A stretch of DNA of 57,183 nt from Candidatus Schekmanbacteria bacterium RIFCSPLOWO2_02_FULL_38_14 (GTDB lineage: Bacteria; Schekmanbacteria; GWA2-38-11). The position numbers and the translations under genes are program-made. The stretch lies in assembly GCA_001790855.1 (NCBI GenBank), contig MGDH01000025.1:1-57183 (forward strand), given 5' to 3'. Numbering within the stretch: position 1 is the first letter of the stretch; every line of letters begins with the position of its first letter. This document shows, piece after piece, positions 1 through 57,183 of this stretch. The notes below the pieces were generated by a model, which saw nothing but the letters and a program-made list of their open reading frames with translations, was not told the origin of the DNA and searched no databases.

Positions 1-2350
1 TACCATTAAAGTCAGTATAGTTAACAGTATCTGTAGTTTCGCCTGGATCTATAGTACCATTCACAGCACTGTCTTTTATCCCATCTTTATCAGTATCCTT
101 GAACCAGTATGGATGGGCACTTGCATCATAGGTAATACCAAAACGGCCAATATCATTTGTATATTTCTTAATCTCTGCAAGAAGTTTTTCTTCCAGAGTT
201 TCTATTTCTCCTATAAGACCTTCCTCTGTATCACCATCGCCATCATAATCTGGAGTAAGAATTGGCCTTATATCCTCAAAATCGCTAATGCCTGTGTGGC
301 ATTTTGAGCAATCACTGAGTTCAGGTTCAAATTTATGGTCATCCTCGCCTCTCATGTGACATTTCACACAGGTATTAAGATTTCCTTCGTGGTTAGCAAA
401 CTTGTTTGCAAGACCAGCATACTTTTTGCCTGAATACTCATATCCGCCCTGTACATCAGTGCCAAACAGAATTGCTGCAACCGGGAGATAGTGGATATTC
501 GAGAAACTGCTGATATGACCATCTTCACCTTTACTTGTTATGGAAGTATCCACATCCTTTTTAGATGCCCGTCCTCCATGGCATACCATGCAGAGGTTGC
601 TGTCATCGCCAAGGTCAGCAGTTAACCCTGACGGGAATGTAACACTGCTGAGTGTCCTTCTTTCAAATGCGCTGTTTGTATGGCAGGCATTGCAGTAAAG
701 AACCTCATTCTGAGACCCTGTTAGATGAGAGAAGTCGTTGTTGGCTGCGTTATATGTAGCAGGGTCAGCAACATAGTTGGCAAAACCAGTAGCAGTGTGG
801 CACTTCTGGCATGACTGACGATTCGTTGCCTTCCAGTCATAATGGCTCCATGCCTCACCGCCTTTATCACCATGCGGAGATTCTACCCATTGTTCGTTGA
901 TTGTAAGGTTGCCACTGTGTTGATTATGACAGTTTAAACACGCAGTTTCACTATCCTTATCTATATTATAGCCCTCAAGAGCAGTTGTAGATGGATCGTC
1001 GAAATGGGTATCAGTTATCACCCTTACATCACTACCATAAGTGGTGTTTGCTGTTGAATCATGATATGCAGTAATCTTGGCATCACTTGAATCAAGCAGT
1101 TGATGGCAGTTAGTACAGGTGTTGAACTGGGATGATCTTGCCTTTGCTGTTTCTGTGGCAGCAGTTGCTGGCTCTAACAATTCTTCCGTGTTATGGGCAT
1201 CATGGCATGTCCTGCACTGGACAGCACTAAAATCAGTAAGATTTGCTGCTCCATCAAGTGCGGTAACAAGAGCAGTATAGTCTCCATCTGTATCCTTATA
1301 CTGTCTTGCACCCTCATCTGTATGGCACTTGGCACACAATGCCTTTACCTCTTTTTTCTCAGCACTTGCATAGACATCATCCTCTAAGGATTTTGCATGT
1401 GGAGAAGCTAAATAGGCTTCATAAACACCAGGATCACCTGCTCCACCTGCACCAGCAGGATGATATGTAAGATGACCTTCAGGAAAGTTTTTGTTATGGC
1501 ACTGTCCGCATTGTGAAGCTGAAGGGTCTTTATAAGGTATTTCTACGGAACCAGGAGACCCTTTGTGCAGGCTTCCAGCACCATGGCACATCTCACATCC
1601 AATTACAGGCCTTGCTACCTGCGTAGAATTTGCGGAATCAATCTCACCCGAAGAATTGACAAGCGAAAGTCCTGCAACCTTTTCATTGTCAGTGGAAAAT
1701 GGTCCATGACAGGCAAGGCAGTAATCTGCGGTTTTACCGGCAAACTCTTCAGCCTGAAGCTCTTCCTCAATTTTCGCTTCATCAGGAAACCCTATGAACT
1801 TTGTGTAATCAGTCGGATATGTAAAGCTTGCAGGCGTAAGGAAATCACTGTAGCCATTGTTTTTAAAGCTGGTATCAAAGTAGTTGAAATTTCCATGCGG
1901 TCCTTTAAGCCAATTCACATATACTTCCGGAGTGCTTGATTTATGACATGTAACACAGTTATCCATACCTATCTTTTCAAGGACTGGAACTTCAGTTGCA
2001 GTAAAGGTAGCAGTTAATATTTTTTTTCTCTTAAAAATAATCTCCTTTGTCTCAGGGGCAAAGGTATAGCCTTCTTTTGTTGGTGTTACAGTGTAAGTCC
2101 CTTTAGCAAGCTTCAGGAATTTAACAATACCACTCACAGGAGTAGTTTTTGTCAGAGGTGTTGACAACTTACTACCACTCAATTCAACTGCAACACCTTC
2201 CTTTATATCCCCTTGGATTTTGACTACAAGCGTATATTTTATCTGGGCATTAGCTTCTTCTGCGGAAAAAAACACTGCAGAAAGAACGAAAAGAAGGGCT
2301 ACGAAAAAAGAAACCTCTTTTCTTTTTAATATTGAAATAACTTTTTCCAT
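1..2350 (-). CDS. Periplasmic multiheme cytochrome c (3' end outside window)
   Basis: The reading frame runs leftward from ATG 2350-2348 and is still open at base 1, so the C-terminus is missing. It starts with a signal peptide (basic MEKVISILKRK, then a hydrophobic stretch, cleavage probably near ANAQ). A small beta domain of about 90 residues follows (IKYTLVVKIQGDI..., carboxypeptidase-regulatory/SdrD-B-like). After that I count 13 CXXCH heme motifs in the visible part: CVTCH, CLACH, CEMCH, CGQCH, CAKCH, CRTCH, CTNCH, CLNCH, CQKCH, CNACH, CMVCH, CVKCH, CSKCH. Proteins of this kind carry electrons in the periplasm or across the outer membrane; the exact partner is not visible. AAGGAGGT at 2361-2368 is a perfect Shine-Dalgarno and fixes the start. 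A sigma-54-like promoter lies upstream. The gene stands alone here. Substrate and family within the multiheme cytochromes are unresolved. Confidence 0.93.
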   Translation of the reverse strand, partial: MEKVISILKRKEVSFFVALLFVLSAVFFSAEEANAQIKYTLVVKIQGDIKEGVAVELSGSKLSTPLTKTTPVSGIVKFLKLAKGTYTVTPTKEGYTFAPETKEIIFKRKKILTATFTATEVPVLEKIGMDNCVTCHKSSTPEVYVNWLKGPHGNFNYFDTSFKNNGYSDFLTPASFTYPTDYTKFIGFPDEAKIEEELQAEEFAGKTADYCLACHGPFSTDNEKVAGLSLVNSSGEIDSANSTQVARPVIGCEMCHGAGSLHKGSPGSVEIPYKDPSASQCGQCHNKNFPEGHLTYHPAGAGGAGDPGVYEAYLASPHAKSLEDDVYASAEKKEVKALCAKCHTDEGARQYKDTDGDYTALVTALDGAANLTDFSAVQCRTCHDAHNTEELLEPATAATETAKARSSQFNTCTNCHQLLDSSDAKITAYHDSTANTTYGSDVRVITDTHFDDPSTTALEGYNIDKDSETACLNCHNQHSGNLTINEQWVESPHGDKGGEAWSHYDWKATNRQSCQKCHTATGFANYVADPATYNAANNDFSHLTGSQNEVLYCNACHTNSAFERRTLSSVTFPSGLTADLGDDSNLCMVCHGGRASKKDVDTSITSKGEDGHISSFSNIHYLPVAAILFGTDVQGGYEYSGKKYAGLANKFANHEGNLNTCVKCHMRGEDDHKFEPELSDCSKCHTGISDFEDIRPILTPDYDGDGDTEEGLIGEIETLEEKLLAEIKKYTNDIGRFGITYDASAHPYWFKDTDKDGIKDSAVNGTIDPGETTDTVNYTDFNG

Positions 2351-2378
2351 TTAATTTTCTACCTCCTTATTATTTAAT

Positions 2379-2429
2379 CTAAATTTTAAATATTGAAACG
2401 ACCTTTTCTATCTATTTTTTCACCTCCTT
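2379..2429 (-). pseudogene. Vestigial duplicate of the cytochrome gene's 5' end
   Basis: Directly upstream of the cytochrome start lies a second AAGGAGGT (2422-2429) followed, at the same distance, by ATA GAA AAG GTC GTT TCA ATA TTT AAA ATT TAG. This reads I-E-K-V-V-S-I-F-K-I-stop and matches the real start M-E-K-V-I-S-I-L-K in sequence and spacing. The start ATG has become ATA and the frame closes after ten codons. It looks like the remnant of a tandem paralogue left by recombination. Confidence 0.7.
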
Positions 2430-2484
2430 AATCCAATAAATTTAAAAAAGCCAAACTCACTTTTTTCATTCACTTTTATGAATA

Positions 2485-2500
2485 TGCAAATTTTATGCCA
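2485..2500 (-). promoter_or_regulatory. Sigma-54-type promoter for the multiheme cytochrome
   Basis: On the minus strand the site reads TGGCATAAAATTTGCA: GG and GC separated by exactly 10 bases, with TGGCA and TTGCA blocks as in the sigma-54 consensus. It predicts transcription from about 2474, giving a leader of about 120 nt that includes the vestigial duplicate. A bound activator site was not identified. Confidence 0.7.
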
Positions 2501-2899
2501 AAAAAAGAAGTTTTTACTCAACTTGCTATAACTAATTGATTTTAAATTAATTCTATATCATTTTTATTATTTTTTTATCAGACATAGAAATCAACTTTTG
2601 TCATTTTTGGAAATTATTTATGCCATACTGTCAGCAATGACAATATTCAGAAGAGAAGGGGGACGTTGTTGAAACCTTGCACTTTACTGACAAATAAAGC
2701 TTACAGGGGAAAATGGGAATTGTTAAAAAATATCGCTTAGTAAAGGGAAGAAAAGGAAACGGAAGTTTTTAAAATTCATAATAATGTCTTCCAAAGGACT
2801 AAATAAGTTAGGATAAAAAAATTTTTTGATACTCTTTCAGAAAGCTATTTATCCCCACATCAATTAGTATTCCATTAAGTTTCTTCTTTGATTTCTACC
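2501..2899. other. Intergenic region, no gene seen
   Basis: About 400 AT-rich bases between the divergent cytochrome and abrB-type promoters. I see no ORF with coding character, no tRNA and no riboswitch that I recognise. The only notable string is GGGACGTTGTTGAA (2660-2673), which recurs elsewhere in the window probably by chance. Confidence 0.5.
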
Positions 2900-2927
2900 T
2901 TGACATGCAGCCATAAAATGATATATT
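2900..2927 (+). promoter_or_regulatory. Sigma-70-type promoter for the AbrB-type antitoxin
   Basis: TTGACA (2900-2905) and TATATT (2922-2927) are separated by 16 bases and lie 33 bases upstream of the start codon. Confidence 0.65.
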
Positions 2928-2959
2928 CTTACTGTAAGATTGTAAGGAGGCAAGGAAAT

Positions 2960-3214
2960 ATGCTTGCAAAGAAAACATCAAAAAATCAAATTACACTGCC
3001 AAAAGAAATTGCTAAAACATTTCCTGATACTAAATACTTTGATGTATCAGTAAAGGATAAAAAGATAATTCTAATACCAGTCAAAATAATCCCTGCGTAT
3101 ATGACACTTGAAGGCATCAGAGAGAAAATAGAAAAACTTGGTATTGCTGAAGAAGACGTAACCAGGGCAGTGGAATGGGCAAGAAAAAAAAACGCTAAAA
3201 AGGATAGTTCTTGA
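2960..3214 (+). CDS. AbrB/SpoVT-type antitoxin (VapB-like)
   Basis: A protein of 84 residues. The N-terminus MLAKKTSKNQITLPKEI is the typical swapped-hairpin AbrB DNA-binding fold of VapB/MazE-type antitoxins; the C-terminal half (MTLEGIREKIEKLGIAEEDVTRAVEWARKK) is the toxin-binding tail. I chose the ATG at 2960 over the upstream in-frame ATG at 2888 because TAAGGAGG lies just before it and because 2888 precedes the promoter -10 box. In the family the antitoxin represses its own operon and neutralises a PIN-domain RNase. Here the toxin that should follow is only a relic overlapping the antitoxin's 3' end, so the antitoxin is an orphan. Confidence 0.85.
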   Translation: MLAKKTSKNQITLPKEIAKTFPDTKYFDVSVKDKKIILIPVKIIPAYMTLEGIREKIEKLGIAEEDVTRAVEWARKKNAKKDSS

Positions 3215-3303
3215 TACCAATATACTAATATCCGCACTGCTTTTTAGAAAAATTCAAATCTGTAAGAATTGTTAAGGCTTCAGATTTTTTAAGAGATTTC
3301 TGA
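3192..3303 (+). pseudogene. Relic of a PIN-domain toxin with a large internal deletion
   Basis: Overlapping the antitoxin's end in another frame is TLKRIVLDTNILISALLFR, the diagnostic first strand and first acidic residue of a PIN toxin (IVLDTNILISA). The frame closes at 3273-3275. In the next frame, from 3250, follows KFKSVRIVKASDFLRDF and TGA at 3301-3303, which resembles the last strand and C-terminus of the same family. About 100 central codons with the remaining catalytic acids are absent, the two ends are out of frame, and no start codon is left. The gene cannot make an active toxin. Confidence 0.75.
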
Positions 3304-3317
3304 AAAGTCTTTCTTTG

Positions 3318-4625
3318 TTACTCAAACTTCTTCAGTATTATCTCTGCCAAATCCGTGATATTGAGGTCGTCTTTGGGTTTTTCACGTGACCAGAAAAAAG
3401 CATCATCCCATGTGTGCATTCCTGCAAGTTTTGTTTTCCCGAAAACTTCTTTCTTTGCAACTGAACCCTTGAGGTCAAAACCCGGTTTTGATAGGACAAC
3501 AAGGTCAGGTCCCTGTCCAACAAAAGGTCCGGAATAAACCTCGTCCCTTAAAAAAACCTTCTCGATAATTTTTTCTCCCTCAAACTTAAGTCCTTCAAGC
3601 CTTGCTTTTATCTCATTTTTCAAACCCTCTGCTTCTGCCTTATCAACAGAACCCTTAGGATATTTGCCTTTTATATTGATATAGATTCTGCTCGGGTCAA
3701 GGACAAAGGCTTTTGTTTTTTCTGAAATCTGTTCAACTGATTCCGGATTAGGGGAGGTAAATTCAAGGTATCCCTGCTCCTCAAGCCACCTGTTGAGATA
3801 GACCTCTTTTTTAATCAGTGTGAAACCATGGTCTGAGAGCATAAAGAACTCGCCCTGCGACGGGTCTCCTCCGGTTTCTTTTTCAAAACGGTCGTAAACT
3901 TTCTTTATAAATGAGTCTATCTTCCTGTAGTAATCAATGAACTGATGATGATAAGGATGCCCTTCGTCAAGCAAAGAATCCCACAGGAAGTGGTGGAGCC
4001 TGTCAGTTCCTGTTATCACAACCTGAAAATAATCCCATTCCTCCTTTTCCCAGAAAAACTCAACAGCCTTTTCCCTTGCTCTTGTGGTTCTGTCAAGCTC
4101 CCTGAAAAGGAAATGGTGGTCTTCCCTTGCCCTTTGAGTGTCTATGTCAATCTGATATCCAATGCCCTTTAATTTTTCTACATATGATACAGGAGTGACT
4201 GCCTTAGCCATGTCAATTGCTACAAAGCCTGAAACAAGAACACCATTGATTGCTTTTGCAGGATATGTTGATGGCTGGTTTATCACAATGCACTTTTTGC
4301 CTTTTTCTCCCAGCTTATCCCAGAAGGTTGGCGCCCTTAAGTCCTTAAAGGAAGGAAAGGTCATCTTATAGGAGTTTTCCTTGAGGTCAACAAATCCAAA
4401 AATCCCGTGTGTTCCCGGATTAGCGCCAGTCATGAAACTTGACCAGCTCACAGAAGAAATCTCAGGCAGGGTTACTTTCATCTTGCTAAGACTGCCTTTA
4501 GCTGCAATATCTGCAAAAGCAGGCATTGTTCCATCTCTGACAAAACGCCTGAGAAGCGAGTATGGAACTCCGTCAATTCCTACAACACAGACGCGCTTTT
4601 TTTTCTTTCGCTTGAAAAATGCCAT
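3318..4625 (-). CDS. AlkP-superfamily phosphodiesterase/pyrophosphatase-like hydrolase
   Basis: 435 residues. The metal-binding aspartate is in VVGIDG (D18), the usual nucleophile position is in LPEISSVSWSSFMTG (S57 aligns with the Thr of related enzymes), followed by NPGTHGIFGF, and SDHGF supplies the second metal set. This is the architecture of type I phosphodiesterase/nucleotide pyrophosphatase proteins, which hydrolyse phosphodiesters or, in relatives, sulfate esters; the substrate cannot be read. Ser in place of Thr at the nucleophile position is worth noting. The N-terminus FFKRKKKKR is basic without a signal peptide, so it is likely cytoplasmic. It is the last gene of the sulfate-activation group, separated from cysC by a 200-bp repeat element, and has only a weak Shine-Dalgarno. 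Confidence 0.85.
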   Translation of the reverse strand: MAFFKRKKKKRVCVVGIDGVPYSLLRRFVRDGTMPAFADIAAKGSLSKMKVTLPEISSVSWSSFMTGANPGTHGIFGFVDLKENSYKMTFPSFKDLRAPTFWDKLGEKGKKCIVINQPSTYPAKAINGVLVSGFVAIDMAKAVTPVSYVEKLKGIGYQIDIDTQRAREDHHFLFRELDRTTRAREKAVEFFWEKEEWDYFQVVITGTDRLHHFLWDSLLDEGHPYHHQFIDYYRKIDSFIKKVYDRFEKETGGDPSQGEFFMLSDHGFTLIKKEVYLNRWLEEQGYLEFTSPNPESVEQISEKTKAFVLDPSRIYINIKGKYPKGSVDKAEAEGLKNEIKARLEGLKFEGEKIIEKVFLRDEVYSGPFVGQGPDLVVLSKPGFDLKGSVAKKEVFGKTKLAGMHTWDDAFFWSREKPKDDLNITDLAEIILKKFE

Positions 4626-4632
4626 TTTTATT

Positions 4633-4833
4633 TAAATCCAAATTTCAAATGAATGAATTTCAAGAAATAATTATTTTTTAAAAATGTAGAAACAGGTCTT
4701 TAGACCTGTTAACAACAGACCTGAAGGTCTGTTTCTACAAAAAGATGACATATATAATTTCTTGTTTCAGCTCTTCAGAACTTCTACTCTTAAAACAGCT
4801 TTGAACTTTGAACTTTGTCATTTGACATTTTAT
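4633..4833. repeat. Composite intergenic palindrome (one element nested in another)
   Basis: The core 4685-4739 is a palindrome with outer arms TGTAGAAACAG / CTGTTTCTACA and two inner hairpins (AGGTCT-TT-AGACCT and CAGACCT-GA-AGGTCTG). It is flanked by AATTTCAAATGAATGAATTTC-like sequence on the left and TTTGAACTTTGTCATTTGAC on the right, which are the arms of a different repeat family also found at 27281-27404 and 33417-33526. The core therefore seems inserted in the other element. It could act as a weak terminator between cysC and the AlkP gene. Confidence 0.7.
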
Positions 4834-4834
4834 A

Positions 4835-5434
4835 TTATATATAACCAAGGTCTTTCAGCCTTGCCTTTATCTTTTCTTCCTCATCTGTGCTATATTCGCT
4901 CTCTCCTGAATTTGGAATATAATTCATCAGTTCAAGGGTTCTTAATATCTTTGCAACGCTTTCATCTTCTTTTTCCTTATCTGTCTCAATAAGTATTTCA
5001 GGATTAAGCGGCTCTTCGTACGGGTCCGAAACCCCTGTAAAATTCGCAAGCTCGCCTTTCAATGCTTTTTTATATAGACCCTTTACATCTCTTTCTGCCA
5101 GAACAGGTATTGGACATTTGCAATAAACCTCAACAAACCTCCCTATGAGCTTCCTGTTGTAATCCCTTATATCTCTGTAAGGAGAGATAGCTGCTGATAT
5201 TGCCACTACATCGTTGCGTGTAAGAAGATGGCAGACAAAGCCTATGCGTTTTATGTTTGTATCCCTGTCCTCTTTTGAAAATCCCAATCCCTTGCTAAGG
5301 TTAGTCCTCACCACATCACCGTCAAGAATCTCAACCCTCATACCTCTTTCAAGAAGAATCTCTTCAACCCTCGTTGAAAGGGTTGATTTGCCTGAACCTG
5401 ATAAGCCTGTGAACCATAAAGTAAAACCTTTCAT
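4835..5434 (-). CDS. cysC: Adenylylsulfate (APS) kinase
   Basis: 199 residues. It phosphorylates APS with ATP to give PAPS, the sulfuryl donor. The P-loop GLSGSGKST is at residues 10-18, LDGDVVR at about 38-44, the lid region [12 protein letters not shown] follows, then SPYRDIRD and the [14 protein letters not shown] substrate loop; all are standard for CysC. Strong Shine-Dalgarno AAAGGAGG. The C-terminus goes beyond a minimal APS kinase and ends [15 protein letters not shown], a tail nearly identical to that of the small RHH protein at 8241-8456 in the same operon. It lies between two AlkP-type genes and downstream of sat, so sulfate is activated through to PAPS here; no sulfotransferase or PAPS reductase is in the window. 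Confidence 0.95.
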
Positions 5435-5445
5435 TAATTCATTCC

Positions 5446-5608
5446 TCCTTTAAAATTAACTAATAACCAATAAAATTAACCAATAACTAATAACATATGA
5501 TTAATGACTAATAACTTCTTCTTCATTTTCTCTCGTAATTATCCACTTGCTGCAACAATCCCTCATAAGTTATATGTTATATATTATTAGTCATATGTTA
5601 TATGTTAG
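5446..5608. repeat. Imperfect inverted repeat of TAACTAATAAC/GTTATATGTTA units
   Basis: The left half repeats AATAACTAATAACATATG-like units, the right half GTTATATGTTATATATTATT-like units, with a non-repetitive centre at about 5515-5565. The halves can pair over much of their length. It fills the cysC-AlkP spacer and encodes nothing I can see. Confidence 0.55.
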
Positions 5609-6988
5609 TTAAATCATTGTCTTCCCAATCATTTCTTTGGGAACTGTTATTCCGAAAAACTGGAGTATTGAGGGAGCTATATCATAGATAGAGTAAACCT
5701 CCTTTATCTCCCTGAAATCTTTCTTTGGCAGATTCCAAATGATGATTCCTTCCTGGGCATGGTTGGCATCATCAGGACCTGTGTCATTTTCATAGCTGTA
5801 GATTGAACCCATTCCAACTGAACCTGCTGACCGCCAGTCCAGATTTCCAAGATATACTACGAGGTCAGGAGGAACATTGTTGCATTCTTTATATATATCC
5901 TCAGGCCTGTGTGCTATCGTATCTATGCGGTTTCCCTTCTCATCAGTCATCGCTTCAAGTTTTGCTTTTATCTCATTGCGGAATTTTTCATAATCCTCCT
6001 GAGGTATAATTCCTTCAGGTTCTCTTCCCTTTACATTGAAGAATATTCTCGAATAATAACCGCCTTCTCCCCACGCTTTTGTTCTGCTCCAGTCAATCAT
6101 GTTCATTTTTAATGAGGTCTGTTTTTTTGGTTCTTCCTTGAGAGCCAGATAACCGTTTTTTATAAGCCACTCATTGATACAGATTGCGCCATGCATTGTC
6201 TTTGCGCCGTGGTCTGAAACAATAAGGACAGATGTATCCTTATCTATAAGTTCAAGGGTTCTTCCAATTTCACTGTCAATTGCCTTGTAATAATCAAAAA
6301 TTGCATTCTCAAAAGGGTTGCCGGGTTGATAAAGTCTGTGTTTTTTATCAGAAAATCTCCAAAATCCATGATGAATTCTGTCTATTCCCATTTCAACAAC
6401 CATTGCAAAGTCATAGGAATCTTTCTTGTAGAGATGTCTGAATGCCTTGAAGCGGCGTTCTGTCATAATATATATAGACTCAAGGAGTTTTTCTTTCTCA
6501 TTGGTCCTGAAATCCTCAACATCAATTATGTAATTTCCGTCAGCGGCTTTATCCAGTTCATATTTCAAATCATCTGGATATGTATACTGCACATCTTTAT
6601 TGGGTGTTAAAAAACATCCCACTATGGCGCCGTTTAAAGGCTTTGGAGGATAAGTCTGCGGGACCCCAATAATCAAAGATTTTAACCTGTTTCTTGAGAG
6701 GTGGTTCCAGACAGTTTTTGCCTTTACATAGTTGGCATTTGCAAAATATAAATCTTCATATCCATAACTCTTTCTGTTTCTAAACCCGTAAAACCCGAGC
6801 ATTCCCGGGTCATAAGAAGTCATCATTGCTGTCCATGCGGGAACTGTAATTGGAGGAATTGTAGACCTGAGCTTTCCATAGATTCCTGATTCAGCAATTT
6901 TTTTGATATTTGGCAGAGAATCAAGCCACATATCAAAAAGAAGTTCGGGTGTGGCGCAATCAAGCCCAATCACTAAAAGTTTTTTCAT
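5609..6988 (-). CDS. AlkP-superfamily phosphodiesterase-like hydrolase
   Basis: 459 residues. Metal-ligand D10 is in VIGLDCATPELL, the nucleophile T48 in PPITVPAWTAMM, then DPGMLGFYGFRNR, GIDRIHHGFW and SDHGAKTMHG, giving the complete AlkP-type metal site. NHAQEGIIIW near the C-terminus carries a further metal histidine. These proteins hydrolyse phosphate or sulfate esters, and many of unknown substrate are annotated as type I phosphodiesterase/nucleotide pyrophosphatase. No signal peptide is seen. Shine-Dalgarno AGGAG nine bases before the ATG. It sits 26 bases after sat and before cysC; with the second homologue at 3318 it makes an alternating sat-AlkP-cysC-AlkP order, suggesting that these hydrolases act on a product or by-product (for example PAP or a sulfated compound). 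That is inference. Confidence 0.87.
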   Translation of the reverse strand: MKKLLVIGLDCATPELLFDMWLDSLPNIKKIAESGIYGKLRSTIPPITVPAWTAMMTSYDPGMLGFYGFRNRKSYGYEDLYFANANYVKAKTVWNHLSRNRLKSLIIGVPQTYPPKPLNGAIVGCFLTPNKDVQYTYPDDLKYELDKAADGNYIIDVEDFRTNEKEKLLESIYIMTERRFKAFRHLYKKDSYDFAMVVEMGIDRIHHGFWRFSDKKHRLYQPGNPFENAIFDYYKAIDSEIGRTLELIDKDTSVLIVSDHGAKTMHGAICINEWLIKNGYLALKEEPKKQTSLKMNMIDWSRTKAWGEGGYYSRIFFNVKGREPEGIIPQEDYEKFRNEIKAKLEAMTDEKGNRIDTIAHRPEDIYKECNNVPPDLVVYLGNLDWRSAGSVGMGSIYSYENDTGPDDANHAQEGIIIWNLPKKDFREIKEVYSIYDIAPSILQFFGITVPKEMIGKTMI

Positions 6989-7014
6989 CTATTCATCTCC
7001 TGTTTTATCCTCTG

Positions 7015-8163
7015 TTATTTCTTCATGCTGTCAATCAGAATCTTTGCAACTTCAGGTCTTGTAAACTCAGGAGGAGGTATCTCTCCTTTAGCAAGCATTT
7101 CCCTTACTTTTGTTCCGCTTAAAATCATGTGAGACTCTTTACCGTGCGGACAGGTCTTTGTTGATGCCATGTTGTTGCAGGTTTTGCAGAAAAAGCTGTG
7201 GTCGAAAAACATCGGTGTTATATCAATTTCAGCAGGATCAAATTCCCTGAATATATAATGCGCATCATAGGTCCCGTAATAATTGCCAACGCCTGCATGG
7301 TCTCTCCCCACTATGAAATGGGTGCATCCGTAATTTTTTCTGACAAGGGCATGGAAAATAGCTTCCCTTGGTCCTGCATATCTCATTGCAGCAGGAAAAA
7401 CTGAAATAGCAACCCGTGTTGAAGGATAATAGTTAGAAAGAAGAACCTCGTAGCATTTCATCCTTACATCAGCAGAAATATCATCTCCCTTTGTATCACC
7501 AACAAGGGGATGAATCAGGAGTCCGTCAACTATTTCAAGAGCACATTTCTGCAGGTATTCATGTGCCCTGTGAATAGGGTTTCTTGTCTGGAAAGCAGCT
7601 ACTCTCTCCCATCCCTTTGCCTTAAAAAGGACCCTCGTTTCCTTAGGGTCAAGGCGATGGTTTAAAAATTTTGTATGTTTTGGCCTGTGCAGAAGGGTTA
7701 TCATGCCACCAAGATAAACAGTGCCAATTGAATCTAAATACTGAACTCCGGGATGTGCCTTGTCATTTGTCAGCAACACCGCTTCAGCTTCATGTTCTTT
7801 ATCAACTTCATATTTCTCTTCAAGATGAAGAATTCCAAGAAGATTTTGGTCAGAATCGTACATTGCTATATCTGAACCCTCTTTGTAATCTTCTCCTTTT
7901 CCATTTTTGACTGAAAGATTTACTGGAATTGTCCACGGAAGGCCATTGCCAAGTCTTTTCAGGTCAAGTACGTTTATATAATCATTCTTTGTCATGAAGC
8001 CTTCAAGGGGGCTCATTGCACCGGTTGCAATCATCTCAAAGTCGCTTATTTCCCTGCTGTTCAAAACGATTTTTGGCATACCGGAAGCCTTGTCCTCAAG
8101 TATGTCATGTTCCTTTTCTTCAACAATTCTGTTTACCAGTCTTCCACCGTGGGGTTTAATCAT
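7015..8163 (-). CDS. sat: Sulfate adenylyltransferase (ATP sulfurylase)
   Basis: 382 residues, the length of dissimilatory/thermophile-type homo-oligomeric Sat. It makes APS and pyrophosphate from ATP and sulfate. The active-site motifs are present: QTRNPIHRAHEY (HxxH), GRDHAGVG, and an N-terminal GAMSPLEGFM. A zinc-site-like cluster CKTCN...CPH lies near the C-terminus, as in bacterial and archaeal Sat of sulfur metabolisers. The start is supported by GGAG eight bases upstream. The first large gene after the RHH regulator, it feeds APS to cysC in the same operon. Since APS reductase (aprAB) and the cysDN form are absent, the local context points to PAPS formation; energy metabolism cannot be ruled out. 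Confidence 0.95.
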   Translation of the reverse strand: MIKPHGGRLVNRIVEEKEHDILEDKASGMPKIVLNSREISDFEMIATGAMSPLEGFMTKNDYINVLDLKRLGNGLPWTIPVNLSVKNGKGEDYKEGSDIAMYDSDQNLLGILHLEEKYEVDKEHEAEAVLLTNDKAHPGVQYLDSIGTVYLGGMITLLHRPKHTKFLNHRLDPKETRVLFKAKGWERVAAFQTRNPIHRAHEYLQKCALEIVDGLLIHPLVGDTKGDDISADVRMKCYEVLLSNYYPSTRVAISVFPAAMRYAGPREAIFHALVRKNYGCTHFIVGRDHAGVGNYYGTYDAHYIFREFDPAEIDITPMFFDHSFFCKTCNNMASTKTCPHGKESHMILSGTKVREMLAKGEIPPPEFTRPEVAKILIDSMKK

Positions 8164-8240
8164 TTTTCATTCTCCAAGCTTTGAGTTTTAAGCTGTCAGC
8201 TGTCAGCCATCAGCTTTCAGTTATAAGTTATAAGTTGAAT

Positions 8241-8456
8241 TTATAGGTATCCTAAATTCTTAAGCCTTCTCTTTATCGCCTGAAGTTCATCTGGAGTTAG
8301 TTCTTCCTTATCCTTGTTGATTTCCTTCTCGCCTACAAGGTCTCTTAAAACATAAACTATGAAATCAGTAGGAGAATTAAATCCAGAACCTTCAATAAGG
8401 CTTTTAATCCTCTTATAAATCACCTCAGGAATCTTTATTGTAACCTTTTTTACCAT
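8241..8456 (-). CDS. Ribbon-helix-helix (CopG-like) protein, probable operon regulator
   Basis: 71 residues. MVKKVTIKIPEVIYKRIKSLIEGSGFNSPTDFIVYVLRDLV is a ribbon-helix-helix DNA-binding fold: beta-strand VTIKIP, then two helices. I prefer the second ATG (8456) because GGAG lies six bases upstream, while the upstream ATG at 8468 has no ribosome site. The C-terminus after a charged linker is LTPDELQAIKRRLKNLGYL, closely matching the tail of the APS kinase in this operon. RHH proteins dimerise and bind palindromes; a 36-bp palindrome covering the promoter -10 box lies 17 bases upstream, so autorepression of the sulfate-activation operon is the simplest model. The ligand or partner is unknown. 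Confidence 0.8.
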   Translation of the reverse strand: MVKKVTIKIPEVIYKRIKSLIEGSGFNSPTDFIVYVLRDLVGEKEINKDKEELTPDELQAIKRRLKNLGYL

Positions 8457-8472
8457 ATTGGACTCCATTAAG

Positions 8473-8508
8473 ACTACATTAATACTCTTATCAGAGTGCT
8501 AATGTAGT
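8473..8508. promoter_or_regulatory. 36-bp palindromic operator
   Basis: ACTACATTA-AT-ACTCT-TATC-AGAGT-GC-TAATGTAGT: an inverted repeat with one mismatched dinucleotide pair per arm. It covers the -10 box and predicted start of the leftward operon promoter, the usual position for a repressor site; the adjacent RHH protein is the likely ligand. Confidence 0.75.
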
Positions 8509-8529
8509 AACATAATCGGATTTTGTCAA
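8501..8529 (-). promoter_or_regulatory. Promoter of the RHH-sat-cysC operon
   Basis: On the minus strand TTGACA (8529-8524), 17-base spacer, TACATT (8506-8501). The -35 is perfect, and the -10 lies within the palindromic operator. Confidence 0.7.
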
Positions 8530-8554
8530 CAACAAATTAAAAAAATCTTCTCTC

Positions 8555-8583
8555 TTGACAAAACCAAATCTGACAAATAATCT
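8555..8583 (+). promoter_or_regulatory. Divergent promoter for pgsA and the polysaccharide cluster
   Basis: TTGACA (8555-8560), 17-base spacer, weak -10 TAATCT (8578-8583), 36 bases before the pgsA ATG. The perfect -35 is the main support. Confidence 0.5.
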
Positions 8584-8618
8584 TTAATAAAATAAGTAAA
8601 AGTAGGCTTTGAAAACAA

Positions 8619-9182
8619 ATGAACTTACCCAATAAAATAACTCTTTCAAGAATCTTCTTGATTCCTCTTGTGGTCTTTTTCCTTCTGTATTCTCCAAAAT
8701 TATCCATGCATATTATTGCTGCTGTTATTTTTCTTCTTGCATCCCTTACGGATGTAATAGACGGCTATATTGCAAGGAATAAAAATCAGATAACAACTCT
8801 TGGAAAGCTTCTGGACCCAATTGCTGATAAGTTATTGACTTCTGCTGCATTAATTTCCCTTGTCGCATTAAGACGTATTCCTGTCTGGGCAGCATGGATA
8901 GTGGTTATAATAATCGGAAGGGATTTCTGTGTTTCAGGACTCAGAGCTATTGCAGCAACACAAGGGTTCGTTATCTCTGCAAGTAACCTGGCAAAATATA
9001 AGACTATTATAGAAGTCGTAGGCATTCTCATTCTGATTCTTTCCGGAGGGAAAAAGAATTTTTTCTATTTCAGGGAGTGCGGACTGATAGTAATATCCCT
9101 CGCTATGGTATTTGCAGTAATATCCGGATTTGAATACTTCAGATGTTTCTGGGAAAAAATTGACCAGAATATTGGGACATGA
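8619..9182 (+). CDS. pgsA: CDP-diacylglycerol-glycerol-3-phosphate 3-phosphatidyltransferase
   Basis: 187 residues, an integral membrane enzyme that makes phosphatidylglycerol-phosphate, the first step to phosphatidylglycerol and cardiolipin. The complete CDP-alcohol phosphotransferase signature is visible: D45, D48-G49, A52-R53, G62, D66 and D70 (DVIDGYIAR...GKLLDPIAD). About five hydrophobic segments are present, normal for PgsA. The ribosome site is weak (AGG about 15 bases upstream). It is the first gene to the right of the divergent promoters; panC follows after a spacer that contains a CERSEAI-type repeat. Confidence 0.93.
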   Translation: MNLPNKITLSRIFLIPLVVFFLLYSPKLSMHIIAAVIFLLASLTDVIDGYIARNKNQITTLGKLLDPIADKLLTSAALISLVALRRIPVWAAWIVVIIIGRDFCVSGLRAIAATQGFVISASNLAKYKTIIEVVGILILILSGGKKNFFYFRECGLIVISLAMVFAVISGFEYFRCFWEKIDQNIGT

Positions 9183-9207
9183 GTTAAGTTTTTTGGAGAC
9201 AACATCC

Positions 9208-9237
9208 GGATTGCTTCGCTTCGCTCGCAATGACGGT
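9208..9237 (+). repeat. Widespread intergenic repeat (GGATTGCTTCGCTTCGCTC type)
   Basis: GGATTGCTTCGCTTCGCTC followed by GCAATGACGGTC, the well-known short repeat whose reverse-strand translation contains CERSEAI. Diverged copies lie at 31108-31164 and 49074-49100. It makes the open frame upstream of panC look longer than the gene is. Confidence 0.8.
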
Positions 9238-9274
9238 CAAAAATGGACTGTTTCAGCAAACTGCGAGTTATATT

Positions 9275-10120
9275 ATGAAAGTAATAAAATCAAAAAAACA
9301 GATAAAAAAAACTGTTGACGGGATTAAAAAATCTCATAACACCATCGGCTTTGTTCCCACAATGGGGTTTCTTCACAAAGGGCACATGAGCCTTATCAGC
9401 GAGGCAAAAAAGGACTGTGACAAAGTTGTGGTAAGTATCTTTGTTAATCCAATACAGTTCGGGCGGGGAGAAGATTTTAAGGCTTATCCGAGAAAGACAG
9501 ATTCAGACCTTTTAAAATGCAAAAAAGCAGGAGTTGATATTGTGTTTCTTCCGGAACAGAAAGAGATGTATTCTGAAGGTTTCCAGTCCTACGTAAATGT
9601 CCCGAAACTCTCAAACCATCTTTGCGGGATTTCCAGACCCGGCCATTTTGCCGGTGTTGCAACAGCCGTATTAAAACTCCTTAATATAGTAAAACCTGAA
9701 AAGGCATATTTTGGAGAAAAAGACTATCAGCAGCTGATAATAATAAAGAGAATGGTCTCTGACCTTGACCTTGACGTCAGGATAGTTAATATGCCAATTA
9801 TCAGAGAAGAAGACGGGCTGGCAATGAGTTCAAGAAATAAATACCTTGGCAACATTCAGAGAAAAAAAGCAAACATCCTTTTCAGGGCACTTGAAAAAGG
9901 AGAAAACATGGTAAAGAAAGGCGAAAAAAATCCTGAGAAAATAATTTCTGTTTTAAAAAAAATGATTCTTTCAGAAAAGACAGGAAAGATTGACTATATT
10001 AACATCTGTAATCCCCATACATTGGAAAACCTTGACAAGATAAGCAGTGATGTCCTCATTGCCTTGGCTGTAAAAATTGGCAAGGCAAGGTTAATAGACA
10101 ACCGCCTTGTAAAAAGATGA
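9275..10120 (+). CDS. panC: Pantothenate synthetase (pantoate-beta-alanine ligase)
   Basis: 281 residues from the ATG at 9275, the normal PanC length. It joins pantoate and beta-alanine with ATP to give pantothenate for coenzyme A. Motifs: FVPTMGFLHKGHMSLI (nucleotidyl-transferase HxGH region), VSIFVNPIQFGRGEDF, CGISRPGHFAGV, YFGEKDYQQ and the KMSKS-like loop GLAMSSRN. The frame opens 15 codons earlier, but that extension lies in a repeat, so I start at MKVIKSKK. The stop overlaps the next ATG by four bases (ATGA), so it is co-transcribed with the glycosyltransferases, an unusual operon partner for panC. Confidence 0.95.
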   Translation: MKVIKSKKQIKKTVDGIKKSHNTIGFVPTMGFLHKGHMSLISEAKKDCDKVVVSIFVNPIQFGRGEDFKAYPRKTDSDLLKCKKAGVDIVFLPEQKEMYSEGFQSYVNVPKLSNHLCGISRPGHFAGVATAVLKLLNIVKPEKAYFGEKDYQQLIIIKRMVSDLDLDVRIVNMPIIREEDGLAMSSRNKYLGNIQRKKANILFRALEKGENMVKKGEKNPEKIISVLKKMILSEKTGKIDYINICNPHTLENLDKISSDVLIALAVKIGKARLIDNRLVKR

Positions 10121-11022
10121 ACATCCCCCCTATGGATAACTTTTCAGTAACTGTTGCAATTCCCTGTTTCAACGGAGAAAAATATCTTTCAGATAATATT
10201 GTCTCTATCCTCAAGCAGTCAAGAAAGCCTGATGAGATTTTAGTGGTTGATGACGGCTCAACAGATTGCTCTGCTGAAATTGCAGGAAATTTTCAGGAGG
10301 TAAAGTTAATCAGACACCTCTCAAATCTCGGGCTTGCTGAAAGCCGCAACACAGCTTTAAAGAATGCCTCAGGGGATATCATTGTCTACTTAGATGCAGA
10401 TATAATAGCTCACCCAAAGCTTTTAGAATCTCTTCTTAGCCAGTATTCATCAGATGATATAGCCGGAGTCGGGGGAAGAGGGATAGAAAACAAATGGGGG
10501 ATGGGGGGATTTTCAAGAAAAAATGAGGCAAATAATATTTACAACCAATGGAGAAGCCTTCACGCATCTCAGGGGTTTGGTGAAAAGTTCATTGACGGAG
10601 TTAGTATGTTATGGGGATTATGCTCATCATACAGAATAGAAGTTCTCAGGATTATAGGAGGGTTTGACAAGATTTACAAAACAAACGGTGAGGATGTTGA
10701 TATTGGCATTAAAATAAATAATCTCGGATTAAAACTCGTATATACCCCTGATGCAATAGTTTACCATAGACGCGATGATGATTTTGATTCCCTCAGAGAA
10801 ATGCTCTTTCGTTGGTATTTCTGGGGTTACAAAGCAAAAAGAAAAAACAGAAATCCGGCTTTTGCCAATTATATGAAAATCATATTATTCGCTTCCATAA
10901 AAAATATCATCTACGATTTAATAAATAAAAAAAACCCTTCTTTGGCTCTTCTCAGCCTGAAGGCCTCAGGGATTGAACTCAAGGCAACTTTCAGGGCTCT
11001 TTGGGAAAACTTGAAAGAATAA
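10117..11022 (+). CDS. Family 2 glycosyltransferase
   Basis: 301 residues. A GT-A fold inverting transferase: VTVAIPCFNGEKYL at the N-terminus, ILVVDDGSTDCS for nucleotide binding, and YLDADIIAH with the DxD-type metal motif. FDKIYKTNGEDVDIGIKINNLG supplies the ED catalytic region. It most likely adds a sugar from a nucleotide donor to a lipid-linked saccharide at the cytoplasmic face. It overlaps panC by four bases and is followed after six bases by another glycosyltransferase. Donor and acceptor cannot be assigned. Confidence 0.9.
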   Translation: MNIPPMDNFSVTVAIPCFNGEKYLSDNIVSILKQSRKPDEILVVDDGSTDCSAEIAGNFQEVKLIRHLSNLGLAESRNTALKNASGDIIVYLDADIIAHPKLLESLLSQYSSDDIAGVGGRGIENKWGMGGFSRKNEANNIYNQWRSLHASQGFGEKFIDGVSMLWGLCSSYRIEVLRIIGGFDKIYKTNGEDVDIGIKINNLGLKLVYTPDAIVYHRRDDDFDSLREMLFRWYFWGYKAKRKNRNPAFANYMKIILFASIKNIIYDLINKKNPSLALLSLKASGIELKATFRALWENLKE

Positions 11023-11028
11023 AAAAAT

Positions 11029-12069
11029 ATGATACCCTTGCAGATAAGCGTAATAATTCCTACTTTTAATCGCTGGGATATTTTACTTCAGTGCATCTCA
11101 GCTTTAAAGGAACAAACCCTTGACCCTTCAAGCTATGAAGTCATTGTAATAGATGACGGCTCTACAGATGACGCTTATAAAACATTCATATCCCGGGAAG
11201 GGACAAATAACTTTAAGGAAATCAGATTCCCAAATTTAAGGTATTTCCATCAGAAAAAAAATGGACCGGGCAGTGCAAGAAACTTAGGAATCAGGCAAGC
11301 AAGAGGAAGAATTCTAATATTTTTAGGCGATGATATCATAGCTTCTAAGAATCTCCTTGAGGAACATCTGCTTTTTCATAAGGAAAAATTTCAAGGAGAA
11401 AATTTTGCATGTTTGGGTTATGTTACATGGCCATCAGAGTTCCAATCTACTCCGTTTCTTCATTTTATGGAAAACTGGGGACAGTTTCTTTATGGAAATG
11501 TAACCCATGGAGAAGAACTTAATTACAATTATTTTTATACCTCTAACATCTCTTTAAAAAAAGAATTTTTGGATAAAAAGAATCTTTTGCTTGATGAAAA
11601 CTTCAAATATGCTGCATGGGAAGATATTGAGTTTGGCTACAGACTGGGAAAAGAAGGGCTGAAAATAATCTTCAATAAAAACGCCATAGCCTTTCACAAC
11701 CACATTCCAACCATAGAATCTGCAATGAGCCGTATGGAAACAAGCGGAAAATCGCTTTTTATTCTTTTGAAAAAATGGCCTGAGTTTGCTAAAAATTTCG
11801 GTTTTGTAAAAGCTGAAAAAGGATTTATCCCGCGTCATAGGTTAATAAAATATATTATAAGAAATAAGCTGTCAGTTTCAGCTATGGTTGGATTATTAAA
11901 ATTATTCAAATCAATCCCTCTTAGTCCCCCTTTACCAAAGGGGGATTTAGTGGGATTTTCATATATAAAGAAAACACAAAATAGGCTCTTAAAAGAGATT
12001 TATAAAAACATCCTTTTATTTCACCTTCAGAAAAATTTTGAAGAGGCGCAGAAAAATTGTCAGCTATAA
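11029..12069 (+). CDS. Family 2 glycosyltransferase carrying an in-frame repeat
   Basis: 346 residues. Motifs are ISVIIPTFNRWDIL, VIVIDDGSTDD, GSARNLGIRQARGRILIFLGDDII (metal-binding DD) and YAAWEDIEFGYRLGKEG (ED catalytic region), typical of GT2. Near the C-terminus, residues around 296-310 read IPLSPPLPKGDLVGF; this is the translation of a 45-bp palindromic repeat inserted in frame (11913-11957). The catalytic domain is untouched. The stop overlaps the next gene by 13 bases. Its role is in the same surface-polysaccharide assembly. Confidence 0.9.
   Translation: MIPLQISVIIPTFNRWDILLQCISALKEQTLDPSSYEVIVIDDGSTDDAYKTFISREGTNNFKEIRFPNLRYFHQKKNGPGSARNLGIRQARGRILIFLGDDIIASKNLLEEHLLFHKEKFQGENFACLGYVTWPSEFQSTPFLHFMENWGQFLYGNVTHGEELNYNYFYTSNISLKKEFLDKKNLLLDENFKYAAWEDIEFGYRLGKEGLKIIFNKNAIAFHNHIPTIESAMSRMETSGKSLFILLKKWPEFAKNFGFVKAEKGFIPRHRLIKYIIRNKLSVSAMVGLLKLFKSIPLSPPLPKGDLVGFSYIKKTQNRLLKEIYKNILLFHLQKNFEEAQKNCQL
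11913..11957. repeat. Palindromic repeat inside a coding sequence
   Basis: AATCCCTCTTAGTCCCCC-TTTACCAAA-GGGGGATTTAGTGGGATT: two arms of about 18 bases. The same type of repeat is common between genes in many bacteria; here it is translated as SPPLPKGD without breaking the frame. Confidence 0.75.
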
Positions 12070-14111
12070 ATTTATCAATTGTAATCCCCAACTATAATAA
12101 CATGGAAATTCTTCAAGGATGTCTGAACGCCATCTATTCCTCCAAAACAAATTTTCCTTTTGAAGTCATTGTCGTTGACAACGGTTCCAAAGACAGCATC
12201 AGTGAAATGGTAAAGGAATATTTTCCAGCGGTTAAACTCATAGAAAATGAAGATAATCTCGGGTTTTGCAAAGCTACAAATCAGGGAATTGCGGTCTCAA
12301 ACGGAGATTTCATTCTTCTTCTTAACAATGACTGTTTTCTCAAAGAAGATTCCCTGAATATAATGCTTGATGTTATTAAAAAGGACCGGACAATCGGCGC
12401 GCTGGGATGCAGACTCGTTTACCCCGGCAAAAAACTTCAGCCATCCTGTTATCATTTCAGAACACTTTTCTCAACCTTTGCTGAAGAGTTTTTTTTGAAC
12501 AGAATTTTTCCCAAAAGCCCTCTGTTTTCAAGACACCCGATGACATACTTTGACCATAGCATAACCAGAGAAGTTGACTGGATAATGGGTTCCTGCATCC
12601 TCACAAAAAAATCAATCCTTGACGAGGTTGGCTATCTTGACGAGATGTCATCCACAGGGGATGAAGAACTCTGCTACAGAATAAAGGAGAAAGGGTACAG
12701 GATAATATTTTCTCCTGATACGGAAATAATTCATCTCCACAGGCAAACAGCCTTCCCGTCAGGTGAAAAAATTTCCAGCAAATGGATTGCAAAAATGACA
12801 TTTGAATTTTATAAAAGCGCCTGCCTTTCTTTTGCGCATCGCTATAAAGGAAAAAAACTCGGCTTTTTCATCTGCATAAAAAAAACAGGAGCAATTTCAA
12901 GAATAATCCCCTTATGGATTCTTGCCTTTTTTGGCAACGAAAATGATCCACTGCTTTATGGAAAAATAAAAGGGTTCTGGAAAATTATCAAAACAGAAAA
13001 AAAATTCTTAAAGGATAATATCTTAAATCAAAAACCGCAGATTCTGATGCTTGGACCTGATTTCAGAGTAAAGGGAGGAATATCCCGCCTTGTTCCTAAA
13101 TATTTCAATTCAATTCTGGCTGAAAGTTTTAATCTTAAATATCTTCCAACTCATATTGACGGGACTAAAATTCAAAAGTTTTTTATTGCAGTTGAAGCAG
13201 TTTTTAAATTTTTCTTGATTCTTTTTCAAAATCCCCCTTCAATAATACACATCCATTTTTCATCAGGTCCATCTTTTTACAGAAAATCGGTATTTGCTTT
13301 CATCGCCCGTTTATTCAGAATAAAAACAGTCCTTCATTGTCACGCTTTTGATTTTGATGACTTTTATCAAAAATCCCCTGTTGTCTCAAAACGCTACATA
13401 GAGAAAATTCTGAAGTCTGCTGACAGAATCCTTGTTCTCTCCTGTTTCTGGAAAAATGTTTTTGGGCGGATTTCCGGAAGAAATGACATTTCAATAATAC
13501 CTCCGGCACTGCCAATTCCCCTTCCTGATAAAAGAGAGAAACAGAAAAACTATTTTAAAACTGTTCTGTTTCTCGGAAAACTTGAAAAAAGAAAGGGAAT
13601 ATATGACCTTATTGAAGCTGCAAAAAGTATTCTTGATAAGACACCGGAGACAAAATTTCTTTTTGTTGGAAATGGAGAAATAGAAAAGGTTCAAAAGATA
13701 TGCAAGGACAAGGGAATTGAAACTCAGGTTATCTGCGCTGGTTGGGCAGAAGAAAATGAAAAATCAGCGTTTCTGAAAGAATCTGACATGCTGGTCCTGC
13801 CATCCTACAATGAAGGACTGCCAATGGCAATTCTTGAAGCAATGGCGTATGGTCTTCCTGTTATCAGCACAAGAGTCGGAGGGATCCCTGAAATCATAAC
13901 CGAAGGAGAAAACGGCTTTTTAATTGAACCGGGGGACATTACCGCATTAAAAAACTCAATTGTCAGCCTTCTTGACAGTGAAAAACTGAGAAAAGAAATG
14001 GGTGAGAAAAACAGAAAAAAAATAGAAGAAAGTTTTAATATAAATGATGTTTCGCTGAAGATAAAGAATGAGTATGAAAAGCTTTTAAATTATGAAAAAC
14101 AACTTAAATAA
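12057..14111 (+). CDS. Bifunctional GT2-GT4 glycosyltransferase fusion
   Basis: 684 residues with two complete transferase domains. Residues 1 to about 300 are a rhamnosyltransferase-like GT2: LSIVIPNYNNMEIL, VIVVDNGSKDS, ILLLNNDCF, and VDWIMGSCILTKKSILDEVGYLDE..GDEELCYR. From about 325 a GT-B family 4 domain begins: ILMLGPDFRVKGGISRLV, VLFLGKLEKRKGIYDLIEA, FVGNGE, and the donor site EGLPMAILEAMAYGLPVISTRVGGIPE. The start is TTG at 12057, overlapping the preceding gene, with GAAGAGG upstream; the first ATG in frame would remove part of the GT2 fold. One chain could therefore add two successive sugars. Confidence 0.88.
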   Translation: MSAINLSIVIPNYNNMEILQGCLNAIYSSKTNFPFEVIVVDNGSKDSISEMVKEYFPAVKLIENEDNLGFCKATNQGIAVSNGDFILLLNNDCFLKEDSLNIMLDVIKKDRTIGALGCRLVYPGKKLQPSCYHFRTLFSTFAEEFFLNRIFPKSPLFSRHPMTYFDHSITREVDWIMGSCILTKKSILDEVGYLDEMSSTGDEELCYRIKEKGYRIIFSPDTEIIHLHRQTAFPSGEKISSKWIAKMTFEFYKSACLSFAHRYKGKKLGFFICIKKTGAISRIIPLWILAFFGNENDPLLYGKIKGFWKIIKTEKKFLKDNILNQKPQILMLGPDFRVKGGISRLVPKYFNSILAESFNLKYLPTHIDGTKIQKFFIAVEAVFKFFLILFQNPPSIIHIHFSSGPSFYRKSVFAFIARLFRIKTVLHCHAFDFDDFYQKSPVVSKRYIEKILKSADRILVLSCFWKNVFGRISGRNDISIIPPALPIPLPDKREKQKNYFKTVLFLGKLEKRKGIYDLIEAAKSILDKTPETKFLFVGNGEIEKVQKICKDKGIETQVICAGWAEENEKSAFLKESDMLVLPSYNEGLPMAILEAMAYGLPVISTRVGGIPEIITEGENGFLIEPGDITALKNSIVSLLDSEKLRKEMGEKNRKKIEESFNINDVSLKIKNEYEKLLNYEKQLK

Positions 14112-14159
14112 GATATCGTATTTTATTTATTATCTATAAAAATTTTTACATGGCAACCT

Positions 14160-14921
14160 TTGAGCAATAAAGTAAATATTTGTGGAGTTAATTTTGATAA
14201 TATAACAATGGAGGAGTCCCTTTCTCTGATTCAAGGTTCAATAGAAAACAAAACTCCTTCAACACTATTCCACCTCAGTGTTGACTGTGTATGCATAGCA
14301 AGCTCTGACAAGGAACTTGATGGAATTTACAGAAAATCCACTCTTGTCTTGCCTGATGGAATGCTTCTTGTATGGACAAGCAGGCTTCTTGGTACTCCTT
14401 TAAAAGAAAAAATTTCAGGACCTGACCTTCTCCCGAAAATTTGCGAAATGTCTGCAAAAAAGGACTACAGAATATTTTTATTAGGCGGCAGGGAAGGAGT
14501 GGCAGAAAAAGCTGCCCGGGTTTTGCAAAACAGGTATAAAGGATTAAAAATCGCAGGATATAGCCACGGATACTTTAACAAGGAAGGAGCTGAAAATTCC
14601 AGAGTCATTGAAACAATACGGGACAAAAAACCTGATATACTTGTAGTCGCGTTCGGAACACCTTTACAGGAAAAATGGATTTTCAATAACTTGGATAGTT
14701 TCAACCTGCCCCTCTGCTGTATCGGAGTTGGAGCAGCCATTGATTTCATATCAGGAAACATTCAAAGAGCTCCGGAATGGATGCAGAAAAACGGGCTTGA
14801 GTGGCTTTTCAGGCTGGTTTCAGAACCAGGGCGATTATGGAAGCGGTATCTTGTAAAAGATATGAAATTTTTCTATTTGATTTTAAGACATATCATTGAT
14901 AAGAAGAAAATATATTTATAA
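14160..14921 (+). CDS. WecG/TagA/CpsF-family glycosyltransferase
   Basis: 253 residues. Members transfer a sugar (ManNAc or ManNAcA in the best-known cases) to an undecaprenyl-pyrophosphate-linked first sugar. The family pattern is clear: VNICGVNFDNITMEESL, TLVLPDGMLLVWTSRLLG with the catalytic Asp, ISGPDLLPKICE, IFLLGGREGVAEKAA, PDILVVAFGTPLQEKWI, and CCIGVGAAIDFISGNIQRAPEWMQKNGLEWLFRLVSEPGRLWKRYL. The start is TTG at 14160. It lies between the fusion transferase and the initiating phosphotransferase, consistent with second-sugar addition in the same pathway. Confidence 0.92.
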   Translation: MSNKVNICGVNFDNITMEESLSLIQGSIENKTPSTLFHLSVDCVCIASSDKELDGIYRKSTLVLPDGMLLVWTSRLLGTPLKEKISGPDLLPKICEMSAKKDYRIFLLGGREGVAEKAARVLQNRYKGLKIAGYSHGYFNKEGAENSRVIETIRDKKPDILVVAFGTPLQEKWIFNNLDSFNLPLCCIGVGAAIDFISGNIQRAPEWMQKNGLEWLFRLVSEPGRLWKRYLVKDMKFFYLILRHIIDKKKIYL

Positions 14922-14930
14922 AAGAAAATT

Positions 14931-16355
14931 ATGCTAAAACAAGAAAACTGGCTTATAAGCCGTACACTGCAACTTTTTGATTTAATTGTTATCATTGCTT
15001 CATTTTTCGTTTCATATTATCTGAGAAATTTTTTGCTCAACAGAGTCTCAGGTGAAATTCTCCCTCTGGGAGCGTATCTTTGGATAATAATTATAATCCT
15101 TCCGGTCTGGATAGCTCTGCTTAAAAACCAGAAAATTTTTGGAAGTTTTCACATTGAATCCCCATATATCTTTTCAAAGAAGATATTGAGAATTTCATTT
15201 CTCGGAATACTGATTCTCGGAGCAATAATATTCTTATTCCAGAAAAAATACTTCAGCCGTACTTTTATAGTCTCATTCGTCTTTTTAAGCTCACTATCCC
15301 TGTTTGCCCTGAAAACTATAGTTCACCTTGTCTTCTCAAGGCTTAAAAGCATTGGCTTTAATCCACGCCACATAATAATTGTTGGAACAGGAAAAGAGTC
15401 AAAAGCGCTTGCCAGAATAATTGAAAACCATAAGAAATGGGGGCTAAACATTCTCGGTTTTTTAAAAATAAAAGAAGAAGAAGAAATCGAAGAGAAGGAA
15501 ATGAAAATATTGGGAAGCGCCAGTGACCTTTTGAGCATTCTTCATAAAAATGTGGTTGATGAAGTGATATTCTGTGTTCCAAAGGAATGGCTTCCTGAAC
15601 TTGAAGATAAACTCGCGCTGTGCGAGGAGGAGGGGGTAAAAACAAGGCTTCTTGCAGATTTTTATCCAAGAATAATTGCCAAACCGGAATTTGAGGAATT
15701 TCACGGCATACATCTTCTCACATTCTCAACAACTCCACAGATGAATTCCGAACTGCTTTTGAAAAACATAGCTGACCGCGTTCTGTCTTCAATTCTCTTA
15801 ATTTCCCTCTCGCCCATTTTCCTTATTGTCTCAATCCTTATAAAGCTGACAAATCCGGGACCTGTTTTCTTCAGGCAGGTAAGGGTCGGGCTTGCAGGAA
15901 GAAAATTCATTCTCTACAAGTTCAGGTCAATGATAGTTGGCGCTGAGGAGAAACTCCCGGGAATTCTGCACCTGAATGAAAGAAATGGACCTGTGTTCAA
16001 ATCAAAAAATGACCCGAGAGTTACAAAGACAGGCAGGTTCCTGAGGGCAACAAACACTGATGAATTGCCGCAGCTTATAAATGTTTTAAAAGGCGATATG
16101 AGCCTTGTTGGACCAAGGCCTCCTCTTCCTGAAGAAGTGGAAAAATACGAAGGATGGCAGAGAAGGAGACTGTCTATGAAGCCCGGCATGACATGTTTCT
16201 GGCAGATATCAAGAAAAAGAGAAATGGATTTTTCCCAGTGGATGAAGCTTGACCTCTACTACATTGACAACTGGTCTCTGCTAACAGACCTGAAAATAAT
16301 ACTCTGGACAATCTCAAAAATAGCCTTTGGAATCGGGATTAAACAGATAAAATAG
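14931..16355 (+). CDS. Exopolysaccharide polyprenyl glycosylphosphotransferase
   Basis: 474 residues. It begins polysaccharide synthesis by moving a sugar-1-phosphate from a nucleotide sugar to undecaprenyl phosphate. Four or five hydrophobic N-terminal segments (1-130), a Rossmann-like CoA-binding-type domain (IIIVGTGKESKALARII), then a membrane segment and the catalytic domain: PGPVFFRQVRVG, KFRSM, TGRFLRATNTDELPQLINVL, GDMSLVGPRPPLPEEV and KPGMTCFWQ. This is the PssY/WbaP-type layout. It closes the rightward glycosyltransferase run and supplies the lipid-linked primer for it. Confidence 0.94.
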   Translation: MLKQENWLISRTLQLFDLIVIIASFFVSYYLRNFLLNRVSGEILPLGAYLWIIIIILPVWIALLKNQKIFGSFHIESPYIFSKKILRISFLGILILGAIIFLFQKKYFSRTFIVSFVFLSSLSLFALKTIVHLVFSRLKSIGFNPRHIIIVGTGKESKALARIIENHKKWGLNILGFLKIKEEEEIEEKEMKILGSASDLLSILHKNVVDEVIFCVPKEWLPELEDKLALCEEEGVKTRLLADFYPRIIAKPEFEEFHGIHLLTFSTTPQMNSELLLKNIADRVLSSILLISLSPIFLIVSILIKLTNPGPVFFRQVRVGLAGRKFILYKFRSMIVGAEEKLPGILHLNERNGPVFKSKNDPRVTKTGRFLRATNTDELPQLINVLKGDMSLVGPRPPLPEEVEKYEGWQRRRLSMKPGMTCFWQISRKREMDFSQWMKLDLYYIDNWSLLTDLKIILWTISKIAFGIGIKQIK

Positions 16356-16381
16356 TTTAAAAAAGGATAGTTAAAAAAAGC

Positions 16382-16432
16382 TTGACAAATATCTCTCTTG
16401 TAAGTTAACTTCTCGAAATATTAAAATATTTC
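16382..16432 (+). promoter_or_regulatory. Promoter and palindrome ahead of the FN3 lipoprotein
   Basis: TTGACA (16382-16387), 17 bases, weak -10 TTAACT (16405-16410), then the perfect 18-bp palindrome GAAATATT-AA-AATATTTC (16415-16432) at the position of an operator or early leader. The lipoprotein starts at 16471. Confidence 0.45.
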
Positions 16433-16470
16433 TAACATAATCTTATATTGATTTATATAAAGGATTTACT

Positions 16471-19400
16471 ATGCAAAAAAAATTATTTTTTTTATCTTCA
16501 ATTCCTGCTCTAATTATTATCTTAGCTTCTGCCCTATTGATTTCTTCCTGCTCATCTAATGATGGAAGTGGAGGAAAAGCAAACCTTGCGGAAAATTACT
16601 CATCAAGCAAATCAAAAAAAGCAAGCAATCCAGAAGAAAAAGTCATCCAGCCTTTATCACTCAATATAGACGGAGATGCCCAATTCAGATTAAATGCTCT
16701 TGGCGGAACCATTGAAGTAGTAGATCCTCAAAACTCAATTTATGGAGCAGGCTTAATAATACCTGCCAATGCCTACAGAGACAGCAACTCGCCATATATA
16801 ACAAAACAATGGTTCGGTGGAACAATTGAGTTTGTTGGAGTTGCAAGTCTTGAAAAATTGCCTGAAGGGTTAAAGTTTCCGGAATCAGTCGAAGGAAAAA
16901 TAACATATATCAATAAGAGTAAAAATTTAATCTTCTCAGGGATTATGACAAGCGATATGAAAAATGATTTGCGAAGAGTCTCATCTAACGAATCATTCAA
17001 AACAGCAGTAAATGAACTTTATCAGAGTTCCCAAAACGGTGGAGAGCCTCGTGTAATAGTTCCATCAAATCCGGACCCAAGCTTTAACCAGAGCAGAGAT
17101 CTGAACTCTGCAGTCCTTATAGTCCAGGCAAATGACGGAAATAAAGATAGTTATCTCTCTTTCTTGGTAGACGGAAGTTTGGGAGATAAGATCATTTTAA
17201 ACACAAATCTTACGGACTTCACAGAAGACACAAACGAGTTCACAGATACTGATGTTAAGATTGGGAAATCTTACACATATTTTGTAAAAGCCAGAAACGC
17301 AAATGAGTCAACTCCATCAGGTTCTGTTGATTTCAGTTTAACTGATAGCTGCTCATTCACTATCACAACTGCTAAAGCCGCGTGTGGAAAATCAGGCAAA
17401 AATCCTCAGATAGAACTTGTCTGGAAAACAGACAACAATGCTACTTCTTATGACATTTATCGTAATGATAAATTATATAAAAGCAAAATCGAAAATACAA
17501 CGTTTACTGACACAAAAGTAACTGCTGATACAGAATACACTTATTTTATAAGAGCAAAGAGAAAGAATGACACAATTGATTCAGACCCTGTGTCAGTAAC
17601 AGCAACAGTATCAGCGCCTGGAGCTTTTGCCCTCACTGCTCTCACTGCTACCCCTTCATGCAACGGGAAAGATAAGAAGGGAAACGATAAGATTCAAATA
17701 GAACTTGTTTGGGAATCTTCAACCAATGCAACCTCTTATGATATCTACCGTAATAACAAAGTCTATAAAAAGAAAGTAACAGACACCGAGTTTACTGACA
17801 GCAAACTAAAAGCTGGTAGCACATATACCTATTTCATTAAAGCAATCAACTGCAGTGGTTCAGCCACATCAGATACTGCGACAGCGTCTGCAAAGGTAGA
17901 CGCCCTTGAAGCACCTACTCTCAAAGCAACAACTGCTGGATGCAATGGCACCAGTCCGCAGATAAAACTGGAATGGGAAGCTGATATTGATACAATGGAT
18001 GCTACAACAGGATGGTCAGGAACATCTGTAACAATTTCTTCGGATACAACTAACATAAAAGAAGGAACTGCTTCTCTTGGATGTGTAGTTGATGCAACCG
18101 GAAACGGAGAGATCAGCAAGTCTTTTAGCTTAAGCTTTAGTACCACTACTTATACTATGAGTTTTTATACAAGATGTAGTGCTGCTTCCTCTCCTATTAA
18201 ATTTTTCCTTCGTGATAACGCAGGAAATGAAAGTTATTGGAACATTACCACAGCTTCAACACCCGACACTTTTCTTCAACATACGATTAGCTTATCATCA
18301 CCTAATAATAACAATAATGAAACAAAAGCTGATCTCACCAATATTGCTTCATTGGGATTTAAGTCATTGGCAGCTTCAACAACATATAATTTCGATATAA
18401 TTACTTACGAAGATACGGCTACAACTTATGATGTTTACCGTGATGGCAAGCTTTATAAAGATGAATTAACAGCTAAAGAGTTTACAGACAAATTTGTAAA
18501 AGCTGGAACAGAATATACTTACCTTGTTAAATCTGTTAATTGTTCTGATACAACTGATTCTGCTCCGGTTTCAGAAACCGCTTCTGACTTATGTAAGGAT
18601 GCTCCTGAATCATTTACTATTGATTCTACTTCAAGCTGCAATGGAAAAAATCCCCAGATTAAATTAGAATGGAAAGCATCTGAAGGAGCTGCTTACTATA
18701 ATATTTACCGTAATGATGAACTCTACAAAAGTAACATAACAGGAACACAGTTTATAAATTCTAACATCGTAGCAGGAACTCCATACACATACTATGTTAA
18801 AGCCATAAATTCTTCTGGAGAAACAGACTCTAATACTGTTACTGAAACAGCATTATCCACTTGTACAGCCACTATACCAGAGGCTTTTACCACCTTTACA
18901 GCTGAATCCGACTGCAGCGGCAGCAGCACTAATCCTCAGGTTAAATTAACTTGGGATAAAGTAAGCGGAGCAACTGCATATGATGTGTACCGTAAAGGAG
19001 CTTTATATAAAAGCAATGTAACAAAATCTGTCAAGACTATAAAGCTTGTACAGCTTTTAGAACCACCCCAGTTCACAATAACAACAGTACCGAATGCTAG
19101 TATTATTGGGGCTCCAATAGCAGGCATAGCTCTGAGTTTGCAAATCAGTTTTGACATCTCAGACTCATTGAATTCAGGTCTTCCTATTGTTGGCGGATTA
19201 CCTACAAGAAAATTTAAAAATCCTGTAACAATAAAAATCCCGTATTCAAAGGAAGTTGTAGATAAACTTAATATAAAGCTAAGCAAACTTAAACTATACG
19301 AGTTTCATGGGTCTGCGTGGAAACCTCCGCTGACAATTGACAGAATTGATGAAGATAATGGATTGATTTATGCAAAAGTCAAAGAGTTCTCCATATTTCA

Positions 19401-20130
19401 GGTCTATGCACCTTATAAAATAGCCAACTCGCTTCCATTAATAATTGATGAAAAAAATGTAGAAGAAGATATTAAAGGAGTCAAGGTTGAAGGTGAAAAG
19501 GGAATCATTAATATCACATATAATTTGAAGGATACGGAAGGAGATTCATCAGATATAACCATTGAATACAGAAAAGCAAATGCAATTCCTGATTTAGATC
19601 AAGGCTGGACAAAAATAATAAAAAAGAAAAGTATGTCGCCCGGAAATAACAGTTTTTCATGGAACAGCAAATCTTCAATAGGTGCTTTATCTGGATATTA
19701 CCAGATTAGGGTCACACCATATCAGAAAATCGGGGGAAGTCTTTTTAAAGGAGGAGCAGGCTATTCAGATGTTTTCAGAATTGATAACTCTAAAACAGAA
19801 ATTAATGCTCCAACCAAACTAATAGGCACTGTTATTGACGATGATGATAGTTCCACAATTCCACAAGTTTCCCTGACATGGACTGCAAGCACATCAGATG
19901 ATGTTTCAGGTTACAATATCTACAGACAGGCCCGTTTTGATGCAGGCTATGAAAAAACTTTCAGAAAGGTCGGAGAATCAAGCTCAACTTCTTTTAACGA
20001 TGATACACTTGTATCATCGTTCTATGAGGCAATCTACAAGCTGACAGCCTTTGACTCTTCAGAAAATGAAAGCAATTTTTCCAGAGATATCAGATTAGCC
20101 AGTGTAGTGCTGGGCGCTTATTACTATTAA
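16471..20130 (+). CDS. Large surface lipoprotein with repeated FN3-like domains
   Basis: 1219 residues. The signal peptide ends in a lipobox (LLISSC), so it is probably lipid-anchored. From about residue 300 there are five FN3-like repeats built on a (Y)D(I/V)YRN-x-(L/V)YK...F(T/I)..(Y)TY(F/L)(V/I)KA pattern, each preceded by SC(N)G...PQI(K/E)LEW. The third is split: after LEWEADID comes a block of about 140 residues like a carbohydrate-binding jelly roll (TGWSGTS...SFYTRCS...NFDIITYED), and the FN3 resumes with ATTYDVYRDGK. The fifth stops after YKSNVTK and passes into a different beta domain (about 850-990, IPYSKEVVDKLNI...). The C-terminus is a further FN3 (SGYNIYRQ). It is probably an adhesin or matrix protein tied to the neighbouring polysaccharide. 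Its stop overlaps the convergent gene by 36 bases. Confidence 0.85.
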   Translation: MQKKLFFLSSIPALIIILASALLISSCSSNDGSGGKANLAENYSSSKSKKASNPEEKVIQPLSLNIDGDAQFRLNALGGTIEVVDPQNSIYGAGLIIPANAYRDSNSPYITKQWFGGTIEFVGVASLEKLPEGLKFPESVEGKITYINKSKNLIFSGIMTSDMKNDLRRVSSNESFKTAVNELYQSSQNGGEPRVIVPSNPDPSFNQSRDLNSAVLIVQANDGNKDSYLSFLVDGSLGDKIILNTNLTDFTEDTNEFTDTDVKIGKSYTYFVKARNANESTPSGSVDFSLTDSCSFTITTAKAACGKSGKNPQIELVWKTDNNATSYDIYRNDKLYKSKIENTTFTDTKVTADTEYTYFIRAKRKNDTIDSDPVSVTATVSAPGAFALTALTATPSCNGKDKKGNDKIQIELVWESSTNATSYDIYRNNKVYKKKVTDTEFTDSKLKAGSTYTYFIKAINCSGSATSDTATASAKVDALEAPTLKATTAGCNGTSPQIKLEWEADIDTMDATTGWSGTSVTISSDTTNIKEGTASLGCVVDATGNGEISKSFSLSFSTTTYTMSFYTRCSAASSPIKFFLRDNAGNESYWNITTASTPDTFLQHTISLSSPNNNNNETKADLTNIASLGFKSLAASTTYNFDIITYEDTATTYDVYRDGKLYKDELTAKEFTDKFVKAGTEYTYLVKSVNCSDTTDSAPVSETASDLCKDAPESFTIDSTSSCNGKNPQIKLEWKASEGAAYYNIYRNDELYKSNITGTQFINSNIVAGTPYTYYVKAINSSGETDSNTVTETALSTCTATIPEAFTTFTAESDCSGSSTNPQVKLTWDKVSGATAYDVYRKGALYKSNVTKSVKTIKLVQLLEPPQFTITTVPNASIIGAPIAGIALSLQISFDISDSLNSGLPIVGGLPTRKFKNPVTIKIPYSKEVVDKLNIKLSKLKLYEFHGSAWKPPLTIDRIDEDNGLIYAKVKEFSIFQVYAPYKIANSLPLIIDEKNVEEDIKGVKVEGEKGIINITYNLKDTEGDSSDITIEYRKANAIPDLDQGWTKIIKKKSMSPGNNSFSWNSKSSIGALSGYYQIRVTPYQKIGGSLFKGGAGYSDVFRIDNSKTEINAPTKLIGTVIDDDDSSTIPQVSLTWTASTSDDVSGYNIYRQARFDAGYEKTFRKVGESSSTSFNDDTLVSSFYEAIYKLTAFDSSENESNFSRDIRLASVVLGAYYY

Positions 20131-22473
20131 CCATGATAGAGACGCTTTCTGTCTTTCTTTAATTTTTTTACAGCCTTCGGTAGCCTCAGGGTGATTCGGA
20201 ATGATTTTCAGGGCTTCCTGATAATCAGACATGGCTTCATTATATGATTTCTTTTTCAGGAAAACATTTCCCCGATTATAGTACGCATCAGCAAGTTCCC
20301 TGTCAGTAGCAGTTATTTCAGCAGGGGTCAGTTTAAAAGTCTTTCTCTCCATAAGAAGTTCTATAACAATATCAAGTTCTTTTAAAGACGAATCCATTAT
20401 CTCTTTTGAAAAAATCTCCCTCCAAACCGCATTATGGGCAATATAGAGGGAATAATTTACACCTTTCATCAGAGGTGCGATATTAGAGGCTACTTCAGGA
20501 TTTGTTTCGCTGAGCGATTTAATCTTCTCAACGGCTTTTACTGCATAGGGATGAAGCGGAATTATTCTCAATGTGTTCTGATAATCATAAAATGCTTTTC
20601 TGTACTGTTTCTTTCTGTAAAAGATATTTCCCCTGTTGTAATAGACATTAGCCATTTCTCTTTCCAGAAAGGAAACCTCATAAGGCCTTAGTTTGAGTTT
20701 CTTTCTCTCATCAATAAGCCTGATAACCTCATCATACTCTTTTATAGCTGAATCCGTTTCCCCATCTTTAGCATATTCATTTCCGATTTCATTATGGGAA
20801 AAACATAAAATACGGTTAACATCAGCCACATAAGGGTTGAGTCTATGGGCTATTTTTCCATTCTCAATGGATTCCCTGAATTTGCCTGTTTTGTAGAAAC
20901 TCAGGGCAAAAGCATATCTATACTTTGGATTGGCAGGCTCAAGTTCATTTGCTTTTTCCAGCAAAGGCACTGATTCCTCCCATTGCTCTCTCATTGAGGA
21001 CCTTTCAGCTCTGCTATAATAAATATCTGCCATCAGCGGTTTCAGTGAATCAATATATCCGATGGAGAAAAGGACAAAAACAGCGATACCTGCAATTATT
21101 TTTAACGGGACTTCCCCGTATTTTTTGATGATTTCAGGATATGAAAACTCAAACCTGAACTCCTCACCATCCCGGGAAGCCATAACCAGCCCCATGCAAA
21201 GCCATAACAGCATTGTTGGAACTATCTGATAAAGGTTGAAACTGAAAAAGCTATGTGTCAAAGTGGCAGGCAGACTTGAAATGAGTCCGATTGCGACAAT
21301 CATCAAATTTTTTTCCATAAGCCTGAGAGACTTTATTGCTTTATAGAAAAAAGTTGCCAACAGGAAAAGAAAAGCAGAAATTCCGAGGATTCCTGTTTCA
21401 GATGCAATCTGGAGATAATCATTATGTGCCCAAAAGGGAAGGTCCTTGTTAACTTTTAGCTCATTTGTTGTTCTGAATTTTGGTGACTGAACTGAGTAAT
21501 TGCCAAGCCCCACTCCAAACACCGGATATTTCTTTATCATCTCAACAGCGCTCTTCCACATTTCAAGTCGCAAAAGAGCAGTTAAAATCTTATATTCGAA
21601 TTCCGTATTTTTACCTGCATCAGGGTTTATTGTTTCAATAGATTTTTCTGAGCTTATAAAAATTGTTTTAAAAATATATGACTTTGATGATAAGAGTATT
21701 CCTCCAATGACAAGAACGATTATAAAAACTATCGCTATCCTTTTTTCTTTAACAGAAAAAGCTTTTTTCTTTTTTTCTTTTATGTTAAGATTGTATAGTA
21801 AAAAGAAAACTACAGATGAAACCAAAAAACCTAACCAACCACCCCTCACAAATGTAAGAATCAGGCAGGAAAAAACAATCAGGAAACCGCCTCCCCAAAA
21901 AACTGCTTCTTCTGTTTTAGAGCTTTTTATAAAAAGAGACAGGCACAGAGGGAGTACTGCAATCAGGTATTGTGCTAAAAAGTTGCTGTGTCCAAGCGTA
22001 GAGGTTACAGTTGTATTAAGATTAAAACTTATAGCAGTGATATGCTGGTAAATACCTATGCTTGAAATCCCTATTGCCGCGATTGCAGAAAATGACAGAA
22101 CAATTTCAACCCATTCTTTTTTTATGTTGTTGAGCACAAGGTAATAAAAAGAGAGGAAAAAAATTGTATTTATAATCGAATTTTCAAAAGCGGAGATGTT
22201 CAGAGCATTTTTAAAGGAGAGAAAACAGCTAATTAAATATAGTATAATTGGCAAATCCAAGCCACTTTTTCTGAAGATAAATTTCTTTTCTGTAATTATC
22301 CTGAATGCCCACAGGTTCAATGCCACAAGCGCGAGGATTTTGAAAACAGTGGCTTTTGGAATTGGATGGCGGTCAATAAGGTCAGGATGAAAAACAAGAG
22401 GGACCCCTATTACTGCTAAAACAACACAGATTAAAATTGCTGTCTGGAAAATATTTGCCAACCTATTAGTCAT
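20095..22473 (-). CDS. O-antigen ligase/polymerase (Wzy_C) with C-terminal TPR domain
   Basis: 792 residues. About twelve membrane segments carry the Wzy/WaaL pattern: STLGHSNFLAQYL, LTFVRGGWLGFLV, a large periplasmic loop with GVGLGNYSV and FWAHNDYLQIASETGILG. After the last membrane segment (about 495) follow tetratricopeptide repeats (YYSRAERSSMREQWEESVPLLEKANELEPANPKYRYAFA; YYNRGNIFYRKKQYRKAFYDYQNTLRIIP; AYYNRGNVFLKKKSYNEAMSDYQEALKIIP). Proteins of this type ligate or polymerise lipid-linked glycans at the periplasmic face, or act as PglL-like O-glycosyltransferases; the sequence does not decide which. It is transcribed toward the FN3 lipoprotein and overlaps its 3' end. Confidence 0.88.
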   Translation of the reverse strand: MTNRLANIFQTAILICVVLAVIGVPLVFHPDLIDRHPIPKATVFKILALVALNLWAFRIITEKKFIFRKSGLDLPIILYLISCFLSFKNALNISAFENSIINTIFFLSFYYLVLNNIKKEWVEIVLSFSAIAAIGISSIGIYQHITAISFNLNTTVTSTLGHSNFLAQYLIAVLPLCLSLFIKSSKTEEAVFWGGGFLIVFSCLILTFVRGGWLGFLVSSVVFFLLYNLNIKEKKKKAFSVKEKRIAIVFIIVLVIGGILLSSKSYIFKTIFISSEKSIETINPDAGKNTEFEYKILTALLRLEMWKSAVEMIKKYPVFGVGLGNYSVQSPKFRTTNELKVNKDLPFWAHNDYLQIASETGILGISAFLFLLATFFYKAIKSLRLMEKNLMIVAIGLISSLPATLTHSFFSFNLYQIVPTMLLWLCMGLVMASRDGEEFRFEFSYPEIIKKYGEVPLKIIAGIAVFVLFSIGYIDSLKPLMADIYYSRAERSSMREQWEESVPLLEKANELEPANPKYRYAFALSFYKTGKFRESIENGKIAHRLNPYVADVNRILCFSHNEIGNEYAKDGETDSAIKEYDEVIRLIDERKKLKLRPYEVSFLEREMANVYYNRGNIFYRKKQYRKAFYDYQNTLRIIPLHPYAVKAVEKIKSLSETNPEVASNIAPLMKGVNYSLYIAHNAVWREIFSKEIMDSSLKELDIVIELLMERKTFKLTPAEITATDRELADAYYNRGNVFLKKKSYNEAMSDYQEALKIIPNHPEATEGCKKIKERQKASLSWLIVISAQHYTG

Positions 22474-22512
22474 AATTTCTTTTGTTATTGAGAAGAGCTT
22501 TTCTTCAGGACT

Positions 22513-22541
22513 ATACTAATTTAAACTTCAACTGTAATCAA
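22513..22541 (-). promoter_or_regulatory. Probable promoter of the O-antigen ligase gene
   Basis: Minus-strand TTGATT (22541-22536), 17-base spacer, TAGTAT (22518-22513), about 40 bases upstream of the ATG. Confidence 0.45.
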
Positions 22542-22572
22542 GCCTTTTAAGAAGCGCCTTTGGAATTCTTTA

Positions 22573-22859
22573 AGCGGAAAAAACCGCCTAATCCATTAAC
22601 CATGCGGAGCAGATCTGCGAGGTATCAACTTCCAAAACTGTTCGGGAACAGGTCTGTCATTCCGCCTGCCTGCGGTAGGCAGGCACTTGATGCGGAATCA
22701 GTGTTTCCAGTAAAAATGGAAATCCAGTTCATTTTAATAGTTCCCCGTTTTTGTTGGGACGACGTCTGGATTCCAGCTTCCGCCTGCCTGCCTGCCGGCA
22801 GGCGGGAATGACAGCCATTAATGTTATTTTTACCACAAGGCTACATGAAATGTAGCCAG
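22573..22859. repeat. Intergenic block of palindromes, two with CCTGCC inserts
   Basis: This fills the 440-base gap between two leftward genes. From left: a hairpin AAGCGG-AAAAAA-CCGC (22573-22588); the host palindrome ATTCCG...GCGGAAT (22659-22698) split by CCTGCCTGCGGTAGGCAGG (22665-22683); a GGATTCCAGCTTCCG/CGGGAATGAC repeat split by CCTGCCTGCCTGCCGGCAGG (22783-22802); and a hairpin GGCTACAT-GAA-ATGTAGCC (22841-22859), which may end the kinase transcript although it has no T-run. Confidence 0.75.
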
Positions 22860-22913
22860 TCTGTTGGTTTTTATATCACTTCCGCTGGAATATGCTTATG
22901 CAGCAATATGTTC

Positions 22914-25070
22914 TTAAGAGGCAGAGGTATTCTTTTGTTCGGCAGGAAGACAAATTGTAAAGACTGTTCCTTTGTTATGCTCACTTTCAACCTTAATATC
23001 CCCATGATGTTCTTTAACAATACCATAACTGATGGAAAGGCCCAATCCTGTACCCTCGCCTATTTTTCTTGTGGTGAAAAACGGGTCAAATATTTTCCCG
23101 AGATGTTCAGGAGCAATACCGCAACCAGTATCAGAGAATTCTATCTTTACCATATCTACCCCGGAGCCATTCCCGTTAATATATTTTGAAGAGATAGAAA
23201 GTGTGCCACCTTCTGACATAGCTTTCTTGGCATTTATTATCATATTTGTAAAAACCTGCTGCAGTTGTGCGCTATTTCCATAAATCTCAGGCACACCTTC
23301 ATCAAGGTTTTTAATCAGCTTAACATTGCAAAGTTGAAGCTGATGCTCTGTAAAAGTAACTGCTTCATCCAGCACTGTATTGATGTCAACAAACCCAAAC
23401 TCCACTTTTGATTTTCTTGAAAATTTTAAAAGGTTTTGCACTATTGTTTTGCAGCGGATTGATTCCTTCTCAATACATTTATGGTAATCTACTATTTTCA
23501 TAATATCCTCTTTTGCTATATTTTCTATACCCTTTTTTTCTATTTTCTGGTTTATAAGCTGTGAATACCCGAGTATTCCTGCAAGAGGGTTATTAAGCTC
23601 ATGTGCAACTCCTGCTGCAAGCTCACCGATTGCTGCGAGCTTGTTTGTCTGAAGAATTTGTGATTCAAGCTCTTTTCTCTGCCTGATATCCCTCATCATA
23701 CATACAGAACCAATTACCTCTCCGTTTTTATCATATAAAAGGCTGTAACTTCCTTCTACAGGAATATAGTTCCCGCTTTTAGTTTTAAGCTTACACTCGT
23801 AATTTGATATATATCCAGTCTTATATAATTGCTCAATAAGACTTTCTTGGTTTCCTTCAGGATTTAATATGCCAATATGTTCCCCTATTAATTCTCCATC
23901 CTCGCGTTCTACAAGTTTTTTAATGGCTTTATTTACATTTATAATTATTCCGCCTTTATGAGTTATTACTATTCCATCTGCTGAAGTTTCTATAACCTTT
24001 TCCAAAAATTCCTTCTTTTCTACTATCTCTTTTTCCATACGTTTTCTTTTTGTAATATCCTTTGCAATAATTAATGAACCGCAGTATTCATTGTTATCAT
24101 TCAGCACCCTTGTTTTTGAAACATTAACAGCCTTTGTATTTTCCGAACCTGAACTCCCTGACACAGAAGAAGGATTGGTAATTATATAATCAAACTCTGT
24201 CTCTTCTGCTTTAATCCCCTCGCTTAATCCCTGGTAACAACTAAAAAAATCAAATATATCTTTATTTAAGACATCTTTCGTGAAGCCAAAAATATTTTGT
24301 GAAGCCTGATTAAATTTCAGTATTCTCCCAGACTTATCAAGAACAATCAAGCCGTCTCTCATATTCCTTATTGCCTGTCCAAGCCCGGCTTCAATTGGAG
24401 AGAACATCCTGTGTTTTATTATGAAATAGGTGAAGCATAATGTCAAAGTCAAGGTTGCAGAATCCACAAAAATTCTTCTCATCAATTGGTTTGAAATACT
24501 ATGTGTAACACTAAGTGTCATAAAAGTAATAAGATATGCAATGGAAATCATTACAATCTGCTTCCTTTTTGATGCACTGCCATTTTTAAACCCCATTGAA
24601 AGCAAGAATATCATTAAAATCATGCTGACAGCATGAAAGGTAAGGATTACAAAACGATATTCACCTATTATTATAACATAAGCAGAATCCTCTACAGCAA
24701 CGCCTTTTGTTATAAGGTTAGTTCCTGCACAATAATCTATTAAAGGTAAAAGGGGAAAAACAATGGCAAATACCATGAAAGGAACAACATATTTTGGTGT
24801 GCTGATAAAACGCGGATAATAGATAGAACTTACCAGCAGTATTAAAACAGATGTAAAAATAAAAGCAAATCCAAGTATTGCAGGGTTAGCCATTGCAGCA
24901 GTTTCAGCGGTTTTTGCAGTTCCCTGACAAAAGGTGCTTATGCCTACAAGCACAGTAGCTAACATCCAGAGGCCAAAAATCTTATTCGGAAGAGCCTTCC
25001 TATCCTTAAAATAGACAAAGGTTCCAAGAAAAACATGCAAAATTATAGAGATAAATAATATTAGAGTCAT
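22914..25070 (-). CDS. Membrane sensor histidine kinase (7TM-PAS-PAS-HisKA-HATPase)
   Basis: 718 residues. Seven hydrophobic segments in residues 1-225 resemble the 7TM sensor region of histidine kinases. Two PAS domains follow ([39 protein letters not shown]). The dimerisation box is [23 protein letters not shown] with the phospho-accepting His, and the ATPase has [10 protein letters not shown] (N box), [14 protein letters not shown] and [10 protein letters not shown]. The NtrB/PrsK-like catalytic half usually works with response regulators that activate sigma-54. A near-consensus sigma-54 promoter directly upstream fits this. No partner regulator is next to it, so it is an orphan here. SD AGGA, ATG at 25070. 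Confidence 0.92.
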
Positions 25071-25107
25071 CTTTTTTCCTTATATTATTCTTTCGCCTAA
25101 TATTTTA

Positions 25108-25123
25108 AGCAATTGTCATGCCA
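25108..25123 (-). promoter_or_regulatory. Sigma-54-type promoter of the histidine kinase
   Basis: Minus strand TGGCATGACAATTGCT differs from the consensus TGGCACG-N4-TTGCW at one position, with GG-N10-GC exact. It predicts a start near 25097, 27 bases before the ATG. Confidence 0.78.
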
Positions 25124-25304
25124 TAATAAAAGGTTTTTAAATAAAAAAAATAACAATCCAATATTTCAAATACTTATTATAATTCTTTCAGATAGTTTAA
25201 ATAAAAGGGATAAAGATTTGTTTGTTTTATAACAGAATTCGTCAAAACAATAACGCAGCAGAAAAGATTATCATTACATTCCTCGCTCTATTTCTATTCT
25301 TAAT

Positions 25305-25389
25305 TGCCGGAGGGGGGAATCGAACCCCCATGGAGCTAAGCCCCGCGGGATTTTGAGTCCCGTGCGTCTACCAATTTCACCACTCCGGC
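25305..25389 (-). tRNA. tRNA-Leu (anticodon CAA)
   Basis: The minus strand folds as a class II tRNA: acceptor GCCGGAG/CTCCGGC, D loop with TTGGTAGACGC, anticodon stem GGGA/TCCC with loop CTCAAAA (anticodon CAA), long variable arm around GCGGGGCTTAGCTCC, and T arm GGGGGTTCGATTCCCCC. Length is 85 and the CCA end is not encoded. Confidence 0.95.
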
Positions 25390-25701
25390 ATAAAGTTTTT
25401 TCAGGGAATTAATTATATTAAAACAGAGTTCAAGTCAAACTATTTTAAATTACTCTAAATATCCCCTTTACAAAAAATATCTAATATGATTAAGAAGACC
25501 TTTCTATAGAAAAATAGATTCCATCTGGAGTTTACCCTCACAGAAATAGTGGCTGGAATCATCATGAGCCAAAGGCTCACAAAGAGGAATGAAAATAATC
25601 AGGCGTCCCGCCTGTCCGAGGATATTCTCGGGTCAATGAGAGTAGTAAATCATAGCAAAATACATGAAGGAAATTAAAATTTAATTTTTTTAGGAGAAGA
25701 A
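25390..25701. other. Intergenic region between tRNA-Leu and acyl-CoA synthetase
   Basis: No ORF seen. It contains small hairpins (GAGCC-AAA-GGCTC at 25568-25580 and CCGAG-GATATT-CTCGG at 25616-25631), the remains of short repeats. No convincing promoter was found for the synthetase, though a ribosome site (AGGAG) precedes its ATG. Confidence 0.4.
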
Positions 25702-27264
25702 ATGGTAGTAGGAGACATTGTAAGAAACAACGCGAGAAATTACCCAAATAAAACCGGTATCATATCAGGCGGAAAGAAATTTACCTGGAGCGAGACAGAC
25801 AGAAGGACAAATAGTCTCGCAAATGCATTGCTGAAACTTGGAATGAAAAAGCAGGAAGGTGTTGGTCTTTTAGCCCCTAACTGTTCTCAATGGCTTGAAA
25901 CTGCTTTTGGAGTTGCAAAAGCAGGACTTCGTCTTGTACCTCTTAACATGGCTTTTGTTGGAAGAGAACTTGCCTATATCATAAATAATGCAAAAATCAA
26001 AACGCTCTTTGTAGATGCCAGCAAGGCGACTTTGATAAATGACATACGCTTTGAATTAAAGGAAGTTGAGCACATAATAGGCATAGGAGAGAAGCACGGA
26101 TTTTTCCTTGACCATGAGGAGATGGTAAAATCAAATTCCTCAAAAGACCCTGAAGTTCCGGTAAGCCCGGATGATATATTTCTTCTTCCGTACACAAGCG
26201 GAACAACAGGACAATCAAAAGGCGCAATGCTCACCCACGCAAATAATATCGCAGAAGCCCTGTGCGCAGGATGGGAGTTCAGGCTTCAGCCGGATTATGT
26301 TGCCCTCACAGCCCTTCCGCTTTACTTCATAGGAGGCTGGGGAGGCTCTGCCATTCCGGCTCTGATAAGGGGATGCACACATATCTTTATAAATTTTGAT
26401 CCTGAGCTGTTGCTTAAAACCATTCAAAGTGAAAAAGTTAATTATACCCTTCTTGTCCCAACAATGATTAACCTGATATCCAATCACCCTGATGCCGGCA
26501 AATATGACTATTCAAGTCTTAAAGTAATACCTTTTGCTGGTTCTCCTCTTCCGGTGCAATTATGGAGAAAGGCTGCCAAAATTTTTGGTAATGTATTTCA
26601 GTCTATCTATGGGTTGACTGAGGTATGCGCTACCATAACAGTTCTCCAGCCTGAAGAAGTCCATGTTGACGGAGATGAAAAACAGCAGAGAAGACTCGCA
26701 TCAATCGGAAAGGCAATGACAGGGTCAAGCGCAAGAGTGGTTGATGAAAACATGAATGATGTCAAACCCGGAAGCGATGATGTAGGTGAAATCGTTCTAA
26801 GGGGAAACACTGTGATGAAGGGTTACTGGAAAGACCCTGATACAACAAAGGAATCCTTTCGAGGCGGATGGTTTCACACAGGAGACCTTGCAAGGGTTGA
26901 TGATGAAGGAAACATATATATCACTGACAGACAAAAGGATATGATTATAAGCGGAGGCAAAAATGTCTATCCAAGAGAAATTGAGGAGGTCCTCTATACC
27001 CATCCGTCAATTCTTGATGCCTGTGTCATAGGAATCCCTGATGATAAATGGGGTGAAACCGTAAAAGCTGTTATTGTTTTAAAAGAAGGCAAGACAGCAA
27101 CCCATGAAGAAATAATCGAGTTCTGCAAACAGAATCTTGCCTCATATAAAAAGCCGACTTCTGTGGACTTTGTTGCTGCGCTACCAAGGACTTCAACCGG
27201 AAAGATCCTGAAACGCGCTTTGAGAGAGCAATACTGGGAAGGAAGAGAGTCGAAGCTGGTATAG
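25702..27264 (+). CDS. AMP-forming acyl-CoA synthetase (fatty-acid CoA ligase family)
   Basis: 520 residues. It activates a carboxylic acid to acyl-AMP and then acyl-CoA. The core motifs are YTSGTTGQSKGAMLTH (A3 phosphate loop), SIYGLTEVCA (A5), GWFHTGDLARVDDEGNIYITDRQKDMIISGGKNVYPREIEEVL (A7-A8) and PRTSTGKILKRALRE with the A10 lysine. The length and the short N-terminus fit medium/long-chain or aryl-acid ligases; the substrate is unknown. AGGAGA lies before the ATG. It appears monocistronic, bounded by a tRNA gene and a repeat hairpin, so context gives no pathway. Confidence 0.92.
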   Translation: MVVGDIVRNNARNYPNKTGIISGGKKFTWSETDRRTNSLANALLKLGMKKQEGVGLLAPNCSQWLETAFGVAKAGLRLVPLNMAFVGRELAYIINNAKIKTLFVDASKATLINDIRFELKEVEHIIGIGEKHGFFLDHEEMVKSNSSKDPEVPVSPDDIFLLPYTSGTTGQSKGAMLTHANNIAEALCAGWEFRLQPDYVALTALPLYFIGGWGGSAIPALIRGCTHIFINFDPELLLKTIQSEKVNYTLLVPTMINLISNHPDAGKYDYSSLKVIPFAGSPLPVQLWRKAAKIFGNVFQSIYGLTEVCATITVLQPEEVHVDGDEKQQRRLASIGKAMTGSSARVVDENMNDVKPGSDDVGEIVLRGNTVMKGYWKDPDTTKESFRGGWFHTGDLARVDDEGNIYITDRQKDMIISGGKNVYPREIEEVLYTHPSILDACVIGIPDDKWGETVKAVIVLKEGKTATHEEIIEFCKQNLASYKKPTSVDFVAALPRTSTGKILKRALREQYWEGRESKLV

Positions 27265-27280
27265 GTTGTCACAGACAGAT

Positions 27281-27404
27281 AAGTTACAAGTTCAAATGAC
27301 AAAATCCAAATGTCAATTGAATGTCAAAATCCAAATATCAAAGGTTTCAGGCATTTGGGTTTTGAATTTCATTTGAACTTTGAGCTTTGACATTTGAGCT
27401 TCTT
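27281..27404. repeat. Long hairpin of TCAAATGACAAAATCC-type repeats
   Basis: The left arm has CAAATGACAAAATCCAAATG and GAATGTCAAAATCCAAATAT, the right arm GCATTTGGGTTTTGAATTTC and ATTTGAACTTTGAGCTTTG; they pair imperfectly over about 45 bases. It lies between two convergent genes, where it could serve as a bidirectional terminator. A sister copy is at 33417-33526. Confidence 0.7.
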
Positions 27405-27412
27405 CCCTCAAC

Positions 27413-27973
27413 TTAATCCTTTACTAACTTTAGGAATTTTTTAAATAATGGAGTGCCTGCATTTTCCATCAACTCATACATTATTGCTTCAGTTGTGGAT
27501 ATAACAGCGCCTTCTGTTTTCATTCTTTCTATTGCGATATCGTGGTCAACACTGTTTCTTGAGCTTACACCATCTGCCATCACAAAAATCTTGAACCCGT
27601 TCTCAAGCAAATCAAAAACTGTTTGGGCTACACATATATGAGTTTCAATACCGCAGACAATTATCTCTTTTTTCCCTATTGATTTCATGGAAAATCCAAA
27701 ATCACCTGAACCGCAGCAACTGAATGTTACCTTTTCAATTATTGGGATTTCCTTAATAACATTTGCAATCTCATCTATAGTTTTCCCGAGCCCTTTAGGA
27801 TAATGTTCTGTTATAACCACAGGGATAGAGAATAGTTTTGCTGTCTTTAAGAGTTTAATAATTTTATTTTTAATCTCATCCTTATTTTCCACATACGGAT
27901 AAAACTTCTCCTGTACATCTACAATAACAAGAGCGGTATCATTTTTGTTTATAATCCGACTGCTGCGTTTCAT
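27413..27973 (-). CDS. Isochorismatase-family hydrolase
   Basis: 186 residues. The cysteine-hydrolase triad is in place: Asp in LVIVDVQEKF, Lys in IIEKVTFSC and Cys in VCGIETHICVAQTVFDLL, with the cis-peptide GIETH typical of the YcaC/nicotinamidase-related branch. Family members hydrolyse amides or vinyl ethers; which one cannot be told. It starts 15 bases after the ZIP transporter gene and is probably co-transcribed with it. No signal peptide. Confidence 0.88.
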   Translation of the reverse strand: MKRSSRIINKNDTALVIVDVQEKFYPYVENKDEIKNKIIKLLKTAKLFSIPVVITEHYPKGLGKTIDEIANVIKEIPIIEKVTFSCCGSGDFGFSMKSIGKKEIIVCGIETHICVAQTVFDLLENGFKIFVMADGVSSRNSVDHDIAIERMKTEGAVISTTEAIMYELMENAGTPLFKKFLKLVKD

Positions 27974-27988
27974 AGTCTGCCAAACTCC

Positions 27989-28744
27989 TTAACCAAGAAA
28001 TTTTTGGATAATCTTTCCGTCAAACAACCCCTTTGCTAAAAACATAATACCAATTCCTATGATAATATATAAAAAATTCTGAAAACTTCTTTCCCTGTGA
28101 GTCTGAGGGATGAGGTCTGAAGCTGCAATGTAGGTAAAAAATCCTGATGAAAATGCCAGAAGCGCTCCAACAGTTTCAATGGATACGTTCTTTACCCAAA
28201 GAATCGTAAACAATGTTGCAATGGGTGTTATTAAAGAGATAAGAATGCTATAGTTAATCACTGTTTTTCTAAGCTCCTTTGCAAAGAAAAGAATGCTTGC
28301 AATTGCAATCCCGTCAGGTATTTTATGGGCAAGAACACCAAAAGTAGCAAGATAACCCAATCCATCGCTCACTTCAAAACCAACTCCGATTGAAAGCCCG
28401 TCAAAGGCTGAATGGAGAGAAAGGCCAATAACAGCCAAAGTGCCGAAGCTATGGTGTCTCTTCCCTGTTTCCTCCTCATCAGTATGTGAATGGACCAGCA
28501 TAACTGACTCAAGGAGATAAAAAAGCAAAAATCCTCCTAGCGTAAACCACAGGGCATTATGATTCAGAGCAATTGCCTCCGGAAGAAAATGCAGGAAAAT
28601 CAAGCCAAGGAAAATGCCTACTGACAGAGAGATTAGTTTGATTGAATTCTTTCTTGCCCATTTCTCGCTGATTATGAGAATGGACATTCCAATTATCCCG
28701 CCAATCCCTGCAAGCAGGCTATAGAAAAAGATGGTGAGCTTCAT
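27989..28744 (-). CDS. ZIP-family metal transporter
   Basis: About 251 residues with eight hydrophobic segments. The metal-path signatures GLSLHSAFDGLSIGVGF and LAHKIPDGIAIASILFF match helices 4 and 5 of ZIP proteins, and the histidine/acid-rich loop HSHTDEEETGKRHH between helices 3 and 4 is the usual variable metal-binding loop. ZIP proteins import zinc or other divalent metals to the cytoplasm. I start at ATG 28744; a TTG two codons upstream (28750) with AGGATAGAG before it is an alternative. The isochorismatase-family gene follows at 15 bases. Confidence 0.9.
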   Translation of the reverse strand: MKLTIFFYSLLAGIGGIIGMSILIISEKWARKNSIKLISLSVGIFLGLIFLHFLPEAIALNHNALWFTLGGFLLFYLLESVMLVHSHTDEEETGKRHHSFGTLAVIGLSLHSAFDGLSIGVGFEVSDGLGYLATFGVLAHKIPDGIAIASILFFAKELRKTVINYSILISLITPIATLFTILWVKNVSIETVGALLAFSSGFFTYIAASDLIPQTHRERSFQNFLYIIIGIGIMFLAKGLFDGKIIQKFLG

Positions 28745-28750
28745 ATCCAA

Positions 28751-29036
28751 ACTCTATCCTGTTAAAGTTTGATAAAAACTTAAAACTCTATTAAAATCCA
28801 GGCATCCCCGAAAACCACTTCTCTTATTAAGGCGCCCCGGGGTGTATGCCACGGCTCTTTGTGGAAATTGAACAATTTAATTCCTTCCTAAAGATTTAAA
28901 AAATTAAATAGCTGAGCTTAGTCCAAGAAGCAATGAAAAAAATCTTAACCTTTTTTATAGAAGCAAGGCATTTCAGTGGATAACTATGTTGATACTTTAA
29001 AAAAAGAGTGGCAGTTTTTTTAAGTTTTCAGAATAG
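28751..29036. other. Intergenic region upstream of the ZIP gene
   Basis: No ORF recognised. A stem-loop GGCATCCCCG...CCGGGGTGTATGCC (28801-28850) precedes the ZIP gene and may belong to its leader; it does not match a riboswitch I know. The right part borders the attC-like site. Confidence 0.35.
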
Positions 29037-29101
29037 GACTAACGTTCGTGTTCAGCCGCGTTGTGCAGCGCAGCAACGTCAACTGCAACACGATGTTAGG
29101 C
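29037..29101 (-). repeat. attC-like integron recombination site
   Basis: Read on the minus strand it is 65 bases: R'' GCCTAAC, R' GTTAGTC, paired inner boxes TCGTGTT and AACACGA, then an unpaired G next to CAG/CTG, and a central TTG/CAA hairpin. The end CGGCTGAACACGAACGTTAG resembles the degenerate attC 3' end used for cassette PCR. The unpaired G is the extrahelical base expected in a folded bottom strand. Orientation puts the cassette gene on the minus strand to the right. Confidence 0.75.
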
Positions 29102-29113
29102 GCGCCACTAATG

Positions 29114-29577
29114 TCATTTTTCCGTATACTTCCCATACTGCTTGACATCTACAGGCAATTCTATTGCGAATTGCCTAAGGTTTTGTATCAACTCATCGCT
29201 TACTGACGGATCAACAGCATACAGCGAAACGGTAACACCACTAGCAACTACATTATTAGAATTGCAAGTGTACCGAATAACAAGTTAAGGATTAGTGGCG
29301 ATCTCTCGTTTACTCCAAACGCCAGATATGTGATGGCAAGTAGGAACGTCCAAAGTGGTGATGAAGTAGAAGATGTAAACTCATATCTTGTCACCCCAAA
29401 AACATGGTGAAGGACGACGTTCTTTGCTATAGACATATGGATATATGTATCATCAAGAGGGTAAATCAGGTGACCTTCATTCAAATTGGTTGAAAGGATT
29501 ACCAGCACTATCACCGTTACCCAGTACACACCCATGATGCTAAACAGTGGCCAATGTTTTCTAGTCAATGCATTCAT
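29114..29577 (-). pseudogene. Integron cassette ORF, membrane protein with internal deletion
   Basis: The first part (29577 to 29248) encodes MNALTRKHWPLFS, two or three hydrophobic segments and PLDDTYIHMSIAKN, similar to N-termini of GT-C/ArnT-like membrane glycosyltransferases. It stops at TAG after 109 residues. In another frame a coding-looking C-terminus follows: VVASGVTVSLYAVDPSVSDE ... DVKQYGKYTEK and TGA at 29114-29116, 13 bases before the attC site. I read this as one larger gene that lost its centre. The likely cassette boundary is GTTTGGCGC at 29607-29599, so the unit is about 565 bp. Confidence 0.6.
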
Positions 29578-29698
29578 TTGATTTCCCAATAGGTTAATGC
29601 GCCAAACATATATTAGACTGCCTAAATATTTTTACAAACACTGCAATTTCTGCAATCTAAGCCTATTTTTACGAAACAGACTTACTGGTACAAATCGT

Positions 29699-29899
29699 TC
29701 AGAACCTATCAACTGGACTAATGACACCTTTACCCCCTCGGTTCAACACGTGGGTGTATAACATCGTTGTCTTTACATCACTGTGCCCAAGAAGCCCCTG
29801 GACAGTTCTGATATCGTAACCATCTTCTAACAAATGGGTTGCAAATGAGTGCCGAAATTTATGACAACTGGCAAATTTTGTTATGTTGGATAAGTTCAA
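29699..29899 (-). pseudogene. C-terminal relic of an integron integrase (IntI)
   Basis: 66 codons. [40 protein letters not shown] contains the tyrosine-recombinase box II residues HxxR, H and the nucleophilic Tyr. The following [15 protein letters not shown] is the tail specific to integron integrases (compare VLxxGGxGVRSPLD of IntI). The N-terminal SAM-like domain, box I Arg and the IntI-specific insert are missing, so it is inactive. It reads in the same direction as the cassette, 92 bases from the cassette boundary. Its upstream end abuts a perfect 23-bp hairpin. Confidence 0.85.
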
Positions 29900-29915
29900 A
29901 GAATATCTTTGAACT
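29893..29915. repeat. Perfect hairpin at the intI relic boundary
   Basis: AGTTCAAAGA-ATA-TCTTTGAACT, 10-bp arms. It lies just downstream of the methyltransferase gene and marks the truncated end of the integrase relic; without a T-run on the minus strand it is at best a weak terminator. Confidence 0.6.
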
Positions 29916-29932
29916 CTTTTCTAATTTCAATC

Positions 29933-31057
29933 TTATTTCAATCCCAAAACCTTTTTAGAAACAATTACTCCTTTGTGCTGGATTAAAACCTTAAATATCT
30001 CACCCATCCCGTCTGGTAAAAGCAAATTCTTGATTGCTTCAAGCTCAGAAAAATATCCGGCAGTAAAAGCCTCTTTCCCCACTGCAAACTTTGAAACGTA
30101 ATCAAGAATCCCGCCTCTTAGGAGAAAATCCCTCTGTGTAATAAAATCTGCAGGCCGAAATCCGTTGATGGAACCATGATAATCAAGATCAGAAAAATTC
30201 ACATGCGAAGTTATGTCCTTCATACCAATATCCTCATAGGGATTGTTGTCAACCTTATGCTTCCTGTAACAGCGCAGTGTCCCGTCAGGAAAAATCCCTG
30301 AGTAGAGTTTATCAGCTAAATCTCCATAGTCAATGGTTATAAGAAATCCTCTTTTTAGAATATTTGAAACTTCCTTTAACCAGTCAGATATCTTTAAATT
30401 AATTTCTGCCTGACAACCTTCCCTGAGCTCTATCCCGTAGCGTTTGATATATTCTTTAATCTCCTCTTTTGAGATTTCTCCGGACCCCTCTATAAATTTA
30501 GTTCCGTCTCATGAAACATATATTTCCTTCAATTCTCCTTTTTCTTTTCTTATCCTGTGGACAGGAAAGCTGTCAATCAGTTCATTTGAAATTACGCACC
30601 CTTCAATCCCATTACCCTCAAGCTTCTTTAAACCTGAAGCAAGCATAACCTTTTCGCCATGCTCAGCCAAAGCATTCCCAACATCAATAAGCAACCTTTC
30701 ATTTCTCTCAATCACAATAAATTCAAGTCTGCTGTATAAATCTTCATTCTCCATTTTTAAATGCTTCAATATATCCTTCGCAAGTATGCCTTTCCCAGAG
30801 CCTATTTCTAAAACTGTAAATTTTCTGTTTTTAATAAAATCAGCAGTCCTGCTAATCTGGTTCGCCATCGCCTGCCCGAAAACCGGGTGAAGCTCACAGC
30901 TTGTGTAATAATCAGGTATTGCGGCAGGTTCTCTTTTTTTCGTGTAGTATCCAAGTTCGGGATAATAGAGAGCCATCTCCATAAAGTCAGCAAATGTAAT
31001 GGCTCCCTCTGTCTCTATTTTTTTAATTATAAGGTCTTTGAGAGATGAATTTTTCAA
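29933..31057 (-). pseudogene. MidA/NDUFAF7-type methyltransferase gene with in-frame TGA
   Basis: One frame of 374 codons, interrupted once by TGA at 30509-30511. The first 182 residues (TTG start, AGAGGA upstream) hold the MidA pattern: AITFADFMEMALYYPELGYYTKK, YYTSCELHPVFGQAMANQI, the SAM site VLEIGSGKGILAKDI and ISNELIDSFPVHR. After the stop (EIYVS-stop-DGTKF) the same frame continues to the natural end with GFLITIDYGD, LRCYRKHKV and DITSHVNFSDL, all conserved in the family. NDUFAF7 methylates an arginine of the NDUFS2/NuoD subunit of complex I. Here the gene follows nuoI after about 130 bases, on the same strand. It is probably a recent nonsense mutation or an assembly error. Confidence 0.85.
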
Positions 31058-31107
31058 TTACTAATCCTCTTATGCATAATAGGACAGCAGAAAGAAGCTG
31101 TATCGTG

Positions 31108-31164
31108 ATGTCATTGCGGGGAGCAAAGCGACTGAAGCCTGCCTACCGGACAGGCAGGCAATCC
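31108..31164. repeat. CERSEAI-type repeat split by a CCTGCC palindrome
   Basis: GTCATTGCGGGGAGCAAAGC GACTGAAG, then CCTGCCTACCGGACAGGCAGG (31138-31158), then CAATCC. Removal of the palindrome restores the usual ...GAAG-CAATCC of this repeat family. Confidence 0.75.
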
Positions 31165-31188
31165 TGGAGTCTGTCCTCTGTTTCTTAT

Positions 31189-31746
31189 TTAACTTTTATT
31201 TTTAGAGAAAAATGAAAAGGGCAGGAATTTCCCACCCTTTCCCCTGAGGTTTGGGTTAATTTCTGGACGGTAGCCAAGCTCTCCTTTCTCAAGAGAGGGA
31301 CGGTTCATCAAAAATTCTTTTTTATAAACTGAATCAGATATTGAATAGAATGAACATTCATATTCCTTGCTCATTATTATTGCCTCTTCAGGGCAGGCAT
31401 CAACACACAACCCGCAAAACACACATCTGAGCATATCGATTTCAAACCTTACAGGGTATTTCTCAATTGACTTGTCAGAAGACTCACCTGCCTCAATAGT
31501 AATACACTCTGCAGGACAAACAGTGGCGCACATATAACAGGCAACACATTTTGGACTTCCATCCTCCCTTTTGTTTAATATATGCACACCCCTGAGGCGT
31601 TCTGAATATTGTCTTTTTTCTTCAGGATACTGAATGGTCGGTTTATCACCGAGAAAAATATTTCTGAGAAGCGATGTGATGGTCAGAATCAACCCTTTAA
31701 GAATTGCTGTCACATGGGCTTTTTCTTCTGAAATTCTTTTTTCCAT
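31189..31746 (-). CDS. nuoI: Complex I subunit NuoI (8Fe-8S ferredoxin-like)
   Basis: 185 residues. Two 4Fe-4S motifs, CVACYMCATVCP and CVFCGLCVDACP, spaced as in NuoI (clusters N6a and N6b), which pass electrons from NuoG to NuoB. The amphipathic N-terminus (ILKGLILTITSLLRNIFLG) anchors it at the membrane arm, and YPVRFEIDMLRCVFCG is characteristic of the subunit. It starts 12 bases after nuoG. The gene normally between them, nuoH, is absent. Confidence 0.93.
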   Translation of the reverse strand: MEKRISEEKAHVTAILKGLILTITSLLRNIFLGDKPTIQYPEEKRQYSERLRGVHILNKREDGSPKCVACYMCATVCPAECITIEAGESSDKSIEKYPVRFEIDMLRCVFCGLCVDACPEEAIIMSKEYECSFYSISDSVYKKEFLMNRPSLEKGELGYRPEINPNLRGKGGKFLPFSFFSKNKS

Positions 31747-31758
31747 AAAATTCTATCC

Positions 31759-33402
31759 TTAAAACTCCTGACTTTTTAATACCATCCCTGAATCACCTAT
31801 GTTGCCGTAAGTCATGCCTTTAAACGAAAAAACTTCCTCTGATAACATACAAAAAACATCCTCTGATTTTAAAGTTTTTAAAGGATAATCCATTCTTTTC
31901 ATAAGCTCTGCTATTATCTCCCAGTCACCTTTTGAATCAGCGGAAGGGTTTAAGGCTTTGTTGAGCTTCTGAACTGTTCCTGAATAATTTGTAAATGTCC
32001 CTTCCCTCTCGGCAAATGTTGATACCGGAAGGATGAGGTTAAAATATTTCAATCCCTCTTCCATGTGGGTTGCATGGGTTACTGCAAACTCAACTTTTTT
32101 CAAAGCCTCCTTTATTCTTTCATTCCCGTTCCTTCCTGCTATTATTCCTGAATTCATAAGATACAGGGCTTTTATTTTCCCCTGATTTATAATATCCAGC
32201 AACTTTTCTGAATCTGCAATCTCCCGGACCCCGATTTCGATTGCACCCCTTGTATTTGGATTCTTGTCTTTTCTCCTTAAAAGACTATCCTCCATCTGTA
32301 AAGCGCTTTCCCTGCCAGATGTCTCGCCAAGCAGAATGTTTGGGGTCTTTATCACTTCCTTGAAATACTTTCTGAATAAGAATATGTCTTCATTTGTCCT
32401 CTGCGGAGAGGCAACAGCAACTATGCTTTCAGGACCATATTTCTCTTTGATGCTCTTCAGATTCCCGTGGAGCATCGTGAGTGATTCGCCATATTCAAGT
32501 GTTTGCAAATCATCCCCTGCCTTCCTCAAGGCATTCCCCAACCTGTTAGAGGCATTTATGGATTTATATGAAAATCTCCCTTCATCGCATAGCCAGCTTC
32601 TGTTTACTGAAGGATTGTAGCGCGATAAAAACCTGTGAACAATCTGGTCATCAACTCCTCCTGCAGGATAGGAACCCATACTCTTGTTAGTACTGCATAT
32701 AAAAATATTGCAGCCTGTACTGCATACAGGACAGACCGATTCTATCTTTTTTAAAAACCATACCCTGCATTTGAACCTGAAATTCCTGCTTGTTAGAGCA
32801 CCAACAGGGCATATTTCAAAAAGATTTCCTGAATATGGATTATCTATAGGTTTGTCAAAAAAAGTGGTAATTTCTGTTTTGCTTCCTCTTTTTACAAACT
32901 GCAGTTCCCTTGTCCCGGTTACCTCCTCGCAAAAACGGATGCACCTTGAACAAAGAACACATCTCTCTGTATCAAGAACAATATTATTGCCAAGGTCAAT
33001 CTTCTTTCTTTTTTTTAGCTTGTCATTTATTTCAATCCTGCTGTCGTGGAGCGCAAAGCTCATGTAATAATCCTGAAGGAAACATTCACCTGCCTGGTCG
33101 CATATAGGGCAGTCAATCGGATGGTTAAGAAGAAGAAACTCCATAACACCCCTGATAGCCTTCTTCACCTTTTCACTCTTTGTGTGGACTACCATCCCTT
33201 CAGCAGCAACGGTCGCACAGGAGATTACAAGCTTTGGAGCCTTCTCAACCTCTACCTGACACATCCTGCAGTTTCCAGCCCAGCTTAAATCCTTATGGTA
33301 ACAGAAATGAGGAATAAATATTCCCAGCCTCTCAGCAACCTGAAGAATACTTGTCCCCTGCTCTACTTCTATCTCTCTTCCGTCTATTGTTAGTTTTGGC
33401 AT
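31759..33402 (-). CDS. nuoG: Complex I subunit NuoG (iron-sulfur)
   Basis: 547 residues from MPKLTIDGREIEVEQGTS; a 13-codon upstream extension to 33441 runs into a repeat and is rejected. A 2Fe-2S domain (CYHKDLSWAGNCRMCQVEV), the His-Cys cluster region HPIDCPICDQAGECFLQDY, and CVLCSRCIRFCEE plus ICPVGAL for 4Fe-4S binding are followed by CPVCSTGCNI and a molybdopterin-oxidoreductase-like domain (WLCDEGRF...). The protein is much shorter than E. coli NuoG (about 900) because that last domain is reduced. It carries electrons from NuoF to NuoI. Confidence 0.93.
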   Translation of the reverse strand: MPKLTIDGREIEVEQGTSILQVAERLGIFIPHFCYHKDLSWAGNCRMCQVEVEKAPKLVISCATVAAEGMVVHTKSEKVKKAIRGVMEFLLLNHPIDCPICDQAGECFLQDYYMSFALHDSRIEINDKLKKRKKIDLGNNIVLDTERCVLCSRCIRFCEEVTGTRELQFVKRGSKTEITTFFDKPIDNPYSGNLFEICPVGALTSRNFRFKCRVWFLKKIESVCPVCSTGCNIFICSTNKSMGSYPAGGVDDQIVHRFLSRYNPSVNRSWLCDEGRFSYKSINASNRLGNALRKAGDDLQTLEYGESLTMLHGNLKSIKEKYGPESIVAVASPQRTNEDIFLFRKYFKEVIKTPNILLGETSGRESALQMEDSLLRRKDKNPNTRGAIEIGVREIADSEKLLDIINQGKIKALYLMNSGIIAGRNGNERIKEALKKVEFAVTHATHMEEGLKYFNLILPVSTFAEREGTFTNYSGTVQKLNKALNPSADSKGDWEIIAELMKRMDYPLKTLKSEDVFCMLSEEVFSFKGMTYGNIGDSGMVLKSQEF

Positions 33403-33416
33403 AGTTATAATCTTTA

Positions 33417-33526
33417 CAAAAATCCAAATTCCAAATGTCAAATGAATGTCAAAATCTAAATACCAAAAGTTTTAGTGATTTGAGTTTTGGATTTCATTTG
33501 ACCTTTGGGCTTTGACATTTGCCATT
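33417..33526. repeat. Long hairpin repeat between nuoF and nuoG
   Basis: Left arm CCAAATTCCAAATGTCAAAT, GAATGTCAAAATCTAAAT; right arm GATTTGAGTTTTGGATTTC, ATTTGACCTTTGGGCTTTG. Same family as 27281-27404. It sits inside the nuo operon, so it may lower expression of nuoG and downstream genes relative to nuoF, or protect the nuoF message. Confidence 0.7.
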
Positions 33527-34787
33527 AGCTTAAATTACACCTTTTCTCTCTTATATGGTATTCAAACTCATTCCTGAATCTTTTTACAAAACTTTCAACA
33601 GGCATTGCGGCAGCATCACCAAGAGGACAGACTGTCTTGCCCATAATATTGTCACAGATATCAAGAAGCATATCCACATCAGATTTTTTCCCTTTCCCAT
33701 CAAGAATCCTATGTATTATCCTTGCCATCCATGCAGTACCTTCCCTGCAGGGACTGCACTGTCCGCAGGACTCATGGGCATAAAAATCTGCAAGAACAGA
33801 AATGCTTTTTACCATGCAGTCTGTCTCGTCAAAAACAATTATAGCGCCTGAACCCAGCATTGACCCTGCCTTTGCAACAGCCTCATAATCAAGATTCAAT
33901 CCTTCAATATCAGAAGCTTTTAAAACAGGAGTCGAAGAACCTCCGGGTATTACTGCTTTTAATTTTCTTCCTTCCTTAATCCCTCCTGCATATTCATCTA
34001 TAAATTTTTCCAGCGGGAAACCAAGGTCAACCTCGTAAACACCGGGTCTGTTCACCTTTCCGCTTATGCTGAAAAGCTTTGTTCCCTTGCTCTTCTCAGT
34101 GCCAATCTTTGCATAAGCCTCACCACCATTGAGAACTATCCATGGAACTGCTGAAATCGTTTCAACATTGTTGATTATTGTGGGCGACTGAAATGCTCCA
34201 ACCAGCGCAGGAAAGGGGGGCTTCAGTCTTGGATAACCCCTTTTCCCTTCAAGTGATTCAAGAAGAGATGTTTCTTCTCCGCAGACATAAGCGCCTGCTC
34301 CTCTGTGTACTGTAATCTCAAGGTCATAACCGCTTCCAAGAATATTTTTGCCAAGGTAGCCAGCCTTTATAGCCTCTTCTATAGCCTTTTCAAGCCTTGT
34401 TGTGCTTAAAACAAATTCACCTCTGATATATATGAAAGCCTGTTTAGCCTTGATTGCGAAACTGGAGATTATTATCCCTTCAATAAAAAGATGAGGGTCT
34501 TTCTCCATAAGATATCTGTCTTTAAATGTTCCCGGCTCACCCTCATCAGCATTGCAGACAAGATAGATTGGGCTTTTTGTATCCTTTGGCAGGAAACTCC
34601 ATTTGAGCCCTGTCGGGAACCCTGCGCCCCCCCTTCCGCGAAGCCCTGATTTCTTAACCTCCTCAACAAGTTCAAGCGGAGACATCTTAAATGCCTTATG
34701 AATAGCCTGGTATCCGCCACTCTTCATGTATGTCTCAAGTTGGTACTGTTCAGGAACTTCTGTGTTTTTTAAAAGTATCTTTTCCAT
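33525..34787 (-). CDS. nuoF: Complex I subunit NuoF (NADH- and FMN-binding)
   Basis: About 420 residues. The NADH/FMN sites are LRGRGGAGFPTGLKWSF and CNADEGEPGTFKDR, GAGAYVCGEETSLLESLEG follows, and the N3 4Fe-4S cluster is in ESCGQCSPCREG with the distal Cys in TVCPLGDAAAMP. It oxidises NADH and passes electrons into the chain. I start at ATG 34787, just after the nuoCD stop and with GGAAAGG upstream, instead of the longer frame from 34814 that overlaps nuoCD. The usual partner nuoE (24 kDa, 2Fe-2S) is not between nuoCD and nuoF. Confidence 0.94.
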   Translation of the reverse strand: MEKILLKNTEVPEQYQLETYMKSGGYQAIHKAFKMSPLELVEEVKKSGLRGRGGAGFPTGLKWSFLPKDTKSPIYLVCNADEGEPGTFKDRYLMEKDPHLFIEGIIISSFAIKAKQAFIYIRGEFVLSTTRLEKAIEEAIKAGYLGKNILGSGYDLEITVHRGAGAYVCGEETSLLESLEGKRGYPRLKPPFPALVGAFQSPTIINNVETISAVPWIVLNGGEAYAKIGTEKSKGTKLFSISGKVNRPGVYEVDLGFPLEKFIDEYAGGIKEGRKLKAVIPGGSSTPVLKASDIEGLNLDYEAVAKAGSMLGSGAIIVFDETDCMVKSISVLADFYAHESCGQCSPCREGTAWMARIIHRILDGKGKKSDVDMLLDICDNIMGKTVCPLGDAAAMPVESFVKRFRNEFEYHIREKRCNLS

Positions 34788-34791
34788 TATT

Positions 34792-36471
34792 TTACCTTTC
34801 CAGTTCTCCTGCAATTATATTCAAGCTCCCGAGGATTGCTATTGCATCTGAAACCATTCCTCCCTTGAGCATATGAGGAAAAGCCTGGTAAAGAGGAAAA
34901 CAGGGAGGCCTGAGCTTTAATCTGTAAGGGTTTTTACTCCCATCGCTTACTATATAATATCCAAGCTCGCCATTGGCAGCCTCTGTATAGGAATATATTT
35001 CTCCTTCCTGAGGAAGGATTCCCTCCATTACCAGCTTGAAATGGTTCATCAGGGCTTCAATGTTTGTATAAACCTGCTCTTTTGCTGGAAGTGAAACCCT
35101 CTTATCATCACTCTGAACAGAGCCTTCAGGAAGATTATCAATAGCCTGTCTTATTATCCTCAAGCTCTGGCGCATTTCCTCCATCCTCACCATATACCTG
35201 TCAAAAGTATCTCCATTTGCCCCTGTCGGGATATCAAATTCAAACTTGTCATAATCATAATAGGGATAGGCTTTACGCACATCATAGGGAACCCCTGCTG
35301 CACGCAGGCACGGTCCTGTAAAACCCCAGGAGATTGCATCCCCTCTTGATATTGCTCCAATACCCCTTGTCCTGTTCTGGAATATTGGATTCTTTGTGTT
35401 GAGCCTGTCAACATCATCTATAAACCTTGGCAGTTCATTGAGAAGTTTTTCAACCCTCTCCCTGAAATCAGAAGGAACATCATTTGAAAGCCCTCCGATT
35501 CTTGTATAATTTGTGGTAAGCCTTGAGCCGCAGCAGGATTCTATCAGGCTGTAAACCTCTTCTCTTGGTCTGAATAAATACCAGAAATTTGTAAGTGCTC
35601 CGATATCAACAAGGTTTGCGCCAATGCAAACCATGTGGTCAATTATCCTTGAAAACTCACTTAAAATTACCCTTATGTACTGAGCCCTTTTTGGCACTTC
35701 TATCCCCATGAATCTTTCAACAGCCATTACATATCCAACATTGTTTAAAAAAGACGAGCAGTAATTGAGACGGTCAGTATAGGGAATAACACCTGTATAG
35801 GTATGGGTCTCGCACATCTTCTCAAAACATCTGTGAAGGTATCCTATCTCTGCCTCTGCATCTACAATTGTCTCCCCCTCAAGAAGAACCTGTAGCCTTA
35901 AAACTCCGTGCATTGTTGGATGGGAGGGACCAATGTTGAGAACAGTTCTCTCTTTGCTCAATTCCCTGAATTCTTCTCTAAGATACTCCCTGACACCAGT
36001 ACACTTGTGCCTTTTTGCAGGGTCGTAGTCTTTTCTCAACGGATAACCCTGAAACTGGTCATGTGTTAAAAGCCTTGTCAGATTAGGATGACCTTTAAAC
36101 CTTATTCCAAACATCTCATAGGTTTCCCTTTCAAACCAGTTTGCGCTATTCCACAGACGGCTGACTGTCTCTACCTCAGCCTCCTTTTCACTAAGGGGAA
36201 CCTTGAGCCTTACCCTCTGTTTTTTATCAATTGAATATAAATGATAGACAACCTCAAAACGTTTTTCCCTTTTTCCTAAATAATCAACACCGCAGACATC
36301 AAGAAGGAGATTATAGGCAAGTTCGCTGTTGTCTCTGAGGGTCTGACAAACAGGAATAAGAGAACCTTTTTTTACTGTTACTGACAGGTTACCTAAATAG
36401 TCATCAACTTTTATTATTGAATCAGGATTATTTTCCTTTAAAATCCTTACTGTAATCTTATCATCTAACAT
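34792..36471 (-). CDS. nuoC: Complex I fused subunit NuoCD
   Basis: 559 residues. Residues 1 to about 165 are NuoC (30 kDa): [39 protein letters not shown] short linker leads to NuoD (49 kDa): [62 protein letters not shown], with the usual C-terminus [37 protein letters not shown]. NuoD lines the quinone pocket and is the target of NDUFAF7-type methylation in eukaryotes. Fused NuoCD is known from many bacteria. It overlaps nuoB by 11 bases. Confidence 0.95.
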
Positions 36472-36940
36472 CTTTCACAGATTCCTTCTCAATCTTTTTC
36501 TGAAGCATCATTATGCCGTGAATCAGATTTTCAGGTGTAGGAGGGCATCCGGCAACATATATATCTACAGGAATTATCTCATCTATACCCTGAACAACAT
36601 GATAAGACCTGTAAAAACCCCCTGAAGTAGCGCATGCACCCATGGCAATTACCCATTTAGGCTCTGGCATCTGGTCATAGATTTTCTTAAGGACCGGTGC
36701 TATTTTATCATTAATTGTTCCGGCAACTATTAAAACATCTGCCTGTCTTGGAGAAAATCTCACAACCTCAGCGCCAAAACGGGCAAGGTCGTAATGAGAG
36801 GAAACAACAGCCATGAATTCAATTCCACAGCATGCTGTCGCAAACGGAAAAGGCCATAAAGAACTCTTTCTCGCCCAATTGACAAGCAGGTCGAGTTTCG
36901 TTGTCAGCCACTGCCCCGGAATTTTACTTTCTATTCCCAT
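36461..36940 (-). CDS. nuoB: Complex I subunit NuoB (N2 cluster)
   Basis: 159 residues. It holds the terminal cluster N2: ATACCGIEF supplies the tandem cysteines, GACATSGG and VAGCPPTPE the other two. [22 protein letters not shown] is typical. It donates electrons to quinone at the NuoD interface. It is the first visible gene of the operon; nuoA, which usually precedes it, is absent, and the 380 bases upstream hold repeats. Confidence 0.95.
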
Positions 36941-37060
36941 GATGGCGCACTCTTAGATTATTGGAAATAATTTTGCAAGAAAAAAATCATCAATTTTAAT
37001 ATTTCTTTAACAATACTTGATACGGGAAAATCCATGGTTTTGTGTGAAAACAGATTAGAG

Positions 37061-37205
37061 CGGGACAAGAATGTCCCGCCTACCTGCCTGTCGGCAGACA
37101 GGTCGATAGGCGGGGTTTTCTAACCCCGCATCCTGAGTCTTGAGCCAGTCGAAAGGTCGAAGGGCTGGATTCCTGCTTCCGCCTGCCTACTATGGCAGGC
37201 AAAGC
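37061..37205. repeat. Two host repeats, each split by a CCTGCC palindrome
   Basis: The palindrome CCCGCCTA-TCGA-TAGGCGGG is interrupted by CCTGCCTGTCGGCAGACAGG (37083-37102). Further on, GGATTCCTGCTTCCG-CAAAGC is interrupted by CCTGCCTACTATGGCAGG (37182-37199). A GCGGGACAAGAATGTCCCGC hairpin starts the block. It occupies the gap upstream of nuoB; no ORF is present. Confidence 0.75.
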
Positions 37206-37229
37206 TTCGAGAAATTTTTTGATTGAAAC

Positions 37230-37320
37230 TATTCTGCAGAAAAAATGTGAAACGCCTTTTTATAAGCTTCCAAAAGTTACCAAATTATTGAGATAGTACA
37301 ACGGTTATCTTTTTTCATCT
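37230..37320 (+). repeat. Direct repeat, copy A
   Basis: Shares GAAACRCCTTTT-ATAAGCT, AAAGTTACC, AATTATTGAGATAGTAC and TTTCATCT with copy B at 38386-38483, in the same orientation. The pair brackets the PIN-type TA genes. Confidence 0.75.
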
Positions 37321-37329
37321 CTTTTGGAG

Positions 37330-37509
37330 TCAGCTAACTTTTCTAACCCTGTGTTTTGGTTTTTGCTCTTCGATTAATTTGTCAAACTCTTTGGCTTTTT
37401 GATGATAATATTTGATCAACTCATTAGTAGATAAGTTTTTGGCATGGTAATAATCTTTTGTTCTAATTTTTCTTATTGAGCTTAGCATTTTATCTTTCAT
37501 AATTTTGCT
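37330..37509 (-). CDS. Small hypothetical protein
   Basis: About 59 residues from MSKIMKDKMLSSIRKIRTKD, helical, Lys-rich (STNELIKYYHQKAKEFDKLI). The frame is open up to 37584, but that extension overlaps the gene before it and reads as non-coding. It follows the antitoxin-like gene on the same strand; I do not recognise the family. It might be a remnant of a fused or second antitoxin. Confidence 0.35.
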   Translation of the reverse strand, partial: SKIMKDKMLSSIRKIRTKDYYHAKNLSTNELIKYYHQKAKEFDKLIEEQKPKHRVRKVS

Positions 37510-37547
37510 CATTTGATTTTTCAACAACGTCCCTCTTCTTCTCTTTG

Positions 37548-37778
37548 TTATCTGCTGTTGTGGGCAGGGTATTGTTGTTTCCAAAGCTTTTTAGCCCTTT
37601 TAAATATATCCTCTATTGTCTGTCCTTCATAAAGACGTCTGGATATTTCTACATAATCAGTAGGTTCGCGATGAAGAAGGGTAAGAAATCTGAAAGCAGC
37701 AGTAGTCCCAAGTGTTTTATTTAATGCTTCTATGCCCTTAAATTTAATTTCCGCGTCATCCATTGTTTTTGTCTTCAT
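37548..37778 (-). CDS. Probable antitoxin partner of the adjacent PIN protein
   Basis: 76 residues: a helical protein (KFKGIEALNKTLGTTAAFRFLTLLHREPTDYVEISRRLYEGQTIEDIFKRAKKLW). Proteins with this EALNKTLG...HREPTDY pattern are commonly found, as I recall, beside PIN-domain genes. It starts five bases after the PIN gene, on the same strand, so translation is coupled. The antitoxin role is inferred from position and size, not from a motif. Confidence 0.65.
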   Translation of the reverse strand: MKTKTMDDAEIKFKGIEALNKTLGTTAAFRFLTLLHREPTDYVEISRRLYEGQTIEDIFKRAKKLWKQQYPAHNSR

Positions 37779-37783
37779 TCTTT

Positions 37784-38230
37784 TTAAACCTCCCTTATGT
37801 AATCTACTGGATTCAAAACCTTTATATCAAGATTCAATCTTTTAGCTTTTCTTATCAGTTCGTCATCGCATGTTAGAAAAAAACTGCATTTTGTATTATA
37901 GGCACATGCCAAGTGTATAGCATCTTTTGCAGATAATTTTCCTTTATGCTGAAAATCTTTAGCAAGATTGTATATTTCTTTTTCCGGGCATATTCTGATT
38001 TTACAGAGTGCCGAAAGGCGATAAACTTCAATCTTTCGTTCAAGAAAAGGACATAGGATATTTTCATCTTCATGCATGAAAGACCACACCAACTCGATTT
38101 CTTTCTTTTCGGCTTTTGAAAAAATCTCTTCGCATGCTAAAGCTTCTAGTTGAATCTTGATTTGACGAGGGTCATCAAACCCGCGCTGAAAACAATTGTA
38201 ATCAAGATAAACCAAATTCCTAATCCTCAT
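37784..38230 (-). CDS. PIN-domain protein (putative toxin RNase)
   Basis: 148 residues. The first acidic residue is in LVYLDYNCFQRGFDD, a later acidic site in LSAKDAIHLACAY, and the fourth in FFLTCDDELIRKAKRL, the order of the PIN active site. Such proteins are Mg-dependent RNases, most often VapC-type toxins. The C-terminus LDIKVLNPVDYIREV is the usual last strand. AAGGAG lies almost directly against the ATG, so a later start (TTG at 38215) is possible. It forms a unit with the two small genes downstream between the direct repeats. Confidence 0.75.
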   Translation of the reverse strand: MRIRNLVYLDYNCFQRGFDDPRQIKIQLEALACEEIFSKAEKKEIELVWSFMHEDENILCPFLERKIEVYRLSALCKIRICPEKEIYNLAKDFQHKGKLSAKDAIHLACAYNTKCSFFLTCDDELIRKAKRLNLDIKVLNPVDYIREV

Positions 38231-38385
38231 ACTCCTTGCTTATAAACTATCATATATGTCAATTATAAATGTTCAGTAAGTATAAATAAAAATCTTTTAA
38301 TGTAAAGGAGAAAAGATGATGGGTTAGAAGGAAGTCGTTTTAAGGAAGTGGAAGAGGGTGAACTCTGATTCCAGAGATTTCTAAA

Positions 38386-38483
38386 TATTCTAGCTTTTTC
38401 AGAAATCTCTGAAACACCTTTTGATAAGCTCCAAAAAGTTACCGAATTATTGAGATAGTACGACAACCCCTTTAATTTCATCT
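38386..38483 (+). repeat. Direct repeat, copy B
   Basis: Second copy of the repeat at 37230-37320, about three-quarters identical by eye. The remaining bases between it and the next gene (38484-38586) contain only the promoter below. Confidence 0.75.
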
Positions 38484-38514
38484 AATTTATCAACAATTAT
38501 TATGTGTTTTTATC

Positions 38515-38542
38515 TTGACTTGTTTGCTTATAGGTATATTTT
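38515..38542 (+). promoter_or_regulatory. Possible promoter of the beta-helix protein
   Basis: TTGACT (38515-38520), 16-base spacer, TATTTT (38537-38542); AGGAG follows at 38575 before the ATG at 38587. Confidence 0.4.
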
Positions 38543-38586
38543 AAATTTGCGTATTCTATTTTCTAATCTCGCGCAGGAGACATTTC

Positions 38587-40500
38587 ATGCGTAAAGTAAA
38601 ATCCGTTCTGGTTCTGTATGTTGGTATCATATTAGTTTTACTTTTTATTAGTAATAGTTTTGCGGCTACATTTAATGTAAAAAACATTTCTGAATTCAGA
38701 CAGGCTCTTGAAAATGCTGCAGTAAATGGAGAAGATGACACAATTATTTTAGATGCCGGAACTTATAAAACCACAGATGACGGCATAGGAACTTTCAAGT
38801 TTTCAGACACTGAAGCGTACAATCTTACTATCAAGGCAAAAGATGGATTAACCTATAATGACGTTATTCTTGATGGAGGGAATATACATCAGGTGCTTAA
38901 CTATATAAATACAAAAGCTGCTACTTTTACAATCGACAGCATTACTGTTAAAAATGGAAAGGCTTCTGGCTACCGTAGTGGTGGTATTTACAGCGGTGGC
39001 TATAGTAGTAGCATAACAGTAACAAACTCCACCATCTCAGGGAATAGTGGCGGCAGCGGTATTTACAGCGGTGGCGATGGTAGTGTAACAGTAACAAACT
39101 CAATCATCTCAGAAAATAGTGGCGGCAGCGGTATTTACGGCGGCAACAGCGTAACAATAACAAACTCCACCATCTCAGGAAATACTAATAATGGCGACAA
39201 AAGCTACAATGGTAAAGGTGGTGGTATTTACAGCGGTGGCGGCGTAACAGTAACAAACTCAATCATCTCAGGAAATACTGTTCAAGACTACTATATCGAC
39301 AATGGTAACGGTGGTGGTATTTACAGCGGTGGCAGCGTAACAGTAACAAACTCAATCATTTCAGAAAATAGAGCTTATGATGACGGTGGTGGTATTTACG
39401 GCGGTGGCGATGGTGGTGTAACAGTAACAAACTCAATCATCTCAGGAAATGATGCAAGTTTCGGCGGTGGCTATAACGTCAATGATGGTGGTGGTATTTA
39501 CAGCGGTGGCGGCGTAACAGTAACAAACTCAATCATCTCAGAAAATAGAGCTTATAGCAGCTATCCCTTCGATTACGGTTATGGTGGTGGTATTTACAGC
39601 GGTGGCGATGGTGGTGTAACAGTAACAAACTCAATCATCTCAGGAAATACTGATAATGGCTACTATAGCTACAATGGTCACGGTGGTGGTATTTATGGTA
39701 AAGGTAATTTTATAAATAATATTTTTGCGGATAATTCATCAGATATTTATTTTGGAGGAAATAGTAATGTCTATAACAACTATATTGATTACACGAATCT
39801 TTTAAATGAATCGTCTTATGTTATTATCAAAAAGGACAACATTCAGCCCAGTGCAGGGAACCTGAACTTTACAGACTCTGATTTCAGGTTAGGAGCTGGT
39901 TCGGTTGCTATTGATAAAGGACTTGACCCTAACTCTGATATATTTAAAGGACTATTTACTACGGATAGCAACTTACTTGCAAAAGTTCTGAATTCATTGC
40001 AAAGCGATAAAGATGGGAACCAAAGAATTGCAGGCATTGCTATTGATTTAGGAGCTTATGAATACGGCTCAATACCAACCACCACTACGACAACTACAAC
40101 AACTTCAACTACGACGACATCAACAGATGCAGGTACAACAACGTCAACATCAACAACTACGACAACATCCTCTACCACCACCACCACAATCCCCTGTTCT
40201 AACAAAAGTCCTGAGATTTCAGGAATCAGCCCGACAAAAGGAACTTATGCTGATGAGATAACAATAAGCGGGATTGATTTCTGTGGTGAGGAAGGGATTG
40301 TGTATTTTGCAAGACTTGGAACAAAGAAAATGGCAGATGTTGAAAGCTGGAATGATGATGAGATTGTTGTTTCTGTGCCGTGGGAATTAAAGCAGGGAAT
40401 TTACAAGGTTAAAGTTGCCACAGCTTTGGGGAATGAGAGCAATCAGATACCTTTCAAATTCTTAAAACCTATTCCCCATATTACAGGTTTATCTATTTAG
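38587..40500 (+). CDS. Secreted beta-helix repeat protein, cut short by TAG
   Basis: 637 residues. A signal peptide (LVLYVGIILVLLFISNSFA) is followed by a right-handed beta-helix: eight or so repeats of GGGIYSGG(DG)GVTVTNSIISGN, the Pmp/polymorphic-membrane-protein type used by adhesins. A cap region (FTDSDFRLGAGSVAIDKG...IDLGAYEYG) closes the helix. A Thr/Ser linker of about 45 residues leads to an IPT/TIG domain (ISGISPTKGTYADEITISGIDF). TAG at 40498-40500 ends it after ITGLSI, but the frame continues for another TIG domain. AGGAG eight bases before the ATG supports the start. Likely a surface-exposed, possibly adhesive protein. Confidence 0.85.
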   Translation: MRKVKSVLVLYVGIILVLLFISNSFAATFNVKNISEFRQALENAAVNGEDDTIILDAGTYKTTDDGIGTFKFSDTEAYNLTIKAKDGLTYNDVILDGGNIHQVLNYINTKAATFTIDSITVKNGKASGYRSGGIYSGGYSSSITVTNSTISGNSGGSGIYSGGDGSVTVTNSIISENSGGSGIYGGNSVTITNSTISGNTNNGDKSYNGKGGGIYSGGGVTVTNSIISGNTVQDYYIDNGNGGGIYSGGSVTVTNSIISENRAYDDGGGIYGGGDGGVTVTNSIISGNDASFGGGYNVNDGGGIYSGGGVTVTNSIISENRAYSSYPFDYGYGGGIYSGGDGGVTVTNSIISGNTDNGYYSYNGHGGGIYGKGNFINNIFADNSSDIYFGGNSNVYNNYIDYTNLLNESSYVIIKKDNIQPSAGNLNFTDSDFRLGAGSVAIDKGLDPNSDIFKGLFTTDSNLLAKVLNSLQSDKDGNQRIAGIAIDLGAYEYGSIPTTTTTTTTTSTTTTSTDAGTTTSTSTTTTTSSTTTTTIPCSNKSPEISGISPTKGTYADEITISGIDFCGEEGIVYFARLGTKKMADVESWNDDEIVVSVPWELKQGIYKVKVATALGNESNQIPFKFLKPIPHITGLSI

Positions 40501-40740
40501 ACAGGTGCAATTGGTTCAGAGGTTGTAATCAGCGGAGAGAACTTTGGGAAAGAGGATTATGCCAATGTGGTAATGTTTGGCGATACAGAAGCTGATTATT
40601 ATGAATGGAACAATGATAGCATAACAGTTGATGTTCCTGATATGTTTGTAGGTAAAAAAGGGAGAACTGTTTCAGTCAGGGTGATGACAAGGTACGGAAG
40701 AAGCAATATTAAAAAGTTTAAAGTATTAAGGGCACAGTGA
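40501..40740 (+). pseudogene. Second IPT/TIG domain stranded behind an in-frame stop
   Basis: In the same frame as the beta-helix gene, 79 codons encode TGAIGSEVVISGENFG ... YYEWNNDSITVDVPDM ... VRVMTRYGRSNIKKFKV and end at TGA 40738-40740. This is a full TIG fold continuing GLSI-stop exactly where a GLSPxTG junction is expected. One base change (for example AAG to TAG) explains the break. Confidence 0.75.
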
Positions 40741-40763
40741 ATCGGTGAGTGATAAGTGTAATT

Positions 40764-41546
40764 TTAAAAATCCTTGATAAAAATTACAATATTTACATCC
40801 TTCTGTAAGTCTTCCAAGAATGCATCTATTTTACCGTAGGATACGATATCAATTAGAAAATATTCATTACTGTGCTTCTTGGATAAATCTAAATATGCAT
40901 AGTTTACTTCTAATTGAAAATTATCATTAATAATAACCGGTTCATCACTAGAGCCTATATCAACTCTGTACAAGTTATTAAAGTCGTTACATATAATGAC
41001 TGGGTAATCAAGTTTGAATTTAATAGATTCTCTATTTTTAGGAATAATTGATTCGCTTCCTCTGTAGTAAACCATTGAATTGAGACTTTGATTTAGAGCT
41101 TTATAAAATATCTCATTTTCTGTTTTTTGCTTTTTTTCATCAGCAAATAGTTTTGCAACGCTATCATCTCTTAGGTAATGATGATCCTTTGTGTATATAT
41201 TGTTTTTTTGAAGCGGAGTGATTTTTAAAACTAAATGCTCGGCTTTTACTCGATCTTTATCGTGAAACCATAATACAATCTTTTGAGGGATATATTTACA
41301 CTCAATAAATAATTTAACATTTACAGTGTCAGTACCAATTAACTTCCCATCCGATCTTTTTATATCAAACGCTTTTTCTGCAATTAAATCTATTTCTCTT
41401 GGTTTGTCAGAAACGTTATCATTATAATAAGGACTTATTAAGACAGTCCATCCTTTTTCTTTCAGGCGGTCTAAAACCGTACAGTGAAAGTTATTGCCAC
41501 TGTTGGCTATTATCTCCTTAACTTGTTCAATATCTGTTTTCTTCAT
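40764..41546 (-). CDS. Putative PD-(D/E)XK-fold protein
   Basis: 260 residues. The segment GWTVLISPYYNDNVSDKPREIDLIAEKAF...VNVKLFIECKYIPQ has the order of a PD-(D/E)XK nuclease core: Asp in EIDLI, then a strand carrying the E-C-K triad. The rest matches no family I know. It begins 17 bases after the attC-like site at 41563-41628 and on the same strand, in the place of the next gene cassette, but no attC-like site follows its stop. Restriction-like or defence functions are typical of such cassettes; the role here is unknown. Confidence 0.55.
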   Translation of the reverse strand: MKKTDIEQVKEIIANSGNNFHCTVLDRLKEKGWTVLISPYYNDNVSDKPREIDLIAEKAFDIKRSDGKLIGTDTVNVKLFIECKYIPQKIVLWFHDKDRVKAEHLVLKITPLQKNNIYTKDHHYLRDDSVAKLFADEKKQKTENEIFYKALNQSLNSMVYYRGSESIIPKNRESIKFKLDYPVIICNDFNNLYRVDIGSSDEPVIINDNFQLEVNYAYLDLSKKHSNEYFLIDIVSYGKIDAFLEDLQKDVNIVIFIKDF

Positions 41547-41562
41547 TTTCTTAATTGAGTAA

Positions 41563-41628
41563 ACCTAACGATTGAACTCTCAGGTGCGGCGGTAGTTTCT
41601 CCACATCCTGCGGAGTGTTTTGTTAAGC
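41563..41628 (-). repeat. Second attC-like site, directly after an antitoxin gene
   Basis: Minus strand, 66 bases: R'' GCTTAAC (RYYYAAC) and R' GTTAGGT (GTTRRRY) both fit the consensus; ACTC/GAGT, CAGG/CCTG-type pairs form the stem with bulges. The antitoxin's stop codon TAA lies inside R'', the common arrangement in integron cassettes. Confidence 0.65.
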
Positions 41629-41907
41629 TCTCTTTTTCTCTAATAAATATCCTGATACATATTTATGAATGATGCTGGATATCAGCGTCTGGTAAGGAAT
41701 GCCCTCCTGAGCAGCGATAACCTGTACTTGATTCAAATCCTTTGACGACATTCTAATATTTATTCTCTTGTCTTTTTGCAGTGTATTCCTTGCATATTCC
41801 CGCAGCTTCTTAATCTCAGCCTTTGGATTTTTGATGGGTCTCCATTCTCCGCGCTCGTAAGACTCTAAAATATCTTTTTCTTCAGCGCCTAAAACCGTTT
41901 TTTTCAT
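41623..41907 (-). CDS. CopG/RHH-type antitoxin (BrnA-like)
   Basis: 94 residues. LESYERGEWRPIKN at the N-terminus and DKRINIRMSSKDLNQVQVIAAQEGIPYQTLISSIIHKYVSG form the ribbon-helix-helix pattern of antitoxins paired with BrnT-like toxins. It overlaps the toxin gene by four bases (ATGA). It neutralises the toxin and probably represses the promoter at 42189-42217. Its stop codon is inside the attC-like site, which makes this pair look like a mobile gene cassette. Confidence 0.85.
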   Translation of the reverse strand: MKKTVLGAEEKDILESYERGEWRPIKNPKAEIKKLREYARNTLQKDKRINIRMSSKDLNQVQVIAAQEGIPYQTLISSIIHKYVSGYLLEKKRA

Positions 41908-42182
41908 TTTTGTTCCCTCGCATATTTGTTTGTGGCTTTTCTGCTGGGGATAATGGTTTTTAAGAATATTTCATCACTTTCTTGAACATAAGGAACGAGG
42001 TAGGCATAATCATCAACCTTGACTGTTGCGATCTTTTGACCCAAATACTTATTTTGATTTGGGTGTTCAATTGTTTCAAGAACATCCTCACGTTCCATCA
42101 GAATAACGACTTGCTCAAAACTAATTCCTCGGTTTTCCTTTAACCATTCATTCTTCTCATTATCCCATCGAAAAACCTTCAC
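41904..42182 (-). CDS. BrnT-like toxin
   Basis: 92 residues with a GTG start. FRWDNEKNEWLKENRGISFEQVV, HPNQNKYLGQKIATVKVDDYAYLVPYV and IFLKTIIPSRKATNKY are the conserved parts of the BrnT-like (COG2929-type) RelE-fold toxins, predicted RNases. It is the first gene of the pair. No Shine-Dalgarno is visible, and the promoter places the transcript start at or next to the GTG, so the message is probably leaderless. Confidence 0.85.
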   Translation of the reverse strand: MKVFRWDNEKNEWLKENRGISFEQVVILMEREDVLETIEHPNQNKYLGQKIATVKVDDYAYLVPYVQESDEIFLKTIIPSRKATNKYAREQK

Positions 42183-42188
42183 ATTATA

Positions 42189-42217
42189 AATTTACGACAT
42201 TGTCTGCCTTTTGTCAA
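42189..42217 (-). promoter_or_regulatory. Promoter of the TA cassette, predicted leaderless transcript
   Basis: Minus-strand TTGACA (42217-42212), 17-base spacer, TAAATT (42194-42189). Seven bases after the -10 is the GTG start (42182). Confidence 0.65.
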
Positions 42218-42323
42218 TGCTTTTCATGGCAGAGTTTGTTAACATGAAGAAAGGGGAAGGTTGATGAATACTATCACTTATCAATTTTGGTTTCCGCGCG
42301 TTTTGGATAGCCTTAACAATAAG

Positions 42324-42353
42324 AATTAAATGGGACGGTTGTCCCCTTTAATT
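42324..42353. repeat. AATTAAATGGGAC-GGTT-GTCCCCTTTAATT hairpin
   Basis: A 30-bp palindrome of a type common between bacterial genes. It lies between the TA promoter and the lipoprotein gene; a GTTAAGG string beside it (42309-42315, minus strand) may be the outer boundary of the TA cassette. Confidence 0.6.
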
Positions 42354-42432
42354 ACCAGCCTGTTTATCCCTCTTATTCCAAAACTTAAAAAATATTGCTA
42401 TTTTTCAGACATTGATGTAATAAAAATTTCTT

Positions 42433-42807
42433 ATGAATTTAACAAAAGCAATTAAATTTTCTTTTCTAATTCTTATAAGTTTCTCCCTTTTTCTTTTTTC
42501 CGGTTGTTTTAATAGTGTCAGATACCTAAAGTCCGGAACATTTAAAAAACCTAATATATGGGAAAAGGTTATAATAAAGGAGTCAAAGCTAAGCCCTGAC
42601 CAGAAAAAAATTTTCTCTGAAAACGGAAATCCTTCCTACATACTGATATTCCCTGAGGCAAGGTCAGATAATGAAAATAAGAAGCCTGTTTATGAGTGGG
42701 TGTATGAAAAAGAGGAAAAGTTTTTCTGGTTTGTGGACGGGAGCCTTGTGGACTACATAGCAGTTACACCTCCAAAGGAAAAACTTATTAGACCGCCGGG
42801 AATGTAA
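42433..42807 (+). CDS. Small lipoprotein of unknown function
   Basis: 124 residues. The signal peptide ends in the lipobox LFSGC at about residue 25, so the mature protein is lipid-anchored and about 100 residues long. The middle (LSPDQKKIFSENGNPSYILIFPEARSDN) resembles the short SmpA/OmlA-like pattern in which a stretch DQ...F...GxP is followed by a tryptophan-rich strand, here VYEWVYEKEEKFFWFVDG. I do not claim that family. It is convergent with the JAMM gene and has no visible partner. Confidence 0.7.
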   Translation: MNLTKAIKFSFLILISFSLFLFSGCFNSVRYLKSGTFKKPNIWEKVIIKESKLSPDQKKIFSENGNPSYILIFPEARSDNENKKPVYEWVYEKEEKFFWFVDGSLVDYIAVTPPKEKLIRPPGM

Positions 42808-42835
42808 AAAGAAATTACAATAATCAAATCTGGAT

Positions 42836-43234
42836 TTAAAAAACTTTAAATTTCTCTTCAGAAATTTCTCTGTTTACTATGCTAAAAATTCTGGCAACAG
42901 GATTCTTTTTATCAAGAAAAGAAACTATCAGATAAAGTTGCTCATTGTAAAATGCCTTTTCTATATCTTCCATTGATGGATAGGCTTCATTATTGGGGTG
43001 TGAATGATAAATAGCAAGCATTTCAATCTGTTCCCTTTCAATCTCTTTGAGCATATTCAATTGTTCAAAAGGGTCAGCCAAATAAGCGGTAGGGCTCTTT
43101 TTTGTATTTGTCAACCTGATTAATTTTTCAACCTTATTCCTCTTCCCTGCCAAAACCCCGCATCCCTCAAAGGGAAATTCTGACCTTAGATGTTCAATCA
43201 TTTCTTCAAAAATCTTTTTTGGAATTTCAAGCAT
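42836..43234 (-). CDS. JAMM/MPN+ metalloprotease (Mec+/HcyD-like)
   Basis: 132 residues. The JAMM zinc site is complete: E23 in FEGCGVLAG and H77-S-H79-P...S87..D90 in YHSHPNNEAYPSMED. Small bacterial JAMM proteins remove residues from the C-terminus of ubiquitin-like sulfur carriers: Mec+ releases cysteine from CysO in mycobacteria and HcyD trims HcyS in Wolinella. It is last in the operon thrC-like, carrier, NIL, JAMM. The neighbouring carrier has eight residues after its Gly-Gly, so it is the expected substrate. Confidence 0.9.
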   Translation of the reverse strand: MLEIPKKIFEEMIEHLRSEFPFEGCGVLAGKRNKVEKLIRLTNTKKSPTAYLADPFEQLNMLKEIEREQIEMLAIYHSHPNNEAYPSMEDIEKAFYNEQLYLIVSFLDKKNPVARIFSIVNREISEEKFKVF

Positions 43235-43276
43235 TTTTCAGGAAGGGCTCAGGGTTCAGGGTTTTGACTTTTGATT

Positions 43277-43516
43277 TTATTCAACAACGTCCCCTTCAAT
43301 CGGGTCAACTCTGATGTCAAGTTTTTCCAGCCATTCAATTGCTCTTTCTATCTCATCCATCTCACCTGTCAGCTCAAAGTCAATCCATCCGCTCCTCTCC
43401 TCAATCAAAGCCCTGCGGATATTTGTTATTACTTTAAATTCGTGACAGAGGCGGTATATGACAGGCTCTTTTATTATATCCCCTGAAAACCTTAATTTGA
43501 CTTTTAAGTTAGACAT
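43277..43516 (-). CDS. NIL-domain protein
   Basis: 79 residues. LKVKLRFSGDIIKEPVIYRLCHEFKVITNIRRALIEERSGWIDFELTGEMDEIERAIEWLEKLDIRVDPI is a stand-alone NIL (ferredoxin-like, ACT-like) domain, otherwise known from the C-terminus of methionine ABC transporter ATPases, where it binds methionine. It overlaps the carrier gene by 13 bases. A ligand-sensing or substrate-channelling role in sulfur amino-acid synthesis is likely; it is inferred from context. Confidence 0.88.
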   Translation of the reverse strand: MSNLKVKLRFSGDIIKEPVIYRLCHEFKVITNIRRALIEERSGWIDFELTGEMDEIERAIEWLEKLDIRVDPIEGDVVE

Positions 43517-43803
43517 CTTATTCCCCTGCTGCCTCCTGCAATTGCCGGAACAATGGATACCTCATCACCGTCTTTAAGCTGGGTATCCTTCCCTTCCATA
43601 AAACGGATATCTTCATCATTAAGATATATGTTAATAAATCTTCTGATGTTTCCATCCTCCTCACACAGCCTCTGCTTTATTCCCTTGAAGTTTTTTTCAA
43701 GCTCCTCAATCAACTCACCTATGTTTTTCCCATCACATTCAACCAGAGATTTATCTCCTGTAAGTTTTCTTAAAGGAGTTGGAATCCTAACCTTAACACT
43801 CAT
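43504..43803 (-). CDS. MoaD/ThiS-like sulfur-carrier protein with masked C-terminus
   Basis: 99 residues, beta-grasp fold: VKVRIPTPLRKLTGDKSLVE, then IGELIEELEKNF, and LKDGDEVSIVPAIAGG. Sulfur carriers end in Gly-Gly, which is adenylated and turned into a thiocarboxylate. Here eight residues (SRGIRCLT) follow Gly90-Gly91, so it must be trimmed first, presumably by the JAMM protease two genes downstream. The E1-like enzyme that would activate it is at 47767. It starts about 50 bases after the thrC-like gene, behind a small repeat. Confidence 0.9.
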   Translation of the reverse strand: MSVKVRIPTPLRKLTGDKSLVECDGKNIGELIEELEKNFKGIKQRLCEEDGNIRRFINIYLNDEDIRFMEGKDTQLKDGDEVSIVPAIAGGSRGIRCLT

Positions 43804-43851
43804 AAATCCTCCTAAAAATTAACTTATAACTTATAACCTATGACCTATGAC

Positions 43852-45087
43852 CTAACTTTCCAGCTTATTCAACTTCTCCTGAAAATCACTCAGATGCGGC
43901 TCTATTTTTAAAGGCGATGATAAAGAGTTTACAACCGCTTCCTGTGTCTTAAGACCATTACCTGTTATGTACGCAACTGTCATATCTCTCTTTTTTATCT
44001 TCCCCGCCTCTGCAAGTTTTTTAAGGGTTGCAACAGTTACACCTCCTGCTGTTTCTGCAAATATTCCCTCTGTTGCAGCAAGAAGCTTAATTCCCTCAAC
44101 CGCCTCATCATCAGTTACTGTCTCAAAAACTCCCTTGCTCTCCTTTACCGCCTTAAGCGAATAGTACCCATCCGCAGGGTTGCCGATTGCAATGGATTTT
44201 GCAATTGTATTTGGTTTGACAGGTTTTATGAATTCAGTCCCTGCCTTAAATGCTGCAGCAACAGGAGAGCATCCATATGCCTGCGCTCCATTGACTACTG
44301 TATGAAGTTCTTTTATTATCCCGAGCATCTGAAATTCCTTGAATCCCTTCCATATCTTTGTAAGAAGAGAACCAGAAGCAACAGGAACAACAACCTGGTC
44401 AGGGGCTCTCCAGCCAAGCTGCTCTGCTGTTTCATAGGCAAGTGTTTTTGAGCCTTCAGCATAATATGGTCTTATATTTATATTTACAAATGCCCACCTG
44501 TACTCTCCTGCTATCTCACTGCATAACCGGTTTACATCATCATAGTTCCCGTTAACCGCAACAAGAGTTGGATTGTAGACCAAGCTTCCAAGTACTTTTC
44601 CTGCTTCCAAATCTCCCGGGATAAAAACATAGCATTTAAGCCCTGCCTCAGCAGCATGCGCAGCGACAGAATTCGCAAGATTTCCGGTTGAAGCGCAGGC
44701 AACTGTATCAAAACCAAACTCCTTAGCTTTTGTCAGAGCTATTGCAACCACTCTGTCCTTGAATGAAAGGGTCGGATGGTTTACTGTATCATTCTTTAAA
44801 TAGAGTTCATCAAGCCCGAGTTTATTCCCAAGGTTTTTTGCCTTTACCATCGGGGTAAATCCGGCGTTGGAACCAACCAGAGCATCTCCCTTGACTGGCA
44901 ATAGGTCTATGTATCTCCACAGGCTCTTTGGACCCTTTTCAATTTCTTTTCTCGTTAATTTCTTCTTTATATTCTCATAATTATAATTTACCTCTAATGG
45001 TCCGAAACAGAATTCGCACACGTGGATTGGGTCTGCAGGATATTCACTGCCGCATTCCCTGCATATCAATCCCTTTACCTTATCCAT
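43852..45087 (-). CDS. Threonine-synthase-like PLP enzyme, riboswitch-controlled
   Basis: 411 residues. N-terminal zinc-ribbon-like CRECGSEYPADPIHVCEFC, then the fold-type II PLP core with the Schiff-base Lys in HPTLSFKDRVVA and CASTGNLANSVAAHA, and the ribbon end VAYITGNGLKTQE. By family it is threonine synthase (PLP-dependent conversion of phosphohomoserine). Two facts argue for another role: a SAM-I riboswitch controls it, and it leads an operon with a sulfur carrier, a NIL protein and a JAMM protease. It may add a protein thiocarboxylate to phosphohomoserine or a relative, giving homocysteine or cysteine. I start at ATG 45087 with AAGGAGT upstream; the longer frame begins inside the terminator. 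Confidence 0.88.
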   Translation of the reverse strand: MDKVKGLICRECGSEYPADPIHVCEFCFGPLEVNYNYENIKKKLTRKEIEKGPKSLWRYIDLLPVKGDALVGSNAGFTPMVKAKNLGNKLGLDELYLKNDTVNHPTLSFKDRVVAIALTKAKEFGFDTVACASTGNLANSVAAHAAEAGLKCYVFIPGDLEAGKVLGSLVYNPTLVAVNGNYDDVNRLCSEIAGEYRWAFVNINIRPYYAEGSKTLAYETAEQLGWRAPDQVVVPVASGSLLTKIWKGFKEFQMLGIIKELHTVVNGAQAYGCSPVAAAFKAGTEFIKPVKPNTIAKSIAIGNPADGYYSLKAVKESKGVFETVTDDEAVEGIKLLAATEGIFAETAGGVTVATLKKLAEAGKIKKRDMTVAYITGNGLKTQEAVVNSLSSPLKIEPHLSDFQEKLNKLES

Positions 45088-45106
45088 TTTTACTCCTTCA
45101 TAAACC

Positions 45107-45136
45107 AAAAAAAAACCTCTTCAGGGTATGAAGAGG
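45107..45136 (-). terminator. Riboswitch terminator
   Basis: Minus strand CCTCTTCA-TACCC-TGAAGAGG followed by nine T. The left arm also pairs with AAGAGGA upstream (45159-45153) as an antiterminator, so the two folds exclude each other. Confidence 0.9.
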
Positions 45137-45154
45137 ATTTTTAAATAAAAACTC

Positions 45155-45270
45155 CTCTTATCTTCTCCCGAATTCTTCTCGGGATCGGAATTAGCACCAG
45201 CATCCTGTTTTTTTCAGGACCGGTTGCTGTGGCTTCAGCGGGCCGCTCCCTCAGCCACTCTTGATAAGAT
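45155..45270 (-). promoter_or_regulatory. SAM-I (S-box) riboswitch aptamer
   Basis: On the minus strand: P1 CTTATC...GATAAG, then the hallmark blocks AAGAGTGGCTGAGGGA, GGCCCGCTGAAGCCACAGCAACCGG, a variable hairpin TCCTG-AAAAAA-CAGGA, GGTGCTAATTCC and a final hairpin CCCGA-GAAGAAT-TCGGG. The 3' strand of P1 overlaps the antiterminator arm AAGAGGA, so SAM binding frees the terminator and turns off the downstream thrC-like operon. All core elements of SAM-I are present and in order. Confidence 0.95.
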
Positions 45271-45294
45271 CTATGCTAAAATCTTAGTCTCTAT

Positions 45295-45322
45295 ATTCTA
45301 TTAAAAAACAAATAATTGTCAA
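45295..45322 (-). promoter_or_regulatory. Promoter of the SAM-riboswitch operon
   Basis: Minus-strand TTGACA (45322-45317), 16-base spacer, TAGAAT (45300-45295). It lies between the ABC permease stop and the aptamer, so the sulfur-carrier operon has its own start. Confidence 0.75.
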
Positions 45323-45344
45323 TACAAAAATATTGTAAATTCTT

Positions 45345-47033
45345 CTATATTTCAATTTTCTCCAAACGCTTCATCCCAGCCCTGAGTGGAAAATACGCAG
45401 TTATTATGCTCAGAATAACAATACCAAGGTACGAAAAATAAACCCACATACCTCCTACATTTCTGTAAAAAACCTTGTAATTAAAGTATGAATATACAGG
45501 ACCTGCCTCAAGAACAATTGTCAAACCAACATATACCAGGCTTATTATCATAAACAGGATTCCGCCTGTACTTGCTGAAACCTGTGCAGGGTCTTCAAAC
45601 CTGAACTTTGGATATATTGCGCTAAAACCAACACCCAATCCAACAATTGCCAGAGTTATGAAAAACATCGTAACTACTGAAAGAAGCATCATGTAACTGT
45701 CAACCTCAAGGATAAGGTTGGATATCACAATAAGACTCTCTGATATGAGCAATAAAGGGACAAAAAATATAAAAAATTTCCCCCATATGTAGCTTTTGTA
45801 ATCAACAGGACCTGAAATAAGTATCCACATTGATTGTCCCTCAAGGCTTATTGCAGGATATACAAAGCGAACAGCAAGGGCAGAAAGCACAAACCCTGCA
45901 AGCCCGAGATTCATGAAGGAAACAAGGTTTTTCAAAAAAAATGTATCAAGAGGCAGGTTGTAAATATTAAAAAAATAAATTACTACCAGTCCAAGAAGCA
46001 TGAAAATCTGAGACCATTTGGTTGGGTCCCTTAAAAACAATTTAATATCTTTTTCAAGAAAGTTCCCCCGTATTGAATTATTTTTTCTGAGAACTTTTTC
46101 TTTTATTCCATTCTGTTTTAACCCATCAGGCAACAGCCTGAAGCTGTTTGATTCCCTGGATCTTATCACTCCATGAAAATAGATTTTTGATGCTATGAAA
46201 ACCACAACAGCAAATGTAATGATACTGGTGGCGTAAAAAAGCCATAGCATTTTATATGTTCCTATATACCTTCCATCAAGAGAGTACCTGATTGCCTCAG
46301 TTGCCCATGTGCTTGGAAGAAACCAGTAGTCCGGAACCTCAAGGCTTTTTAAAAACGAAACTATCATGTCATCTGTAACTTTCCTCCCCAAAAGTTTTTC
46401 AGGCTCAGAAAATCTTATTAAAAATATAAGCCCTATGGCAAATATCCCCCCAAGAAATGTCATAATCTGGTAAGTCTTCCTGACAGGGAAAAGACGGACG
46501 AGAAACATTGTAATCAGAATTCCTGCGTTTGCTGAAAGCATTGCAAACGGGATAAAAAGAAAAAGAAGGATAAAATAAAATTTTAATTCCATTCCATATA
46601 TTCTTCCAAGCGCAAGAAATATCGGGAAGCCGAACATTGCTATCATCCAAGAACTGTTAAAAAGAGTCTGAATGAACTTAAAAATGAAAGCTGAATAGCT
46701 TGGAACCGGCAAGTTCATAAGAAGTTCCAGATCTGATGAAATATATAATGTAGACAGTGAAGCGATAATATTGGAGAAGAAAAGCATTGAGAGAAAAGTA
46801 ATGAAAATTACTCTCAGCAGTTGTAAGATAAGAATACTTCCTATTGTATCTTCAAGAGAAAAAATATATTTTATAACTCTGTAAAAAAAGAAATAATCAA
46901 GTACAAGAAACAGAAATGCAACAATGAGCAGAAAAGAAAATTTAAAAACCCCTTCTTTTGAAAGGGTTTTAAGGTTATTTTTTATTGATAATATCTTAAT
47001 ATATAAGAGAGGGATTAAATTTAAACGAGTCAT
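45345..47033 (-). CDS. ABC-2-type exporter permease
   Basis: 562 residues with about twelve to fourteen hydrophobic segments and a central hydrophilic stretch (SRESNSFRLLPDGLKQNGIKEKVLRKNNSIRG). The pattern (SSDLELLMNLPVPSYSAF near the N-terminus; FLEKDIKLFLRDPTKWSQ starting the second half; SLEGQSMWILISGPVDYKSYIWGKF) matches the large two-half permeases of ABC-2 exporters. The ATPase gene ends five bases upstream, so they form one transporter. Substrate unknown. It separates the MoeB-like gene from the riboswitch operon. Confidence 0.82.
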   Translation of the reverse strand: MTRLNLIPLLYIKILSIKNNLKTLSKEGVFKFSFLLIVAFLFLVLDYFFFYRVIKYIFSLEDTIGSILILQLLRVIFITFLSMLFFSNIIASLSTLYISSDLELLMNLPVPSYSAFIFKFIQTLFNSSWMIAMFGFPIFLALGRIYGMELKFYFILLFLFIPFAMLSANAGILITMFLVRLFPVRKTYQIMTFLGGIFAIGLIFLIRFSEPEKLLGRKVTDDMIVSFLKSLEVPDYWFLPSTWATEAIRYSLDGRYIGTYKMLWLFYATSIITFAVVVFIASKIYFHGVIRSRESNSFRLLPDGLKQNGIKEKVLRKNNSIRGNFLEKDIKLFLRDPTKWSQIFMLLGLVVIYFFNIYNLPLDTFFLKNLVSFMNLGLAGFVLSALAVRFVYPAISLEGQSMWILISGPVDYKSYIWGKFFIFFVPLLLISESLIVISNLILEVDSYMMLLSVVTMFFITLAIVGLGVGFSAIYPKFRFEDPAQVSASTGGILFMIISLVYVGLTIVLEAGPVYSYFNYKVFYRNVGGMWVYFSYLGIVILSIITAYFPLRAGMKRLEKIEI

Positions 47034-47038
47034 ACAAT

Positions 47039-47770
47039 TTAACTTGTGACAGTGTCTGTAAGCTCCAGAAAAATCTCTTCAAGCCTGCCATCTTTCTGGT
47101 TTGATTTTTCCCACAGCTCTTTAATTGTTCCGCCAGCTACCAATTCTCCTTTAGCTATGATTCCTATTCTGTCGCACAGCTTCTCTGCTTCCTCCATTAT
47201 ATGAGTTGACATGAATATGGTTGTTCCATTTCTGCTAAGCCCTCTGAACAATTCCCTGACTATTTTTGCCCCCTGAGGGTCAAGACCAACCATCGGTTCA
47301 TCAACAACAAGGACCCTTGGTTCGTGGATTAATGCCATGCTTATTGCCAGTTTCTGTTTCATTCCATGGGAATAACTCTCAATAAGCTCATTTCCGTACT
47401 GAGACAACCCAAACATCTCAAAAAACCCCTCAGATTTTTTTTCAATATTAACATTATTCATCTTATATATAACTCCGACAAGCCGCAGCATTTCCCTTCC
47501 TGTTAATTTTTCATACAGATATGGATTATCAGGAATATATCCAACAATGCTTTTTGTCTTTAATGGTTCTCTGACGACATCAAAACCACCTATTGTAACT
47601 CTGCCATCTGATGGCTTTGCAAGCCCTGTTAATATCTTAATTGTTGTTGTTTTGCCTGCACCGTTAGGACCTAAAAACCCTAAAAACTCCCCTTTTGAAA
47701 TATTAAGGGTGATTTTCTTTAAGGCTTGAAAATTTCCATAATACTTTGTGAGACAGTCAAGGCTAATCAA
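47039..47770 (-). CDS. ABC transporter ATP-binding protein
   Basis: 243 residues. Walker A GPNGAGKTT, Q loop GYIPDNPYLYEKLTG, signature YSHGMKQKL, Walker B VLVVDEPMVGLDPQG and the switch His in MSTHIMEEAE. This is the CcmA-type family that drives ABC-2 exporters. The start is TTG and overlaps the MoeB-like gene's stop by four bases; the permease follows after five bases. Confidence 0.93.
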   Translation of the reverse strand: MISLDCLTKYYGNFQALKKITLNISKGEFLGFLGPNGAGKTTTIKILTGLAKPSDGRVTIGGFDVVREPLKTKSIVGYIPDNPYLYEKLTGREMLRLVGVIYKMNNVNIEKKSEGFFEMFGLSQYGNELIESYSHGMKQKLAISMALIHEPRVLVVDEPMVGLDPQGAKIVRELFRGLSRNGTTIFMSTHIMEEAEKLCDRIGIIAKGELVAGGTIKELWEKSNQKDGRLEEIFLELTDTVTS

Positions 47771-48570
47771 TCCTCTCGCCTTTCACAAACCAATTCATAG
47801 TCCTCAAGTGCGGTGATTGTTGGGTTTTCACCGCATACAGGGCAGGATTTATTGGGATGGATTTTAATCTTTCTCAATGTCATTCCAATAGTTTCAACTA
47901 TCATTATTCCGTCAATTAACTTTCCTATTCCAAGCAACATCTTTATAACCTCAGTAGCCTGAATCATACCCACTAATCCTCCAACAGCGCCGATTACGCC
48001 GGCTTCACGGCATGAAGGTATAGAACCGGGTTCAGGCGGTTTCTCAAATACACAGCGGTAGCAGGCAGATTTTCCGGGGACAACGGTGAGAATCTGTCCC
48101 ATAAAACGCAATATGCCTGCAATGCTCAAAGGTTTTTTTTTCATAACACAGGCATCATTTATCAAAAATTTAGTAGGGAAATTGTCGCTCCCATCAACTA
48201 CGATATCATACTCATCAATAATATCAATAATATTTTTTGAATCTATTCTGATATTTAAAGGAACTACTTCAATATCAGGATTAATCCCTTTTAAAGTATC
48301 CAACGCCGAATCAACTTTCTTTCTGTTAATATTTTCAGTTTTATGTAAAATCTGCCTCTGAAGATTGCTGAGGTCAACAACATCACTGTCTGCAATTCCA
48401 ATCTTTCCAACGCCTGCTGCTGCAAGATACATTGAAGATGGCGAACCGAGCCCTCCGGCACCTATTATAAGCACCTTCGAATTAAGGAGCTTTTTCTGTC
48501 CTTTGCCTCCGATTTCAGGAAGGATAATTTGTCTGCTGTAACGCTCTATCTGTTCTTCACTAAAATCCAT
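47767..48570 (-). CDS. MoeB/ThiF-type adenylyltransferase (E1-like)
   Basis: 267 residues. The nucleotide site is VLIIGAGGLGSPSSMYLAAAGVGKIGIADSDVVDLSNLQRQILH, with the D in VVDGSDNFPTKFLINDAC; CYRC and CPVCG form the zinc site; IPSCREAGVIGAVGGLVGMIQA holds the MoeB/ThiF C-terminal helix. It adenylates the C-terminal glycine of a MoaD/ThiS-like carrier. No rhodanese domain is attached, so sulfur must come from another donor. The carrier gene is about 4 kb downstream in the riboswitch operon; this is the only E1-like gene in the window. Confidence 0.93.
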   Translation of the reverse strand: MDFSEEQIERYSRQIILPEIGGKGQKKLLNSKVLIIGAGGLGSPSSMYLAAAGVGKIGIADSDVVDLSNLQRQILHKTENINRKKVDSALDTLKGINPDIEVVPLNIRIDSKNIIDIIDEYDIVVDGSDNFPTKFLINDACVMKKKPLSIAGILRFMGQILTVVPGKSACYRCVFEKPPEPGSIPSCREAGVIGAVGGLVGMIQATEVIKMLLGIGKLIDGIMIVETIGMTLRKIKIHPNKSCPVCGENPTITALEDYELVCERRED

Positions 48571-48587
48571 AAAATTTCATTTTTTCT

Positions 48588-48896
48588 TTACTGTAAATAC
48601 CCTATATCTCCGGGGGGTTTCGTGGGAACTTTAATCTCTCCAAAATTATTTTCATACTTTGTGATATTCTCTTGTAAAGCCATCAGAAACCTCTTTGCAT
48701 GACCAGGGCTTGTTATAATCCGGGATTGTAATTTTCCAAACGGAGGGTCAGGGTTAATATAAATGAAGTCTATTGTAAATTCATCTTCTGTATGAGCTAT
48801 CTTCGCAAAGTTTGAATAAACCCCCTGAGAAATATGCTCATCACAGCGAATATTTATCTGGACGGGTCCTCCATCCTTAGTTTTTGAATTCCCCAT
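48588..48896 (-). CDS. DUF3467 protein
   Basis: 102 residues. VQINIRCDEHISQGVYSNFAKIAHTEDEFTIDFIYINPDPPFGKLQSRIITSPGHAKRFLMALQENITKYENNFG matches the DUF3467 pattern (ANFxxIxHTxxEFxxDF...R..xSP.HAKR). Function unknown. It starts the leftward unit with the MoeB-like gene 17 bases after it and has AAGGAG before its ATG. Confidence 0.82.
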   Translation of the reverse strand: MGNSKTKDGGPVQINIRCDEHISQGVYSNFAKIAHTEDEFTIDFIYINPDPPFGKLQSRIITSPGHAKRFLMALQENITKYENNFGEIKVPTKPPGDIGYLQ

Positions 48897-49073
48897 TTAT
48901 CAGACTCCTTTTCAGTATAATTATTTTCTTAAGAAGTGGTTAAACCGTGCATTTGAAATAAATTATCAACTCTCTCAAAGCAAAAGTCAATTTAAAAGCT
49001 GCAGAATATTTTTGAAATAATCTGGTGATTTTATTTCTGCAAATCTAAAAGATTGTCATTAACTTAATCCATT

Positions 49074-49100
49074 GTCATTGCGAGCAAAGCGAAGCAATCT
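49074..49100. repeat. CERSEAI-type repeat
   Basis: GTCATTGCGAGCAAAGCGAA-GCAATCT, the uninterrupted form of the repeat at 9208-9237 and 31108-31164. The rest of the gap 48897-49172 shows no gene. Confidence 0.8.
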
Positions 49101-49172
49101 AACCTTTTCACAGGTTGCTAAAATTTCTTTTATCTGAATTCAGGGATTTTTAAAAAAGAAAATTGGCAAGAA

Positions 49173-49904
49173 CTATTTTTTTCGGATGGAAACAAGCGCT
49201 TTTACTGCTTGAAGCTTTTTCTTAAAAGTTTCTTTTCTGTAAATAATTAGAGCTAAAATCCCCAACGCCATAAGATACAGAGTTGATGGTTCAGGAACAG
49301 CCATTGCCTCAGCAACATATTCAGCATCGTGAGATGGAGGAACAAAATCTGAATGGGTTTTAATAGTGGTAGAAGTCTTTTTCCCTGTCGCTACATCATA
49401 AAATCCGTAGGCATCAAAATGGACCCAATCAAAACCTGCTACAACTATATCAAATGTTAAAGTTTGTGGAAGAGAAACTAAACCTCCATTGTTAATCTCT
49501 TCTAAAGCAAACCATGTAGGAAAAATATCATGAGATGGATATTGTGATGTTCCTACATCGGCTTCATCGAATAGGGGAGTGCCCCAGCTATAAGCTGATG
49601 AAGAAATTGTAGTAGCGCCACCATCAACAGAAACAGTACCATTATTCATTGATGATTCGCTTCCAGGTACAGCAATAACCAGATTAAGGCCATAAAGCGC
49701 ATTTTCATTTGGTCCGGCAGTTAATATTAATTTCAAAGTAAATTCTGAACTACTGGTTACCCACGTCTCTGTTACATTATCATAATACCCGCCTTCTATC
49801 TCCAAAGATACAGTTGGGGTAGCAGAAGCCACACTTCCGGCAAGCAAATATACTATTATTGCCAATATTAAATAATTAAATACATTTTTATACACTTTAT
49901 TCAT
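49173..49904 (-). CDS. PEP-CTERM exported protein
   Basis: 243 residues from ATG 49904 (246 from 49913). A signal peptide (VFNYLILAIIVYLLAGSVASA), a beta-rich middle (TPTVSLEIEGGYYDN ... GFDWVHFDAYGFYDVATGKK) and a C-terminal sorting signal AVPEPSTLYLMALGILALIIYRK. PEP-CTERM proteins are cut and processed by exosortase and go to the surface or biofilm matrix; no exosortase is in the window. The signal usually ends the protein, but here 19 residues (ETFKKKLQ...SIRKK) follow. I prefer the second ATG because the predicted sigma-54 transcript starts at about 49918, only five bases before the first. Confidence 0.88.
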   Translation of the reverse strand: MNKVYKNVFNYLILAIIVYLLAGSVASATPTVSLEIEGGYYDNVTETWVTSSSEFTLKLILTAGPNENALYGLNLVIAVPGSESSMNNGTVSVDGGATTISSSAYSWGTPLFDEADVGTSQYPSHDIFPTWFALEEINNGGLVSLPQTLTFDIVVAGFDWVHFDAYGFYDVATGKKTSTTIKTHSDFVPPSHDAEYVAEAMAVPEPSTLYLMALGILALIIYRKETFKKKLQAVKALVSIRKK

Positions 49905-49928
49905 ATACACCATCCCACCAGTATATTA

Positions 49929-49944
49929 TGCAAAATTTGTGCCA
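49929..49944 (-). promoter_or_regulatory. Sigma-54-type promoter of the PEP-CTERM gene
   Basis: Minus strand TGGCACAAATTTTGCA: GG-N10-GC and both TGGCAC and TTGCA blocks are intact. PEP-CTERM and exopolysaccharide genes are known to be driven by sigma-54 with PrsK/PrsR in several bacteria. Confidence 0.75.
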
Positions 49945-50274
49945 TTTTATTTATAAAGCTATCCATAATCCGGAGTTCCCTTAAAACTATCTGTTTTTTC
50001 GGCAAATAATTACTTCATATTAAATTAAAATAAAATCTGATAGCCTGCTTGTCAACACAATTTGTTCCAATTTGCATAAAAAAATGTCCAAAAAATGAAC
50101 AAAAGATTACTATTCTTTTTTTAAAGCTCATTTCTATCTTTTTTTCAATAAGTTATACCATATTGCTTCTGTTCAAAAAACCGACATCTTGTTCTCTTCT
50201 CTTGACTCAGAAATAAAATTGTTTTATCTGATTTCAAGAAACAGCTTATAAAAATCTTACTATTATATGAAAAT
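49945..50274. other. Divergent intergenic region, no gene seen
   Basis: AT-rich region between the PEP-CTERM promoter and rdgB. I see no ORF or RNA; space for activator sites of the sigma-54 promoter is expected here, but I could not define a repeat motif. TATTAT at 50261-50266, nine bases before the rdgB ATG, may be its -10. Confidence 0.35.
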
Positions 50275-50871
50275 ATGTATATTATAATAGCTACTAATAA
50301 TCAAGGGAAAGCAAAAGAAATAAAAAAGTTTTATAAAAATCTTGGAATAAATTTTCTCTCCCTGAAAGACTTTCCGGAAATAAAAAAAATTCCAGAACAA
50401 TTTAAAACATATAAAGAAAATGCACTCAAGAAAGCCAGAACAATTTCTGAATTGACAGAAACAATTGCTTTGGCTGATGATTCAGGAATTGAGATAGATG
50501 CTCTTGATGGAAAACCAGGGGTTCATTCTGCAAGATTTGGTGGCAAAAAAATTTCAGATAAAGAAAGAAATCAGAAAATCCTTAAGCTTTTAAAAAATAT
50601 TCCTGTAAGTTCAAGAAAAGCAAAATTTATCTGTGTTATTGCAGTAGCAATGCCCGACAGAAAATTTTATATTGTAAAAAGTATTTGCAGAGGAGTTATA
50701 ACAAAAGAGTTAAAAGGAAAATCCGGCTTTGGCTATGACCCGATATTTCTTATCCCAAAATATAACAAAACCTTTGCAGAAATGGATGTTAACCTAAAAA
50801 ACAAAATCAGCCACAGGGGAAAGGCATTAAAGAAGGCTGAAAAGATTTTAAGAATGCTGTCTGAAAGATGA
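50275..50871 (+). CDS. rdgB: Non-canonical purine NTP pyrophosphatase (RdgB/HAM1)
   Basis: 198 residues. It hydrolyses dITP, ITP and XTP to monophosphates and so keeps deaminated purines out of DNA. Motifs: IATNNQGKAKEIKKF, ALADDSGIEIDALDGKPGVHSARFGG, GKSGFGYDPIFLIP, TFAEMDVNLKNKISHRGKAL. Length is normal. There is no clear Shine-Dalgarno, and a -10-like box lies nine bases upstream, so the message may be leaderless. It stands alone and converges on the secreted-protein operon. Confidence 0.95.
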   Translation: MYIIIATNNQGKAKEIKKFYKNLGINFLSLKDFPEIKKIPEQFKTYKENALKKARTISELTETIALADDSGIEIDALDGKPGVHSARFGGKKISDKERNQKILKLLKNIPVSSRKAKFICVIAVAMPDRKFYIVKSICRGVITKELKGKSGFGYDPIFLIPKYNKTFAEMDVNLKNKISHRGKALKKAEKILRMLSER

Positions 50872-50900
50872 CAGAAACTTACGCAAGAATTAAAATCAAC

Positions 50901-53222
50901 CTAATCTAATGGTATCTCTTCAACACTCAACTTATCAATAAACCATCCCCTGAATCCGTTATACATACTATCAACAGTATCAAATCTAAAACGCAGCATA
51001 ACATACTGGCCAACGTATTCTGAAAGATTTGCTTCATAAAAAGTCCATACAGGGGCTTTAAAAAATCCTGCAGAAGTATAGGGTTTATCATTTCTGTTTT
51101 CAACCACAGGGTCAGAATAGGGATTCAATTTAATTAATTCAGCAAATGTTTCCCCTCCATCTGTTAAAATTTCAACTGTCATCAAATCAAATCCTGTATC
51201 ATTGGGATTAGCCCCCTCTATTTCCCACCACGACCAGAACCTCAAAACAGGATTTATTGCACTTGCAAGGTCTATTTCAGGCGATGTCAAAGTACCTGAA
51301 TGTGGTATAGTTGATGTTCCTCCTGATTTTATTGAATCAGTGTCATCCTGTACACCTAAATAACTCCCAACAATATCCCTTCCAAACCAGTATAAATATT
51401 GTCCGCTAAAAGCATTAGGAATCGCTCCATTAGAAGTATCATTAGGAGACAATGTTACGAACTCCGGAATAAGGGTATTTACTATTCCTGAGCCATTTTG
51501 CACCCTATGCCAAAAAACTCCTAAATCAGGATAAGCAACCCATCCTGTGTCTTCTTCAAAATCATCTTCAAAGTACGTGGTGAAAGTTGAAGCTGAACTT
51601 AAAATAAAATCTACATTAGCTGTATTTTTATTTTCCGCAACAACAGGTAAAATTTCAGAAATTCCATATCCTTTTTTTACTGCCTTCGCAGTATAGCTTG
51701 TTATCTGAGCGCCATTTGTATCTTTCAATGGAATTGAGTCGATTGTGTAAGATCCGTCACTGTTTGTAATTGTTGATGCAAAAACTCCGTTTGTCTGTAA
51801 CCCTCCACTTATCTGAACTGTTGCTCCCTCAATTGGATTTCCGCCACTATCAGTAACTCTGCCTGAGATACTGCCAACAGAGATTGTCAGTGTTGTTGGA
51901 GAAATGGCTGCATTAAGCAGAACTGAGTCATTAGAAACAACTACATTATCTGAGGCAAAGGGGTCATATTGCAGTTTCTGGATAATGACATTATAATTTC
52001 CTGCAGGGACTGCAATGCTATATCCACCATCTGTATCTGTCAATGTATCTCCGACTCCTTCTACACCTACTGTGGCGTCAGATATTGACTGCTGTGTCTG
52101 AACGTCAGTTACTTTTCCATAAATCAAAAAGGTTGCAACTGTTGTAGTCGTTGTGCTTGTCGTTGTAGTTGTAGTAGTCGAAGTTGTTGTGGTAGTAGTC
52201 GTGGTCGTTGTGGTAGTCGGAATGGGAATTATAATTATTGAGGCAGTTGCAGATTTAGTCGGGTCTGCATCGCTTGTTGCCTTAATGGTAACAGTTTTTG
52301 TTTCTAAGGTGTTTGGTGCCTTATATTTCCCACTGCTGCTGTTAATTATTCCTTTAGAATCATCATCTCCAACAATTGACCATGTTACAGATGTGATAAA
52401 AGCCCCTGTAACTGTTGCTGTAAAATCCTTTGACTCCCCTGCGTTCATTTCTGCTGAATCAGGAGTAACAGAAACCTCAACATCCCCTCCGACAACCGTC
52501 ATATAGATTACCGCTGGTTCAGAATTATCCCCGGGAGCTGTTGCTTTTACATCTTCTTGTACTCCACGATACACCACATTACCCGATGAATCCAACCCCT
52601 CAAGGGTTACAGTATAACTTCCTTCAAGCGTGACATTTCCAAACTCCAAGACCCTGTCATTAACATCAACCGTTACAGGACCATAACTCTCATCTGTTAA
52701 ATTGTTTACTGCCGTCCCTCTAACGTTTCTCACTTCTTCAGGAATCCCGCTTTCGCTCTGAAAAACCCCAATCTTATTTCTATTGACCCATTTTGCTTTA
52801 AGAGCAAGTTTCCCTTTCTTAAGCTTTTTATAGACAAATACTGAAGCAAAATCAGCGCTCCCATTTTCTCCTTTAACAGAAACTTTTACAGGATTAACAG
52901 AGGGAACTCTTTTTGGAGCATAATAAACACCATTTTTATCAATATTCCCATATGTATCATTCCCGCCTTGAATCCCATTCACGCTCCATGTCAACCCATT
53001 TATAGCCCTGACAAACTTTCCATCTTTTTTCTCTTTCACATAAAACTTTTTCTTTTTCCCAACCTTAATTGAAGTCTTATCAGGGTTTATCCGGAATGAA
53101 ATGTTTTTTGAACTGTCTCTAAGAGATTTGTCCGCATCAGCATATATCTTTGTGCTAAAAATACTCAGCAGTATTCCTGCAACAGCTATAAAAGACAGAA
53201 AAGAAGAGAAAGTTTTTTTCAT
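50901..53222 (-). CDS. Large secreted multidomain protein with poly-Thr linker
   Basis: 773 residues with a signal peptide (SFLSFIAVAGILLSIFSTKIYA). Two Ig-like (BIG) domains at about 40-130 and 250-335 (SVTPDSAEMNAGESKDFTATV...SIVGDDDSKGIINSSSGKYKAP). A Thr-rich linker of about 35 residues follows, then two carboxypeptidase-regulatory-like domains (IYGKVTDVQTQQSISDATVGV; ISGRVTDSGGNPIEGATVQI). The C-terminal 230 residues are a jelly-roll/MAM-like module (YFEDDFEEDTGW ... SGTLTSPEIDLASAINPVLRFWSWWE ... RFRFDTVD...GWFIDKLSVEE), as in immune-inhibitor-A-type proteins. It is the third gene of the TPR-barrel/FecR operon, whose products may export or anchor it. Confidence 0.85.
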   Translation of the reverse strand: MKKTFSSFLSFIAVAGILLSIFSTKIYADADKSLRDSSKNISFRINPDKTSIKVGKKKKFYVKEKKDGKFVRAINGLTWSVNGIQGGNDTYGNIDKNGVYYAPKRVPSVNPVKVSVKGENGSADFASVFVYKKLKKGKLALKAKWVNRNKIGVFQSESGIPEEVRNVRGTAVNNLTDESYGPVTVDVNDRVLEFGNVTLEGSYTVTLEGLDSSGNVVYRGVQEDVKATAPGDNSEPAVIYMTVVGGDVEVSVTPDSAEMNAGESKDFTATVTGAFITSVTWSIVGDDDSKGIINSSSGKYKAPNTLETKTVTIKATSDADPTKSATASIIIIPIPTTTTTTTTTTTTSTTTTTTTSTTTTTVATFLIYGKVTDVQTQQSISDATVGVEGVGDTLTDTDGGYSIAVPAGNYNVIIQKLQYDPFASDNVVVSNDSVLLNAAISPTTLTISVGSISGRVTDSGGNPIEGATVQISGGLQTNGVFASTITNSDGSYTIDSIPLKDTNGAQITSYTAKAVKKGYGISEILPVVAENKNTANVDFILSSASTFTTYFEDDFEEDTGWVAYPDLGVFWHRVQNGSGIVNTLIPEFVTLSPNDTSNGAIPNAFSGQYLYWFGRDIVGSYLGVQDDTDSIKSGGTSTIPHSGTLTSPEIDLASAINPVLRFWSWWEIEGANPNDTGFDLMTVEILTDGGETFAELIKLNPYSDPVVENRNDKPYTSAGFFKAPVWTFYEANLSEYVGQYVMLRFRFDTVDSMYNGFRGWFIDKLSVEEIPLD

Positions 53223-53244
53223 TTTTATTCCTTAAAATTTCTGG

Positions 53245-54201
53245 TTAAAACTTTATTATAATTTTCCCTTTTGGCTTTTGAACTTCAGGTGGTGTTGATT
53301 CCCCTTTGTTTTCTCCTTCAGCAGGAGTACTTATAATTTCCTGTCCCTTGGTATCTCCGGTATCACCTGTTATACCTCCTATATCTCCAGGAGTTCCTCC
53401 TCCTGTATCCCCTCCAACAGTACCAGTATCGATAGTTCCAGTAAACTCGTCTGTTCCGCCACCTGTATCACCACCTGTGCCACCGCCACCTGTGTCACCG
53501 CCACCTGTGCCACCGCCACCTGTGTCACCGCCTGTTCCTCCACCACCTGTACCACCTGAAATATTAGTATCCTGAAAAAGTTGTTTAATATCTTCTACAG
53601 TTGCAGGTGTTGGCTGGCTTGGAGGAGCACCTGCCTCAACTAAAGTGGAAAAATTTTCTGATACTGTTACTGTCACTCCGGGTATCTGAAGGTTTTCAAC
53701 CACAACCTCTTTGCCGGGTTCAACATCAACAACAAAAACCTGCGTTGATGTTTCAGATTTAACCCAGACGAAAAACTCTGTGCCTCTGACAGCAGCCAAA
53801 GCCGTAGGAGTTTTGACCTCAAACCTCGATTCCTCACCGCTTACTTTTCCAACAAGGACCCTGACTTTACCGCTAAAAACATTGTACAGCGAAACCCTTT
53901 TCTTCCCGGGCTCATAATTCTGCTCTGTAATCTCCATCTTTGAGTTTTCACCAATGTTCATAAGGCTTTCATCAAGAAAGAGTATCTTTGCCTTTGATTT
54001 ATCCTTTGTCTCTATGGTATCTTTTTCATATACCTTGCCCCTTAGAAGAATCTCCTTCCACTCATTCTCTCCTTCATGCAGAACAAACACCTTCCCCTGT
54101 TTTGAGATAACAGTCCCGGCAACCTTTGCAGCGTAAGAAAGCGGTGACACTGCCACCAAGAATAAAACCAGCATTATCGCAATTTTTGTTTTAGTTCTCA
54201 T
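53245..54201 (-). CDS. FecR-domain exported protein with Gly/Thr-rich tail
   Basis: 318 residues. Signal peptide (IAIMLVLFLVAVSPLSYA), then a FecR domain at about 25-165: GKVFVLHEGENEWKEILLRGKVYEKDTIETKDKSKAKILFLDESLMNIGENSKMEI and SRFEVKTPTALAAVRGTEFFV. From about 205 the sequence is a low-complexity tail of GGTGGGGTGGD repeats, ending KGKIIIKF. It is not tied to a sigma factor, so this is the exported FecR type found with TPR/beta-barrel proteins and not an iron-signalling anti-sigma. It lies between the barrel gene (upstream) and the large secreted protein. Confidence 0.88.
   Translation of the reverse strand: MRTKTKIAIMLVLFLVAVSPLSYAAKVAGTVISKQGKVFVLHEGENEWKEILLRGKVYEKDTIETKDKSKAKILFLDESLMNIGENSKMEITEQNYEPGKKRVSLYNVFSGKVRVLVGKVSGEESRFEVKTPTALAAVRGTEFFVWVKSETSTQVFVVDVEPGKEVVVENLQIPGVTVTVSENFSTLVEAGAPPSQPTPATVEDIKQLFQDTNISGGTGGGGTGGDTGGGGTGGGDTGGGGTGGDTGGGTDEFTGTIDTGTVGGDTGGGTPGDIGGITGDTGDTKGQEIISTPAEGENKGESTPPEVQKPKGKIIIKF
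53459..53552. repeat. CCACCTGTGTCACCGCC tandem DNA repeats in the FecR gene
   Basis: Units CCACCTGTRTCACC and CCGCCACCTGTGCCA recur in tandem and encode the GGTGGGGTGGD tail. Near-identical units point to slippage or recent expansion. Confidence 0.8.
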
Positions 54202-54282
54202 TCTTATTCTCCTATCAAATCTAATTACAGTAATCTGTGTAATCTCTTTTAAATCGCTGTAATCATAGGCAAAGATTTTTGC

Positions 54283-55851
54283 CTAAAACCTTGCAGTAAA
54301 ATTAAAAGAGGTAACTTCTCTATCATAATTGTAGAAAGCAAGCGTTGAATCATTTACAATTCTGTTAAATCTTATTGAAAGAGTATAATATTTTCCCAAG
54401 TCTTTTGCAACCTCAACAGACCAGTCATACTCCTGATCCTTCCTTCTGTCACCAAAAATTGAATTAAAATGGTTATAATCTTTTTTATCCCAGTTAAAAC
54501 CAAGAAGAACTTTTGTGTCAAAAATCATCGGAATCTGTATATCTGTACCGAGACTGTTGCCAACATAGTCCCAGTCCCTGCCTCTTGTTTCTTCTCTTTC
54601 TGTTACATAGTTTAATTTAATATATCCCTTATTGCTCATAAAAAAGTAATACTGGTTTAGCCCAAAGGCATAATTTCTACCTCTTCTGTCAGAAGGTGTG
54701 TGATGTGGGTCCTGAAGATAATCCTTATCCTGAATACGATAAAACGCCTGCAATAAAGCTGACTTTGACAGGACCAAATTAATGCTTGGGAAAAAGGTGT
54801 GAGACTCCAAATACCTTGCTTCGTCAAGCTCAAAATAATCAAAAATATAAGAAAAGTTTATTCTTAATGGCCCTGCTATTCTGTAAGAAACAGTAGGAGC
54901 AATCTGGTTTCCGGTAATGTTATAAGCCCTGAGCCTTCTGTGCACTGACTGATAAAGACTATACCTTCCGGAAAATGTGAAATCTTTTGTATCAACAAGT
55001 TTATATTCCCCGCTAAGATTAAAGGTTGCACGCCAATCACCTTTATCTTTAATTTTACCAAGGGTTATTCCTTTTTTTGCTTCATCTCTTGCCTTGTCTA
55101 ATGAAGACGGCTTTAAGGTCACATTATCATCATACTGCCAACTTATAGATGCATTCACACTCCATCGTTTTTTCGCATTAATCCGTTTTGTAATGGCATC
55201 AACAAATTTTTTAGCTGATTCTCCAATATCTGAGCCTGCACCCAGTTTTTCGGCTTCTGCAAACTCCTTCAGGGCTTTCTCATTTTCTTCAACCCTTGAA
55301 TATGAAACTCCAAGATAATAATGGATGGAAAGTTTGTATTCAGGAACCAATTCAAGGGCTTTTTGTAGATAGGTTATTGCATCGTTCCATTTGTCCAAAC
55401 GGAAAAGAGATAATGCCTTATAGTAATAACCCTCACCTCTTTCAGGTTCTTTTTCAATTGTAATATCAAACTCATTCAAAGCCTTCTCAAACTCTCCTGT
55501 ATTAAAATAAGCAACCCCTGATTCATAATTAATACCTTTAATCTGCGGGTTGATTTTCAATGCCTTTTCAAGAGGCTCTACTGACTCATCAAAACTTTTT
55601 AATCTGTTATATGTTTTCCCAAGCTGGAAAAGAATGTTTGGGTTTTCAGAATCTATCTGTAATGCTTTTTCAAATTCTATTGCCGCCTCGTCAAACCTGC
55701 CTTCATCAAAGGCAAGCAGTCCTTTTGAAAAATAAAGTTCAGAATCATTAGCGCTGTTTGCATTTGATAAAAAAATAACCAGGAAAGAAAATGAGAGCAA
55801 AACAATTAATGTAACCTTTAAATTCTCTATTTTCCCTCTTAATTTCATCAT
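54283..55851 (-). CDS. TPR / outer-membrane beta-barrel protein (Slam-like)
   Basis: 522 residues. After a signal peptide (VLLSFSFLVIFLSNANS) come five or six tetratricopeptide repeats (residues 35-215: AFDEGRFDEAAIEFEKALQID, LKSFDESVEPLEKALKINP, LDKWNDAITYLQKALELVP). From about 230 the sequence alternates as amphipathic strands (SVNASISWQYDDNVTLKP, TFNLSGEYKLVDTKDFTFSGRYSLYQ, IRFNRIVNDSTLAFYNYDREVTSFNFTARF) and ends in Phe, the usual barrel signature. This is the TPR-plus-barrel layout of Slam/type XI secretion proteins. It is first in the operon with FecR and the large secreted protein, so it may move them to the surface. GGAGG before ATG. Confidence 0.82.
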   Translation of the reverse strand: MMKLRGKIENLKVTLIVLLSFSFLVIFLSNANSANDSELYFSKGLLAFDEGRFDEAAIEFEKALQIDSENPNILFQLGKTYNRLKSFDESVEPLEKALKINPQIKGINYESGVAYFNTGEFEKALNEFDITIEKEPERGEGYYYKALSLFRLDKWNDAITYLQKALELVPEYKLSIHYYLGVSYSRVEENEKALKEFAEAEKLGAGSDIGESAKKFVDAITKRINAKKRWSVNASISWQYDDNVTLKPSSLDKARDEAKKGITLGKIKDKGDWRATFNLSGEYKLVDTKDFTFSGRYSLYQSVHRRLRAYNITGNQIAPTVSYRIAGPLRINFSYIFDYFELDEARYLESHTFFPSINLVLSKSALLQAFYRIQDKDYLQDPHHTPSDRRGRNYAFGLNQYYFFMSNKGYIKLNYVTEREETRGRDWDYVGNSLGTDIQIPMIFDTKVLLGFNWDKKDYNHFNSIFGDRRKDQEYDWSVEVAKDLGKYYTLSIRFNRIVNDSTLAFYNYDREVTSFNFTARF

Positions 55852-55927
55852 TGACCTCCAGCTAAAATATTTATACCAAATTGGAATTAAAGATTTTTGA
55901 ATTAAAGCGCTGAACTTATTATCTTTT

Positions 55928-55955
55928 ATTATCCTCAGGCAAGAGATAGTGTCAA
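55928..55955 (-). promoter_or_regulatory. Promoter of the TPR-barrel/FecR operon
   Basis: Minus-strand TTGACA (55955-55950), 16-base spacer, GATAAT (55933-55928), about 75 bases before the ATG. Confidence 0.65.
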
Positions 55956-56058
55956 GCTTTTTGTTGAGGGTTTCAGGCTTATTTGATTGCAGAGCTTAAA
56001 ACTAAATTACAGTGAATTAGTATTGCTAACTCAGGTAATATTCCTAAAATCTGTTTAA

Positions 56059-56769
56059 TCAGAAGGGAAAATTCTCAAAGGATTTCTTCGCCCATTCCTC
56101 TCCAAACAATGCCTTCATGGGACCAAATCCCGGGTCTTTTTCTTTATAAGTCTTTCTAAAAGTGTTTTTAAATTTAATCATATCTTCTTTCACAGCAGGA
56201 GATAAAATCTTCTTCGCCTCTTTAACTGTATTAACAAAAAATTCTAGATAGTTTTTGAAAATTGATTCAATTTTTTCCTCATATTCCTTTGAATACCTTA
56301 AATATACTCCTGCCCCTGATTCATATTCCTTTGCCCAGTCAACCATTGTTTGTTTTGCGCCTTCAACAAAAGGAATTTTCAAAGACTCCTCATGGAAACT
56401 TTTAAGAGGCTCAATGTACTTCCTCATATAATCAGGATTTCTTGCCAGAGGATGCATATCAAAAATAAAGAAAATATATTTTCTGGCTTCGCTGTTGTCA
56501 TAGCTAAAAATCGGAAATTCATAGTCATCATTGGGGGCTATCACACATGTGCGGATATAGATGCGGTCTTCAGCGTTTATCTCAGAGAACTTCACCTTGA
56601 AAAGTTTATCAGTGTGATATTCGCAATGTTTTGCCTCAGTAACTTTACCCTCTTTTTCAACTTTCTTGTATTTCAGGTCATCAGGAAGCGGGTCTTCTAT
56701 GAGATTAAAATTTTTTTCAAGATATGATTTTGTTATTTCATTAAGTCTTAATTTTGCTTCTAATGGCAT
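56059..56769 (-). CDS. HY2-family (ferredoxin-dependent bilin reductase) homologue
   Basis: 236 residues, the length of the family. IYIRTCVIAPNDDYEFPIFSYDNSEARKYIFFIFDMHPL corresponds to the central PcyA/HY2 sheet (CVxxP...DxPxFxxD...DxxP) and keeps the Asp of the active site in FSYD. Then RKYIEPLKSFHEE and SKEYEEKIESIFKNYLEFFVNTVKEA follow, and the hallmark C-terminus YKEKDPGFGPMKALFGEEWAKKSFENFPF, matching YRAEKDPxRGMxxxxFGxEWxExYIxxFLF of PcyA. The family reduces biliverdin with ferredoxin electrons. The His next to CV in PcyA is Thr here, so activity may differ. No heme oxygenase or phytochrome is in the window. Confidence 0.75.
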   Translation of the reverse strand: MPLEAKLRLNEITKSYLEKNFNLIEDPLPDDLKYKKVEKEGKVTEAKHCEYHTDKLFKVKFSEINAEDRIYIRTCVIAPNDDYEFPIFSYDNSEARKYIFFIFDMHPLARNPDYMRKYIEPLKSFHEESLKIPFVEGAKQTMVDWAKEYESGAGVYLRYSKEYEEKIESIFKNYLEFFVNTVKEAKKILSPAVKEDMIKFKNTFRKTYKEKDPGFGPMKALFGEEWAKKSFENFPF

Positions 56770-56902
56770 GATATTACCTCTCTTTTAAATTATATACATA
56801 TTAACATATCTGGCTTAAAGTAAAGTTTAATTTTGTAAATAAACTGTAAAAAAAAATACTCTTGACTTTTGCCCGCAATTGAAGGAAAAATTCATTCAAA
56901 AT

Positions 56903-56974
56903 GCGGGCGTAATTCAGCGGTAGAATGCAAGCTTCCCAAGCTTGACGTCGTGGGTTCGATCCCCATCGCCCGCT
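56903..56974 (+). tRNA. tRNA-Gly (anticodon CCC)
   Basis: Acceptor GCGGGCG/CGCCCGC, D arm with AGCGGTAGAATGC, anticodon stem CAAGC/GCTTG with loop TTCCCAA (anticodon CCC), T arm TGGGTTCGATCCCCA. 72 bases, CCA not encoded. Confidence 0.95.
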
Positions 56975-57057
56975 TCTGATTAGTGAATAGTAGTCAGTGA
57001 ACAGTCGTTAGCCAAGAATTAATTTGAAGCTTTTATATATCCGCTCGCTGAGCATTT

Positions 57058-57183
57058 TCAAATGAGATAGGATTCTACTTCTTCTCTTTCAAGCGGTTTA
57101 ACAGATATCTCCATTTTCCCTTCTTCTAAATTTTTTTCCCAAAAAACTATTTTGATTTTATCTCCGTTACTACTATCACAGTA
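57058..57183 (-). CDS. C-terminal end of an unidentified protein (5' end outside window)
   Basis: An open frame enters from the right edge and ends at TGA 57060-57058. The 41 visible residues (YCDSSNGDKIKIVFWEKNLE, then KMEISVKPLEREEVESYLI) look coding, with beta then helical character, but I do not recognise them. The gap between it and tRNA-Gly (56975-57057) holds GTGAATAGTAGTCAGTGAAC low-complexity repeats. Confidence 0.55.
   Translation of the reverse strand, partial: YCDSSNGDKIKIVFWEKNLEEGKMEISVKPLEREEVESYLI

Follow-up and report, generated by a model that had tools for sequence, protein, structure and literature searches.

A Probable Remnant of a BrnT/BrnA-Type Toxin–Antitoxin Integron Cassette in a Candidatus Schekmanbacteria Genome

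The window analyzed here, a stretch of 57,183 nucleotides, carries a BrnT/BrnA-type toxin–antitoxin (TA) pair that ends in an attC-like site and is followed by the reading frame ORF260. This is probably an integron cassette, the first of two (BrnTA, followed by ORF260) in a remnant that has lost its integrase, its upstream border and its final attC. Cassettes with BrnTA have been described before and this pair adds one more; a fresher point, drawn from sequence comparison, is an apparently conserved layout in which the toxin would be leaderless and the antitoxin is led by a Shine–Dalgarno (SD) site. At this locus, comparison across phyla resolves the borders of a TA cassette to the base, in environmental lineages with little-studied integrons.

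Toxin–Antitoxin Genes

The toxin gene occupies 42182–41904 on the minus strand (92 codons, GTG start, 92 aa) and overlaps by 4 bases the antitoxin gene at 41907–41623 on the same strand (94 codons, 94 aa), whose product is a CopG/BrnA-type ribbon-helix-helix protein. The toxin matched Pfam PF04365 (BrnT_toxin) with an E-value of 1.7e-6 and 28.7 bits; as this lies under the curated cut-off of 34.5, we name it BrnT-like, not BrnT. The antitoxin matched PF12441 (CopG_antitoxin; E 5.3e-6) at 27.5 bits, just below the cut-off of 28, and gave a weak match to the NCBIfam BrnA model. That both proteins fall just under the Pfam cut-offs is a point against our reading.

A plasmid protein 52% identical to the toxin carries a BrnT family annotation. 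Plasmids yielded only toxin matches below 60% identity, viral collections yielded no relatives, and a sequence search of the PDB found none. The AlphaFold prediction for the toxin (pLDDT 93.5) showed the RelE-like fold expected of BrnT, which topologically resembles RelE (PMC5086665). Its best matches among PDB structures were RelE/YafQ-type toxins (TM about 0.5–0.64, E 3.6e-3 at best), headed by a Salmonella toxin–antitoxin complex (TM 0.64, E 3.6e-3). The predicted structure makes a ribonuclease of RelE fold the probable identity of the toxin. Comparison of coding sequences between the window and its copies shows purifying selection on both genes (dN/dS 0.06–0.17 for the toxin and 0.02–0.07 for the antitoxin).

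The pair resembles BrnT/BrnA of Brucella abortus (PMC5086665) in its toxin-first order, RelE-like fold, ribbon-helix-helix antitoxin, overlapping operon and expected autoregulation. Unlike the Brucella system, it scores under both Pfam and NCBIfam cut-offs, and where the catalytic start of Brucella BrnT is reported as D-E-x-K, our own reading of the window toxin gives D-N-E-K.

The attC-like Site

The cassette 3′ end is formed by a 66-bp attC-like recombination site at 41563–41628, read on the minus strand. A sequence-only reading of this DNA had placed the antitoxin stop codon inside the R″ box of such a site, with boxes fitting RYYYAAC and GTTRRRY, and the sequence bears this out: R″ is GCTTAAC (41628–41622), enclosing the TAA at 41625–41623, and R′ is GTTAGGT (41569–41563). 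Between them lie the stem arms L″ (about 41616–41607) and L′ (about 41584–41575), and the predicted G^TT cleavage falls between 41569 and 41568. On the bottom strand a G directly follows the AAC of R′, and the R″-L″ arm bears an extra-helical T and G (here CG); both are features of attC sites (PMC2727003). The 3′ end thus has the boxes, the L″/L′ stem and the extra-helical bases of an attC.

The boxes taken alone are at chance level. Three distinct strict R″/R′ pairs spanning 55–145 bp occurred in the window, and second-order Markov simulation predicted about 3.4 (6.7 when both strands are counted). When at least 8 of 9 L″/L′ pairs were required, this site alone remained, and none was found in 40 simulated windows. 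Fold prediction, proposed earlier as a check, gave no support: folded alone, the site showed ordinary stability (z −0.5 and +1.0), so the case is built on architecture and comparison, not on energy. A covariance model was also trained on seven attC sites, all taken from relatives and none from the window. It is not fully independent, because five of the seven belong to this TA family and have inherited a common R″ end; the other two are attC sites of other cassettes. With filters off, 41563–41628 headed the window at 19.5 bits (E 0.02), followed by a runner-up at 11.0 bits. The score is modest, and the stem of the window site carries a bulge of 2 nt, compared with a single base in most relatives; both, together with the non-canonical 5′ border described below, count against the cassette reading.

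Three other ways of detecting attC were tried and discarded. Fold energy alone was uninformative, choosing R′ by the lowest constrained energy selected over-long sites, and a loose stem grammar placed the site among false positives.

Cassette Borders and Distribution of Relatives

One genome scan recovered 27 toxin relatives, most of them 74–89% identical and nearly full length (closest 79–88%), in Nitrospirota, Deltaproteobacteria-labelled, Smithella/Syntrophus, Brocadiaceae and other genomes. A tree of both TA genes, in which several nodes are weak and the labels of metagenome-assembled genomes can err, required 10 phylum changes, compared with 10.1 for shuffled labels. Close copies therefore appear, as far as sequences can tell, to have moved between several bacterial phyla.

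The relatives include copies with complete cassette borders. Canonical 5′ borders (GTTAAGC) lie at −53 to −69 from the toxin start, and full attC sites occur at the same position as the window site. Among 21 copies, mean pairwise identity was 0.26 before −54, 0.58 at −45 to −36, 0.93 at −36 to −24, about 0.80 within the genes and 0.32 right after R″. Two copies from different phyla (L034 and L037), with genes 96.6% identical, begin to agree exactly at CGTTAAGC. In other genomes the homologues adjoin attC sites, as a discrete unit would: one relative in a Smithella genome (L026) has attC on both sides and several others have it on one side. With the attC model, 33 sites were detected in the same Smithella genome and a further genome (G400) had 11. 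An intI above the family cut-off was present in 11 of 21 host genomes versus 53 of 386 background genomes (Fisher p 6e-5), a comparison in which the hosts are related, not independent, and the assemblies incomplete. No intI was found in the flanking sequence available for these TA loci. These borders, the attC sites on both sides in L026, the host attC arrays and the intI enrichment indicate, by sequence comparison, that the TA family travels as a cassette; with the window-excluded attC model, they uphold the earlier identification of the pair as a TA gene cassette.

The pair could instead be an ordinary chromosomal or plasmid-derived module whose attC-like site is a chance palindrome, and both the chance frequency of the boxes and the unexceptional fold would suit this. 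We consider it extremely improbable: a model built without the window ranks the site first, relatives carry a full attC at the same place, and the collapse of identity coincides with the predicted borders.

Two copies have unusual surroundings. In L022 (around 3001) the TA copy lies between near-identical sequences of ~90 bp in direct orientation, an arrangement that insertion into a duplicated gene fragment, or between its copies, could produce. In L039 (around 2945 and 3555) the left border is ATATTAAGCC in place of GTTAAGCC and the 3′ site is very short, possibly an insertion at a non-canonical target.

State of the Window Copy

Although the window copy has kept its 3′ border, a canonical 5′ border (GTTRRRY) is absent, and for this reason we class the cassette as decayed rather than intact. 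GTTAACA at 42243–42237 (minus strand, position −61), with two mismatches to the consensus, may be a decayed border or a chance occurrence. The nearest relative (L021), 91% identical over the genes, retains GTTAAGC where the window has GTTAACA; likeness between the two stops at ATTGACA upstream and GCTTAA downstream. In the comparison with relatives suggested earlier, cassette borders could be read in the copies; the order-level relatives G002 and G003 showed no empty site, synteny with them ending upstream of the lipoprotein gene.

The only intI match in the window is a truncated relic. It spans 29705–29920 and covers only profile residues 243–314, a 72-residue C-terminal fragment that shares 67–69% identity with the integrases encoded by the Syntrophus and Smithella hosts. 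The rest of the genome assembly gave no match above the intI family cut-off, and an intact intI with attI beside an array, as in a complete integron, was not found. The claim that the cassette carries everything it needs is not supported for the window copy, given the lack of a canonical 5′ border and the reduction of the nearby intI to this fragment. An integron integrase would once have moved the cassette through recombination at G^TT on the bottom strand of attC in its folded form; with no 5′ border and no intact integrase, it is presumably now immobile or nearly so.

A second attC-like palindrome, at 29037–29102, adjoins the intI relic. Its minus strand folds well (z −2.7), and it was missed by the covariance model built from the relatives' attC sites. 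The consensus suggests that the plus strand is its top strand, an odd placement 3′ of intI.

The 5′ side of the cassette is abutted by a RAYT/IS200-type mini-element remnant (42246–42346, plus strand). Pieces 83–93% identical to it lie on three other contigs of the same genome (C34, C6 and C36 of G000), one of them adjoining a REP-associated-type transposase-like ORF; the members of this short RAYT/IS200-derived family have ends like GGGGACGTTGTTGA. Such a position invites the idea that this element, not an integrase, delivered the unit, and an IS200/605 element is found beside a cassette cluster with BrnTA in H. halochloris (PMC7923331). However, the other copies of the element found in this genome carry no TA genes and the TA relatives have different flanks, so that delivery by the element seems very unlikely.

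The ORF260 Neighbour

ORF260 (40764–41546, minus strand) is a probable second cassette gene without an attC of its own. It begins 16 bp beyond R′; at its other end a convergent reading frame lies 23 bp away, and no attC was detected there. Homologues were found in 2 of 385 other genomes searched. One, in L054 (44% identity), is directly followed by an attC (GCATAAC...GTTAGGC; 14.8 bits, E 0.076) and then by another ORF. The other, in L055, lies near genes that we read as HsdR-, DarT- and macrodomain-like, and no attC was found at that locus.

The sequence-only reading had left a choice between an off-site insertion and a broken array. In the former case, an integron integrase would have inserted a single BrnTA cassette at a non-classical site of the attG type, just upstream of ORF260 as an ordinary gene. 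Only one attC is detectable here, another BrnTA with an attC-like 3′ end stands alone elsewhere in the genome, and insertion of cassettes outside integrons has been reported (Loot et al. 2024, as cited in PMC12901181). As far as that citation describes them, attG-integrated cassettes likewise present a lone attC without an integrase in a chromosome; they differ from the present case, in which the neighbour is probably a cassette too and no empty target site was found. A start 16 bp past R′ is typical of cassette genes, and the L054 homologue leads directly into an attC. We therefore give single insertion the smaller, though still appreciable, share of probability. The broken array is favoured on the strength of the L054 homologue and the attC behind it; that this is one instance only, at 44% identity, and that no attC was found at the L055 locus count against the two-cassette reading.

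ORF260 had no match in Pfam, NCBIfam or PADLOC and no relatives in viral or plasmid collections. By our own reading, its EIDLIA...FIECK segment resembles a PD-(D/E)XK nuclease motif, and ORF260 may be a defence-related cassette gene.

Promoter and Expression Layout

Upstream of the toxin gene, a promoter/operator block of ~36 bp (42183–42217, minus strand) comprises a −35 box TTGACA (42217–42212, at −35 from the GTG at 42182), a spacer with the palindrome GACAATGTC, and a −10 box TAAATT (42194–42189, at −12). The block TTGACA-AAAGGCACACAATGTCG-TAATTATAT-start is ungapped and of the same length in 22 copies, with TTGACA at −35 and TAT at −6 to −4 each in 21–22 of them. It is the most conserved part of the unit (identity 0.93 at −36 to −24 versus 0.80 in coding sequence), and since synonymous divergence to the window is about 0.9 or more for most copies, this conservation is not due to recency alone. 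The block leaves no space for an SD site, and no SD-like word precedes the toxin in any of the 22 copies, whereas GAGG precedes the antitoxin in 21 of 21 aligned copies; in the window it is GAGGG at 41915–41919 (minus strand), within the toxin gene.

This geometry would place the transcript start at the toxin start codon, and the comparison of the 22 copies favours the leaderless promoter proposed earlier. We only infer such a start, because the −10 hexamer matches TATAAT weakly, at 4 of 6 positions in the window copy and at 3 of 6 in most others. The weak hexamer, like the missing empty site, is a point against our overall reading. It would fit a transcript beginning upstream of the conserved block, with the block serving as operator only, and the spacer palindrome is indeed a likely operator. 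This alternative we judge unlikely, given TTGACA at −35 with fixed spacing in 21–22 of 22 copies and relatives in which the cassette starts only about 18 bp above the block, leaving no room inside it for another promoter.

Under the leaderless reading, RNA polymerase would start on the toxin start codon or immediately beside it, and the resulting message would be leaderless for the toxin and weakly initiated there; the antitoxin would be read from its strong SD site on the same transcript. Weak toxin and strong antitoxin initiation would suggest an excess of antitoxin and hence a safe ratio. The TA pair may bind GACAATGTC in the promoter and repress itself; in Brucella the BrnTA complex binds its own promoter (PMC5086665). 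Loss of the pair would free the toxin, and the locus would thereby be kept from loss. Our tentative proposal, which we hold a little short of even confidence, is that these cassettes share a portable promoter/operator of ~36 bp that, with a leaderless toxin and a strong antitoxin SD, allows safe expression across unrelated phyla. It would amount to a compact rule for cassette expression in any host: leaderless toxin, SD-led antitoxin and an operator inside the promoter.

Comparison with Known Cassettes

BrnTA cassettes have been listed in an integron metagenome survey (PMC7370490), three BrnTA pairs occur in a Halorhodospira cassette cluster (PMC7923331), and BrnTA is among the promoter-active cassettes of oral metagenomes (PMC6557892). 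Compared by description, these integron and CALIN examples share with the window the BrnTA pair as a cassette and the upstream promoter. In contrast to them, the window copy belongs to an isolated lineage, is left behind close to an integrase relic and has the apparently conserved leaderless-toxin/SD-antitoxin layout; a limited literature search found no published description of leaderless toxin starts in BrnTA-type cassettes. The TA cassettes that stabilize Vibrio superintegrons (PMC8876359) are likewise self-promoted pairs, but here there is no large array to stabilize. The remnant would show that cassettes can outlive the integron that delivered them.

Additional Toxin–Antitoxin Candidates

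A PIN-domain protein (PF01850) encoded at 37784–38230, in the same variable region of the window, is possibly half of another toxin–antitoxin pair. Elsewhere in the genome, a second BrnTA-like pair (L094; G000:C10, about 86930–86987; locus positions 1035–1558) is by eye nearer to canonical BrnT. Its end is marked by an attC-like site scoring 26.4 bits (E 0.017), and it may be a second stranded TA cassette.

Follow-up and report, generated by a model that had tools for sequence, protein, structure and literature searches.

The minus-strand operon described here, which lies in a 57,183-nucleotide stretch of Candidatus Schekmanbacteria DNA (the window), very probably encodes a SAM-controlled homocysteine synthase system of the MetM/MetO type, together with a NIL-domain protein and a JAMM metalloprotease as partners. 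In Streptomyces, MetM/MetO has been described as a homocysteine synthase acting on O-phosphohomoserine (OPHS), a SAM riboswitch upstream of metM has been reported for S. albulus, and MetM homologues have been noted in cyanobacteria (Hasebe et al., 2024, Appl Environ Microbiol 90:e01247-24, as cited in PMC12172450). In this sense, the sequence-only reading of this DNA, which had presented the transfer of carrier-bound sulfide by a threonine-synthase homologue as a new, third variant of such chemistry, is out of date on that point, as the proposal matches what is reported for Streptomyces; the chemistry being already known, the reading is otherwise supported at the level of sequence, and all of its sequence-level predictions were borne out.

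The claimed gene order, from a thrC-like gene through a MoaD/ThiS-like carrier and a NIL protein to a JAMM protease, was found on the minus strand. The metM-like gene (43852..45087) encodes a threonine-synthase homologue of 411 aa with a PALP/thrC family match and a PLP lysine at Lys110; its start is better read at the ATG at 45087, which stands behind AAGGAG, and an in-frame TTG occurs at 45108. It is followed by the metO-like sulfur carrier (43504..43803), with a ThiS/MoaD family match, whose Gly-Gly is not terminal (the end ...IVPAIAGG continues for eight residues, SRGIRCLT), by a standalone protein matching the NIL domain family (43277..43516), and by a JAMM metalloprotease of the Prok-JAB family (42836..43234) with its HxH...S..D motif intact. 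Short direct repeats were seen by eye in the metM-metO gap (window 43820-43851; ACCTATGACCTATGACCTA) and in the gap between the NIL and JAMM genes (window 43237-43276; GGGTTCAGGG-type). A MoeB/ThiF-type E1 adenylyltransferase with a ThiF/MoeB family match (47767..48570) does lie upstream on the same strand, as had been stated, but two minus-strand genes that stand between it and the riboswitch had gone unmentioned; they encode the ATPase (47039-47770) and the permease (45345-47033) of an ABC exporter and are probably unrelated. Because of these two genes the E1 is placed outside the riboswitch-controlled transcript, and it is the probable activator of the carrier, on a separate transcript here. 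Elsewhere in the window, a secreted protein with a PEP-CTERM-like sorting signal at its end (VPEPSTLYLMALGILALIIYRK) is encoded at 49173-49913, and 38587-40500 and 50901-53222 each code for a large secreted protein that contains extended threonine-rich stretches.

Ahead of the metM-like gene, the claimed SAM-I aptamer with its own promoter, antiterminator and terminator is present in full, again on the minus strand. The SAM-I (S-box) aptamer (RF00162; 45155..45270) scores 84.2 bits against an Rfam gathering score of 44.4 (E 1.7e-18), and the genome (2.68 Mb, 99.4% complete) has no other SAM-I element. It is preceded by a sigma-70-like promoter (45295..45322; TTGACA-16-TAGAAT) that matches the consensus at 11 of 12 positions and ranks top of 22 candidates across the region. 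The expression platform consists of an antiterminator hairpin (45130..45162; -9.2 kcal/mol), which is formed from the 3' side of P1 together with the 5' side of the terminator stem and excludes both, and of an intrinsic terminator (45107..45139; stem 45136-45116, then U9; -10.6 kcal/mol), and the folded leader has a z of -4.0. Judged by this architecture, the leader is of the standard SAM-off design, in which SAM would stabilise P1, block the antiterminator and halt transcription.

The association of metM with a carrier gene recurs widely: a carrier lies within 4 kb of metM and on the same strand at 85 of 92 loci, and adjacent to it at all 23 cyanobacterial ones (23/23), while the 69 non-cyanobacterial loci include 54 with NIL, 33 with an E1 nearby on the same strand, 27 with JAMM and ten with a true ThrC. 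SAM-I elements stand ahead of orthologs in Nitrospinota, Methylomirabilota, Chloroflexota, Omnitrophota, Actinomycetota and one further lineage, and directly upstream at all ten actinobacterial loci scanned (Rfam); none was found at the Nitrospirota and cyanobacterial metM loci. Both of the recurrences that the sequence-only reading had proposed to look for, that of the gene set and that of the riboswitch, are therefore seen, and the Streptomyces/cyanobacterial methionine route is widened to about ten phyla. Orthologs also occur in Aquificota, several of whose loci are without a carrier next to metM; the homocysteine route of Aquifex/Aquificota is listed as still to be discovered (PMC5764234), and the MetM family is a candidate for the missing step. 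The Nitrospira-type loci (L033-L038, L041, L045, L046) hold metM, metO, NIL and JAMM together with two different E1 genes and a fold-II PLP gene (weak match), which is perhaps cysteine-synthase-like; possibly, a single carrier serves both cysteine and homocysteine there.

These distributions bear on whether MetM might use free sulfide, with carrier, E1 and JAMM serving tRNA thiolation, cofactors or cysteine. The Aquificota loci without a carrier beside metM would fit such an arrangement, as would the four other ThiS-family proteins of the genome and the cysteine-synthase-like gene and paired E1 genes of the Nitrospira-type clusters, but it is unlikely in view of the near-universal adjacency of metM and metO across phyla, cyanobacteria included, and of MetO being reported as a sulfur carrier in Streptomyces (PMC12172450).

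The carrier-dependent MetM reading also has to be set against an ordinary threonine synthase, since the window enzyme scores 306 bits on TIGR00260 thrC (cutoff 167). A whole-genome profile search found a second TIGR00260 copy above the cutoff elsewhere in the genome, at G000:C23 (L125:9892-11241), and this copy is a plant-type threonine synthase (563 bits to Arabidopsis 1e5x, almost full length); the main circumstance that would have told against the proposal, a sole thrC in the genome, is thus not what was found. A deoxyhypusine-synthase-like gene, identified by eye, lies directly upstream of it (L125:8648-9757). Plant threonine synthase is activated by SAM, and with a plant-type ThrC here the OPHS branch point may therefore be under SAM control on both sides.

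A quick tree of 67 proteins, with long branches for part of the ThrC sequences, groups the window enzyme with 47 orthologs in a single clade (SH-aLRT 100); all 19 sampled ThrC-like proteins fall outside it, even those encoded in the same clusters as metM. The window protein shares this clade with cyanobacterial loci and with actinobacterial loci from 8-10-Mb genomes of about 71% GC; we infer that these genomes are Streptomyces-like, the clade containing no named Streptomyces MetM sequence. Several residues are fixed in MetM (48/48 each) and different in ThrC: R206 (mostly Asn in ThrC), Y209 (mostly Arg), S213 (Gln/Lys), L137 (Thr/Ala), T346 (Pro) and T381 (Asp), so that the window enzyme neither groups with true ThrC nor keeps its substrate-pocket residues. 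On alignment with Thermus threonine synthase, Y209 corresponds to Arg160 and R206 to Asn157; Arg160 lies presumably within the substrate-phosphate site, and a literature search on phosphate-binding residues of threonine synthase returned no paper. The MetM fold is clear, as judged from the sequence. An ordinary threonine synthase that by chance stands beside sulfur-carrier genes would account for the TIGR00260 score, and the Microcystis homologue does have threonine synthase activity at high OPHS (PMC12172450); it is nevertheless very unlikely, given the plant-type ThrC in the genome, the separate clade with its changed pocket positions, the SAM-I control of the gene and the tandem MetM-MetO-NIL-ThrC clusters at 10 loci. 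That the enzyme is a cysteine synthase of the CysM/CysO/Mec+ type acting on O-phosphoserine, with the carrier, E1 and JAMM toolkit in common, is hardly credible, as it falls outside the CysK/CysM family, two CysK-type genes are found in the genome, and SAM-I control indicates methionine. A homocysteine synthase of the MetM type, descended from threonine synthase, is therefore preferred, which suggests that a good many genes now labelled as threonine synthase code for homocysteine synthases.

Regarding substrate supply for MetM, genes for homoserine dehydrogenase, the proposed homoserine kinase TIGR02535 (543 bits, cutoff 446) and aspartokinase lie side by side in the genome (ask-hom-TIGR02535 operon), which should be able to make OPHS provided that the proposed TIGR02535 assignment is right. 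Neither MetX nor DUF39 (PF01837) had a match in the genome, and an E. coli MetA query had none in any of 13 MetM genomes, including that of the window. The genome has a single PF01053-family PLP enzyme, which is divergent, is encoded on a different contig and falls below every equivalog cutoff, being nearest to methionine gamma-lyase; it could conceivably make homocysteine, which counts against the MetM reading. The Microcystis homologue counts against it as well: its threonine-synthase and threonine-deaminase activities are reported as weak, and free sulfide did not clearly yield homocysteine (PMC12172450). Among 60 genomes (13 with MetM and 47 without), which are not fully independent of one another, both the PF01053 family and DUF39 are missing from 8/13 MetM-bearing genomes and from 7/47 of the others (p 0.0017); taken singly, MetX and DUF39 showed no significant anticorrelation with MetM in these 60 genomes.

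As for the partners, Asn32 of the NIL protein falls, in alignment, at the position of Asn295 in E. coli MetN. There the residue is required for L-methionine binding, and its replacement by Ala makes the inhibition constant for L-methionine rise 28-fold (PMC12357092). Of 56 relatives, 49 have Asn at the position and seven have Ser or Asp. Because of the match to Asn295, a role of the NIL protein as a methionine-binding feedback subunit is suggested, and standalone NIL proteins gain a testable role as methionine sensors. At seven loci (L078, L079, L080, L121, L122, L123, L124) carrier and NIL are fused directly after Gly-Gly in single reading frames; a JAMM gene is nearby at six of these seven, compared with 21 of the 54 non-cyanobacterial loci that lack the fusion (p 0.037), and the fused carriers, being mostly near JAMM, therefore fit this enzyme as a maturation protease. 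Genomes with MetM also carry JAMM more often than those without (11/13 vs 9/47, p 2.6e-5), and of 55 genomes with MetM, 51 have a JAMM gene; most of the cyanobacteria are among these 51, with the JAMM gene unlinked and with carriers that nearly all end at GG. The carrier's C-terminal tail was rejected as an explanation of JAMM linkage (odds ratio 1.0 among unfused non-cyanobacterial loci). Since there is no such relation, and since cyanobacteria with GG-ending carriers have JAMM too, tail trimming alone appears insufficient, and JAMM probably has a role beyond it, for instance in releasing homocysteine from the carrier. In another locus (L063:3007-4134), a MoaD-like carrier is joined to a MoeB-like E1 after GG in one reading frame, and a JAMM domain lies nearby within a frame of 557 codons.

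The NIL partner, the carrier-NIL fusions mostly beside JAMM, the JAMM co-occurrence and the Aquificota orthologs seem to be new. We would tentatively go further, with less than even confidence, and propose that NIL serves the MetM/MetO synthase as its dedicated subunit for methionine binding and feedback, that several lineages make a carrier-NIL proprotein which JAMM cuts after Gly-Gly, that the sensing of the end product, the maturation of the carrier and the SAM-dependent control of transcription make up one layered system, and that the same family supplies the homocysteine route of Aquificota.

The proposed pathway would start with the formation of OPHS by aspartokinase, homoserine dehydrogenase and the TIGR02535 kinase, the genes for all of which are present. 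Following the chemistry of their families, JAMM would expose the Gly-Gly end of MetO where a tail or a fused NIL follows, and E1 would adenylate MetO, after which the thiocarboxylate sulfur would be added. MetM, as a PLP enzyme, would take the phosphate off OPHS and put carrier sulfur onto C-gamma, and homocysteine would arise directly, or else by way of a carrier adduct from which JAMM frees it; the MetH-like enzyme, whose gene is found in the genome, would then convert it to methionine. On the strength of the Asn295 match, NIL would bind methionine and feed back on the enzyme or the carrier. In Streptomyces, MetO reportedly works as a thiocarboxylated sulfur carrier.

Several known systems share parts of this arrangement. 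In HcyS-HcyD-HcyF-MetY of Wolinella, a carrier, a JAMM protease and an E1-type activator feed homocysteine synthesis; MetY (PF01053), which uses O-acetylhomoserine, is the PLP enzyme of that system, whereas the window cluster has a ThrC homologue of PF00291 and no member of the MetY family. Mycobacterial CysO-CysM-Mec+ combines a carrier thiocarboxylate, a JAMM protease and a fold-II PLP enzyme, but CysM takes O-phosphoserine and yields cysteine, and the window enzyme belongs to a different PLP family. In the DUF39/NIL-ferredoxin/COG2122 route, a NIL domain takes part in homocysteine formation (PMC5764234); the window's genome is without a PF01837 protein, and its NIL protein is without the ferredoxin part. 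The ThiS/MoaD-E1-JAB-cysteine synthase operons have the same carrier, E1 and JAB toolkit as the window (Iyer et al., 2006, PMC1779556), and neither threonine synthase nor NIL is mentioned for them, whereas the window has both a ThrC homologue and a NIL protein. With MetM/MetO of Streptomyces, as reported, the window has in common a ThrC-related PLP enzyme, an adjacent ThiS/MoaD-type carrier with Gly-Gly, an upstream SAM riboswitch and, as the presumed substrate here, OPHS. At 14 actinobacterial loci, the surroundings of metM showed no NIL and no JAMM gene; compared with the Streptomyces system, the window operon adds the NIL and JAMM genes and a tail after the Gly-Gly of the carrier.
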